Origin: Stagnimonas sp.
GTDB lineage: Bacteria > Pseudomonadota > Gammaproteobacteria > Nevskiales > Nevskiaceae
Direction of reading: 5' to 3'
DNA length: 46,166 bases
Assembly: GCA_030652575.1 (NCBI GenBank)
Contig: JAUSQI010000162.1
Span: forward strand, 1-46,166
This document shows, one piece after another, positions 1 through 46,166 of the stretch. Made by a program: the position numbers and the translations under genes. The notes beneath the pieces were generated by a model. The model was not told the origin of the DNA and searched no databases. It saw nothing but the letters and a program-made list of their open reading frames with translations. How positions within the stretch are numbered: the stretch's first letter is position 1; each line of letters starts with the position of its first letter.

Positions 1-1058
1 CCGCGCAAGGCATCCCCGAAGCTGCCTACATTGATGCGCTGCTGCTCGATCTGGAGCGCGCGCTGCCCGATATCTGGGGACGCAGGGTCCATACGGTGTT
101 TTTCGGCGGCGGCACCCCCAGCCTGTTTTCAGCGGAGGGGATCGACCGCATCCTGACCGGCGTGCGCACGCTGACGCAATTGGCCCCTGGCGCGGAAATC
201 ACCCTGGAGGCCAACCCGGGGACGGTGGAGGCGGGCAAGTTCGCCGGTTTCTGCGAAGCGGGCGTGACGCGCGTCTCGCTCGGCATCCAAAGCTTCAATC
301 CGCGGCATCTCAAGGCGCTCGGGCGCATCCACGACGATGCCGAGGCGCGCCGCGCGGCCGAGCTTGCCGCCATCCATTTCGACACTTTCAATCTCGACCT
401 GATGTACGCCCTGCCGGGGCAGACGCTGGCCGAGGCGCTGGCCGATCTCGATACTGCGCTGACGTTCAGGCCGCCGCACCTGTCGGCTTACCATCTCACG
501 CTCGAACCCAACACGCCGTTCGGCCATACTGCGCCGCCCAACCTGCCCGATGACGATCTCGCCGCCGACATGCAGCTGGCGATCGAAGCGCGGCTGGCCG
601 AGGCGGGCATGCAGCACTACGAGACCTCGGCGTATGCGCAGCCGAATCATGCCAGCCGCCACAACCTCAACTACTGGCAGTTCGGCGACTACCTCGGTAT
701 TGGCGCCGGCGCCCATTCCAAACTCAGTTTCCACGACCGCATCCTGCGGCAGATGCGAACCAAGCACCCGCAGCAATACATGGATGCCGTTGCACAGGGC
801 GCGCACATCGCCGACGGCCGCAGCCTTACGCGCGGCGACCTGCCGTTCGAGTTCATGATGAACGCCCTGCGCCTCAACGAGGGCGTGCCTGCCGCGCTGT
901 TCGACGAGCGCACCGGGCTGCCGCTGATCGTATGTGCGTCCGCACTCGAGCGTGCGCGCGGCCTGGGCTTGCTGGAGCGCGACGCGACCCGGCTCAAGCC
1001 GACGCTGCAGGGGCAGCGTTTCTTGAACGATCTGCTGGAATTATTTCTACCGGGCTAA
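1..1058 (+). CDS. hemW: HemW-type radical SAM protein, 3' part
   Basis: The reading frame is open from the left edge (first full codon at 3) and gives 351 residues, so only the N-terminus is missing. The cut removes the CxxxCxxC iron-sulfur/SAM motif expected just upstream. What remains shows the family hallmark FFGGGTPSL, then LEANPG, LGIQSF, NLDLMYALPGQT and HNLNYWQFGDYLGIGAGAHS, all typical of HemW (formerly annotated as oxygen-independent coproporphyrinogen oxidase-like). In this family the protein is a haem-binding chaperone for haem insertion rather than a true HemN. It runs convergently towards the zinc-finger gene. Confidence 0.93.
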   Translation, partial: AQGIPEAAYIDALLLDLERALPDIWGRRVHTVFFGGGTPSLFSAEGIDRILTGVRTLTQLAPGAEITLEANPGTVEAGKFAGFCEAGVTRVSLGIQSFNPRHLKALGRIHDDAEARRAAELAAIHFDTFNLDLMYALPGQTLAEALADLDTALTFRPPHLSAYHLTLEPNTPFGHTAPPNLPDDDLAADMQLAIEARLAEAGMQHYETSAYAQPNHASRHNLNYWQFGDYLGIGAGAHSKLSFHDRILRQMRTKHPQQYMDAVAQGAHIADGRSLTRGDLPFEFMMNALRLNEGVPAALFDERTGLPLIVCASALERARGLGLLERDATRLKPTLQGQRFLNDLLELFLPG

Positions 1059-1100
1059 CGGGGCAGGCGAAGCAGATTTCGGCCTCCGCCTGCATTACTG

Positions 1101-1304
1101 CTAGTGATGGCTGCCGCTGGGTTTGCCTTTTAGGCGATAGAGCGTGCCGCAATAAGGACACAGCGCTTCGCCGCGCGATTCGATGGGCAGATAGACGCGC
1201 GGGTGGGCATTCCAGTCTGCGTGCTGCGGCATCGGGCAGTGCAGGGGCAGGTCGCCCTCGGTGACCTCGATGACGCGTTGGGTGTTGTCGTGCCGCTCGC
1301 TCAT
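1101..1304 (-). CDS. CHCC zinc-finger domain protein
   Basis: This is a 67-residue protein starting MSERHDNTQ. Cys23, His34, Cys49 and Cys52 (HCPMP, NAHPRVYLP, CPYCGTLY) form the CHCC zinc-finger pattern also found in the mitochondrial complex I subunit NDUFS6. The start was chosen because the frame upstream lies inside ilvE and only this Met gives the family length. It sits 11 bases downstream of ilvE on the same strand and is probably co-transcribed with it. Its role in bacteria is not defined. Confidence 0.85.
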   Translation of the reverse strand: MSERHDNTQRVIEVTEGDLPLHCPMPQHADWNAHPRVYLPIESRGEALCPYCGTLYRLKGKPSGSHH

Positions 1305-1315
1305 GCTGGTCTCGC

Positions 1316-2242
1316 TTATCTGACCGGGGTGAGCCAGTCGGTGTGGGCCGCGGCACGGCCGTGCACACAGTCGAAATACATCGCCTGCAGCCGGGTGGTG
1401 ATGGGGCCGCGGGTGCCTTCGCCAATCGCCCGGTTGTCGAGTTCGCGGATCGGCGTGACCTCGGCGGCGGTGCCGGTGAAGAAGGCCTCGTCGCAGACGT
1501 AGAGCGCGTCGCGGGTGATGCGCTTCTCCTTCACCTCGTAGCCGCGATCCGCTGCGAGCTGGATCAGCGTCTTGCGGGTGATGCCATCGAGGCAGCTGTT
1601 GAGGTCGGGCGTGGTGATCTCGCCGTCCTGGATCAGGAAGATGTTCTCGGCCGAACCCTCGGCGATGTGGCCGTTGGTGTCGAGCATGATGGCCTCGTCG
1701 TAGCCGTCCTTCATCACTTCGTTCAGCGCCATCATCGAGTTGATGTAGTTGGCGTTGGCCTTGGCGCGGCACATGATCGAATTGACGTGGTGGCGCGTGA
1801 AGCTGGAGGTCTTCACGCGGATACCGCGCTCCATCGCCTCAGGGCCGAGGTAGGCGCCCCAGGGCCATGCGGCGACCATGAGATGCACCTTGAGGTTGTC
1901 GGCGCGCAGGCCCATGCCTTCAGAACCGTAGAACACCATCGGCCGGATGTAGCACTCGCGCAGCTTGTTGGCCTTCACCACTTCGCAGATCGCCGCGTTC
2001 ACCTGTTCCGGCGTGAACGGGATTTTCATGCCGAGGATCTTGGCGGAATTGAACAGGCGCTTGGTGTGTTCCTCAAGCCGGAACACCGCCGTGCCGCGCG
2101 GCGTCATGTAGGCGCGAATGCCCTCGAAGCAGCCGACTCCGTAATGCAGCGTGTGGGTGAGGACGTGCGTCGTCGCCTCGCGCCACGGCTTCATATCACC
2201 GTCCATCCAGATAAAACCATCGCGGTCGGCCATGCTGCTCAT
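1316..2242 (-). CDS. ilvE: Branched-chain amino acid aminotransferase
   Basis: 308 residues, class IV PLP aminotransferase, catalysing the last step of Val/Leu/Ile synthesis (2-oxo acid plus glutamate). Visible motifs are THTLHYGVGCFEGIRAY near residues 29-45, the PLP lysine Lys161 in CRAKANANYINS, EGSAENIF, and the C-terminal TGTAAEVTPI. The start MSSMADRDGF is preceded by GGAG at proper spacing. An in-frame upstream start would add 23 residues unlike the family. It is divergent from the family-9 glycosyltransferase gene. Confidence 0.95.
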   Translation of the reverse strand: MSSMADRDGFIWMDGDMKPWREATTHVLTHTLHYGVGCFEGIRAYMTPRGTAVFRLEEHTKRLFNSAKILGMKIPFTPEQVNAAICEVVKANKLRECYIRPMVFYGSEGMGLRADNLKVHLMVAAWPWGAYLGPEAMERGIRVKTSSFTRHHVNSIMCRAKANANYINSMMALNEVMKDGYDEAIMLDTNGHIAEGSAENIFLIQDGEITTPDLNSCLDGITRKTLIQLAADRGYEVKEKRITRDALYVCDEAFFTGTAAEVTPIRELDNRAIGEGTRGPITTRLQAMYFDCVHGRAAAHTDWLTPVR

Positions 2243-2331
2243 CGGTGTTGCTCCGTCAAAAGCGCGTTGCCGCGCGGGGTGAAAAGAAGGCCGGTATTGT
2301 AAGGACTGCACACCCTCAAGTATCCAGCACC

Positions 2332-3483
2332 GTGACAGCCATCCCTGGCGAGACCTCAGGACTTCGATCTACCCCCGGCTCCGACATCCCTGTCGGAGCG
2401 TTCGGTGCCGATGCGAGCGGTGCTCGCATCGCTCGGCACACTCACCCAAAACGCATTCTCTTGATCCGCCTCTCGGCCTTCGGCGACGTCGTGATCGCCA
2501 CCGGCTTGCTGCAAGGCCTCAAGCGCGCGCATCCCGAGGCCGAAATTGACTGGCTGGTGCAGCCGGAGTTTGCAGCACTACTGCGCACCCAGCCTGCCAT
2601 CGCGAACGTCATGGTCTGGGAACGCAAACAGTGGGGTGTGCTGTGGCGCGGCCTGCGCTGGTTGCGGCTGTGGCAGACGATCCGCAGCTTTGCCTCGACC
2701 CTGCGCGCGCGCGACTACGACTGGGTCATCGATGCGCAGGGCCTGCTCAAAAGCCGCGCCCTCGCCCGTTTGGCGGGCGGCAAATGGCGCATCGGCTATG
2801 ACTCGAAGGAGCCCGGCAAACACTGGCTGCATCAAGTGGTGCAGCGCTTCCCGGAGGCCCACGCGCAGCGCCGCCACATCGGCGATGAGCACGCATCAAT
2901 GCTGAAGGCGCTGACGAAACTGACCGACGTCGTTCCGCATCTTGAGCTGCCTGCCGCCAAACCCGACAAGCCGTATCTCGTCGTCGCGCCCTACACCACG
3001 CGCCCGCAAAAACATTGGCCTGAAGCGCACTGGATCACCCTGCTGAAGCAGCTCGCGGCCGACGGCCATCGCGTGCTGATTCTTGGCGGCCCGGCGGATG
3101 CCGCCACCGCGGCGGCGCTCATCGCCGCCTGCGACAGCCCTGCCATCGAAACACTGGCGGGCAAGACCAGCCTGCTCGCCGCCGCAGAGTGCATCGCCAA
3201 CGCCACGGCGGTTATCGGCGTCGATACCGGGCTCACGCATTTGGGCTTTGCGTTGCATCGACCGACCGTTGCGATTTTCGGGTCCACCCGACCCTATGCC
3301 CAAGCGCGCGACGCGCACTCGGCCGTGTTGTTCGTCGATCTGGCCTGCGCGCCCTGTGGCCGTCATCCGACCTGTAACGGCCGCTGGGATTGCCTGGTGC
3401 AACTGACACCGCAGAGCGTCATCCATGCGCTGCGTGGCGTGCTGAAGCCGGATTTTTCCACCGCCGACAGAGCCGCACCTTGA
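2332..3483 (+). CDS. waaC: Family 9 glycosyltransferase, heptosyltransferase I-like
   Basis: 383 residues from a GTG at 2332. The conserved part begins at RILLIRLSAFGDVV, and the C-terminal donor-site signature GVDTGLTHLGFAL followed by FGSTRP is typical of ADP-heptose:LPS heptosyltransferase I (GT9), which adds the first heptose to Kdo2-lipid A at the inner membrane. No ATG lies close to the conserved start. The in-frame choices are ATG 2245, GTG 2332 or TTG 2461, and none has a strong Shine-Dalgarno. The first 40 or so residues are encoded by a double-hairpin repeat (2378-2439), so the N-terminus is doubtful. The WaaC assignment rather than another GT9 is moderately sure. Confidence 0.8.
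   Translation: MTAIPGETSGLRSTPGSDIPVGAFGADASGARIARHTHPKRILLIRLSAFGDVVIATGLLQGLKRAHPEAEIDWLVQPEFAALLRTQPAIANVMVWERKQWGVLWRGLRWLRLWQTIRSFASTLRARDYDWVIDAQGLLKSRALARLAGGKWRIGYDSKEPGKHWLHQVVQRFPEAHAQRRHIGDEHASMLKALTKLTDVVPHLELPAAKPDKPYLVVAPYTTRPQKHWPEAHWITLLKQLAADGHRVLILGGPADAATAAALIAACDSPAIETLAGKTSLLAAAECIANATAVIGVDTGLTHLGFALHRPTVAIFGSTRPYAQARDAHSAVLFVDLACAPCGRHPTCNGRWDCLVQLTPQSVIHALRGVLKPDFSTADRAAP
2378..2439. repeat. Double-hairpin REP-like element
   Basis: Two adjacent inverted repeats. GCTCCGACA/TGTCGGAGC (2378-2386 and 2391-2399, 4-base loop) is followed by GATGCGAGC/GCTCGCATC (2410-2418 and 2422-2430, 3-base loop), whose arms extend to GTGCCGA/TCGGCAC with a 4-base bulge. This paired arrangement resembles repetitive extragenic palindromes. 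It lies between ilvE and the conserved part of the GT9 gene. No second copy was seen in this window. Confidence 0.6.
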
Positions 3484-3592
3484 CCCCGTGAAAACCCCCG
3501 GCGCTGCTGGCATCATGCCTCGCCGGAATCGCAGCGCCGCGTCTCCAGCTTGCCGTTTTTCTACCGCGTTATCGCGATCACCGGTTCACGCC

Positions 3593-4558
3593 ATGTCCCC
3601 TGTCACGCCCGCCTGGTCACTCGTCGACAAGACCCATCTGGTGCCCTGCCCGCTCTGCGACGGCCGGCAGTTCCGCGTGTTGATCGAAAGCGATCGCTAC
3701 GACATGGACTTGCAGACCGTGGGCTGCATGGATTGCGGCCTGGCGATGAGCAATCCGCAACCCACACCCGCCGCGCTGGATGAGTTCTACACCCACCATT
3801 ACCGGCACTACTACCAGAAGGTCGAACAGCCCAGCGAGGCGTACATCCGCGAGTACCGCAAGGACGAGCGCGCGGCTGAGACGGCAAGCTATCTGCGGTC
3901 GCAAGGCGTTTTGCCGAAGGACGGCAGCGTCCTCGATATCGGCGCGTCCGAAGGCTGCATCCTGAAAGCGCTGCGTGATCTTGAGCCCGGCCTGCACCTG
4001 GTTGCGGTGGAGCCGAATCCGACCTTCGGCGCGTTCGCCGTCACCCATGCCGGCTGCACGCTGCACCAGAGCCTGGAGCCGGTGAAGGCGGCGGGCAGCC
4101 ACTTCGATCTCATCATTCTCAACCATGTCTTCGAGCACCTGGCCTCGCCGGTCGATTACCTCCAGGAACTGAGCCAACTGCTGACGCCGCGCGGCTGCAT
4201 CTACATCGACGTGCCGGATCTCGCGCATTACACCGGGCTCGAAAGCCTGCATATCGCGCATCTCTACCACTTCAGCCAGCGCACGCTCTCTGCCGTGGCA
4301 CGCCGCGCCGGCTGCGAGGTCAAGGCCTTGGAAGCCCATGCGCCGGTGATGCACCCGAAGTCGATCCGCACCTTGCTGAAAGCCGGCGGCAAACCCGCCA
4401 CGCCGCCGCCCTCCTTCCTGCCGGAAGGCTGGGACTTGTTGCTGTGCATCAACCGCAAGGCCGGTCGTTATCACCGTCGTCGCTGGTCACTGTCACGCCG
4501 CCTCAAGCTCTGGCTGACGACACGGCTCAGCCGCAGGCCGCGCGTCGTCGCATGCTGA
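3593..4558 (+). CDS. Zinc-ribbon SAM-dependent methyltransferase
   Basis: 321 residues from ATG 3593. The N-terminus carries two Cys pairs (CPLC at 19-22 and CMDC at 45-48), a zinc ribbon seen in methyltransferases acting on sugars or glycan precursors. A class I Rossmann fold follows, with SAM motif I VLDIGASEG, then the acidic strand end VAVEPN, FDLIILNHVFEHL and YIDVPD. The basic C-terminal tail (RRRWSLSRRLKLW) is unusual and may contact membrane or LPS. The longer reading frame upstream is low-complexity and was rejected. The gene overlaps the next one by 7 bases, implying coupled translation in a glycan operon. The substrate is unknown. Confidence 0.8.
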   Translation: MSPVTPAWSLVDKTHLVPCPLCDGRQFRVLIESDRYDMDLQTVGCMDCGLAMSNPQPTPAALDEFYTHHYRHYYQKVEQPSEAYIREYRKDERAAETASYLRSQGVLPKDGSVLDIGASEGCILKALRDLEPGLHLVAVEPNPTFGAFAVTHAGCTLHQSLEPVKAAGSHFDLIILNHVFEHLASPVDYLQELSQLLTPRGCIYIDVPDLAHYTGLESLHIAHLYHFSQRTLSAVARRAGCEVKALEAHAPVMHPKSIRTLLKAGGKPATPPPSFLPEGWDLLLCINRKAGRYHRRRWSLSRRLKLWLTTRLSRRPRVVAC

Positions 4559-5991
4559 GCGAGCTGCCCTCGTTCTTCGACTGGTTGCAGGCACAGCCGC
4601 AGCCTTCCAGACCCTGGCTCATCCTCGGCAAGGGACCCAGCTTCAGCAGGCGCGCCGAGTTCGATACCAGCGGCTATCGCTTGATGAGCCTCAACCATGT
4701 GGTGCGCGAGCTGCCCGTGGATGCCGCGCACCTCATCGACATCGACGTGGTCACGAGCTGCGCCGAGGCCTTGATCGCCAACGCCGGCGTGCTGGTCATG
4801 CCCTGGTTTCCGCACCAGCACAACAGGGTCGGCGAGATTTCGCTGCCGGAGTGGGTGCAGCGCATTCCGGCGCTGGCCACACTCGCCGCCAGCGGGCGGC
4901 TGTGCTGGTACGACTTGGCCGTATCGCCCGTGCGCCACGGCCCGGGGCCGGTCGTGCAAGCCACTTTTTTCAGCGCCGAAGCGGCCCTGAGCCTGCTGGC
5001 TTTGGCCGGTGTGCCGCTGCTGCGCTCGCTGGGCGTCGACGGCGGCCAGCACTACAGCGAGCGCTTCGAGGACTTGAGCGCCATCACCCGCCTCAACAAC
5101 GGCCACGCGAGCTACGACCTGCAGTTCGCCGGCATGGCCCGCACCATTTTCAAAACCGGCGTCGATTTCGCGCCGCTCGACATGCCCTCGCCGATCGAGG
5201 TGCTGGTGGGCAGCGAGGAGCCACAGCGACTGGCGGTGAAGGTGCTCGAATACTCCATTCGGCGGCACTCCAGCGTCTCGGTCCGGGTGCGGGCGCTGCA
5301 CCGCTGCGGCATCGAGTTCCCGCTGCCGCGCGATGCCAAGAACGCGCCGCGCACACCGTTCTCGTTCCAGCGCTTCGCCATCCCCATGCTGTGCGGCTAT
5401 CGCGGCCGTGGCATCTATCTCGACTCCGACATGCTGGTATTCCGCGACATCCGCGAGCTGTGGTCGTTCCCGATGGCGGGCGCCGAGGTGCAGGCTGTGG
5501 CGGAGCCCGGCAGCAGTGGCCGCAAACCGCAGTTCAGCGTGATGCTGCTGGACTGCGCGCAGCTCGCCGACTGGACGCCGGAGCGCATCATCGCGCGGCT
5601 GGACTCGGGCGAGCTGAGCTACGAGCGCCTGATGTTCGAAATGGCCGTGGCGCGCAGTGTGAAGAGCGACCTGCCGCAGCGCTGGAATGCCCTCGAAACC
5701 TACACCCGCGGCGATACGGCGCTGCTGCACTACACCGACATGACGCGGCAACCCTGGGTCACCATCCGCAACCCCAACGGCGGGCTGTGGGTGCAGGCAC
5801 TGCTGGAGGCGATCGACGAAGGCTTCATCACCACCGCCGAAGTGGAGGCCGATGTGGCCTGTGGCTGGGTGCGGCCCTCGCTGCTGCTGCAACTCCAACA
5901 CCGGGCCGCCACACTCGGCTGGCGCTGGCCGCTCGCCAAATGGCTGGACCGCAACTTCGTGCCGCCCTACAAGAAACCGCGCTCTGCCTGA
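4552..5991 (+). CDS. Two-domain glycosyltransferase (GxGPS domain + GT8-like)
   Basis: 479 residues from ATG 4552, whose start overlaps the methyltransferase stop (ATGCTGA). Residues about 20-200 resemble Rossmann-type proteins opening with a GxGPS loop (LILGKGPSF) and continuing LMSLNHV, LIDIDVV and LGVDGGQHY, as in DUF115 or GT29-like enzymes. From about residue 220 a GT8-like domain starts (VLVGSEEPQRLAVKVLEYSI), with FSFQRFAIP and a DxD metal/nucleotide-sugar motif in YLDSDML (Asp291, Asp293). It is therefore probably a bifunctional or substrate-organising glycosyltransferase for surface glycan. The last 25 bases overlap the convergent GT2 gene. The domain names are by eye. Confidence 0.65.
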   Translation: MLSELPSFFDWLQAQPQPSRPWLILGKGPSFSRRAEFDTSGYRLMSLNHVVRELPVDAAHLIDIDVVTSCAEALIANAGVLVMPWFPHQHNRVGEISLPEWVQRIPALATLAASGRLCWYDLAVSPVRHGPGPVVQATFFSAEAALSLLALAGVPLLRSLGVDGGQHYSERFEDLSAITRLNNGHASYDLQFAGMARTIFKTGVDFAPLDMPSPIEVLVGSEEPQRLAVKVLEYSIRRHSSVSVRVRALHRCGIEFPLPRDAKNAPRTPFSFQRFAIPMLCGYRGRGIYLDSDMLVFRDIRELWSFPMAGAEVQAVAEPGSSGRKPQFSVMLLDCAQLADWTPERIIARLDSGELSYERLMFEMAVARSVKSDLPQRWNALETYTRGDTALLHYTDMTRQPWVTIRNPNGGLWVQALLEAIDEGFITTAEVEADVACGWVRPSLLLQLQHRAATLGWRWPLAKWLDRNFVPPYKKPRSA

Positions 5992-6953
5992 GCGGGCGTT
6001 GCGGCGACATCCAGTGGCAGGTAGGCACGCGGCCAGAGCAGGCGCTTGAGCCGGTGGCCCAGCAGATATTTGCTGGCCCGCTGCCACGATGAGCGCCGTG
6101 CCGGCGAGGCCTGGAACAGCGCATCTGCATGGCGCAGCATGAAGCGGAACATCGCCCAGCCGAACAGGGCCTGATACCAGTCCAGCCAATACCGGTGCAG
6201 CTGCTGGATGAAGTGCTGCTGGGGGCCGACATAAGCAGCCATTGCGGTGAACCGCTGCGCATAGAGCCGCAGGGTGGTGAGCCGACGCTGGGCGGCATCC
6301 TGCCGCTGCGGCGCGCAGGTGATGGCCTGGCCATGACGGCGGTAGTCCACCAGCACCGCATCGAGGTAGGAGAGTCGCCCGACATTGCTGGCGACAAAGG
6401 CGAGCCACCAGTCGAAGTAGAGACCTGTTGGCGTATCGCCCGCAGCCGCCAAAAGACTGCTGCGAAACAGCATCGCGTGCCCCGATACCGAGTTGCCGAA
6501 GAGGAAGGCACGCGGATCGCTGCCCTGCACCATGCGGACGTCGTCCGACATGCGGCGGTTCAGAGACTCACCCTCGCCATCGACGAAGCGGCTGTTGCAA
6601 TAGATGGCGGTGGCATCGGCCAAATGCTCAAACAGGCGGCGGGTTTTATCGGGGTGCCAGATGTCGTCCTGGTCGCAGGGCGAGATCAGCTCGCCGCGAC
6701 AGGCGGCAAAACAGCGGGCGAAGTTGCCGTTGAAGCCGAGGTTTGTCTGCGCGGGCAATATGCGAACGCGCACATCCTGTGCGGCATAGCGGTGCAGCAG
6801 GGTCAGCGTGCCGTCGCTGGAACCATCATCCGACACCACGATCTCCAGGTTCGGATAATCCTGCGCCAACAGCGAATTCATCTGCTGCGCGAGGTAACGC
6901 TCACCGTTGTAGGTGGTGAGCGCAATCGACACCAGGGGCAGCGCGGTGTTCAT
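5967..6953 (-). CDS. Family 2 glycosyltransferase
   Basis: 328 residues. A GT-A fold is indicated by VSIALTTYNGERYLAQQMNSLL, the nucleotide-binding VVSDDGSSDGT, and the DxD-like CDQDD (SPCDQDDIWHP), which matches the rhamnosyl-/glucosyltransferases of O-antigen synthesis. ATG 6953 was chosen because it overlaps the stop of the upstream gene (ATGA). An in-frame GTG at 6959 is the alternative. It is the third gene of a minus-strand run of three glycosyltransferases starting at 8914, and it probably acts at the cytoplasmic face in building core or O-chain sugars. Confidence 0.88.
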   Translation of the reverse strand: MNTALPLVSIALTTYNGERYLAQQMNSLLAQDYPNLEIVVSDDGSSDGTLTLLHRYAAQDVRVRILPAQTNLGFNGNFARCFAACRGELISPCDQDDIWHPDKTRRLFEHLADATAIYCNSRFVDGEGESLNRRMSDDVRMVQGSDPRAFLFGNSVSGHAMLFRSSLLAAAGDTPTGLYFDWWLAFVASNVGRLSYLDAVLVDYRRHGQAITCAPQRQDAAQRRLTTLRLYAQRFTAMAAYVGPQQHFIQQLHRYWLDWYQALFGWAMFRFMLRHADALFQASPARRSSWQRASKYLLGHRLKRLLWPRAYLPLDVAATPAQAERGFL

Positions 6954-7885
6954 GACCACAGCTGCCTTGGCAAGGCGACCGCCTGCTTGCGCCGCAACTG
7001 CCAGGGGGCGGTGATGACGGCTGCGATACGGGCCGCACTGCGCACCATTTTTTGCCGCCGTCCCACCAGCGCATCCAGCAACAATGCCAACAGGCTGGGG
7101 ATCAGGGTGCCGAGCCCGCGCAACAACAGCAGGCCCAGGGATTCACCCAGCTTGCGGCGCAGATAGAGCTTGGAACAGGTGTAGGTGTAGTGGCGGATGA
7201 AGGTGGTGCGCACGCTGGGTTGCGAGGAAGTCTGTGCCATGTGGCAGGCCACCGCCTGCGGTGCCAAGATGACGGCGAGCCGCAGCTGATGGGCACGGAT
7301 GCACAGCTCCTCGTCTTCCCAGTACAGAAAAAACCAGGGGTCGAAACCGCCGATCTCGCGGAACAATGCCGTGCGCACCAGCAAGACCGCGCCACTCACC
7401 ATTTCGCAGCACAGCTCGCCATCGGGCACCCGATACGCAGGCCGCGCGCGGCCACGGGTGTGGAAGAACGCGCGATGATTCTCCTGCATACGGCCGTCGG
7501 CATAGACCAGCCGCGGCACCGCCAGCAGAGCACCCGGGTGCCGATGCAGACAGCCGACCAATTTCAAAAGGTCATCGGCTTCGATACGGCAGTCAGGATT
7601 CAGCAGTAGCGCGAACGGCGTGGTGCAGTGCTGCACCGCGAGATTGTGGGCCTTGCCGAACCCGACGTTGGTCGGCAGGCGATGCACCGTTGCCTGCGGC
7701 AGGTGGGCGGTGATCCAGGCCAGCGTGTCATCGCAGCTGGCGTTGTCGACGATGGTGAGCTTGGGCAGCACGGCCAGTTGCGGCAACAGGGCCTGCAAGG
7801 CGCAGCGGCTGTTGTAGGCGACGATGCAGACCGTGACTTGGTCGAGATCACCGCCGATGGCATCGGCAATGTGGGCGTCGTTCAT
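6950..7885 (-). CDS. Family 2 glycosyltransferase, rhamnosyltransferase-like
   Basis: 311 residues. Motifs are VTVCIVAYNSRCALQALL, IVDNASCDDT, NVGFGKAHNLAV, the DxD-type LLNPDCRI, and the acceptor-side FFLYWEDEELCIRA. This layout (NVGFG...NPD...WEDEDL) is that of WbbL/RfbN-type rhamnosyltransferases, which fits the rmlBACD genes nearby that supply dTDP-L-rhamnose. It begins 3 bases after the family-9 gene and ends in an ATGA overlap with the next gene. The sugar specificity is inferred from context only. Confidence 0.87.
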   Translation of the reverse strand: MNDAHIADAIGGDLDQVTVCIVAYNSRCALQALLPQLAVLPKLTIVDNASCDDTLAWITAHLPQATVHRLPTNVGFGKAHNLAVQHCTTPFALLLNPDCRIEADDLLKLVGCLHRHPGALLAVPRLVYADGRMQENHRAFFHTRGRARPAYRVPDGELCCEMVSGAVLLVRTALFREIGGFDPWFFLYWEDEELCIRAHQLRLAVILAPQAVACHMAQTSSQPSVRTTFIRHYTYTCSKLYLRRKLGESLGLLLLRGLGTLIPSLLALLLDALVGRRQKMVRSAARIAAVITAPWQLRRKQAVALPRQLWS

Positions 7886-7888
7886 GGC

Positions 7889-8914
7889 TTAGTTCTCAGG
7901 CACGGCCGATGCCATCAGTTCGGACGCCAGCGTGGCGATCTGTGCGACGGGCAGGCCGTAGAGCCCGCCGACCGCTTTTTGCGTCACGCCAACGGTGCGG
8001 TGCTGCACGCCGACCGGCATCCATTCGGCAGAGGCATCCTTGAACAGGAAGCAGGCGACGCTTGGCGTGCCCTGCGCCATCGCCAGATGCAGCGGGCCGG
8101 AGTCGGGGCCGATATGCAGCGCGGCGCGGCCGATGACGGCGGCGAGCTCCGGCAGGGATAGCGTGCCGGCGAAACAGCTGACGCCAAGCGCGTCCAAGGC
8201 GGGACGTACCACCGCCAGCCGCTGCTGCTCGCGCGTCGAAGGGCCGCAACTGACCACGACAGGCGCATCGGGCAGGCGATGGCGCAGCGCAATCACCAGC
8301 TCCAGCAACGTCGCTGGCGGCAGGCTGCGCAGGTCTTCGGAGGCAAACGGGCTGATGTGGATGTAGCCCGTCGGCAATGAATAGCGCGCCAGATCCAGGC
8401 CCGACAAGTCCAGCCCGAAACGCACGGTGTCTGTCAGTTGCAGCGACGGCTGAAACGCCGTCAGCTTCTGCCAGTACATGGGCTCGGCACCCCAGGGATG
8501 TGCGATGACGGCATCGTGCAGGAGCGGCCACAAGCGCTTCGATTGATTGCGATTGAGACGACCCAGGCGATATTTGCCGCCGCTCCAGGCCGTGAGCAGG
8601 GTCGCGCGATCGCTCGCCCCCGGATTGAGCACAAGGTCGTAGCTCGCCTTGCGCAACTGCCCGCAGAGCGCCAGCAAACCCGGCAGGGTGCGATGCTGCT
8701 GCGGGTCCATCACCAACACCTGGTCGATGCCGGGCAGGTGTTGCATCAGCGAGCGATGCGCCGCGCGCACCAGCAGATCCAGCCTGGCCTGCGGGTAGCG
8801 CGTGCGCACGGCCTGGATCAGCGGCAGGGTGTGGATCAGGTCGCCGAGATACAGCGTCTCGATGACCAGAATGCGTTCGGGCGAGGCCGTGCGGGATGTC
8901 AGCTGGTCCGTCAT
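7889..8914 (-). CDS. Family 9 glycosyltransferase, heptosyltransferase II-like
   Basis: 341 residues. The N-terminal strand RILVIETLYLGDLIHTLPLIQAV and the C-terminal donor signature LHIGPDSGPLHLAMAQGTP are the two GT9 landmarks. YDLVLNPGASDRATLL matches the WaaF/WaaQ group. It likely adds a further heptose to the LPS inner core or a related sugar. It is the first gene of the three-gene minus-strand operon, with a possible promoter at 8977-9004. Whether it is WaaF or another heptosyltransferase cannot be settled by eye, so no symbol is given. Confidence 0.85.
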   Translation of the reverse strand: MTDQLTSRTASPERILVIETLYLGDLIHTLPLIQAVRTRYPQARLDLLVRAAHRSLMQHLPGIDQVLVMDPQQHRTLPGLLALCGQLRKASYDLVLNPGASDRATLLTAWSGGKYRLGRLNRNQSKRLWPLLHDAVIAHPWGAEPMYWQKLTAFQPSLQLTDTVRFGLDLSGLDLARYSLPTGYIHISPFASEDLRSLPPATLLELVIALRHRLPDAPVVVSCGPSTREQQRLAVVRPALDALGVSCFAGTLSLPELAAVIGRAALHIGPDSGPLHLAMAQGTPSVACFLFKDASAEWMPVGVQHRTVGVTQKAVGGLYGLPVAQIATLASELMASAVPEN

Positions 8915-8976
8915 TTCGCGCCCATTGCCTTGGCCACCCTTTCAGACGGCTCTTTTGAGTTTGTGGCTATGCCAGT

Positions 8977-9004
8977 AGTCTATCCGGCAACTTGCAGGGC
9001 TCAA
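8977..9004 (-). promoter_or_regulatory. Possible sigma-70 promoter of the GT operon
   Basis: On the minus strand TTGAGC (-35) and TAGACT (-10) are 16 bases apart and lie about 60 bases upstream of the family-9 gene start, in the 186-base divergent gap shared with rmlB. Each hexamer matches the consensus at 4 of 6 positions, so this is only a candidate. Confidence 0.3.
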
Positions 9005-9100
9005 GCGCGTCCTTATCGGAACGCATCGGGCCACTGCTGATCTGAATCGTCCCGGCAGATTTCTCTCTGCGACACACCACCCAGAACCCTTTCAGCGGCA

Positions 9101-10171
9101 ATGTCTAAAACTATTCTTGTGACCGGCGGTGCCGGTTTTATCGGTTCTGCAGTGGTTCGTCAGTGGATTGCCGAGACCGACTGGCGGATTGTCTGCGTCG
9201 ACAAGCTCACCTACGCCGGCAATCTCGCGTCGTTGGCACCGGTGCAGTCGCATGCGCGTTTCCGCTTCGTGCGCGCCGACATTGCCGATGCCGCCGCCAT
9301 GCAGACCCTGATGGCCGAGACACAACCCGCTGCCGTCGTGCATCTGGCGGCGGAGAGCCATGTCGATCGCAGCATCACCGGCCCGGGCGAGTTCATCCAG
9401 ACCAATGTCGTCGGCACCTATGTGCTGCTCGAAGCCGTGCGCGCCTACTGGCTGACGCTGGACGAGACCGCCAAGGCCGCTTTCCGCTTTCATCACGTTT
9501 CGACCGACGAGGTTTACGGAACACTCGGCGACGATGGCGCGTTCGACGAGAACACCGCCTACGCCCCCAACTCGCCCTACAGCGCCAGCAAGGCGGGCAG
9601 CGATCACCTGGTGCGCGCCTGGCATCACACCTACGGCCTGCCGGTGGTCACCACCAACTGCTCCAACAACTACGGGCCGTATCACTTCCCCGAAAAACTC
9701 ATCCCGCTGATGATCCTGAATGGTCTGGCCGGCAAGCCGCTGCCGGTCTACGGCGATGGTCTGAACGTACGCGACTGGCTGTTCGTCGAAGACCACGCCC
9801 GGGCCATCCGCGCCGTGCTCGAACGTGGCCAGGTCGGCGAGACCTACTGCGTCGGCGGCCGCGCCGAGCGTACCAATCTGGATGTGGTCACCACGCTCTG
9901 CACGCTGCTCGACGAGCTGCATCCCGCAGGCGCGCCGCACGCCCAGCTCATCACCTACGTCAAGGATCGCCCCGGCCACGACCGCCGCTACGCCATCGAC
10001 TGCACAAAGCTCGAAACCGAGCTGGGCTGGCAGCAGCAGGAAACCTTCGAGACCGGCCTGCGCCAGACCGTGCAGTGGTATCTGCACAGCAAGGATTGGG
10101 TCGAGGGCGTCACCAGCGGCCACTACCGCGACTGGATCGATACCAACTACGCCGCACGGGGTCAGGCATGA
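9101..10171 (+). CDS. rmlB: dTDP-glucose 4,6-dehydratase
   Basis: 356 residues, extended short-chain dehydrogenase fold. The NAD-binding TGGAGFIGS is at residues 8-16, then [20 protein letters not shown] and the catalytic YSASK (Tyr160, Lys164). It converts dTDP-glucose to dTDP-4-keto-6-deoxyglucose, the second step of dTDP-L-rhamnose synthesis. It is the first gene of a tight rmlBACD operon and its stop overlaps the rmlA start (ATGA). Confidence 0.97.
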
Positions 10172-11043
10172 AAGGCATCATCCTCGCCGGCGGCTCCGGC
10201 ACGCGGCTGTATCCACTCACACATGTCGTCAGCAAGCAGCTGCTGCCGGTCTATGACAAGCCGATGATTTTCTACCCGCTGTCGGCGCTCTTGATGGCGG
10301 GCATCAACGAGATTCTCATCATCTCGACGCCCGAAGAAACGCCGCGCTTCCAGAACCTGCTGGGCGACGGCTCGCGCTGGGGCTGCCGCTTCGAGTACGC
10401 CGTGCAGCCCTCACCGGATGGCCTCGCACAGGCTTTCATCATTGCCGAATCGTTCATCGACGGCGGCGCCTGCGCGCTGGTGCTGGGTGACAACCTGTTC
10501 TTCGGCCATGACTTGATGCCGCGCCTCACCGCTGCCGCCGCGCTCACCAGTGGTGCAACCGTGTTCGCCTATCCCGTGCACGACCCGGAGCGCTACGGCG
10601 TGGTCGCCTTCGATGCCGCCGGCAAGGCCATCAGCATCGAGGAAAAGCCTGCAAAGCCGAAGAGCCGCTACGCCGTCACCGGCCTTTATTTCTACGATGC
10701 GCAGGTGGTGGAGATCGCGAAGAGCGTAAAGCCCAGCCCGCGTGGCGAGCTGGAGATCACCGACGTCAATCTGGCCTATCTGCAAAAGGGCCAGCTCAAC
10801 GTCGAACGCTTTGGCCGTGGCGATGCCTGGCTCGATACCGGCACGCATGATTCATTGATTGAAGCCGGCCAATTCGTGCAGACGCTCGAAAAGCGCCAGG
10901 GCCTGAAACTCTGCTGCCCCGAGGAACTCTGCTGGCGGCAGGGCTGGATCAGCGATGCGCAGCTCGAAGCCCTGGCCAACCCACTGGCGAAAAGCGGCTA
11001 CGGCAAATACCTGCTCGGCCTGCTCGAACAGCCTCTCTTCTGA
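10168..11043 (+). CDS. rmlA: Glucose-1-phosphate thymidylyltransferase
   Basis: 291 residues. The nucleotidyltransferase signature [11 protein letters not shown] is at residues 8-18, followed by [23 protein letters not shown], the metal-binding region and [13 protein letters not shown]. It makes dTDP-glucose from dTTP and glucose-1-phosphate, the first and feedback-regulated step of dTDP-rhamnose synthesis. The start was taken at the ATGA overlap with rmlB. Upstream frame extension reads through rmlB in another frame and is not real. Confidence 0.97.
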
Positions 11044-11055
11044 AAACACGTCGCC

Positions 11056-11610
11056 ATGAACTGCATCAGTACGGATATCCCGGACGTCTTCATCCTCGAA
11101 CCCAAAGTCTTCGGCGATGCGCGCGGCTTTTTTCTGGAGAGCTTCAACGCCGAGACCTTTGCCAGGGCGACGGGCTTGCGTCCCAACTTCGTGCAGGACA
11201 ACCACAGCAAATCCGCCAGGGGCGTATTGCGCGGCCTGCATTACCAGCTGCAGCAGCCGCAGGACAAACTGGTGCGCGTGGTGCAGGGCGAGGTCTTCGA
11301 CGTCGCCGTCGATGTGCGGCGTGCCAGCCCCACGTTCGGCAAATGGGTGGGCGTGCATCTGAGCGCCGAAAACTTTCGCCAGCTGTGGGTGCCGCAGGGC
11401 TTCGCCCACGGCTTTCTGGTGCTCAGCGAAACCGCCGAGTTTGTCTACAAGACCACCGACTACTACAGCCCGGCCAGCGAGCGCGCCATCCTGTGGAACG
11501 ACCCGACGCTGGCCATCGAGTGGCCGAGCATCCCCGGCATGGCGGCACCGTCGCTGTCCGGCAAGGACCAGGCGGCGAAGCGCTTCACCGAAGCCGAAGT
11601 CTTCGCATGA
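11056..11610 (+). CDS. rmlC: dTDP-4-dehydrorhamnose 3,5-epimerase
   Basis: 184 residues, single cupin of normal family length. Motifs are DARGFFLESFN, NHSKSARGVLRGLHYQ with the catalytic His62, LVRVVQGEVFDVAVD, WVPQGFAHGFLVLS and the YYSPASERAILWNDP end. It epimerises C3 and C5 of dTDP-4-keto-6-deoxyglucose. It is placed 12 bases after rmlA and overlaps rmlD by 4 bases. Confidence 0.97.
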   Translation: MNCISTDIPDVFILEPKVFGDARGFFLESFNAETFARATGLRPNFVQDNHSKSARGVLRGLHYQLQQPQDKLVRVVQGEVFDVAVDVRRASPTFGKWVGVHLSAENFRQLWVPQGFAHGFLVLSETAEFVYKTTDYYSPASERAILWNDPTLAIEWPSIPGMAAPSLSGKDQAAKRFTEAEVFA

Positions 11611-12500
11611 AGCCGCTGGTCGTCACCGGTGCGACCGGGCAGGTCGGCTGGGAACTGGCGCGCAGTCTTGCGTCGCTGGGCCCCGTGCTCACACCCGACC
11701 GCCACGCGCTTGATCTGGCCAGACCGGAAACCATTGCGCCTTACCTTCAGCAGCATCGCCCGGGTGTGGTCGTCAATCCGGCGGCTTACACCGCCGTCGA
11801 CAAGGCAGAGAGCGAACCGGCGCTGGCGCACACCGTCAATGCCGAGAGCGTCGCCGAGCTGGCGCGGGTCTGTGCAGAGCTTGATGCCCTGCTGGTGCAT
11901 TACTCCACCGACTATGTGTTCGATGGCAGCAAGGCTTCGGCCTACGAAGTCACCGATACAACTCAGCCGGTCTCTGTCTATGGGCGCAGCAAACTCGCGG
12001 GTGAAGCAGCCATCGCGGCATCCGGCTGCCGTCACCTGATTCTGCGCACCAGCTGGGTCTATGGCGGACGCGGCAAGAACTTCATGCTCACCATGCTCAA
12101 GCTCGCCAGCGAGCGCGAGGGCCTGAAAGTGGTGGGCGATCAATTCGGCGCGCCGACCTGGAGCCGCCTGATTGCCGACGCCACCGCGCAGCTGATTGCG
12201 CGCATCCCCGAGGGCGCGGTGCCACCGGTTTCGCTGCTGCATCTCACCGGTGCGGGTCGCACCAGCTGGCATGGCTTTGCCAGCCGCATCGTTGAAACGG
12301 GCGCCGAGCTGGGCCTGTGCAAGGCAATCCCGGTGCAGGCGATCACCACGGCCGAATACCCGACGCCTGCTGCAAGACCTGTCAATTCCTCGCTGAGCCT
12401 GCAAGCCATCGAACAGACCTATGGCCTGCAACTGCCGCATTGGGAAACCAGCCTCAAACACTGCCTGCAGGATCTCGCAGCCGCACGCAGCGGGCGCTAG
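11607..12500 (+). CDS. rmlD: dTDP-4-dehydrorhamnose reductase
   Basis: 297 residues. The Rossmann motif TGATGQVG is at the N-terminus, then NPAAYTAVDKAE, YSTDYVFDG and the YGRSKLAGE catalytic Tyr/Lys pair, and RTSWVYG. It reduces the 4-keto group to give dTDP-L-rhamnose. The start overlaps the rmlC stop. The 3' end overlaps the convergent GT2 gene by 4 bases, so the rml operon has no room for a separate terminator. Confidence 0.96.
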   Translation: MKPLVVTGATGQVGWELARSLASLGPVLTPDRHALDLARPETIAPYLQQHRPGVVVNPAAYTAVDKAESEPALAHTVNAESVAELARVCAELDALLVHYSTDYVFDGSKASAYEVTDTTQPVSVYGRSKLAGEAAIAASGCRHLILRTSWVYGGRGKNFMLTMLKLASEREGLKVVGDQFGAPTWSRLIADATAQLIARIPEGAVPPVSLLHLTGAGRTSWHGFASRIVETGAELGLCKAIPVQAITTAEYPTPAARPVNSSLSLQAIEQTYGLQLPHWETSLKHCLQDLAAARSGR

Positions 12501-13336
12501 TCGCGCGCGCGCTCGGTACGCGCAGCAACATCCACGGCGGACAAGGCCCACAGCGCGGCGTATTTGTGGAAGGCGTATTGGGCGAGCACGTTGGCCAGCA
12601 GCAGGCCGCGGCTGCCCTCCAGCACCAGGCCGCGCAGGAAGTACTGGCTGAAGAACTCCCAGCCCGACCGCAACACCGCCAGCGGGATGCTGCCGCGCTT
12701 GCCCGCACGGTGCTTGCCCTCGGCCAGCAGACATCCGTATTCGAGATGTTTGGCGGCAAGCTGTTGATAGTCGCGAAAACTCAGATGCTCGATGCGCCCG
12801 CGCAGCGGCTTCACGCCGACTGTCGTCAGAACCGGCGTCTCGTGCACGGTCAGTGGTGGAAAGCGCACGCTGGCGCGCGGATACAGCCGTGTCTGCGGCG
12901 CGCCGAAGCGCCCGGCGAAGCGCAGCGGCTTGCCAAATAACCAGAGCTGCCAGCGGGCTTGATAGGCAATGTTGCCCGGCTCGCCCGCCAGCAGGTCGTC
13001 AATCTCCAGACGCAGTTCCGGCGTGATGCGCTCGTCGGCATCCAGCACCAGTACCCAGTCGCCGAGGGCCGCATCGAGGCAACGTTGTCGCTGCATGCCG
13101 AAGCCCGGCCAGTCGGTGCGATGCAGCTGGCTGGTATAGCGGCGCACGATGTCGCAGGTGCCATCGGTCGAGCCGGAATCGAACACCACAATCTCATCCG
13201 CCCAACCCGCCACCGACTGCAGCGCCGGCTCGATGCGATCAGCTTCATCCTTGCAGATCATGCAGACGCTCAGGCTGTGGCGGCGCGGACTGCGTCCCTG
13301 CAAAACTTCTTCGTAGGAGGGATGCTGCGACGTCAT
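12497..13336 (-). CDS. Family 2 glycosyltransferase, WaaE/KdtX-like
   Basis: 279 residues from ATG 13336, overlapping the glnE stop (ATGA). It shows LSVCMICKDEADRIEPALQSV, VVFDSGSTDGT, LVLDADERITPEL, and the central LYPRASVRFPP and VHE segment. This is the pattern of the WaaE/KdtX group, which adds a glucose or heptose-linked sugar to LPS inner core heptose I. An upstream start at 13363 would extend the frame into glnE and was rejected. It is probably translated from the glnE transcript. Confidence 0.85.
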   Translation of the reverse strand: MTSQHPSYEEVLQGRSPRRHSLSVCMICKDEADRIEPALQSVAGWADEIVVFDSGSTDGTCDIVRRYTSQLHRTDWPGFGMQRQRCLDAALGDWVLVLDADERITPELRLEIDDLLAGEPGNIAYQARWQLWLFGKPLRFAGRFGAPQTRLYPRASVRFPPLTVHETPVLTTVGVKPLRGRIEHLSFRDYQQLAAKHLEYGCLLAEGKHRAGKRGSIPLAVLRSGWEFFSQYFLRGLVLEGSRGLLLANVLAQYAFHKYAALWALSAVDVAARTERARD

Positions 13337-16146
13337 GCCGCCGCCCCGAGATGCTGCTGCCACAGCGCGGTGACCAGCGCGCGCTGCGCCGTGAACATGT
13401 CCAGCGGCGCATCCATCGCCTCGCAGCGCAGCATCGCGCGGTGTCGCCAGGCACGATATTCACGCTGCACTTCCAGCAGGGAATACGCGCTGGTCGCAGG
13501 CCAGCAGCCGGCTTTTTCCAGTGCTTCAAGCTGTCGCCAGACATCGGTGTGGGCGATCACCGTGGGATGCTCGGCAGCGTGTACGAGCACCGCGTGCTGC
13601 ACCAGAAACTCGACGTCGATCAAGCCGCCGGCGCCCTGCTTGATATCCCAGCGGCCGGCAGCGGGCTTGTTGAGGTGGGCGCGCATCTTTTCGCGCATCT
13701 GCACGATCTCGTGGCGAAGCTTCTCGGGGTCGCGTTCGGTGGTGAGCACCTCGCGCCGCAGCGACTCGAACAGTTTCACCATGCGCGACGAGCCCACCAC
13801 CACGCGCGCGCGGCTCAGGGCCTGGTGCTCCCAGGTCCAGGCACTGCGGTGCTGGTAGTCGATGAACGCACCGGTCGACACCACCGGCAGGCCGGAATTG
13901 CCGTTGGGCCGGAGTGCGAGGTCCACCTCGTAGGCGCGACCGAGATGCGTCAGCGTGGTCAAGAGGTGCATCACCCGCTGCGCCAGGCGCGCCATCCAGG
14001 CCGATTGCGACAGGCTTTTTTCACCGCCGATGCTCTCCACATCCGGCGGATCGGCATCGTGCAGAAACACCACGTCGAGATCGGAGCCGTAGCCCATCTC
14101 CAGCGCGCCGAGCTTGCCGTAGCCCAGCACCGCGAACTCGGCGGCCGAGCCATCGGCGCGATGGCAGGCGCCATAGCGAGCCTTGAGATCGCGCTCGGCA
14201 AACTGCACCGCCGCCTCCACCGCGGCCTCGGCGAGCCAGGTGAGGCGATCGCTGACGCGCGGCAGCGGCAAGGCGTGGACGATATCGGCGGCGGCGATGC
14301 GCAGCGTCGTCTCACGCACGTAACGGCGCAGCAGATCCATTGCCGCTTCGGTATCGCCCACCGGCACTGCGGCCATGCGCGGCAGCAGGCCATCGCGCAG
14401 GGCGGCGCGGTCGGGCGGGTGATAGAGCGTGCGCGAGTCGAGCAACTGATCGAGCAGCACCGGGTGACGCGCGAGTTCTTCAGCCAGCCAGGGGCTCGCC
14501 GCACACAGGCGCAGCAGCTGCGTGCGTGCGGTGGCGGATTCGCGCAGCAGCGTCAGATAGGTGGAGCGGCCGATCACCGACTCCACCACCGCCAATGCGC
14601 GCGCGAGCGCCACGCCAGCATCAAAACCGCTGCCCGCGCTGGGTGACTCGCGGTCAACGACCTGCCGGTGGCTTTGCAGCATCAGGCGCGGCGCGTCGGA
14701 TGAGTCCTCATTGATGCGCAGCACCGCATCGCCCAGCGCCGGGATGAGCGTAGTGAGCCGCGACAACGCCGTGGGCGAGGCATTGCGGCAGCGGCTGCCG
14801 CGCCTAAGTGCGAGCACGGCCTCGCCGACACCGCTGGCGGCATCGCCAAAGCCGGCTTCGCAGAGCGCGATGACGGCTTCCGGCGGCAGGGTTTCACTCT
14901 CGCTGCGCCACAGGGCGGCAACGGCGGCAGCGGCTGAAGACGTGGCGACCGGCTCGGGCTCTGAAAAGACTTCCTGAAAAAGTCCGGCGACCAGGGCGCG
15001 GCTGATGGTGAGCACAGCCGAGAACACCGCATAGCTGGCAAAGCCCAGCCCCAGAGCCAGCGCCTCGCGCCGCTCGGGCGTGCTGGGCAGAGCGTGTGTC
15101 TGCTCGTCGGCCCACATCTGCACCGCGTTTTCGGTGCGTCGCAGCAGGCGATAGGCAGTGGCGAGCGAAGCGGCGGAATCCGGCGGCAGATGGCCGTATT
15201 CCACCAGCCGTTCGAGCGTCTCGCGCCAGCTGTTGTTGCGCAGCTTGGGCTCCTGCCCGCCGCGCACCAGCTGAAAACTCTGGACGATGAACTCGCATTC
15301 GCGGATGCCGCCGTCGCCGACCTTGAGGTCATCCGCCATCACGCGACGGGCCACCGCGTCCTCGGCGATCTTGCGCTTGAGCTCGCGCAACTCGGCGATG
15401 GCATTGAAGTCGAGATAGCGGCGATAGACGAAGGGCGTGAGCTGTGCGAGCAGCGCCTCGCCCGCAAGCAGATCACCCGCCACGGGGCGCGCTTTCACCA
15501 GCGCATAACGCTCCCAGTCGCGGCCGTGGTTCTGGTAGTACTCAACCATCGCTTCCGCACTGATCGCCACGGGGCCGGCGCTACCGAACGGCCGCAGCAT
15601 CAGATCCACCCGGAACACGAAACCATGCTCGGTGCGATCCGCCAGCAGCTTGACGAAGGCCTGCACCAGCTTGATGAAGTACTCGGCGTTGCTCAGCCGC
15701 GTCAGGCCATCGGTTTCGCCCGCATGCGAATAGGCAATGATGAGGTCGATGTCGGACGAGAAGTTCAACTCGCGCCCGCCCAGCTTGCCCATGCCCAGCA
15801 CGATGGGTTTCGACGGCAGGCCATCCGGCCCGCGCGGCGTGCCGAAACGGGGTTGCAACTGCGCGGCGGCGGCCTTCAGTGCGACATCACAGGCGGCATC
15901 GGCGAAGCGGCTCAGGTCGGCCAGCGTCTCTTCGACGCTCGCGGCCTCCGCCATGTCGCGCACCGCGATGCGCGCCCACTCGAACTGCCGCGCGACGCGC
16001 AGCTCGCGCGCCACGTCGCCACCGGATTTGATGGCGGTGGCCGGCAGATCAACCAGCGTTTCCAGCGCGAGCCCTTCACGCTGCGCAAAGCCCTGCAAAA
16101 AGGGGCCGCAGGCGGTAAGCCACTGGGGTTTGAGAGCGTTGGACAT
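13333..16146 (-). CDS. glnE: Bifunctional glutamine synthetase adenylyltransferase/adenylyl-removing enzyme
   Basis: 937 residues, normal for GlnE. It has two nucleotidyltransferase domains. The N-terminal one is around residues 114-140 (GMGKLGGRELNFSSDIDLI, the removase half) and the C-terminal one around 670-695 (GYGKLGALEMGYGSDLDVVF, the transferase half), and each keeps the G-S-D-x-D metal motif. The protein adenylylates glutamine synthetase under nitrogen excess and reverses it under limitation, directed by PII. ATG 16146 was preferred to an in-frame TTG two codons earlier. It lies downstream of the groEL terminator. Confidence 0.96.
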   Translation of the reverse strand: MSNALKPQWLTACGPFLQGFAQREGLALETLVDLPATAIKSGGDVARELRVARQFEWARIAVRDMAEAASVEETLADLSRFADAACDVALKAAAAQLQPRFGTPRGPDGLPSKPIVLGMGKLGGRELNFSSDIDLIIAYSHAGETDGLTRLSNAEYFIKLVQAFVKLLADRTEHGFVFRVDLMLRPFGSAGPVAISAEAMVEYYQNHGRDWERYALVKARPVAGDLLAGEALLAQLTPFVYRRYLDFNAIAELRELKRKIAEDAVARRVMADDLKVGDGGIRECEFIVQSFQLVRGGQEPKLRNNSWRETLERLVEYGHLPPDSAASLATAYRLLRRTENAVQMWADEQTHALPSTPERREALALGLGFASYAVFSAVLTISRALVAGLFQEVFSEPEPVATSSAAAAVAALWRSESETLPPEAVIALCEAGFGDAASGVGEAVLALRRGSRCRNASPTALSRLTTLIPALGDAVLRINEDSSDAPRLMLQSHRQVVDRESPSAGSGFDAGVALARALAVVESVIGRSTYLTLLRESATARTQLLRLCAASPWLAEELARHPVLLDQLLDSRTLYHPPDRAALRDGLLPRMAAVPVGDTEAAMDLLRRYVRETTLRIAAADIVHALPLPRVSDRLTWLAEAAVEAAVQFAERDLKARYGACHRADGSAAEFAVLGYGKLGALEMGYGSDLDVVFLHDADPPDVESIGGEKSLSQSAWMARLAQRVMHLLTTLTHLGRAYEVDLALRPNGNSGLPVVSTGAFIDYQHRSAWTWEHQALSRARVVVGSSRMVKLFESLRREVLTTERDPEKLRHEIVQMREKMRAHLNKPAAGRWDIKQGAGGLIDVEFLVQHAVLVHAAEHPTVIAHTDVWRQLEALEKAGCWPATSAYSLLEVQREYRAWRHRAMLRCEAMDAPLDMFTAQRALVTALWQQHLGAAA

Positions 16147-16193
16147 TTGCAAAGTATGCCCGGCTACCCGGCTGTTTCTTAAGCCCTCAACGC

Positions 16194-16226
16194 AAAAGCC
16201 CCGGAACTTTCGTTCCGGGGCTTTTT
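16194..16226 (-). terminator. groESL terminator
   Basis: A 14-bp perfect stem (AAAAGCCCCGGAAC paired with GTTCCGGGGCTTTT) with a TTTC loop, 27 bases after the groEL stop. T-runs on both flanks would let it work in either direction, but only groEL ends here. Confidence 0.9.
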
Positions 16227-16252
16227 GAACTGCTGGGTAGCAGACGATTTAC

Positions 16253-17911
<1,659 letters not shown>

Positions 17912-17924
17912 TTAGATCAGTGGT

Positions 17925-18215
17925 TTACTTGGTGAAGACGGCCATGATGTCGTCTTCGCGCATCACGACATATTCCTTGCCTTCGATCTTCACTTCGCTG
18001 CCGGAGTACTTGCCGAACAGCACGGTGTCGCCGACTTTCACGTCCATTGCATGGACCTTGCCGTCATCGCCACGCTTGCCGGTGCCGACGGCGAGAATCT
18101 CGCCACGCACGGGTTTTTCAGCGGCCTGGTCGGGGATGATGATGCCGCCAGCGGATTTCTTTTCTTCTTCGAGACGCTTGACGATCACGCGATCGTGCAG
18201 GGGACGCAGGTTCAT
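17925..18215 (-). CDS. groES: Co-chaperonin GroES (10 kDa)
   Basis: 96 residues, [18 protein letters not shown] through the mobile loop ([15 protein letters not shown]) to the DDIMAVF end. It caps the GroEL chamber. The start is preceded by AGGAG at good spacing. The frame remains open far upstream, but that portion has no GroES similarity and covers the CIRCE element. Confidence 0.98.
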
Positions 18216-18292
18216 GGATGCTCCTGAGGAGTTAATTGAAAGGACTTCAGTTTTTGAAATCAGGGGTGCCCCGAGGAGGCGCTTCTGTTTTG

Positions 18293-18319
18293 TTAGCACT
18301 CTCCCTTGGAGGCTGCTAA
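18293..18319 (-). promoter_or_regulatory. CIRCE element (HrcA operator)
   Basis: TTAGCACTC, 9-base spacer, GGCTGCTAA. The left arm is the exact consensus and the right arm differs from GAGTGCTAA at two positions. It lies about 80 bases upstream of groES. By established knowledge HrcA repressor binds here and is itself stabilised by GroEL. hrcA is not in this window. Confidence 0.88.
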
Positions 18320-18351
18320 TTGTTGCGGACGAACCCGCAGGATTCAAGGGG
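18320..18351 (-). promoter_or_regulatory. Sigma-32-like heat-shock promoter of groESL
   Basis: On the minus strand CCCCTTGAA (18343-18351) is followed after 14 bases by CCGCAACAA (18320-18328), directly upstream of CIRCE. The -35 fits the sigma-32 consensus well and the -10 only partly. Dual HrcA/sigma-32 control would follow if both are used. Confidence 0.5.
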
Positions 18352-18488
18352 CGGTTGCCTTGAGAGTTGTCGGCATCGCCAAACGAAGTCATAAATCGCA
18401 TTTGGCGCGTCAGTCGCATTAACGACGTCAGTAACTCATTGAGGAAGACAGCCAAGTCATCGTCTCCACTGGAGCTTAGTGAAGATCG

Positions 18489-18596
18489 ATGCCGGAGAAT
18501 TACTTCGGTTGTGGAGATACCGCCAGCTTTACCCGCGCCTTCCGCCGTTGGCTCGGCCGCTCGCCCGGCGAGTACCGCAAGGCGCAAGGCTGGTAA
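18489..18596 (+). pseudogene. Remnant of an AraC-family regulator C-terminus
   Basis: A 35-residue frame ending [24 protein letters not shown] plus a stop matches the last helix-turn-helix of AraC/XylS regulators (S-F-x-R-A-F-R-R-W-x-G-x-S-P). Nothing recognisable as the rest of the protein lies upstream, so only the 3' tail survives. It is the main content of the 310-base gap between the groES control region and the efflux gene. The remainder of the gap shows no gene. Confidence 0.65.
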
Positions 18597-18673
18597 GCGA
18601 ATTCTCGTGACGGGCTGGACGGGGCCTGTAATTAAAGAATGCAAACGGCTCACTTTCTCGCACCGCCGGAAAG

Positions 18674-20176
18674 TCACGGTCCTGCGACGATCTCTCCCGG
18701 AGTCGCAACGCTTGCATCATCGATCGCAGGAGACGTATTCCAGCCGCCACCGATCGCCTTGAACGTAGCTACCGCTGCGCGAGATGCCTCCATTTGCGCC
18801 ACTGCTTTGGCGTCACGCTGCGCCAATAACCGGGTATCGGCGTCGAGCACCTCCACAAGACTGACTACGCCGCTCTCGTAGGCAGCCTGAGAGGCCGAAC
18901 GCGCACGCGCCAGCGCGATCTCGCCGCGTGACAGCGTGCGGGTCTGAGATTCGCGGCGCAGCAGCGTGACGATGGCATTTTCGACATCTTCCGAAGCGTG
19001 TAAGGCCGCCAGCTTGTAGGCCGCTAATGCCTCCGCCTGGCGGCCGCGGCTGGCGTCGATCTCGGCATCGATGCGTCCGAAGTCGAACAGCCGCCAGCGC
19101 AACCCAAGCAGAGCGCTTGCCTGATTCGCATCGTTGGTGAACAAGGCGTCGGTGCCGGTGGTGGCGCTACCGATCTGGCCTCCCAGCGAAAACTTCGGGT
19201 AGTACTCCGCCATCGCAGCCCCGATGCGGGCATTGGCAGCCGCCAGGCGGCGTTCGGCGACGACCAAATCCGGACGGCGACGCAGCAGATCAGCGGGGCT
19301 GCCAACCTTGGCAATGACAGGTGCGGCGGGTATCGGCGCAACGGGCGTCAACAGGCCACGATGACTGCCGGGCTGAGTGCCGAGCGCCACGTCGAGCGCA
19401 TTCATCGCCGCTTCAAGACCTGCTTCAAGCACCGGCACGCTGGCTTCCACCTGGGACAACGCCCCCTCCGCCTGTCGGAGTTGGAGTTCGGCGACGACGC
19501 CGGCATCGAACTGGCGCTTCACGATCGCCACCAATTGCTGCGAGGCATCGATTTGCTGTTGGGCGATGCGCAAACGTTGCTGCAGGCCGCGCACCAGCAG
19601 ATAGGTGTCGGCCACCTGCGTGGCAATGCTCAATCGCGCCGCACCAGCGCCGGCTTCGGCAGCCTGTAGTTCGGCCATCGCGGCCTCACGGGCGCGGCGG
19701 ACGCCGCCAAACAGGTCAATTTCCCAACTGGCGCCGAGGTTGATCTCGTTGTAGCTGCCATTGCGATCAAAGTCCGGCGAGCTGGCATCCAGAATCTGGC
19801 CCAGCTGTGACCGCCGCGACTGATGGAATCGGACCGACTGGCCGTTGAGTTCGCCCGCAGGCAGCAATGCCGCCGTCGCGGCACCGAGCATCGCGCGCGA
19901 CTGGCTGACTCTTGCTACCACCTGGGCCAGATCGAGGTTGTCGGCAAGCGCTTTCGACACGATTGTCGATAGCACCGGGTCGTTGAACCCTTGCCACCAA
20001 CTGGCCGATGCCGCGTTGGAATCGACACCTTGGACGGCGCGCTCTTCCAATGCCGCACTTTGCTGGAAGTGGGGCGGCGCATCGAGCGCAGGACGCTGGT
20101 AGTCAGGGCCAATCGCACAGCCGGCCGCCAGTGCGCCCAGCATGGTGGATGCAGCAAAGGGTGCGAGGCGGCGCAT
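18674..20176 (-). CDS. RND efflux outer-membrane lipoprotein (NodT family)
   Basis: 500 residues from ATG 20176. A signal peptide ends in the lipobox LAAGC with Cys20 as the lipidation site, then [13 protein letters not shown], the family N-terminus. The body has the two TolC-like repeats ([66 protein letters not shown]). It forms the outer-membrane duct of a tripartite pump. It is transcribed away from tetR, with an operator palindrome 30 bases before its start, whereas the fusion protein and pump genes lie beyond tetR on the other strand. Substrate unknown. Confidence 0.93.
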
Positions 20177-20205
20177 GAAAACTCCGGCGACATCTGAGAT
20201 TGATT

Positions 20206-20229
20206 GTGACCATATTACAAAATGGTCAC
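20206..20229. promoter_or_regulatory. TetR operator, copy 1
   Basis: Perfect inverted repeat GTGACCA-N10-TGGTCAC in the divergent gap between the outer-membrane gene and tetR. The same repeat with identical spacing occurs at 20905-20928, so it is very probably the binding site of the TetR protein encoded between them, giving autoregulation and control of the outer-membrane gene. Confidence 0.8.
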
Positions 20230-20232
20230 TCG

Positions 20233-20260
20233 TTGTCAATTCGATGCGGTGGGGTAAACT
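20233..20260 (+). promoter_or_regulatory. Likely promoter of tetR
   Basis: TTGTCA (-35, 5 of 6) and TAAACT (-10, 4 of 6) are 16 bases apart, just downstream of operator copy 1. Transcription would start about four bases before the tetR ATG, so the message would be nearly leaderless. No Shine-Dalgarno precedes this ATG, which agrees. Confidence 0.5.
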
Positions 20261-20270
20261 CGTCGCAGTC

Positions 20271-20885
20271 ATGACGAACCTCTCCCCCGATTCCAGCCAG
20301 CGCGGCCCTGCCGAACACGCGATCCGCGAGCAGATCGTGCTTGCTGCCGGCGAGCATTTCAGCCGTTATGGCTACGACAAGACCACCGTTTCCGATCTCG
20401 CTGGTGCGATTGGATTCTCAAAGGCTTACATCTACAAGTTCTTCAACTCCAAGCAGGCGATCGCCGAGGCGATTTGCATGTCTTGTCTTGATTCGATCAT
20501 CGGCGATATCGAGTCGGCAATCGGGCAGGCCAAGACGCCGACCGATAAGCTGCGAAAAGTGCTGGAAACAGCCGTATCCAATAGCGTTCTGTTATTTTTC
20601 AACGATCGGAAACTGTACGACATCGCGGCCCATTCCTGCGGGGAACAATGGTCGTCGTCGGTGGCCTACATGGAGCAACTCAGCTCCCTGCTTTCGCAGG
20701 TGGTGATTGAGGGACGGCAGGCCGGTGAGTTCGAGCGAAAAACACCGCTTGACGAGACGGTGAGCGGCATCATGTCGTCGATGAGCAGTTATCTGCGGCC
20801 ATTGCTGCTGCAACACAATCTTGGTTCGGTGCCTGAAGGCTCGAACAAGGTCATTGCGCTGATCCTGCGCAGTCTCGCCCCCTGA
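20271..20885 (+). CDS. TetR-family repressor of the efflux genes
   Basis: 204 residues from ATG 20271. The DNA-binding helix-turn-helix is at about residues 37-58 (TTVSDLAGAIGFSKAYIYKFF followed by NSKQAI), typical of TetR. The C-terminal ligand domain is not close to a named member. It sits between the divergent outer-membrane gene and the fusion-protein/pump genes, with one identical palindrome on each side, so it is inferred to repress both transcripts and itself and to be released by a pump substrate. A longer upstream frame would run through the operator and was rejected. Confidence 0.92.
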   Translation: MTNLSPDSSQRGPAEHAIREQIVLAAGEHFSRYGYDKTTVSDLAGAIGFSKAYIYKFFNSKQAIAEAICMSCLDSIIGDIESAIGQAKTPTDKLRKVLETAVSNSVLLFFNDRKLYDIAAHSCGEQWSSSVAYMEQLSSLLSQVVIEGRQAGEFERKTPLDETVSGIMSSMSSYLRPLLLQHNLGSVPEGSNKVIALILRSLAP

Positions 20886-20904
20886 GATCCTATCGGCGCC
20901 GATT

Positions 20905-20928
20905 GTGACCACTTGACGAAATGGTCAC
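20905..20928. promoter_or_regulatory. TetR operator, copy 2
   Basis: GTGACCA-N10-TGGTCAC again, sharing also the outer bases ATT on the left and T on the right with copy 1. It is 20 bases after the tetR stop and 42 bases before the fusion-protein start. A possible -35 (TTGACG, 20913-20918) lies inside the spacer, so bound repressor would block the mfp-pump promoter. Confidence 0.78.
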
Positions 20929-20970
20929 TGGTTATTCAGACTGCAATCTCTCCTGTTTTTGGGGTTGCCC

Positions 20971-22092
20971 GTGTCGACGCCTCGTCTTTCCTTCACTGCG
21001 GTTGCTAGCTCATTCGCCGCCATATTTCTGCTGAGCGCCTGCCACGAGACGCCGGCCGACCCCCGCCAATTGCCCCCGCGAGTTCGAGTGGCCCAACTCG
21101 CGGCGCCGACTGCGCCGGTGCGCAGCTTTACCGGTGTGGTGACGGCGCGGGTGCAGAGTGATCTGGGATTTCGTGTGGCTGGCAAGCTCGTCGAACGTCT
21201 GGTCGACAGCGGTCAGGTTGTTAAGCGCGGCCAGCCGCTGATGCGGATTGATGTAGCCGATCTGCAACTCGACAGCTCGGCGCGGCTGGCGGCCGTTGAA
21301 GCCTCGCGTGCCCGTGCCGAACAGACGGCCGCCGATGAACTGCGGTATCGCGGGCTGGTCGAGAACGGTGCGATTTCGGTGCTGGCCCATGCGCAGTCGA
21401 AGACCGCCGCGCTGGCAGCGGCGGCTGAGTTGAAGGCGGCCGAAGCACAGGCCCGCGTTGCAGGCAACGCCGCTGCCTATTCGGTGCTGCGCGCCGATGC
21501 CGATGGCGTGGTGGTCGATACGCTGGCCGAACCCGGGCAAGTCGTGGCTGCCGGTCAAACGGTGATCCGGCTGGCCCATGACGGCGCCAGAGAGGCCGTC
21601 GTTGATCTGCCGGAAATGGTGCGGCCGGCGATTGGCTCGATTGCCACGGCGCGCGTCTATGGCGGCGAGCAGAAGCCGGCCACTGCGCGACTGCGCCAGC
21701 TTTCGGCTTCGGCCAATGCCCTCACCCGCACCTATGAGGCCCGATACGTTCTGGATGGCGCGGCGGCTCGTGCGCCGCTCGGCGCCACTGTCAGCATTCA
21801 GGTAACCGACCCTGCCGCGCTGGCAAGCGCACAGGTGCCGCTGAGCGCCATCACCGATCAAGGTCAGGGGCCGGGCGTCTGGATCGTCGACGCTCAAACC
21901 GGCGGAGAAGCGGTGGTTGCCTGGCGACCCGTGACGATCGCCAGTATCGGTGACGAAGCCGCGAGCCTTGGCGCAGGGCTGGCCCCCGGCGACCGCTTTG
22001 TAGCCCTGGGTGCCCATCTGCTGCACGCGGGTGATCGGGTGCGGCTCGGTGATGACACCATGCCCTCATCGCAGCCGGTAACTGCAAAATGA
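20971..22092 (+). CDS. RND efflux membrane-fusion protein (periplasmic adaptor lipoprotein)
   Basis: 373 residues from GTG 20971, which is preceded by GGGGTT. A TTG at 20959 is the alternative start. The signal peptide ends LLSAC with Cys24 as the lipid site. FTGVVTARVQSDLGFRVAGKLVERLVDSG is the barrel-sandwich half-motif, followed by an Ala-rich coiled-coil hairpin (about 95-160) and the second half ADADGVVVDTLAEPGQVV. It links inner-membrane pump and outer-membrane duct. Its stop overlaps the pump start (ATGA). Confidence 0.92.
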   Translation: MSTPRLSFTAVASSFAAIFLLSACHETPADPRQLPPRVRVAQLAAPTAPVRSFTGVVTARVQSDLGFRVAGKLVERLVDSGQVVKRGQPLMRIDVADLQLDSSARLAAVEASRARAEQTAADELRYRGLVENGAISVLAHAQSKTAALAAAAELKAAEAQARVAGNAAAYSVLRADADGVVVDTLAEPGQVVAAGQTVIRLAHDGAREAVVDLPEMVRPAIGSIATARVYGGEQKPATARLRQLSASANALTRTYEARYVLDGAAARAPLGATVSIQVTDPAALASAQVPLSAITDQGQGPGVWIVDAQTGGEAVVAWRPVTIASIGDEAASLGAGLAPGDRFVALGAHLLHAGDRVRLGDDTMPSSQPVTAK

Positions 22093-25000
22093 ACGGCTTC
22101 AACCTCTCTGCCTGGGCGGTTCGGGAGCGCGCGGTCACGTTGTTCCTGATCATCGCCATCGTGGTTGCCGGCGGCTTCGCCTTCTTCAAGCTCGGGCGTG
22201 CCGAAGACCCGAGCTTCACGATCAAGCTCATGACGGTCGCGGTCGCCTGGCCCGGCGCCACCGCCGAAGAAATGCAGAACCAGGTGCTCGATCCACTCGA
22301 AAAGCGCATGCAGGAGCTGAAATGGTACGACCGCGTCGAGAGCTACACGCGGCCAGGCCTCGCATTCATGATCGTCACGCTGAAGGATTCGACGCCACCG
22401 CCCGACGTGCCGGGCGAGTTTTATCAAGCGCGCAAGAAACTGAGTGATGAGGTGCTTCGGCTGCCGCGTGGTGTGATTGGCCCGCTGGTCAACGACGAAT
22501 TCGGCGATGTCACCTTCACGCTCTATGCGCTGAAATCGAAAGGCCAGCCGCATCGCTTGTTGGTGCGCGAGGCCGAGCACCTGCGCCAACGACTGCTGCA
22601 CGTCGAAGGCGTCAAGAAAGTGCAGATCGTTGGCGAGCGTCCTGAACGCATTTACGTTGAACTGTCCTACCAGCGGCTGGCGACCTTGGGCATCTCGCCA
22701 ACCGCCGTCCTGGAGGCATTGAACAACCGCAACCTGCTGACACCGGCCGGCTCGATCGACACCCAAGGGCCTCAGATCTTCATTCGGCTGGACGGTGCCA
22801 TTGATGATCTCGATGCCATCCGCGACACGCCGGTCATCGCCAATGGCCACAGCCTGCGGCTATCGGATTTAGCCGAGGTGAAGCGTGGCTACGAAGACCC
22901 GCCGAGCTTTCTGATCCGCAATGGCGGCGAGCCGTCGCTGATTCTCGGCGTGGTGATGAAGGAGCGTTACAACGGCTTGCTGCTCGGCAAGGCGCTAGAG
23001 AAAGAGGTCGCGGCCATTTCGGCCGACATGCCGCTCGGCCTGTCGCTGACCAAGGTCACGGACCAGTCGGTCAACATCCGCGAAGCCTATGACGAGTTCA
23101 TGCTCAAGTTCGCGGTGGCGCTGCTGGTGGTGATCGCCATCTGCCTGATCAGCATGGGCTACCGCGTGGGCCTCGTGGTTGCTGCCGCCGTGCCGCTGAC
23201 CTTGTCGGCCGTGTTCCTGATCATGCTGGCCACCGGACGCGACTTCGATCGCATCACGCTCGGCGCGCTGATCCTCGCCTTGGGTCTCTTGGTCGACGAC
23301 GCGATCATCATCATCGAAGCGATGGTCGTGAAGATGGAGGAAGGTGTCGATCGTATCGCCGCCGCTACCTATGCCTGGGGCCATACCGCAGCACCGATGC
23401 TGTCCGGCACGCTGGTCACCGCCATCGGCCTGATGCCGGTCGGCTTCGCAAAGTCCGGTGCCGGCGAATATGCCGGCAACATCTTCTGGGTGGTCAGCTT
23501 CGCACTGCTGGCCTCGTGGGTGGTGGCTGTGGTGTTCACGCCCTACATCGGCGTCAAGCTGCTGCCGAACATCAAGCGTGTCGAAGGCGGTCATTCGGCC
23601 ATTTACGGCACGCCGCGCTATCGGCAACTGCGGGCGCTGCTGGTGCGTCTGATCGCGCACAAGGGCAAAACAGCAGTGGTCGTGTTCGTGCTGCTGGTGC
23701 TGTCGGTGCTGGGCATCGGGGCTGCCAAGCAGCAGTTCTTCCCGATTTCTGACCGTCCCGAAGTGTTGATCGAAGTGCAGATGCCGGAAGGCACCAGCAT
23801 CGAAGCCACCAGTGCCGCCGCGGCCAAGGTCGAGGCCTGGCTGGCGCAACAGCCGGAAGCGGAGATCGTCACCAGCTATATCGGTCAGGGTGCGCCGCGT
23901 TTCTATCTGGCGCTGTCGCCGGAGTTGCCTGATCCGTCGTTTGCCAAAGTGGTGGTGCTGACGGCCGGCCCGGCCGAGCGGGAAGCACTGAAGCTGCGCG
24001 CCCGACAGGTGGCAGCCGAGGGTTTGGTGCCGGAGGCACGCATCAGAGTTACCCAGATCGTCTTTGGACCGCCGTCGCCGTTCCCAGTCGCATTCCGAGT
24101 CAAGGGGCCGGACGAGGCCGTTGTGCGCGCCATCGCCGAGGAAGTGCGGGTCACGATGGCCGCCCTGCCTGCGCTACGACAGGTCAATACGGACTGGAGC
24201 GAAAGGGTCTCGAATGTGCATTTCGTACTCGATCAGGACCGCCTGAAGGCGATTGGCCTCAGCTCCCGGGAAGTCAGCGAGCAGTTGCAGTTTCTGCTCG
24301 GCGGCATCCCGGTGACCCAGGTCCGCGAAGACATCCGCGCCGTCGATGTGATCGCCCGCAGCGCCGGCCCGGATCGACTCGATCCCGCCAAGCTCGAAGC
24401 GTTCACCTTGATCGCGGCCAATGGCCAGCGCATGCCCTTGTCGCAGATCGGTCACACCGAAGTCCGCGCCGAAAATCCCGTCATGCGACGTCGTGACCGC
24501 TACCCGACCATCACCGTGCGCGGTGATATCGGCGAAGAGTTTCAACCGCTGGAAGTATCGAAACAAGTGATCGACAAGATTGCGCCGATCGTTGCGAAAC
24601 TCCCTGTGGGCTACCACATCGAAACGGCCGGATCGTTCGAGGAGGATGCCAAGGCCAATGTCGAACTGGCCAAGGTGTTCCCGATCATGATCGTGCTGCT
24701 CATGGTGGTGATCATCTTCCAGGTGCGCTCGCTGCCCGGGCTCGGCATGGTGCTGTTGACGGCGCCGCTGGGGCTGGTCGGCGTGGTGCCGGCGCTGCTT
24801 CTGTTCAATCAACCGTTCGGCTTCAACACCATCATCGGGCTGATCGGCCTGGCCGGCATCATCATGCGCAACACCTTGATCCTGATCCGCCAGATCGAAG
24901 ACAACCAACGAGACGGCATGACGCCGTTCCATGCGGTTGTCGAAGCCACGGTGCAGCGCTCACGGCCGTTGCTGCTGACAGCACTGGCGGCGGTGTTCGC

Positions 25001-25181
25001 GTTTATCCCGCTGACCTTCTCGGCGTTCTGGGGATCGCTGGCCTTCACGCTGATCGGCGGCACCATTGGCGGCACCGTGTTGACCCTGCTGTTCCTGCCG
25101 CCGCTCTACGCCATCTGGTTCGGCATCAAGCCCGAGGCTCTCGAACTTGGCACTGATGGGTCAGCTAAACATGCTGCGTAA
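22089..25181 (+). CDS. RND efflux pump, inner-membrane transporter
   Basis: 1030 residues, the full length of an AcrB/MexF-type proton-driven pump. It begins NLSAWAVRERAVTLFLIIAIV (first membrane helix), has PGATAEEMQNQVLDPLE in the porter domain, and the TM4 proton-relay pair in LGLLVDDAIIIIEAM. The second half repeats the layout, with QVRSLPGLGMVLLTAPLGL, RNTLILIRQI and a final membrane bundle ending near PPLYAIWFG. The Asp-Asp pair and overall sequence place it in the hydrophobe/amphiphile class rather than heavy-metal CzcA. It is coupled to the fusion protein. Confidence 0.95.
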   Translation: MNGFNLSAWAVRERAVTLFLIIAIVVAGGFAFFKLGRAEDPSFTIKLMTVAVAWPGATAEEMQNQVLDPLEKRMQELKWYDRVESYTRPGLAFMIVTLKDSTPPPDVPGEFYQARKKLSDEVLRLPRGVIGPLVNDEFGDVTFTLYALKSKGQPHRLLVREAEHLRQRLLHVEGVKKVQIVGERPERIYVELSYQRLATLGISPTAVLEALNNRNLLTPAGSIDTQGPQIFIRLDGAIDDLDAIRDTPVIANGHSLRLSDLAEVKRGYEDPPSFLIRNGGEPSLILGVVMKERYNGLLLGKALEKEVAAISADMPLGLSLTKVTDQSVNIREAYDEFMLKFAVALLVVIAICLISMGYRVGLVVAAAVPLTLSAVFLIMLATGRDFDRITLGALILALGLLVDDAIIIIEAMVVKMEEGVDRIAAATYAWGHTAAPMLSGTLVTAIGLMPVGFAKSGAGEYAGNIFWVVSFALLASWVVAVVFTPYIGVKLLPNIKRVEGGHSAIYGTPRYRQLRALLVRLIAHKGKTAVVVFVLLVLSVLGIGAAKQQFFPISDRPEVLIEVQMPEGTSIEATSAAAAKVEAWLAQQPEAEIVTSYIGQGAPRFYLALSPELPDPSFAKVVVLTAGPAEREALKLRARQVAAEGLVPEARIRVTQIVFGPPSPFPVAFRVKGPDEAVVRAIAEEVRVTMAALPALRQVNTDWSERVSNVHFVLDQDRLKAIGLSSREVSEQLQFLLGGIPVTQVREDIRAVDVIARSAGPDRLDPAKLEAFTLIAANGQRMPLSQIGHTEVRAENPVMRRRDRYPTITVRGDIGEEFQPLEVSKQVIDKIAPIVAKLPVGYHIETAGSFEEDAKANVELAKVFPIMIVLLMVVIIFQVRSLPGLGMVLLTAPLGLVGVVPALLLFNQPFGFNTIIGLIGLAGIIMRNTLILIRQIEDNQRDGMTPFHAVVEATVQRSRPLLLTALAAVFAFIPLTFSAFWGSLAFTLIGGTIGGTVLTLLFLPPLYAIWFGIKPEALELGTDGSAKHAA

Positions 25182-25195
25182 CTGGCCTGTCAGCT

Positions 25196-25264
25196 CAAAA
25201 AAGACTCACCGTCGCTGCTCTGCTTGTGCATGGCGCCTTTTCCGGCAGCACGGTTTGGGAATAG
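25196..25264 (+). pseudogene. Alpha/beta-hydrolase N-terminal remnant
   Basis: The frame reads QKRLTVAALLVHGAFSGSTVWE and then stops at TAG. LLVHGAF followed by a W is the first strand and oxyanion loop of the alpha/beta-hydrolase fold (compare VLVHGAF in many esterases). Only this fragment remains, 14 bases after the pump gene, so it is most likely a leftover of a deleted gene. Confidence 0.5.
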
Positions 25265-25382
25265 CAAGGCGTCTTTGTTGCAAGCCGCCGATGCCGCGCT
25301 CTACGGCGCCAAGGCACAAGGTCGGGCGCGGGCGAAAATCCAGCAGCTGTCGCCGTTACAATCCACGCCGCAACCTCTCTGA
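25230..25382 (+). pseudogene. GGDEF-domain C-terminal remnant
   Basis: A 50-codon frame containing LLQAADAALYGAKAQGRARAKI, the last helix of GGDEF (diguanylate cyclase) domains, whose usual form is ADxALYxAKxxGRNRV. The catalytic part is absent. It overlaps the hydrolase fragment in a different frame, meaning two broken gene ends are fused here. With that fragment it fills the 224-base gap before the thiolase gene. Confidence 0.65.
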
Positions 25383-25405
25383 TCGCCCTTTACACGGAGT
25401 TACCC

Positions 25406-26689
25406 ATGAAATACGGCCGCAAAGTCGCCATTGTTGGCGGCAGCCGCATCCCGTTTGCGCGCAGCAACACTGCCTACTCGACCAAATCCAACCAGGAAAT
25501 GCTCACCGCCGCCTTCAAGGGCGTGGTGGACAAGTTCCAACTCCACGGCGAGGCCTTGGGCGAAGTGGCGGCGGGTGCAGTGCTCAAGCACTCGCGTGAC
25601 TTCAACCTCTGCCGCGAGTCGGTGCTGTCCTGCGGCTTGAGCGCCGCAACACCTGCCTATGATTTGCAGATGGCCTGCGGCACCGGCCTGCAATCGGCGA
25701 TCAACATCGCCAACAAGATCGCACTCGGCCAGATCGAGTCCGGCATTGGCGGCGGCACCGACACCACCTCGGACGCGCCGGTCGCCCTCAACGACAAGCT
25801 GCGCAAGATCCTGCTCGAAGCCAACCGAGCCAAGACCACTGGCCAGCGCCTGGCCGCACTCGCCAAGTTCCGCCCCGCCATGCTGGCACCTGCCATCCCC
25901 AACAACGGCGAGCCGCGCACCAAGATGAGCATGGGCGACCACACCGAAGTGATGGTCAAGGAGTGGAAGATCCCGCGCGAAGCGCAGGATCTGCTCGCCT
26001 ACGAGAGCCATAAGAAAGCCGCAGCCGCCTACGACGCCGGTTTCTACGACGACCTCATCGTGCCCTTCGGCAAGCTGACCCGCGACAACAACCTGCGCGC
26101 CGACATCACGCTCGAAAAGCTGGCCTCGCTCGGCCCCGCCTTCGACAAGAAAAGCGGCCGCGGCACGCTCACCGCCGGCAACTCCACGCCGCTCACCGAT
26201 GGCGCTTCCGCCGTGCTGCTGGCGAGCGACGACTGGTGCAAGGCCAGGGGCTTCAAGCCGCTGGCCTACCTCACGCACTGCCAGACCGCCGCCGTCGACT
26301 TTGCCGGCAACGAGAAGGAAGGCCTGCTGATGGCCCCCGCCTACGCCGTGCCGCAGATGCTCGCGCGCGCCGGCATCAAGCTGCAGGACTTCGACTTCTA
26401 CGAGATCCACGAGGCGTTCGCCGGTCAGGTGCTGTGCACGCTCAAGGCCTGGGAGAGCGACGACTACTGCCGCAACAAGCTGGGCTTGAGCGGTGCGCTC
26501 GGCTCCATCGACCGCGCCAAGATGAACGTGAAGGGTGGCTCGCTCGCCGCAGGCCATCCGTTTGCGGCCACCGGCGGCCGCATTCTGGCGTCCCTCGCCA
26601 AGATCATCGACGAGAACAAGGGCGGCCGCGGCCTGATTTCGATCTGCGCTGCGGGCGGCTTGGGCATTACGGCAATCGTCGAAAGATAA
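25406..26689 (+). CDS. fadI: Acetyl-CoA acyltransferase, FadI-type thiolase
   Basis: 427 residues. The acylated nucleophile is Cys91 (LQMACGTGLQS), and the catalytic base region is YEIHEAFAG, with His384 in GGSLAAGHPFAATGGR and Cys414 in SICAAGGLG. The length and the extended loop around residues 115-160 resemble the FadI branch, which cleaves 3-ketoacyl-CoA in fatty-acid beta-oxidation. No fadJ-type partner is next to it, so it may serve another ketoacyl-CoA pathway. A good terminator follows. Confidence 0.88.
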   Translation: MKYGRKVAIVGGSRIPFARSNTAYSTKSNQEMLTAAFKGVVDKFQLHGEALGEVAAGAVLKHSRDFNLCRESVLSCGLSAATPAYDLQMACGTGLQSAINIANKIALGQIESGIGGGTDTTSDAPVALNDKLRKILLEANRAKTTGQRLAALAKFRPAMLAPAIPNNGEPRTKMSMGDHTEVMVKEWKIPREAQDLLAYESHKKAAAAYDAGFYDDLIVPFGKLTRDNNLRADITLEKLASLGPAFDKKSGRGTLTAGNSTPLTDGASAVLLASDDWCKARGFKPLAYLTHCQTAAVDFAGNEKEGLLMAPAYAVPQMLARAGIKLQDFDFYEIHEAFAGQVLCTLKAWESDDYCRNKLGLSGALGSIDRAKMNVKGGSLAAGHPFAATGGRILASLAKIIDENKGGRGLISICAAGGLGITAIVER

Positions 26690-26710
26690 TTCGCTTCCCT
26701 CGACTCCAGA

Positions 26711-26734
26711 GCGGCTCTTCGGAGCCGCTTTTTT
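26711..26734 (+). terminator. Terminator after the thiolase gene
   Basis: GCGGCTC-TTCG-GAGCCGC followed by six T, 22 bases after the stop. The stable UUCG loop and T-run make it a strong intrinsic terminator. Confidence 0.9.
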
Positions 26735-26801
26735 GTGGGCGCGGCGCAAAGGGCATACTTCTCGCGTGCGAGGAGCCATCAACTAAAAGGGATCAGCCAA
26801 C

Positions 26802-28286
26802 ATGAGCAATCTGTTCAGAACCAAACCTGTGCAAACCGAGGACGCCAAGAGCGATCTCAAGCGCACTCTCAACGGCTTCGATCTCACCATGCTGGGTGTG
26901 GGTGCGATCATCGGTGCAGGCATTTTCGTGCTCACCGGCAAAACAGCGGCGACTGCCGCAGGCCCGGCGATCATCTTGTCGTTCATCATCGCGGGCATTG
27001 CCTGCGCCTGTGCCGCGCTTTCGTATGCCGAGATGGCATCGAGTGTGGGCGGTGCGGGCAGCGCCTATGGCTATGGCTACGCGACGCTCGGCGAACTGCC
27101 GGCGTGGACGATCTGCTGGATGCTGATCTGCGAATACACCGTCGCGGTGGCGGCGGTCTCTGTTGGCTGGTCGGGCTACTTCAATGATTTCCTGATCTCG
27201 ATCTTCGGCTCCGGGCTACCCGATTATTTGCGACACGGGCCACTCGACCCACTCAAGCCGGGACTCATCAACCTGCCTGCCGCCGCCATCATCGCCGTGC
27301 TGGGCCTGTTGCTGCTGCGCGGGGCCAAGACCAGCGCACGCTTCAACGCCACCATCGTCGCCATCAAGCTGGCGGCGATCCTGCTGTTCATCGCGGTGGC
27401 GATGTTCCACGTCAACCCCGCCAACTGGCTGCCCTTCATTCCGCCAAAAGAGGTGGTGCCGGGGGTCTCGAAGTTCGCCTGGGACATGCCCCTGCTCGAC
27501 GCGATCAGTCTCGCTGCTGGGGGCGGTGAGGGTGCAGCACGCTTCGGTATCGTCGGCATCTTCGTAGGCGCTTCGACCATCTTCTTCGCCTACCTGGGCT
27601 TCGATGCGGTTTCGACCAGCGCCGAGGAAACCGTCAACCCGCAGCGCAACCTGCCCATCGGCATCCTCGCTTCGCTGCTGCTCTGCACCGGCCTCTACAT
27701 CTTGGTGTCGGGCCTGTTGACCGGCATCGTCAGTTACACCGAACTCAACGTCGATGCGCCCGTGAGCTATGCCCTGCTCAAGATCGGCCAGACCTGGGCG
27801 GCCGGCATCATTTCCATCGGCGCGGTGGCGGGTCTCACCACGGTGATGCTGGTGATGTTCTACGGCCAGACCCGCGTGCTGATGGCGGTCTCGCGTGATG
27901 GCCTGTTACCCGGCTTTCTCTCCAAGGTTGATCCCGTTAGCGGCAGCCCCCGCCAAGCCATTTTCATCACCGGTGCGGTGATGATTGCCTTGGGCGGCTT
28001 CGTGCCGCTCAAGCAACTGGGCGAGCTGGCCAATATCGGCACGCTGGGCGCTTTCGTGGTGGTGTGCATCGGCGTGATGGTCATGCGCCGCAACCAGCCC
28101 AACCTCAAGCGTCCTTTCAAGGTGCCGCTGTATCCCTTCGTGCCTTTGCTCGGCGCGGTGGCTTGCGGCTTTTTGACGATGTATCTCGCGGTATTCACCT
28201 GGGCCGCCTTTGCAGCGTGGATGCTGGTGGGTGTTGCGATCTACTTTTTGTATTCGCGTCATCACAGCAAGCTCGCAGCGGCTTAG
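26802..28286 (+). CDS. APC-family amino acid permease
   Basis: 494 residues with about 12-14 hydrophobic helices. The N-terminus KRTLNGFDLTMLGVGAIIGAGIFVLTG is the first helix of the cationic-amino-acid-transporter branch of the APC superfamily, where the broken GAIIGAGIF segment binds the substrate amine and carboxylate. FAYLGFDAVSTSAEETVNPQRNLPIGI is helix 6 and the following loop, also typical. It probably imports or exchanges amino acids across the inner membrane. It is a single-gene unit bounded by terminators on both sides. Confidence 0.93.
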   Translation: MSNLFRTKPVQTEDAKSDLKRTLNGFDLTMLGVGAIIGAGIFVLTGKTAATAAGPAIILSFIIAGIACACAALSYAEMASSVGGAGSAYGYGYATLGELPAWTICWMLICEYTVAVAAVSVGWSGYFNDFLISIFGSGLPDYLRHGPLDPLKPGLINLPAAAIIAVLGLLLLRGAKTSARFNATIVAIKLAAILLFIAVAMFHVNPANWLPFIPPKEVVPGVSKFAWDMPLLDAISLAAGGGEGAARFGIVGIFVGASTIFFAYLGFDAVSTSAEETVNPQRNLPIGILASLLLCTGLYILVSGLLTGIVSYTELNVDAPVSYALLKIGQTWAAGIISIGAVAGLTTVMLVMFYGQTRVLMAVSRDGLLPGFLSKVDPVSGSPRQAIFITGAVMIALGGFVPLKQLGELANIGTLGAFVVVCIGVMVMRRNQPNLKRPFKVPLYPFVPLLGAVACGFLTMYLAVFTWAAFAAWMLVGVAIYFLYSRHHSKLAAA

Positions 28287-28304
28287 GTCGTCTCATCGTC
28301 ACAG

Positions 28305-28329
28305 CCCCCGGCCTAAGCCGGGGGTTTTT
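28305..28329 (+). terminator. Terminator after the APC permease gene
   Basis: CCCCCGGC-CTAA-GCCGGGGG followed by TTTTTG, 19 bases after the stop: a compact GC-rich stem with a T-tract. Confidence 0.92.
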
Positions 28330-28344
28330 GTTTGGGAGTAAGCC

Positions 28345-29991
28345 TTGGAAAAACTCTTCGCGGTCATTGACGCCCTCAACAACTTCCTGCTGTCGGTGCC
28401 GATGCTGGTGGGCCTCTTGCTGACCGGCCTGATCTTCACAATCTGGAGCGGCTTCAGCCAGTACCGCTCGCTCACCCACGGCATCGCCCTGATCCGCGGC
28501 AAGGGCGGCGTCGACACCACGCAAGGCCCCGGCGCGCTGACGCATTTCCAGGCGCTCACCGCCGCACTTTCCGGCACCGTCGGCCTGGGTGCGATTGCCG
28601 GCATGGCAATTGCCGTCGAGCTGGGTGGGCCAGGCGCGATCTTCTGGATGTGGACCATCGGCATCGTCGGCATGGCGCTCAAGTCCACCGAGGTCACGCT
28701 GGCACTGCTCTACCGCGATGTCAGCGACCCGAAGAATCCGCACGGCGGCACCATGTTCGTGGCGCGCAACGCCATCGGCGGCACGGCAGGCAAGATCATC
28801 GGCACCGCCTTCGCGCTCTCTCTGCTGCTGTTCGCCTTCACCGGCGGCAACATGTTCCAGACCTGGAGCGCGGCCGACACCACACGCGAGTACTTCGGGG
28901 TGCCGCCTTGGGTTTCCGGGCTGATCATCGCGGTGCTGGCGGGCACGGTCATCATCGGCGGCATCACCCGCATCGGTAACGTCACCAAGACGCTGGTGCC
29001 GTTCAAGTGCGGCGTTTACGTGCTGTGCGGGCTGTACGTGATCCTGCAACACGCCAGCGAACTGCCGGCATTGATGCGGCTGATCTTCACCAGCGCGTTC
29101 TCGGCCACCGAAGGCGTGGGTGCATTCACCGGGGCGAGCTTCGGCATGGCCTTCATGTTCGGCATGAAGCGCGCGCTGTTTTCGAGCGAGTCGGGCCTGG
29201 GTACCGCACCCATCGCGCATTCGGCAGTGAAGACGCCGGAGCCGGTGACCGAAGGCGTGGTCTCGGGGCTTGAACCCTTCATCGATACCATCTTCGTCTG
29301 CACCGTCACCGGTCTGGTCATCCTCTGCACCGGGCTCTGGAACCGCCCGCCTGCCCTGCACTTCGACGTGCCGCCCGCCATCGTCAAAGTCAGCGAAGGG
29401 CACTGGCAACCGCAGCCGGTGGTCTTCAAGGGCAGCGAACAGCTGAAGGCCGGCGCGCCCGTGTTCATGGTGCTCGCCACACCCGAGGGACGCATCCGCA
29501 GCTACGGCACGCTGGCGACCGCACCGGAAGTCGCAAGCGATGCGCTGAAGGTGAACTGGCGTCCCGTCGCCTCGTCAAGCCGGCCGGACGTCGCCGAATC
29601 CGGCCTGTTTGCGGACTATCGCGGTGCGACGCTGGTGGCCAAGAGCTTCGATGCCGAACACGAGGGCCTGGGGCGCTGGCTCATCACCATCGCGGTGTGG
29701 GTGTTCTCGCTTTCCACGCTCATCAGTTACGGCTATTACGCCGAGCAGGCGGTGATTTTCCTGGGCGGTGCCAAGCACATCCTGCCCTTGCGCCTGCTCT
29801 GGTGCGCGGCGGCGGCCCTGGCTTGCGCGGGCTGGCTTGAAACCAGTGAGCAGCTTGATGCGATCAGCACGATCGGCATGGGTTTCATGTATGCCATCAA
29901 CCTGCCGATGATGCTGTTCCTGGGCCATCGCGCCATGCGCGCCTGGCACGATTATTTTCGCCGCCGCGCCTTGAAACTTGCGCAGGGCTAA
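28345..29991 (+). CDS. Sodium:amino acid symporter, AGCS family
   Basis: 548 residues from a TTG start preceded by GGGAG. No earlier or later start fits as well. AGCS signatures are present: GALTHFQALTAALSGTVGLGAIAGMAIAV, the FWMW end of helix 3, SSESGLGTAPIAHSAVKTPEPVTEG and SYGYYAEQAVIFLGG. It takes up alanine, glycine or a similar small amino acid with sodium. Residues about 332-440 form a soluble, non-membrane insertion between two helices (PPAIVKVSEGHWQPQPVVFK onward), which explains why the protein is longer than the usual 450-500. Confidence 0.9.
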   Translation: MEKLFAVIDALNNFLLSVPMLVGLLLTGLIFTIWSGFSQYRSLTHGIALIRGKGGVDTTQGPGALTHFQALTAALSGTVGLGAIAGMAIAVELGGPGAIFWMWTIGIVGMALKSTEVTLALLYRDVSDPKNPHGGTMFVARNAIGGTAGKIIGTAFALSLLLFAFTGGNMFQTWSAADTTREYFGVPPWVSGLIIAVLAGTVIIGGITRIGNVTKTLVPFKCGVYVLCGLYVILQHASELPALMRLIFTSAFSATEGVGAFTGASFGMAFMFGMKRALFSSESGLGTAPIAHSAVKTPEPVTEGVVSGLEPFIDTIFVCTVTGLVILCTGLWNRPPALHFDVPPAIVKVSEGHWQPQPVVFKGSEQLKAGAPVFMVLATPEGRIRSYGTLATAPEVASDALKVNWRPVASSSRPDVAESGLFADYRGATLVAKSFDAEHEGLGRWLITIAVWVFSLSTLISYGYYAEQAVIFLGGAKHILPLRLLWCAAAALACAGWLETSEQLDAISTIGMGFMYAINLPMMLFLGHRAMRAWHDYFRRRALKLAQG

Positions 29992-30006
29992 ACCAGTCTG
30001 CCTGCC

Positions 30007-31083
30007 ATGAAAACCATGACGCTGGCAGCACATGCGCAGTCTCCGAAAACCGGCGTACTGCTGGTCAACCTCGGCACGCCGGAGGCGCCTACGCCCAAGG
30101 CGATCCGCGCCTATCTCAAGGAGTTCCTGAGCGACACCCGCGTGGTCGACGTCGAGCCCGCGCTGTGGTGGCCCATCCTCAATCTCATCATCCTCAACAC
30201 GCGGCCGAAGAAACTGGCGGCGAAGTATCAGGCGATCTGGACTGCCGAGGGCGGGCCTCTCGTCGCCATCGGCAAGAAACAGGCGGCGGGCATTGCCCAA
30301 CGCCTGTCTGCACGAACCGGCGCTGCGGTGCCCGTCGCACTCGCAATGCGTTACGGCGTGCCGGGCATAGAAGCCGCCTTGGCAGAGCTGGATGCGCAGG
30401 GTGTGCGCCGCATCGTGCTGCTGCCCCTGTTTCCGCAGTACTCGGCCAGCACGACAGCGGCCGTGCTGGACGCCACGTTTGCGGCGCTCAGCCGTCGCCG
30501 CTGGGTGCCTGAACTCGTCACCCTCAACAGCTATCACGACCACCCGGGCTACATCGATGCACTGGCTGCCAGCGTGGAGGCACACTGGGCGACTGCTGGG
30601 CGAGGGGCGCATCTGCTGATGTCGTTTCACGGCATTCCACAGCGCTACTTCGATCTGGGCGATCCCTACTTTTGTCATTGCCAGAAAACAGGGCGCTTGC
30701 TGGCAGAGCGCCTGGGGCTTTCAACTACCGACTGGAGCCTGAGTTTTCAATCCCGCTTCGGCAAGGAACCGTGGATCAAGCCCTATACCAACGAGCATCT
30801 CGAAGAACTGGCGGCGCGCGGCATCAAGACACTGGATGTGATCGCGCCCGGTTTTGCGGCGGATTGCCTGGAGACGCTGGAAGAAATCGCCGTCGAATAT
30901 CACGAAGACTTCACCAAGCTGGGCGGCACGCTGCGCTACGTCGCCGCCTTGAATGACGGCAGCCCACACCTTGATGCACTCACGGATCTGTTGCTGTCTG
31001 CATTCGGCCCATCACAACCCGTGCTGCTTGGCCCAACGACCCTAGCGCAGCGCGCGGAGCAGCTCATACAAACTGCTCAGTGA
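30007..31083 (+). CDS. hemH: Ferrochelatase
   Basis: 358 residues. The motifs are GVLLVNLGTPEAPTPKAIRAYL, FPQYSASTTAAV, the catalytic His208 in LLMSFHGIPQRY, FCHCQKT, and SFQSRFGKEPWIKPYT with the DVIAPGFAADCLETLEEI end. It inserts ferrous iron into protoporphyrin IX, the final step of haem synthesis. Its 3' end overlaps the convergent OmpA-like gene by 7 bases. It follows the AGCS transporter gene after 15 bases and may share its transcript. Confidence 0.97.
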   Translation: MKTMTLAAHAQSPKTGVLLVNLGTPEAPTPKAIRAYLKEFLSDTRVVDVEPALWWPILNLIILNTRPKKLAAKYQAIWTAEGGPLVAIGKKQAAGIAQRLSARTGAAVPVALAMRYGVPGIEAALAELDAQGVRRIVLLPLFPQYSASTTAAVLDATFAALSRRRWVPELVTLNSYHDHPGYIDALAASVEAHWATAGRGAHLLMSFHGIPQRYFDLGDPYFCHCQKTGRLLAERLGLSTTDWSLSFQSRFGKEPWIKPYTNEHLEELAARGIKTLDVIAPGFAADCLETLEEIAVEYHEDFTKLGGTLRYVAALNDGSPHLDALTDLLLSAFGPSQPVLLGPTTLAQRAEQLIQTAQ

Positions 31084-31892
31084 GTGAGTGTCGTCACGAC
31101 GCGGCGATTGCGCGCAGCAGTGCCGCTCTTCTGCACGGCGTTTTCGGCCTGAATACGATCCGCGGCAATCCCTTCTTGCGAGAAAGCCGCACGCACCGCG
31201 GCCATGCGGGCGGCGGCCAGAGTGGCGGCATCGGGTTCCTGCGCATCGGCATAAGCCGAAATATGCAGTCGCGCCGCTGAGTCGGCCATGAGACGACGCG
31301 CAAAAACCTTCGTGTAGGCTTTTATGGCAGCCAGATCACTGCGACCCAAGCGTGCGCTGTTGTGATGAAAACGGAGTATCAGCTCAGGCGCTTCTGCAAC
31401 GAGTGCGGACGGGTTCACAGAATTGCGACTGCCGATGGGGCCGAGCACAACAGCAGGCACAGACGCACCTGCTGTAGGCAACCCAACACTTGAGCGAGGT
31501 GCTGCTGCGGGGTCCGGTCGCTCACCCGCTGCGCAACCGATCGCATTGACCGGCAATGCCAAGGGGGTCTTTGGGCAGCGGTCGATGCCATTGGCCACGC
31601 CGTCGAAATCCGTGTCCAGCGCACAACCTTTTTGATCGACTACCGCGCCGGGTGTGCTGTAGGGGCAATCATCGACATCATCCGGCAAGCCATCGAGATC
31701 GCTGTCGTCGCGGCGCACGGGGCACCCCTTCGAATCGACCTGCACGCCCGGATGGGTATAGGGGCAATCGTCGATTTCATCGGATACCAGATCGCCGTCA
31801 CCGTCAACCATGTAAGGCGACTGCGCGCCCGCAATGGCGACGAACAGAGCACCAGCCAACAGTAACGAAATCCGACGGATGGGTGCGGTCAT
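31077..31892 (-). CDS. OmpA-like protein with thrombospondin-3 calcium repeats
   Basis: 271 residues. A signal peptide (RRISLLLAGALFVAIAGA) is followed by three Asp-rich TSP type-3 repeats at about residues 29-110 (DGDGDLVSDEIDDCP, DSDLDGLPDDVDDCP, DTDFDGVANGIDRCP), each ending in a Cys-Pro and spaced by short loops with KGC. The C-terminal 110 residues look like a degenerate OmpA/MotB peptidoglycan-binding domain (LRFHHNSARLGRSDL, LHISAYADAQEPD, AARNRRVVTTL). No beta-barrel is present. It probably sits in the periplasm binding calcium and cell wall. Confidence 0.8.
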   Translation of the reverse strand: MTAPIRRISLLLAGALFVAIAGAQSPYMVDGDGDLVSDEIDDCPYTHPGVQVDSKGCPVRRDDSDLDGLPDDVDDCPYSTPGAVVDQKGCALDTDFDGVANGIDRCPKTPLALPVNAIGCAAGERPDPAAAPRSSVGLPTAGASVPAVVLGPIGSRNSVNPSALVAEAPELILRFHHNSARLGRSDLAAIKAYTKVFARRLMADSAARLHISAYADAQEPDAATLAAARMAAVRAAFSQEGIAADRIQAENAVQKSGTAARNRRVVTTLTH

Positions 31893-31993
31893 GGGCTTGG
31901 GTGCGGATTCGGCTTTTCAGCGGATTTCTATGAACGGATTCAACTCTACACCAGCCCATCCAATACATCTTTCGTCACTGCATCTTTGATGCC

Positions 31994-32025
31994 AAAAAAA
32001 ACCCCCGCTGGTGCGGGGGTTTTTT
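31994..32025 (-). terminator. Terminator of the major OmpA gene
   Basis: CCCCCGC-TGGT-GCGGGGG with eight A on the left and six T on the right, 14 bases after the ompA stop on the minus strand. The flanks allow bidirectional use. Confidence 0.9.
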
Positions 32026-32039
32026 GCAACAGATGCAGC

Positions 32040-33131
32040 TTACTCGCCAGTCTTGACTTCGGCGCGGCGGTTGAGCGCACGGCCTTCAGCGGACTGGTTG
32101 TCAGCCTTCGGCGTGGTTTCGCCGTAAGCAAAGGTGTGGATGCGGCTTGCATCAACGCCCTTCTTCACGAGGTAGCTACGAACCGCATTGGCGCGACGCT
32201 CGGACAGAGCCTGGTTGTAACCCTCGGAACCGATCCAGTCGGTGTGGCCAGCGATGTTCACGCGGAGGCTCTTGTAAGCGCCCGAGTTCACCACTTCAGC
32301 CGCGTTGTCGAGAATCATCATGCCAGCAGAGGTAACCTCGGAACGATCAAACTCGAACAGCACGTCGTCAAACTGACGTGCGCCACCGCCGGTTGCCGGC
32401 GTGGTGTCGCGGGGGCAGCCGTTGGCATCGACCAGAGCGCCGCGAGCGCTGCCCGGGCAGCGATCGAGAGCATCCGGCACGCCGTCGCCATCGGAGTCAA
32501 GCGTCTTGGAGCCGCCGGCAGCAGCGCCAGCAGCGGCGGTTGAAGCAACTGCAACCTTGGGACCAACCGGCAGCACGAGACCCACCTTGATGATCGGCTC
32601 GTTCAGCTGGTCGATCTGGGGGAAGCTCTGCTCGACCTTGTCCAGGAAAGCCCAGCGATAGCGCGCATCGCCACGCAGACCGACGTCGTAACCAGCAACG
32701 TCAAACCAGGAAATGAAACCCAGACCGGCATCGACCATCGGCTGGGTATCTTTCACGCCGGTACCGAGCACGTCCGTGCGCTGCACGCCTGCACCGATGC
32801 CGAAGTAGGGGGAAAACAGCTTTTCGCGGCTGTAGAAAAACTGGCCGTCGAGCTTCATGCCGTATTCACGCCAGAGGGCACCCGTGGCGCCATTGCGGTC
32901 ATTGAAACGGGAATAGAAGGTGCCAAGTTCGGCATTCCAATATTTGTTGAGCGTCTTGCCCGCGCCGTAATACCAGCCCAAACCTTCTTCAGATCCACGG
33001 TCGTTTTCATCGAACGTGTAGGCAAACATCGGGGAAACATAAGGGCGCTTGTCGATGAACTCTTCCGCGTGCAGCGGCAGAGCCAGCCCGATGAGCGTGG
33101 CCGCAAGCGCGGCGCGGGTAGCGTTTTTCAT
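32040..33131 (-). CDS. OmpA/OprF-type outer-membrane protein
   Basis: 363 residues. A signal peptide ends LPLHA, and about 180 residues follow with alternating aromatic beta-strands (YVSPMFAYTFDENDRG, GWYYGAGKTL, GDARYRWAF) consistent with an eight-stranded barrel. Next is an Ala/Gly linker, one TSP3-type repeat (DSDGDGVPDALDRCPG, about 214-229), and a C-terminal OmpA domain with VLFEFDRSEVTSAGM, NIAGHTDWIGSEGYNQALSERRANAV and ALNRRAEVK. It anchors the outer membrane to peptidoglycan. It has a good promoter and terminator of its own, so it is likely abundant. Confidence 0.93.
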   Translation of the reverse strand: MKNATRAALAATLIGLALPLHAEEFIDKRPYVSPMFAYTFDENDRGSEEGLGWYYGAGKTLNKYWNAELGTFYSRFNDRNGATGALWREYGMKLDGQFFYSREKLFSPYFGIGAGVQRTDVLGTGVKDTQPMVDAGLGFISWFDVAGYDVGLRGDARYRWAFLDKVEQSFPQIDQLNEPIIKVGLVLPVGPKVAVASTAAAGAAAGGSKTLDSDGDGVPDALDRCPGSARGALVDANGCPRDTTPATGGGARQFDDVLFEFDRSEVTSAGMMILDNAAEVVNSGAYKSLRVNIAGHTDWIGSEGYNQALSERRANAVRSYLVKKGVDASRIHTFAYGETTPKADNQSAEGRALNRRAEVKTGE

Positions 33132-33198
33132 TATTTAAAGCTCCAAGCGTTGTGAAATGGTGGCTACAGCAAAGTGGGCAAAAGTGCAGCGCAACAAA

Positions 33199-33228
33199 AT
33201 TATAGTCACTACCCCTATCCTTCCGCAA
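33199..33228 (-). promoter_or_regulatory. Likely strong promoter of the ompA gene
   Basis: On the minus strand TTGCGG (-35, 33223-33228) and a perfect TATAAT (-10, 33199-33204) are 18 bases apart. The predicted message has a leader of about 60 bases with GGAG before the ATG. Confidence 0.6.
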
Positions 33229-33289
33229 AGTGAAAAGCAGGCAATTTGCTTGCCGCACTCTTATCCCGACACCTTAATCGTAAATTACT

Positions 33290-34327
33290 GTGACTGATTT
33301 CCTGCTCGAATACGGAATGTTTCTCGCCAAGTCAATAACCTTGGTGGTGGCTTTATTGCTATGCCTGGCGGCGATATTAAGTGCAGCGCGCGACGCGCGC
33401 CATCAAGAAACCGAGCGGCTGGATGTGGAGCCACTGAACGATCGTCTCGATCGCATGCGTGATGCTCTGGAATCCGAGCTTCTCGACGAGGCCGCACACA
33501 AGAAAATCGTCAAATCGCGCAATAAAGCCAAAAAGGCGCTGCTTAAATCAATCATCACCGAACGCCCGCACCTCTACGTGCTCGATTTCGATGGCGATCT
33601 CGAAGCCTCTGCCGTCAGCCAGCTGCGCGAAGAAATCACCGCCTTGCTGCAAGTGCTCAAGAAAGGCGACGAAGTGCTGCTGCGGCTCGAAAGCGAAGGC
33701 GGCCTTGTGCACAGCTACGGCCTTGCAGCGAGCCAGCTCAAGCGCCTGCGTGACCGGCAGTTCAAACTGACGGTTGCCGTCGACAAGGTGGCGGCCAGCG
33801 GCGGCTATCTGATGGCCTGCGTCGCCGATCACATTCTGGCGGCACCGTTTGCCATCGTCGGCTCCATCGGCGTGGTGGCGCAGATTCCCAACGTGCATCG
33901 CCTGCTCAAAAAATACGATGTCGATGTGGAACTGCACACTGCCGGGGTGCACAAGCGAACGCTGACAATGCTGGGCGAAAACACCGACGCCGCACGCGAA
34001 AAGTTTCGCGAGGAACTCGAAGACACCCACAAGCTGTTCAAGCAGTTCGTCACCGAACATCGTCCTCAAGTGGCAATCGACAAGGTCGCGACCGGCGAGC
34101 ACTGGTTCGGCACGCGCGCACTGGCCATCAAACTGGTCGACGAACTGAAAACCAGCGACGACTATCTTCTGGAACGTGCGGCCGTCGCCGATTTGTATGC
34201 CGTGCGCTACCGCAAGAAGAAGCCATTGGCCGAAAGACTGCAGCTGAGCCTGTTCAAATTGTTCAAGCCCGCCAGCGTCCAGGCACTCGCGGCAGAGGTG
34301 CCTCAGCGCCAACACTTCATGCTGTAA
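33290..34327 (+). CDS. sohB: SohB-type inner-membrane peptidase (S49 family)
   Basis: 345 residues from a GTG start. One N-terminal membrane helix (SITLVVALLLCLAAIL, about residues 15-30) is followed by a coiled, charged linker and then the S49 fold: LYVLDFDGDLEASAV, LRLESEGGLVHSYGLA, the nucleophile Ser170 in VAASGGYLMA, IVGSIGVVAQIPN and the general base Lys222 in GVHKRTLTMLGEN. It is a periplasm-facing serine/lysine protease of the signal-peptide-peptidase type, thought to degrade damaged envelope proteins. It is divergent from ompA. Confidence 0.92.
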   Translation: MTDFLLEYGMFLAKSITLVVALLLCLAAILSAARDARHQETERLDVEPLNDRLDRMRDALESELLDEAAHKKIVKSRNKAKKALLKSIITERPHLYVLDFDGDLEASAVSQLREEITALLQVLKKGDEVLLRLESEGGLVHSYGLAASQLKRLRDRQFKLTVAVDKVAASGGYLMACVADHILAAPFAIVGSIGVVAQIPNVHRLLKKYDVDVELHTAGVHKRTLTMLGENTDAAREKFREELEDTHKLFKQFVTEHRPQVAIDKVATGEHWFGTRALAIKLVDELKTSDDYLLERAAVADLYAVRYRKKKPLAERLQLSLFKLFKPASVQALAAEVPQRQHFML

Positions 34328-34367
34328 TCGTCGAATCGCCAATCACTGCCAATGGATGATCTCTGCC

Positions 34368-35003
34368 ATGAAACTCCTCAGCGATACCTTTGAAGACGGC
34401 GGCATCATCCCCGGCCGCTGCGGGTTCTGCGTCAAGGACCCGAAGAATTTTTTGCGGTTGTCGCAAAACCTTTCGCCGCAGCTGGAATGGCGTGGCGCGC
34501 CTGAAGAAACCCAAAGTTTCGTGCTGGTGTGCATCGACCCCGACGCGCCTGCGACCAAACCCGATTACGTCAACACACCCGGCAAATTGATCCCTGCCAG
34601 ATACCCGCGCGGCAATTTCGTGCACTGGATCCTGGTCGACATCGCCTCGACAATCACGCAGCTCGGGGAGGGTGATTGTTCACGCGCCGTCATCCCCGGC
34701 GGCAAGCGCATCCCCGACGGGCCCGATGGCAGCCGCCAGGGCTTGAACGATTACACCGCTTGGTTCGCCGGCGACAAAAACATGGAAGGCCCTTATCTGG
34801 GCTACGACGGCCCCTGTCCGCCATTCAATGACAGCATTCCGCACCGCTATGTATTCACGCTTTATGCACTCGACGTGCCGACCTTGGCGGTGAGCGGCAG
34901 CTTCACACTCACCGACGTCACCCAGGCATTGCGCGGCCATGTGCTGGCAGAGGCGACGATTACCGGCCGTTACGCCACCAACCCCGACATCCGCCTGAAA
35001 TAG
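34368..35003 (+). CDS. YbhB/YbcL-type phosphatidylethanolamine-binding protein
   Basis: 211 residues from ATG 34368, MKLLSDTFEDG. An in-frame ATG four codons earlier is possible. PEBP/RKIP family hallmarks are SPQLEWRGAPEETQSFVLVCIDPDAP, the ligand-site FVHWILVDI, and YLGYDGPCPPFNDSIPHRYVFTLYALD. There is no signal peptide, so it is cytoplasmic. The biochemical role of the bacterial members is uncertain. It lies between two envelope proteases, which suggests but does not prove an envelope-stress link. Confidence 0.9.
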   Translation: MKLLSDTFEDGGIIPGRCGFCVKDPKNFLRLSQNLSPQLEWRGAPEETQSFVLVCIDPDAPATKPDYVNTPGKLIPARYPRGNFVHWILVDIASTITQLGEGDCSRAVIPGGKRIPDGPDGSRQGLNDYTAWFAGDKNMEGPYLGYDGPCPPFNDSIPHRYVFTLYALDVPTLAVSGSFTLTDVTQALRGHVLAEATITGRYATNPDIRLK

Positions 35004-35089
35004 CTTTCAGCGCGCGGAACCGGCGGCATCGCGGACGGTCAATGCCCCTGCCGCACTCTGCGGTTTTTACCTGCAAAGGACACCACAAG

Positions 35090-36508
35090 ATGTCTCGTCA
35101 CTCATTGCTCAACACCAGTCTTGCCGCCGCTGCCGTCGGCTTCGGCATCACCGCTGCGGTGCTATCGCTTTCCACCACCGCGCCGCAGGTGGCCCACGCT
35201 GACCTGCCGCCAGCGATGCTTGCCGCACCCAGCACGGGCGGCCTGCCATCGCTGGCACCGATGCTGCGCGAGACGATGCCAGCCGTCGTCAACATCTCTG
35301 TCACCAGCAAGGTGGATGTGCAAAACCCGCTCGGGCCGATGATGGACGACCCCAATTTCCGCCGCTTTTTCGGCATCCCCGACCAGCCGCGTGAGCGTGA
35401 AGCGCAATCGCTGGGCTCCGGCACCATCGTCGATGCCGCCAAGGGCTACATCCTCACCAACAACCATGTCGTTGCCGATGCTGACGACATCAAGGTGCGC
35501 CTCTCGGACGACCGCGAGTTTGCCGCCAAGCTCATCGGCAAAGACCCGGACAGCGATCTTGCGGTGATCCAGATCAAGGCCGAGCGACTGAAGGCACTCA
35601 CCATCGGCAATTCAGACGCAATGCAGGTGGGTGATTTTGTCGTCGCCATCGGCTCGCCGTTTGGCCTGCGCCAGACGGCGACCACCGGCATCGTCAGCGG
35701 CCTGGGCCGCGCCACAGGCGGCGGCAATATCGAAGACTTCATCCAGACCGACGCCTCGATCAACCCCGGCAACTCCGGCGGCGCACTCATCAACCTGCGT
35801 GGCGAACTGGTCGGCGTGCCCAGCCAGATCCTCTCGCGCAGCGGCGGCAACATCGGCATCGGTTTTGCCATCCCCGCCAATCTCGCCAAGAGCGTGATGG
35901 CGCAGCTGATTGAAACCGGCAGCGTCACCCGCGGCCGCATCGGCGTGCAGGGTCAGGACATCACGCCCGAACTTGCCAAGTCGTTCGGCCTGCCCACGGC
36001 ACGTGGCGTCGTCGTTTCGCGTGTTGTACCCAAGGGCCCGGCTGACAAGGCTGGCTTGAAGGTGGAAGACATCATCCTGCGCGCCAATGGCCGCGAAGTG
36101 ACCGATTTCTCGCAGTTGCGCACCGTGATTGGCCTGCTGCGCGTCGGTGAAAAAGTGGAGCTGGAAATCCTGCGCGAAGGCAAGCCCAAGACCATTTCGG
36201 TGGCAGTCGGCAAAGATACTGATGGTGCCGCCAGCGGCAGCTCGGTGCACCCCAAACTACAGGGTGCGACCTTCGCCGCTGCGGATGAAAGCAACACCGA
36301 TGGCGATGCCCGCGGCGTGGTGGTCGCAAAGATCGACCCGCGCTCCGCCGCTGCCCGCACGGGCTTGCGCCAGGGTGACGTCATCATCGGCGTCAACCGC
36401 AAGCCGGTAGCAGATATGGAGGGCTTCACCAAGCTCACCCAAGGCAAAGGCGATCTGTTGCTGCATGTGCGGCGTGGTGAAGGCGCTTTGTTCCTGCTCG
36501 TCCAGTAG
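35090..36508 (+). CDS. DegP/DegQ-type periplasmic serine protease
   Basis: 472 residues from ATG 35090, preceded by AAAGGA. A longer start at 35042 lacks a ribosome site. The signal peptide is residues 1-38 or so (ending VAHA). The trypsin-like domain carries the triad His126 (TNNHVVAD), Asp156 (DSDLAV) and Ser229 (NPGNSGGALI). Two PDZ domains follow (from about 285, GRIGVQGQDI, and about 385, RGVVVAKIDP). It degrades or refolds misfolded envelope proteins. A very stable terminator follows. Confidence 0.95.
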   Translation: MSRHSLLNTSLAAAAVGFGITAAVLSLSTTAPQVAHADLPPAMLAAPSTGGLPSLAPMLRETMPAVVNISVTSKVDVQNPLGPMMDDPNFRRFFGIPDQPREREAQSLGSGTIVDAAKGYILTNNHVVADADDIKVRLSDDREFAAKLIGKDPDSDLAVIQIKAERLKALTIGNSDAMQVGDFVVAIGSPFGLRQTATTGIVSGLGRATGGGNIEDFIQTDASINPGNSGGALINLRGELVGVPSQILSRSGGNIGIGFAIPANLAKSVMAQLIETGSVTRGRIGVQGQDITPELAKSFGLPTARGVVVSRVVPKGPADKAGLKVEDIILRANGREVTDFSQLRTVIGLLRVGEKVELEILREGKPKTISVAVGKDTDGAASGSSVHPKLQGATFAAADESNTDGDARGVVVAKIDPRSAAARTGLRQGDVIIGVNRKPVADMEGFTKLTQGKGDLLLHVRRGEGALFLLVQ

Positions 36509-36542
36509 TCTCGTATCCAGCTCCCTGATTGCTGTGTATCCA

Positions 36543-36575
36543 GCTCCGCCAAGTGAAAACTTGGCGGAGCTTTTT
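36543..36575 (+). terminator. Terminator after the DegP-like gene
   Basis: A 12-bp perfect stem GCTCCGCCAAGT/ACTTGGCGGAGC with a GAAA tetraloop, followed by five T. Confidence 0.93.
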
Positions 36576-36604
36576 CATGGTTCGCGACACGTATACTTAT
36601 CCGC

Positions 36605-36799
36605 ATGTTGCATGACGATCTCGACCTGCTGGGCACCAAAATCCTGCGTCTCTCTGCGGCCTACCGGCAGGAGCGGCTGGAGAAGAAGCGCGCGTTGCAG
36701 GAACGCGATCGTCTTCTGGCCCTGAACGCCGAGCTCAAGCGCCGCATCGAAGGTGTCGTCGAGCGCTTGCGCCAGCTCGAACAGGAGGCCGCACCATGA
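36605..36799 (+). CDS. Small coiled-coil protein upstream of zapA
   Basis: 64 residues, almost wholly a charged coiled coil (LSAAYRQERLEKKRALQERD, then LLALNAELKRRIEGVVERLRQLEQE). It fits the short ZapB-like family (TIGR02449) commonly found just before zapA. The stop overlaps the zapA start by 4 bases, so the two are translationally coupled. A role at the division ring beside ZapA is inferred from neighbourhood and shape. Confidence 0.85.
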   Translation: MLHDDLDLLGTKILRLSAAYRQERLEKKRALQERDRLLALNAELKRRIEGVVERLRQLEQEAAP

Positions 36800-37119
36800 A
36801 GCCTGCCACCCCCACGCCTGATGCGATCACCATCAACGTCAAGATCATGGGGCGTGAATATGCCGTGACCTGCCCGCCGGCCGAGCATGAGGCGCTGGTG
36901 GCTTCGGCCGAGTTCTTGAACGAACGCATGAGCGGCATCAAGAAACGCGGCCGCGCGTTGACCGCCGAGAAGATTGCGGTGATGGCCGCACTCAATCTCG
37001 CGCGCGAGTTTCTGACCTTGAAGGGCGATGACAAGGTCGTGCCGCACGACAGCAAAACCAGCGACCGCGTGAAGCAGTTCACCCGCGATATCGACACCGC
37101 GCTCAACGGCAGTGATTGA
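36796..37119 (+). CDS. zapA: Cell division protein ZapA
   Basis: 107 residues. ITINVKIMGREYAVTCPPAEHEALVASAEFLNERMSGI is the globular head, followed by the long C-terminal helix RALTAEKIAVMAALNLAREFL that forms the antiparallel tetramer. ZapA bundles FtsZ filaments at midcell. The gene is placed directly before 6S RNA, the order conserved in many proteobacteria. Confidence 0.95.
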   Translation: MKPATPTPDAITINVKIMGREYAVTCPPAEHEALVASAEFLNERMSGIKKRGRALTAEKIAVMAALNLAREFLTLKGDDKVVPHDSKTSDRVKQFTRDIDTALNGSD

Positions 37120-37165
37120 ACGATGCAATCAAAAACATTCAGCGCTTGTACCGGGCGCTGCGGTG

Positions 37166-37171
37166 TATGAT
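37166..37171 (+). promoter_or_regulatory. -10 element of the 6S RNA promoter
   Basis: TATGAT ends seven bases before the predicted 5' end of 6S RNA. No clear -35 at 16-18 bases is visible; TTGTAC at 37146 is too close (14 bases). Confidence 0.45.
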
Positions 37172-37177
37172 TTATGA

Positions 37178-37364
37178 GTGTCTCCTGCGGTGTTCGAGGG
37201 CCTCATCCAAAACCCTTGAGCCTAATTGAAAACCCCCGGGAGCCTTACTCGGTTCTGGCGTGCAGGCCCATCTCGTAATGGGAAGCCCAATGACCGACGC
37301 GGTGCCCACTTGAGACAGTCGTCTCAAGGTCAGCGATGAACGTCACGGCACAGGCGGGAGACAC
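37178..37364 (+). ncRNA. ssrS: 6S RNA
   Basis: About 187 bases. The ends pair (GTGTCTCCTGC at 37178-37188 with GCGGGAGACAC at 37354-37364). The 5' arm then shows TGTTCG, GGGCC and CCTTGAGCC in the order of known 6S RNAs. A hairpin CTTGAGAC-AGTC-GTCTCAAG (37309-37328) stands where E. coli 6S has its CTTGAACC/GGTTCAAG hairpin. The position between zapA and 5-FCL is the classical ssrS site. 6S RNA mimics an open promoter and sequesters sigma-70 RNA polymerase in stationary phase. The 3' end runs into the 5-FCL coding region. Confidence 0.9.
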
Positions 37365-37974
37365 ACTTATTCAGACCAGCGGCATCACGCCGCTGGACTT
37401 ACAGGCGGCCAAACGCAGCGTGCGCAAGGCGCTGCGGGCACAGCGCAAGGCAATCTCCCCATCAGCACAGTGCAAGGCCGCACGCGCTGTTGCGCAGCGA
37501 GTTTTCCGCTGCGCAGCGATGCGACGCGCACGACGCATCGCGGTGTATTTGTCGATGGCTAGCGAATTGCCGACAGCCCCACTGATCGCAGCACTCAAGG
37601 CGCGCCGCATCGCGGTTTTTGCACCGGTCATCTTGCATGGCAACCTGCGCTTCCGTCGCCTGAGCGGTGCTCGCTTGCACGCGCACAAACTCGGCATGTC
37701 GCAGCCACGTGCGGGCGTTGCGCTGCGCGCATCGGCAATGGATGTGCTGGTGCTCCCGCTACTCGCATTCGATGCGCGCGGCATGCGTTTGGGACAAGGT
37801 GGGGGTTATTACGACCGGGCTTTGTCTCGCTGCCGGTTCAGGCCTTATCGTCTCGGTGTGGCCTATGCGCAGCAGCAAGTCGGCAAGGTGCCCACCGAGT
37901 CCTTCGACCAGCCGCTCGATGCCGTGCTGACCGAGCGTGGCCTGCAACGATTCAACCGTTCTTTTCCCGGATAA
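37336..37974 (+). CDS. ygfA: 5-formyltetrahydrofolate cyclo-ligase
   Basis: 212 residues from ATG 37336. Family motifs are KRSVRKALRAQRKAIS (nucleotide-contacting basic helix), RRIAVYLSMASELPTAPLI, DVLVLPLLAFDARGMRLGQGGGYYDRAL and the PTESFDQPLDAVLTE end. It converts 5-formyl-THF to 5,10-methenyl-THF. The start lies inside the 3' arm of 6S RNA and its AAGG ribosome site is in the 6S terminal hairpin. GTG 37420 is a shorter alternative. Read-through from the ssrS promoter is the likely source of its mRNA. Confidence 0.92.
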   Translation: MNVTAQAGDTLIQTSGITPLDLQAAKRSVRKALRAQRKAISPSAQCKAARAVAQRVFRCAAMRRARRIAVYLSMASELPTAPLIAALKARRIAVFAPVILHGNLRFRRLSGARLHAHKLGMSQPRAGVALRASAMDVLVLPLLAFDARGMRLGQGGGYYDRALSRCRFRPYRLGVAYAQQQVGKVPTESFDQPLDAVLTERGLQRFNRSFPG

Positions 37975-37980
37975 AACGCG

Positions 37981-38442
37981 ATGCGCTACTGGCTGATGAA
38001 GTCCGAACCCGATGCTTTCTCCATCGACGACTTGAAGAAGCGCCCGAAGCGCATCGAGCCCTGGGACGGTGTGCGCAACTACCAGGCCCGCAACTTCATG
38101 CGCGACCAGATGCAGGTCGGCGACCAGGCGTTTTTCTATCACTCCAACTGCGACGTGCCGGGCATCTATGGCGTGATGGAAGTCGCCTGCGCGGCCTACC
38201 CCGACCCGACGCAGTTCAACGCCAAGCACCATCACTACGACCCGACCGCCAAGCGCGAAGAGCCGCGCTGGTTCCTGGTCGAGATGCGCTACGTGCGACA
38301 CCTCAAAAAGCCCATTACGCTCGATGCCCTGAAACAGCACGAAGCCGCCTTGCAGGGCTGCGCCGTCATCGCACGCGGCAACCGGCTGTCGGTGATGCCG
38401 ATCCGCGCCGAGCACTGGCAGACCATTCTCTCTCTCGAATAA
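37981..38442 (+). CDS. EVE-domain protein
   Basis: 153 residues, a single EVE (PUA-like) domain. MRYWLMKSEPDAFSIDDL, WDGVRNYQARNFMRDQMQVGDQAFFYHSN, PGIYGVMEV and WFLVEMRYV are diagnostic. The fold is related to readers of modified nucleotides, and bacterial members are thought to bind modified bases in DNA or RNA. It begins 6 bases after 5-FCL, so it is part of the same transcript. Confidence 0.92.
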   Translation: MRYWLMKSEPDAFSIDDLKKRPKRIEPWDGVRNYQARNFMRDQMQVGDQAFFYHSNCDVPGIYGVMEVACAAYPDPTQFNAKHHHYDPTAKREEPRWFLVEMRYVRHLKKPITLDALKQHEAALQGCAVIARGNRLSVMPIRAEHWQTILSLE

Positions 38443-38454
38443 TCCAAAGACCTT

Positions 38455-39345
38455 ATGTCCCAATATCCAGCCAACGGCATCTCAATCGAAGCCGAAACTT
38501 TTGGCGACCCAAAACACCCGGCCATCGTCCTCATCATGGGCCTCGGTTGCCAGCTGGTGGTATGGCCTGTCGCGCTCTGTGAGGCACTCGCCGCCGCCGG
38601 TTTTCATGTGGTGCGCTTCGACAACCGCGACATCGGTCTCTCTGAAAAGATCAAGGGCGAACGCGACCCGCAGTTCTTCAAGAACATCCTGCGCAGCAAG
38701 CTCGGCCTTAGGGTGCGCGCGCCGTACAAGCTCGCCGACATGGCGCTCGACACGCTAGGGCTGATGGATGCGCTGGGCATCCAGCGCGCGCACATCGTCG
38801 GCCTTTCGATGGGCGGCATGATCGCGCAGACGCTGGCGCTGGATCACGTCGATCGCTTGTTGAGCCTCACTTCGATCATGTCGAGCAGCAACAACCCACG
38901 CCTGCCGCAAGCCAGCCTCAAAGTGCAGAAGCGCCTCGTGCGCAGGCCCAAGAGCAAGGAACGCGATGCCTTGATCGACCACGGCGCCGAAACCTGGATG
39001 GTGCTCGCCAGCCCGCACGCCGTGCCTTCCGAGGCCGAGCGCCGCATGCTCGCCACGCTGAGTGTCGACCGCTCCATCTACCCGCGTGGCTATATCCACC
39101 AGCTGCTCGCCATTCTCGCTTCCGGCAGCCGCCACAAACGCTTGCCAGAGATCAAGCTGCCGACGCTAGTCATCCACGGCGAAGACGATCCGCTGGTGCC
39201 GGTTGCCGCCGGTTACGAGCAGGCCAAGCTGATCCCCGGTGCGAAAATCGAGGTGCTGAAACACATGGGCCACGATCTGCCCGCGCCGCTTCTGCCGCGC
39301 ATCGCCACGCTCATCACCAAGCACGCGAACGCGGCCACGGCCTAA
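38455..39345 (+). CDS. Alpha/beta hydrolase
   Basis: 296 residues. The oxyanion strand is AIVLIMGLGCQLVVWP, followed by VRFDNRDIGLSEK, the nucleophile elbow GLSMGGM with Ser118, the acid in HGEDDPLVP and a late His in KHMGHDLP. It is close to the esterase/lipase group with the FDNRDxGxS motif (RdmC/DesH-like in secondary metabolism). The substrate cannot be told. It is 12 bases after the EVE gene and ends at a terminator shared with the convergent small gene. Confidence 0.88.
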   Translation: MSQYPANGISIEAETFGDPKHPAIVLIMGLGCQLVVWPVALCEALAAAGFHVVRFDNRDIGLSEKIKGERDPQFFKNILRSKLGLRVRAPYKLADMALDTLGLMDALGIQRAHIVGLSMGGMIAQTLALDHVDRLLSLTSIMSSSNNPRLPQASLKVQKRLVRRPKSKERDALIDHGAETWMVLASPHAVPSEAERRMLATLSVDRSIYPRGYIHQLLAILASGSRHKRLPEIKLPTLVIHGEDDPLVPVAAGYEQAKLIPGAKIEVLKHMGHDLPAPLLPRIATLITKHANAATA

Positions 39346-39348
39346 ACG

Positions 39349-39378
39349 AAAACGCCCTGCGCGAAAGCAGGGCGTTTT
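39349..39378. terminator. Bidirectional terminator between convergent genes
   Basis: AAAACGCCCTGC-GCGAAA-GCAGGGCGTTTT, a perfect 12-bp stem with A- and T-flanks, 3 bases after the hydrolase stop and 16 bases after the stop of the small membrane-protein gene on the other strand. Confidence 0.9.
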
Positions 39379-39394
39379 GCACCGCGAAAGTGTG

Positions 39395-39526
39395 TCAGGC
39401 CTGCGGCTTGACCCGCGTGGTGACGAGCGCACGCTGCAGGGCGACGAACTCGACCATGCCCCAGACCACGGCGCTGGCGAGGCTCATGGCCGGATAGGCT
39501 TTGAAGCTGTTGACGATGTCGCGCAT
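39395..39526 (-). CDS. 43-residue single-span membrane protein
   Basis: Small frame starting MRDIVNSFKAYPAMSL. The ATG is preceded by a full AAAGGAG ribosome site at 7 bases, and a strong terminator follows the stop, so it has the signs of a real gene. Residues about 12-33 (PAMSLASAVVWGMVEFVALQ) are hydrophobic with an internal Glu. The tail QRALVTTRVKPQA is basic, suggesting the N-terminus faces out or the helix lies amphipathic on the membrane. No family is recognised. Confidence 0.7.
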   Translation of the reverse strand: MRDIVNSFKAYPAMSLASAVVWGMVEFVALQRALVTTRVKPQA

Positions 39527-39653
39527 GGCTGGACTCCTTTGGGTGTTTGGCCTTGCACACCCTAAAGAAGCTGTGTGACTCCCACATTGCAGTTTGGTGA
39601 AACCGTCAGGGCGAAGGCTTTGCGACGCACCCGCGCTGGCTACACTCATCGCC

Positions 39654-40694
39654 ATGCTCAACCCCTTGCTGCGCCCTCGCACGCTGCCTGAACTCGTCGA
39701 AATCGAACAGCTGATTGCTGAAGGCGGCGCGCATCTGCAAGCGCGTATCGCCTGCCAGGTGCAGGTGGGCAACCAGCAGCTTCCGGTGCACGCCATCATG
39801 CTGGGCAACCCCTCTCCCAAGGTGCCCGCCGTCGGTTTCTTCGGCGGTGTGCACGGGCTGGAACGCATCGGCGCCGAGGTGGTGATCGCCTATCTGCGCA
39901 CGCTGGTCAAACGACTGGCTTGGGACAAGGTGCTGCACCAGCAGTTGAAGAGCGTACGGCTCGTGTTCATGCCATTGGTGAATCCAGGCGGCTTGCTGTT
40001 AGGCACCCGCGCCAACCCGCGCGGCGTGGACCTGATGCGCAATGCCCCCATCGACGCACGCGAACCGGTGCCCTTCCTCATCGGCGGGCAACGGTTATCG
40101 CCGGGGCTGCCCTGGTTTCGCGGCATCGAAGGCGCACCGATGGAGTGCGAGAGCGCCGCCCTGTGCGCGCTGGTCGAAGAAGAATTGCTGAGCCGAAAAT
40201 TCAGCCTTGCCATCGACTGCCATAGCGGCTTCGGCACGCTCGACCGCATCTGGTTTCCGCTCGCGCACAGCGCAACACCCATCGCGCACCTGCCCGAACT
40301 GCATGCCCTGCAGAGCATCTTTGCGCAGAGCAACGTGCACCATCAATACGTGTTCGAGCCGCAAAGCCTGCAATACCTCACGCACGGCGACTTGTGGGAT
40401 CACCTTTACATGCGCGTGGCGAGTGACACCAAACGCACGTTTCTGCCGCTGACGCTGGAGATGGGCAGCTGGCTGTGGATCAAGAAGAATCCGCGCCAGT
40501 TGTTCAACCGTTTCGGCATCTTCAATCCGCTCATCGGTCACCGCCAGCAACGCGTCATGCGCCGGCATCTGGCGCTGCTGGATTTCTTCACCCGCGCCGC
40601 ATCGAGTCACCAGCGCTGGCTGCCGAGTGCTGCCGCGCGCGACCAGCACACCGCCGATGCGATGGCGCGCTGGTACCGGCGCAAATCGCCATGA
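39654..40694 (+). CDS. M14-family zinc carboxypeptidase-like protein (DUF2817 type)
   Basis: 346 residues from ATG 39654. Zinc ligands of the M14 pattern are present: His67 and Glu70 in GGVHGLE, and His190 in IDCHSGFG. The catalytic Glu269 is in TLEMGSW. VFMPLVNPGGLLLGTRANPRGVDLMRN is the substrate-binding stretch. There is no signal peptide, so it probably acts in the cytoplasm on a peptide or amide substrate. The ATGA overlap with the following hydrolase gene implies a joint function. Confidence 0.85.
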   Translation: MLNPLLRPRTLPELVEIEQLIAEGGAHLQARIACQVQVGNQQLPVHAIMLGNPSPKVPAVGFFGGVHGLERIGAEVVIAYLRTLVKRLAWDKVLHQQLKSVRLVFMPLVNPGGLLLGTRANPRGVDLMRNAPIDAREPVPFLIGGQRLSPGLPWFRGIEGAPMECESAALCALVEEELLSRKFSLAIDCHSGFGTLDRIWFPLAHSATPIAHLPELHALQSIFAQSNVHHQYVFEPQSLQYLTHGDLWDHLYMRVASDTKRTFLPLTLEMGSWLWIKKNPRQLFNRFGIFNPLIGHRQQRVMRRHLALLDFFTRAASSHQRWLPSAAARDQHTADAMARWYRRKSP

Positions 40695-41449
40695 GCCGCA
40701 CACCGACCTGGGTGCTGCTGCGCGGGCTGATGCGCGACTCACGGCATTGGGGCGATTTCCCCCAAACCTTGCGTGCCGCCCTGCCCGGTAGCGAGGTCCG
40801 TCTGCTCGACCTGCCCGGCAATGGCCTGCGCCATCGCGAGCAAAGCCCGGCCAGCGTGCCCGCGATGGCGGAGTGGGTGCGCGCCGAACTGCGGCGGCAA
40901 GGGGTGGCGCCGCCCTATCGGGTATTCGCCATGTCGCTGGGCGCGATGGTCACCGTCGCCTGGGCCGATACACATCCGCAAGAACTGGAGACCGCGGTAC
41001 TGGCGAATACCAGCCTGCGTCCCGTGAGCCCGTTCTATCAGCGCCTGCAACCTGCCGCGTGGCCGCTGCTGCTGCGCATGGCACTCACCAACCCCGACGC
41101 GCGGGCAGCCGAGACGGCGATACTGCAACTCACGAGTCGTCACCTCGACCAGACCCATTCAGTGCTGGAGGACTGGACCCGATGGCGGCTCTCCCACCCT
41201 GTATCGCGCGCCAACGCACTGCGACAACTGCTGGCGGCCATGCGCTTTGCCGCGCCAAAGCGTGCGCCAAAAACACGGCTGCTGCTGCTCACCGGCGCAC
41301 GCGACAAGCTGGTGGATACCTGCTGCTCGCAGGCACTCGCCAAGGCGTGGGGTTGCGAGCTGGCGGTGCACCCCACGGCAGGCCACGACCTGCCACTCGA
41401 TGATGCCGCCTGGGTTGCGCAGCAACTGGCGCGGTGGGAGCACCGATAG
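40691..41449 (+). CDS. Alpha/beta hydrolase coupled to the carboxypeptidase
   Basis: 252 residues from ATG 40691, overlapping the carboxypeptidase stop. WVLLRGLMRDSRHWGDF replaces the usual HG oxyanion motif with RG. The elbow is AMSLGAM with Ser82, and the acid/base region is LTGARDKLVD and HPTAGHDLPLDD. The overall pattern is close to short esterases. The missing HG dipeptide makes the exact chemistry uncertain. Confidence 0.83.
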   Translation: MSRTPTWVLLRGLMRDSRHWGDFPQTLRAALPGSEVRLLDLPGNGLRHREQSPASVPAMAEWVRAELRRQGVAPPYRVFAMSLGAMVTVAWADTHPQELETAVLANTSLRPVSPFYQRLQPAAWPLLLRMALTNPDARAAETAILQLTSRHLDQTHSVLEDWTRWRLSHPVSRANALRQLLAAMRFAAPKRAPKTRLLLLTGARDKLVDTCCSQALAKAWGCELAVHPTAGHDLPLDDAAWVAQQLARWEHR

Positions 41450-41512
41450 CGCAGTTCGTGCACGGCTTCTCGATCGGTGTGCCCGCCCTTCAGTGAGATA
41501 CGGGAGGCCGCA

Positions 41513-42763
41513 TCAGACTTCCTGAGGCGTGTCGCCATCGCTGCGTTGCGACAGCTCGTCAATCAGAATCCGCAGCGCGCGTCGATCCAGCGCCTGCAGC
41601 GCTTCGCGACGCGAGCGGTCGTCGACCGGCAAAAAGGACGCCGCGCCAAAATCGCTCAGCAGCGCATTCCCTTGCCCGTCCACCAGCAAGTTGTGGGCAT
41701 ACAGGTCGCCGTGCAGGAGCCCTCGATCGTGCAGGTGGCAGAGCGCATCGGTGACCGCGTGCGCGATCGCCTCCGCCCGGGCGGGCGGCAGGCGCAAGTC
41801 CGCGCCGTACACGTCACGCGTGCAGCTGGCCATGCTGGGCGGCCCTGCCAGCGGCGCCCATTGGGGTGCAAGGCGCGGCATCACGAGGCCCTCCGTGTTT
41901 TGTGGGTGCCCCTCCAACACACCGAGCACACCCACGAGGTGCGGATGCCTGCCCGCGACCTGCGTGGCGGTCATCTCGCTCCTCGGCAGGCCGTCGCTGG
42001 TCACCGCCCCCTTGAACAGCTTCAGTGCAACCTCTTGCGCTGGCGCGCCGGCGGGACGCCACAACGCGGCGTAGATGTAACCCGACGCGCCCTCGCCCAT
42101 CCGATCCTGCAACAGCAGTTCAGCCCACGGGATCGACCTCGGGTTGGCCGATGCGAGTGCACTCTGCTCGCGACCGGCACCGAACGGGTTGCCGGCATAC
42201 GCCAGCCAGGCGAGTTGCGGTATCGCCAGCAGCTCTTCGGGCAGTGCATCTTCGGCCTGTTCGAAGCGGTTTGCCGACAGCCGTAGCAGCTCCAGCCGCT
42301 GCAGGCGGCCCATGCCCCGGGGCCACTGGCAAAGCCGGTTGCCCGCCAGCATCAGCTTTTGCAGCCGCGTGCAGTCCGTCAACGAGGGCGGCAACGATTC
42401 GATGCGGTTGTCGGTCAGGATCAACCAGCGCAGCGTCGGCGCGAGTGCCGACGCCGACACATCGGCGATCTGGTTGGCCTTGAACCCCAAGGTGTCGAGC
42501 CGCGGCAGCCGACCCAGGACCGCCGGGAGGTCCTTGAAGCGATTGCCGGAAGCGAACAGCGTGTGCAGCTTGGTCAGGTGCGACAAACCTTCAGGCAGCG
42601 TCGACAGTGCATTGCCCGACAGATCGAGCACTTCGAGTGAGTCCGCGAGGGTCATGACCTCGGCGGGCAACGCCTCGAGACCGCAGTCATGAAGATCAAG
42701 CTGTGTGATGCCCTGCAATTCACCGGCACGCAGCCGGGCAAGGGTTTGGGCGGCTGCGGTCAT
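41513..42763 (-). CDS. Leucine-rich-repeat protein kinase
   Basis: 416 residues. About eight LRRs cover residues 16-200 (repeat core LxxLDLSGNxLxxLPxxL). A eukaryotic-like kinase follows: glycine loop MGEGASGYIY, ATP lysine Lys248 in VALKLFKG, catalytic loop LLHGDLYAHNLLV with Asp353 and HGD instead of HRD, and DFG at Asp371. The kinase is short and ends soon after DFG, so the C-lobe is minimal. There is no signal peptide or membrane helix. It is a single gene, with an orphan terminator only 42 bases before its start. Targets are unknown. Confidence 0.88.
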   Translation of the reverse strand: MTAAAQTLARLRAGELQGITQLDLHDCGLEALPAEVMTLADSLEVLDLSGNALSTLPEGLSHLTKLHTLFASGNRFKDLPAVLGRLPRLDTLGFKANQIADVSASALAPTLRWLILTDNRIESLPPSLTDCTRLQKLMLAGNRLCQWPRGMGRLQRLELLRLSANRFEQAEDALPEELLAIPQLAWLAYAGNPFGAGREQSALASANPRSIPWAELLLQDRMGEGASGYIYAALWRPAGAPAQEVALKLFKGAVTSDGLPRSEMTATQVAGRHPHLVGVLGVLEGHPQNTEGLVMPRLAPQWAPLAGPPSMASCTRDVYGADLRLPPARAEAIAHAVTDALCHLHDRGLLHGDLYAHNLLVDGQGNALLSDFGAASFLPVDDRSRREALQALDRRALRILIDELSQRSDGDTPQEV

Positions 42764-42804
42764 CGTGGGAATTGCCGTTTGGTCGTTGGTTTGCCAGCGA
42801 TGGA

Positions 42805-42838
42805 AACGAAAAAGCCCGCACTGGCGGGCTTTTTCGTT
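42805..42838. terminator. Orphan bidirectional terminator
   Basis: AACGAAAAAGCCCGC-ACTG-GCGGGCTTTTTCGTT, a 15-bp perfect stem. No gene in the window ends here. It stands 42 bases before the LRR-kinase start on one side and before a gene-poor, AT-richer stretch on the other. Confidence 0.85.
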
Positions 42839-43192
42839 GTATCTCTCCGAGGTGGCGAAGACATACAGACTGTATGGCGGCGAGGAGTCAGCCTAAAAAC
42901 AAATCCATTCTATTGAATTGGTTAAGTTTTATAAGATGCTGACCGCTTCGATACCCGGAAATATACCCGACTGTTTTTGCATTGCTAACTTCGGCGACAC
43001 CAATTCCAAGTTTTCCCCCCTAATTTGCGCCAATTTTAACGAGCACCCGACTGACGAAAGGTCGATACAAAATTAGGCAATGACCCCCGTCCTCTATCGC
43101 GCGCTTACTGCGCTCGGAAAAAGCGATCGCTCCGCAGCATCTAGTGTTGAACGTTTGTGCCCTACGAGGCCGTCAATACTGAATCGGAAGCC
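42839..43192. other. Gene-free AT-rich boundary with ATACCCG repeats
   Basis: No gene is visible here. Base composition drops clearly compared with the left side. Two direct repeats ATACCCG start at 42951 and 42963, 12 bases apart. A 9-base repeat ACCCGACTG occurs at 42965 and 43045, and an 8-base inverted pair CCTAATTT/AAATTAGG at 43019 and 43070. Paired ACCC-type direct repeats of about one helical turn resemble tyrosine-integrase arm sites, so this may be the left boundary of an integrated element. No integrase gene is in view. Confidence 0.4.
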
Positions 43193-43765
43193 TTAGTCGC
43201 ACTGCATGGGTGCGCCGTCGCTGTAAACCCAGCACCAGCGGTTACCGTTCGAGTCGTATACCCGCCTTGGCGGCGCGGCACCATTGGGATAGCTGTTGTT
43301 CACGTTTATTTCCGGCGGCAATGGCACACCAGTGCTTTGCGAGAGTAGGGCATCGAATGCGCGGCATTCAGGGCCTTTTCCACCCGTGCTGCGAACGAGT
43401 GAAGTCCTTTCCATTTCGCATCTACGGCGCTGCTCGTTGAGCGTTTCCTCACGAACACGCGGGGCGGCCGGAAGTGCTCCGCTATTAACCGGCGAAACCT
43501 GTTCAGCTTGGCGTTTCGCATCAGCCTCCCGCTGTGCCGAGCGATCTTGGTAGTTGCTAGCTCCCGATCTTCCGCCCGGCTGCTCGGCTATGAAGCCGCC
43601 TTTGCCGGAAAAGGTTGGGACTGCGGTTTCACCGGTTCCCGAACATGCCTTGTCTTGATAAACGTATCCGCCATCAGCTTTTTTGCAGCGGAACAATGTC
43701 TGTGCATGTGCAGGGCCAAGCAGAGCGGCCAAAGCCAGCACCATGCAACAATTTTTCAAAAGCAT
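43193..43765 (-). CDS. DUF4124-type secreted protein
   Basis: 190 residues. The signal peptide (MVLALAALLGPAHA) is followed by QTLFRCKKADGGYVYQDKAC, the short DUF4124 motif of periplasmic proteins of unknown role. The middle is Arg/Gln/Glu-rich (EADAKRQAEQ, LNEQRRRCEMERTS), and the end holds RVYDSNGNRWCWVYSDG with Cys residues that may form disulfides. It lies 17 bases after the PH-domain gene on the same strand and could be co-transcribed. Confidence 0.75.
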   Translation of the reverse strand: MLLKNCCMVLALAALLGPAHAQTLFRCKKADGGYVYQDKACSGTGETAVPTFSGKGGFIAEQPGGRSGASNYQDRSAQREADAKRQAEQVSPVNSGALPAAPRVREETLNEQRRRCEMERTSLVRSTGGKGPECRAFDALLSQSTGVPLPPEINVNNSYPNGAAPPRRVYDSNGNRWCWVYSDGAPMQCD

Positions 43766-43782
43766 ATCTGTTTACCCCTTGC

Positions 43783-44667
43783 TTAAGCGGCTTCTTCTGC
43801 CGCCTCTTGAGCTGCGTTGCACTCGTCTCTAAATCGAAGCGGATTCGAGATATTGGGGATCGGAGCATGTGCCATACCGGTGCCAGCCACGATGATCGTT
43901 CCATAGTTGCAAATGCGGCCCAAAATCCCCTGATTCACTTGGATGCTTTCGATCTTTTTCATCTTTAACTCAACCGTTTTTCGGCTGATGAACCCAAACT
44001 TTGCAATGACCCGTTTGTTAGTCACAGCAAGTTCGGTGGTGTAGTAAGCGATGACGACTGGTAGCAGGCACCCGATGCCTATCACCAAATTCAAGGCAGC
44101 ATTTTTACCGCCCGAAAACGCACCAAGCACCATAACCATAGCAATGAGAATCAGAAGCCAATATGGCCACAGGCTCAACTTGCCGACATAGAGGACACGC
44201 TCGCCCGATACCAAGTTGCCCTGCACATAGCTACCAACCTTATCCCAAGGAATACTAGTTTTCATCGTCGTATGAGACGGCATGCTCGACTTGGCAGGCC
44301 TTATCGCAGACTCAGTCTGCCGAGGGGCGGGCGCAGCCTGTGCTCGCGGCGGCGGCGGCGGCGGCGTGCGAAGAGGCGCGGGCTCATGATCTTCCGCAAG
44401 TTCGACGCCATCTAAAGCCTCAATGACTGGCACTGCCAATGCTTCGCAGGGAATCCCTGCTTTGGTCAAAGCCGCGCATACTTTCTTGGCTGCTTCGTCA
44501 CTGCTGACGCGCGTCACAACAAATCGCTGCCCTGCCGAAAATCTCGATAGTTGAGCGGGAGTCGCTTTGGGGAATAACGCCCTTGCGTTAGCGAGTAGTG
44601 TCTCTGGCGAGATGCCCGCTGACGGCCTCCCTAACGCCCATATTTCTATCTGCGGCAAGCTCGACAT
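43783..44667 (-). CDS. PH-domain membrane protein with a proline-rich linker
   Basis: 294 residues. Residues 1-90 form a small alpha/beta domain of unknown family (ARALFPKATPAQLSRFSAGQ). A linker with six consecutive Pro is at about 103-108. Then come VLYVGKLSLWPYWLLILIAMVM (first membrane helix) and a second helix NLVIGIGCLLPVVIAYY. The C-terminal bacterial PH-like (bPH2) strand set is ELAVTNKRVIAKFGFISRKTVELKMKKIESIQVNQGILGRICNYGTIIV. It is similar in plan to YdbS/YdbT-type proteins. Its function is not known. Confidence 0.75.
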   Translation of the reverse strand: MSSLPQIEIWALGRPSAGISPETLLANARALFPKATPAQLSRFSAGQRFVVTRVSSDEAAKKVCAALTKAGIPCEALAVPVIEALDGVELAEDHEPAPLRTPPPPPPRAQAAPAPRQTESAIRPAKSSMPSHTTMKTSIPWDKVGSYVQGNLVSGERVLYVGKLSLWPYWLLILIAMVMVLGAFSGGKNAALNLVIGIGCLLPVVIAYYTTELAVTNKRVIAKFGFISRKTVELKMKKIESIQVNQGILGRICNYGTIIVAGTGMAHAPIPNISNPLRFRDECNAAQEAAEEAA

Positions 44668-44818
44668 ACCTTATCCCTTTCGTTTTTAACCTTGTGTTCC
44701 CAAGGCCAAATCACTATGCCAGTCCACAAGACAAATGTCCTGATGGCGGAGATGCTCACTGCTTCGCTGTGACAAAGAGTAGGGCGTCTTGCCGACTTTC
44801 TATATCTGTTCCAGCAAG

Positions 44819-44848
44819 TTGCAAGGACGCATTGATGCGGTCTTGCAA
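44819..44848. repeat. 30-base near-perfect palindrome
   Basis: TTGCAAG-GA-CGCAT-TG-ATGCG-GT-CTTGCAA. The two halves match except for the two pairs at GA/GT, about a centre of TG. It is placed 62 bases before the XRE gene and is a candidate operator. Confidence 0.6.
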
Positions 44849-44863
44849 AGATTTTGGCATGTT

Positions 44864-44914
44864 GCATCTATGCAGTCGAGCCGATTCACTCTGTCGCCGA
44901 AGCTGCATAGATGC
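44864..44914. repeat. 12-bp inverted repeat flanking the XRE promoter region
   Basis: GCATCTATGCAG (44864-44875) and CTGCATAGATGC (44903-44914) are exact inverse copies, separated by 27 bases. The right arm includes the XRE start codon at 44911, which suits an autoregulatory site. Confidence 0.65.
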
Positions 44915-45183
44915 GGCGTCGCGCAAACAAAGTGTCGGAAGCATTTGGGGCGGTTTTACGCGCTCAGCGGGAGCTTTGTGGGTTGACGCAGGAGGAGCTA
45001 GCACTCCGTGCTTCAGCGGACCGCACATTTATATGGCGGCTTGAAAGCGGCCGAACTCAACCTTCGCTCGCGCTCCTCATTTCTCTTGCAAATGTCATGG
45101 ACGTTGACGCCGCCAAACTTGTTGCGGCAACCGTCGCTCGCATGTCCACTAAAGACAAAGTGCAATCAATTGCAACGCGTTAG
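44911..45183 (+). CDS. XRE-family HTH regulator
   Basis: 90 residues. The helix-turn-helix is LRAQRELCGLTQEELALRAS followed by DRTFIWRLESGRTQPSLALLISLANVMDV, typical of small XRE/Cro proteins and of restriction-modification controller proteins. A GTG at 44932 (MSEAFGAVL) is an alternative start and would leave the right palindrome arm outside the gene. Neither start has a clear ribosome site. No toxin, methylase or phage repressor partner is adjacent. Confidence 0.85.
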   Translation: MRRRANKVSEAFGAVLRAQRELCGLTQEELALRASADRTFIWRLESGRTQPSLALLISLANVMDVDAAKLVAATVARMSTKDKVQSIATR

Positions 45184-45234
45184 ATACTGCTGGCGCTTGC
45201 AAATGATGCTTAAGCGACTCGTCTGTTTTGCAGC

Positions 45235-45582
45235 TCAGGGGCCTTCGGACCATGTCTCCGTATAGTAAGTCTGAATGTTGCCGTGGCCCATAAGGGTAAG
45301 CACATCAACGGCCGCTTTGCGGCGCGTCTCTTGTGACTTTGCGCTCGCCATTAAAGCGCCAAGCGTTTCGATGGCGACAAGTGCCTGAGTGCGCAACGCA
45401 TCGCGGGCAGCTTTGTGCTTCTCGTTGCGGAGTGCGTTGGCATAGTGCTGGAAACTAGTCTGCTTTTTCCAAGCTGAAATGGTTTCGGGCGTGACATCAG
45501 CGGCAGTAGCTGCGTCCTTACACAGACCTCCCTCTGCCAGCACCCTTGCAGCGCACAGTTGTTTGTCCGTGAGATTCGCCAT
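45235..45582 (-). CDS. Phage-type HTH protein (terminase-small-subunit/phBC6A51-like)
   Basis: 115 residues from ATG 45582, preceded by AAGGAA. LTDKQLCAARVLAEGGLCKDAATAADVTPETISAWKKQ is a helix-turn-helix of the kind found in phBC6A51-type proteins and phage terminase small subunits. ARDALRTQALVAIETLGALMASAKSQETRRKAAVDVLTLMG is a helical repeat also typical of those proteins. No large terminase is nearby, so it may be a phage leftover or an independent DNA-binding protein. Confidence 0.7.
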   Translation of the reverse strand: MANLTDKQLCAARVLAEGGLCKDAATAADVTPETISAWKKQTSFQHYANALRNEKHKAARDALRTQALVAIETLGALMASAKSQETRRKAAVDVLTLMGHGNIQTYYTETWSEGP

Positions 45583-45645
45583 CTTGAGATTCCTTGAAGT
45601 GATCTGTGCAGTTAATTGCAAATATTCGCGGTGAACCTTATGTGT

Positions 45646-45837
45646 CTAAGGCGTGTTGAGGTATTCGTTACAGATAGCCTCAAGAGCAACGGAGTCGAAG
45701 TCAGTTTCGTATTCCTTGCGAGCTTTTTCGAGCGCGAGCACGATGCCGTCAATCTGGTCAGGGGCAATGCCATAGAAGCGAAGTCGGGCTTTACCAGTTG
45801 TCTGGTTAGTCCGTATGTTTACTTTGCGTTCCTTCAT
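45646..45837 (-). CDS. Hypothetical small protein
   Basis: 63 residues from ATG 45837, MKERKVNIRTNQTTGKARL, preceded by GGAAGAGAAGGAA. An in-frame ATG at 45939 would add a low-similarity 34 residues. The C-terminal part QIDGIVLALEKARKEYETDFDSVALEAICNEYL looks helical. No family is recognised. It lies 63 bases upstream of the HTH gene on the same strand and may share its transcript. Confidence 0.55.
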   Translation of the reverse strand: MKERKVNIRTNQTTGKARLRFYGIAPDQIDGIVLALEKARKEYETDFDSVALEAICNEYLNTP

Positions 45838-46032
45838 TTCCTTCTCTTCCTTTGTCTTAATTCCTATCTCACCGGTGGTTAAAGGAATCGCCCCCCTACC
45901 CCCCAGTTGTGAGGAGTAGGTGGCGTTCGCTTCAGCCACAGATGAGAAAATCTCACCGTATGGGGTCTGGCGCGCAGTGGATCGCGCCCCGCACCGACCT
46001 CCCTCTTCCCATCCCTAAATCCACTGTCGGGA

Positions 46033-46166
46033 TGAGCTTCCCCTTCTTCCCCGGACACGTCCTATAGCTGTGATGATGAGGACGGAGGATTTTGATGGGA
46101 AGACGAGTATTCAGCCGAGAGTTCAAGCTCGAGGCGGTGAAGCAGATCATTGATCGGGGTGTTCCT
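46033..46166 (+). mobile_element. Left end of an IS3-type insertion sequence (partial)
   Basis: The transposase start at 46095 and an upstream stretch beginning TGAGCTTCCCCTTCTTCCCC, reminiscent of the TG-starting ends of IS3-group elements, suggest that the IS begins about 46033. The other end is outside the window, so the boundary is inferred. Confidence 0.45.
46095..46166 (+). CDS. IS3-family transposase OrfA, N-terminal part
   Basis: 24 residues in view, running into the right edge. MGRRVFSREFKLEAVKQI is the start of the OrfA helix-turn-helix that binds the IS ends. It is preceded by GGAGG at good spacing. OrfB is expected beyond the window. Confidence 0.8.
   Translation, partial: MGRRVFSREFKLEAVKQIIDRGVP

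Follow-up and report, generated by a model that had tools for sequence, protein, structure and literature searches.

6S RNA is a widespread RNA that restrains transcription. In the locus analyzed here its gene, ssrS, appears to run into the following gene, fau, which encodes the folate enzyme 5-formyltetrahydrofolate cyclo-ligase (5-FCL). This raises the question of whether the start of a protein gene can lie within 6S RNA, and whether the folded RNA then controls access to that start. The window, i.e., the whole stretch of DNA that was analyzed (46,166 nt, + strand), comes from contig JAUSQI010000162.1 of Stagnimonas sp. (Nevskiaceae), whose genome (G000) is assembled in 177 contigs.

6S RNA and fau in the window

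The genes of interest follow one another in the order HtrA, TIGR02449-like ORF, zapA, 6S, fau (5-FCL) and EVE. In both order and strand, the part from zapA onward corresponds to the ZapA-SsrS-FAU1-EVE array, a known gene neighbourhood of beta- and gammaproteobacteria (PMC7641849). 6S and fau adjoin each other in many Proteobacteria; their linkage has been described in PMC7641849, PMC4064990 and PMC9130861, and a zapA-6S-ygfA arrangement in PMC9788540. The short ORF before zapA (36605-36799) gave a weak TIGR02449 match (21.8 bits against a cut-off of 55.4), and its position fits the place of ZapB in the published array. The features of the locus are as follows.

36796..37119, + strand: zapA, upstream neighbour (PF05164, E 5.5e-20)
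37166..37171, + strand: TATGAT, possible -10 box of the 6S promoter; TAnnnT at a similar place in the family
37178..37188, + strand: 5' strand of the 6S closing stem, present in the folds, pairs kept in the family
37179..37364, + strand: 6S RNA (ssrS), Rfam RF00013, 86.1 bits, full model 1-187
37309..37328, + strand: 6S 3' bubble hairpin, CTTGAGAC-AGTC-GTCTCAAG, in the MFE and centroid folds
37326..37329, + strand: AAGG, likely ribosome-binding site, in the 3' bubble hairpin; predicted probability of being unpaired 0.16 (37324-37330)
37336..37974, + strand: fau (5-FCL) coding sequence from the putative embedded ATG, 212 aa, PF01812 and TIGR02727 above cut-off
37336..37364, + strand: 29-nt overlap, in which the putative fau start and first codons are also the 3' part of 6S; position and frame common to the family
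37354..37364, + strand: 3' strand of the 6S closing stem, also fau codons 7-10; present in the folds, pairs kept in the family
37420..37422, + strand: GTG, rival fau start, 3 codons inside the domain; CTG in the nearest relative
37981..38442, + strand: EVE-domain gene, downstream neighbour (PF01878, E 8.4e-57)

The RF00013 match lies well above its cut-off (46.4 bits; E 9.4e-16) and is the sole one in the genome. The closing stem, central bubble and terminal stem typical of 6S were all found in the Rfam alignment, and the closing stem and 3' bubble hairpin also appeared in the MFE and centroid folds (z -2.56). As originally predicted, 37178-37188 (GTGTCTCCTGC) pairs with 37354-37364 (GCGGGAGACAC), with one G-U pair. 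The frame 37336-37974 was identified as 5-FCL by PF01812 (E 4.7e-40; 137.9 bits against 27), with the domain beginning at residue 26 (37411), and by TIGR02727 (145.6 bits against a cut-off of 84.9). Its first ATG, GTG or TTG is the ATG at 37336-37338, and since the Rfam 6S end is at 37364, the RNA reaches 29 nt into this frame, as had been proposed. The AAGG precedes the ATG by 6 nt. The claim that it begins in the right arm of a 6S hairpin was likewise upheld, as the arms comprise 37309-37316 and 37321-37328. The ATG itself, by contrast, had been assigned to the long outer stem; the Rfam structure instead places it, unpaired, in the 3' side of the bubble, and its A precedes the start of the closing stem (about 37346) by ten bases.

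In Escherichia coli, as in the window, zapA lies 5' of 6S and 6S directly 5' of fau (ygfA). Cotranscription and processing of the E. coli ssrS-fau pair have been reported (PMC2848244, PMC7641849); the significance of the dicistron was called unknown in 2010, and an ssrS insertion was described as non-polar on ygfA (PMC2848244). There, however, the two genes are separate, with fau starting 75 nt past the annotated 6S end, so that cleavage of a single transcript could yield both products. If fau of the window starts at ATG 37336, the RNA and the gene share bases.

Upstream of 6S, a TAnnnT motif starting at -13, -14 or -15 was present in 48 of 56 family loci. A strict promoter scan of 36700-38100 returned no promoter-like site, not even for 6S, and is thus silent on a promoter for a short fau mRNA inside 6S. 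A terminator-like stem with a T-rich tail (37147-37167, +) lies just 5' of 6S; three such sites were found in the scanned stretch, against 1.0 expected.

Position and frame of the start across the family

To place the overlap in context, 58 genomes of the family were surveyed. RF00013 was matched in 56 of them, giving 57 loci; fau followed on the same stretch in 54, and the other three loci were at contig ends. One genome (G021) had two 6S matches (L082, L137), both at contig ends, which may be an assembly effect or a second 6S copy. A single PF01812 match was obtained in 55 of the 58 genomes, including that of the window, and none in the other three. The outgroup comprised 135 loci, of which 25 came from other families of the order and 110 from the class; fau lay on the same strand in 116. 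In the class set 243 of 274 searched genomes were matched, and the 30 best-scoring loci plus 80 more of the approximately 150 listed were used, a sampling that over-represents high-scoring 6S.

An ATG in frame with fau was found within the last 30 nt of 6S in 45 of the 54 family loci, spanning 10 of the 12 genera. It lies at -22 relative to the 6S end in 43 of them and at -28 in two, the window and its nearest relative (G054). The commonest eight residues read from -22 in the fau frame, MTAQAGDT (23/54 loci), are encoded by the 3' strand of the closing stem. In the stretch from -22 to 30 nt inside the domain, a stop interrupted the fau frame in one of 54 family loci, compared to 40 of 116 in the outgroup. 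Outgroup 6S RNAs carried an in-frame ATG in their last 30 nt in 15 of 116 cases; four of these were at or before -16, and all four loci also had later starts.

The absence of alternative starts is the second characteristic of the family. In the interval that starts at the 6S end and extends 12 codons into the domain, no ATG, GTG or TTG was present in 29 of 54 family loci (7 genera), compared to 8 of 116 in the outgroup (Fisher p 3e-11, a value that treats related genomes as independent and is hence too small). With the limit set at 6 codons, the counts were 35/54 and 10/116, and at the domain start they were 40/54 and 10/116, the other 14 family loci having a later start. Limits inside the domain are relevant here: the first residue of annotated E. 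coli Fau corresponds to about position 7 of the profile built in this analysis, so starts somewhat inside the domain are permitted. Only 8-11 nt separate the 6S end from the domain in two genera (g10, g11), so a separate ribosome site would have little space there.

Because position, frame and lack of other starts recur across the family, the comparison indicates that the overlap of 6S and the fau start is real and more than chance. From the same sequence evidence, the fau start codon is probably embedded in 6S RNA in the family of the window.

Nine family loci lacked an in-frame ATG in the last 30 nt of 6S. G036, which belongs to another genus than the window, has GTG in the same slot and in frame with fau, while G055, a member of the window genus, has a GTG in a different frame that is open through to fau. 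In G052, G053 and G009 the 6S ATG is present, but the frame it opens stops at or next to a new fau ATG, located at +97/+100 in G052 and G053 (window genus). G014, with an in-frame ATG at -43 in addition to later starts, and G027, with ATC in the slot, are ambiguous cases. Neither an ATG nor a GTG start was found in the 6S slot of G029 and G030, two loci of one genus; their 6S RNAs are low-scoring (48.1 and 47 bits), and they offer a natural contrast to the genera with an embedded start.

In G052 (L098), G053 (L104) and G009 (L121) the 6S ATG opens an ORF of 41, 42 or 49 codons, which meets the fau ATG as ATGA in two cases and overlaps it by 8 nt in the third. Translational coupling in these loci was considered as strong support and rejected as such, since in control frames from the outgroup an exact ATGA occurred in 36 of 160 cases, and in 49 of 160 a stop lay within 0-10 nt. 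The stop/start overlaps thus occur near the chance rate and are no more than compatible with coupling; in addition, G052 and G053 are close relatives.

Shallower in-frame starts that are not followed by another one before the domain were found in the outgroup loci G059-G062, G066, G233, G344, G316 and G195. In four of these, from other families of the order (G060-G062, L173-L175; G059, L142), the fau ATG overlaps only the last 6S bases (-3), which is possibly a milder form of the same arrangement. In one outgroup locus (G058, L141) the last 30 nt of 6S and the interval to the domain contained no ATG, GTG or TTG, the only candidate being a TTG at -43, so the start search is imperfect. In other classes of the phylum 139 of 150 searched genomes were matched and 27 loci were examined; two had no fau downstream, one misplaced match was dropped, and in 23 of the remaining 24 a start is present after 6S. 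On a quick fau tree, a start in 6S (in-frame ATG, GTG and frame-broken loci pooled, two unclear rows omitted) required three changes and the in-frame ATG alone six; four rows of the order outgroup fall beside the window genus, and several branches of this tree are weak.

Two alternative readings of the embedded ATG were weighed against these data. In one, the true fau start of the window is GTG 37420, beyond the 6S end; the open frame that reaches back to ATG 37336 would be a relic, and the arrangement of the window would be the ordinary one. This GTG is 3 codons into the Pfam domain, and a protein started there could work, given the position of the E. coli start in the profile; moreover, three other members of the window genus (G052, G053 and G055) have an altered start region. 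Nevertheless, G054, the nearest relative (66% identical), retains both the ATG at -28 and the open frame, with CTG in place of the GTG, and the 29 loci without a later start up to 12 codons into the domain have no comparable substitute. A start at GTG 37420 is therefore possible for the window genome, judging by the sequence, but cannot explain the family, and we regard it as unlikely. Still less probable, in our estimation very much so, is that the ATG is kept for a function of 6S itself (e.g., polymerase contact) and coincides with the fau frame by accident. The ATG does adjoin near-invariant 6S positions (-19 to -15, conserved in 52-53 of 53 loci), and the codons vary as in an RNA: the most variable site within -19 to 0 is -12 (A in 40/53), a second codon position that is an unpaired insert in the Rfam alignment. 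However, although ATG occupies -22 in 46 of 56 family loci, it is outside the 15 commonest triplets at that place in the 135 outgroup 6S RNAs. In the window genus it lies 3 or 6 nt earlier yet remains in frame with TAQAGDT, G036 has GTG instead, and 29 to 40 of the 54 family loci, depending on the limit, have no later start.

The spacer between 6S and the domain was also compared in 12 close pairs of loci (14 were chosen and two skipped for unequal length). Differences by codon position numbered 18/13/19 in this short spacer, with 10 synonymous and 23 other codon changes, compared to 122/81/206 in the first 50 domain codons of the same pairs; the spacer thus showed no coding signal of its own, unlike the domain. 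Stops in the +1 frame, found in 49 of 54 family loci, are uninformative, since most of them appear to be the TGA inside ATGACGG.

Predicted structure and access to the ribosome site

The closing stem, whose 3' strand would encode the first residues of 5-FCL, is strongly conserved: 15 of its pairs are kept in 49-53 of 53 family loci. This count covers 15 of the 17 Rfam pairs, the two omitted being mismatches in the window, and leaves out four of the 57 loci, two of a diverged genus and two with incomplete 6S. Double changes occurred at a few pairs only, and variation was too low for a covariation test.

In the default fold the ribosome site of the window is predicted to be paired, while ViennaRNA gave the ATG a probability of 0.49 of being unpaired. 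The 45 family loci with an embedded in-frame ATG behave similarly in prediction: the median unpaired probability of the AAGG nearest before the ATG was 0.15 (below 0.3 in 44/45), that of the ATG 0.34 (above 0.5 in 11) and that of codons 2-7 0.14. AAGG and ATG are 9-11 nt apart in 42 of these loci, 6 nt in two and adjacent (0 nt) in one.

The predicted cost of opening the fau start of the window, in a transcript from the 6S 5' end, was 16.5 kcal/mol. It was 16.7-17.5 kcal/mol when the 5' part was removed but the hairpin kept, and 7.6 kcal/mol without the left arm of the hairpin. As the hairpin also forms in 5'-shortened transcripts, it is this hairpin, and not the whole 6S fold, that would mask the site. 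The original idea that folded 6S hides the translation start thus holds for the pairing of the ribosome site, as predicted, but not for the element responsible. For five other gene starts in the window the cost ranged from 2.9 to 15.7 kcal/mol (HtrA 15.7, EVE 14.6), and for GTG 37420 it was 16.2. The hairpin is therefore predicted to mask the ribosome site, though not unusually strongly for this window.

Possible fates of the transcript and comparison with known systems

The preferred explanation, a start embedded in 6S, would work as follows. The fau start would lie in the 6S bubble beside the closing stem; the 3' bubble hairpin would hold the putative ribosome site in its right arm, and the codons after the start would form the 3' strand of the closing stem. 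In a transcript that folds and is trimmed at its 3' end to mature 6S, the start codon would be severed from the gene. If ribosomes loaded first, or if the hairpin were open, the transcript would serve as fau mRNA. Translation would thus need an open hairpin, through early ribosome loading or refolding, and a masked site would also prevent ribosomes from being trapped on mature 6S, which is abundant. Mature 6S and fau mRNA would exclude each other because a 3' end near 37364 removes the start codon; whether each 6S-fau transcript has two mutually exclusive fates of this kind is, in our judgement, an evenly balanced matter. A switch of 5-FCL expression through the overlap, by processing or refolding, is plausible. 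A more specific version, which we consider rather improbable, is that the choice between 6S and fau mRNA is set by the biology of 6S itself, with pRNA synthesis at outgrowth refolding the RNA and opening the ribosome site. If this were true, the release of transcription and production of a folate enzyme would be one physical event.

Alternatively, a genuine embedded start may be without regulatory significance. The spacer would have shortened, 6S would have acquired a start, and fau would be translated through a structured leader. We give this reading a substantial chance, if somewhat short of even. It agrees with the opening cost of the fau start, which is near those of HtrA and EVE, and with the shallow overlaps (-3 to -16) without another start up to the domain in other lineages, but it is opposed by the retention of the in-frame ATG in 10 of 12 genera, where the common bases must satisfy both functions.

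A start embedded in 6S can be compared with two known classes of RNA. Dual-function bacterial RNAs both regulate and encode. The window resembles them in that one segment would have both a structural RNA role and a coding role; it differs in the wide conservation of the RNA and in that the coding part comprises no more than the beginning of a long gene lying downstream. Translational leaders with a sequestered ribosome site are of the riboswitch or thermometer type. The ribosome site of the window is likewise paired in a leader hairpin, by prediction, but here 6S itself is the leader. The literature searched, which covers few subscription papers, yielded no report of a fau start embedded in 6S, and the available part of the account of the ZapA-SsrS-FAU1-EVE array describes the neighbourhood without mentioning an overlap of 6S and the fau coding sequence (PMC7641849). 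The embedded start can be regarded as a variant of the zapA-6S-fau-EVE unit, whose gene order was already known while the embedding is apparently unreported.

In such loci the gene and RNA annotations may each be cut short. One sequence stretch would be both an RNA and the start of a protein, tying 6S and fau together more tightly than in E. coli. Where the two share bases, their expression could hardly be independent, a link that can be tested with point changes in members of the family. The arrangement points to the possibility that a protein gene can begin within an RNA belonging to the transcription machinery.
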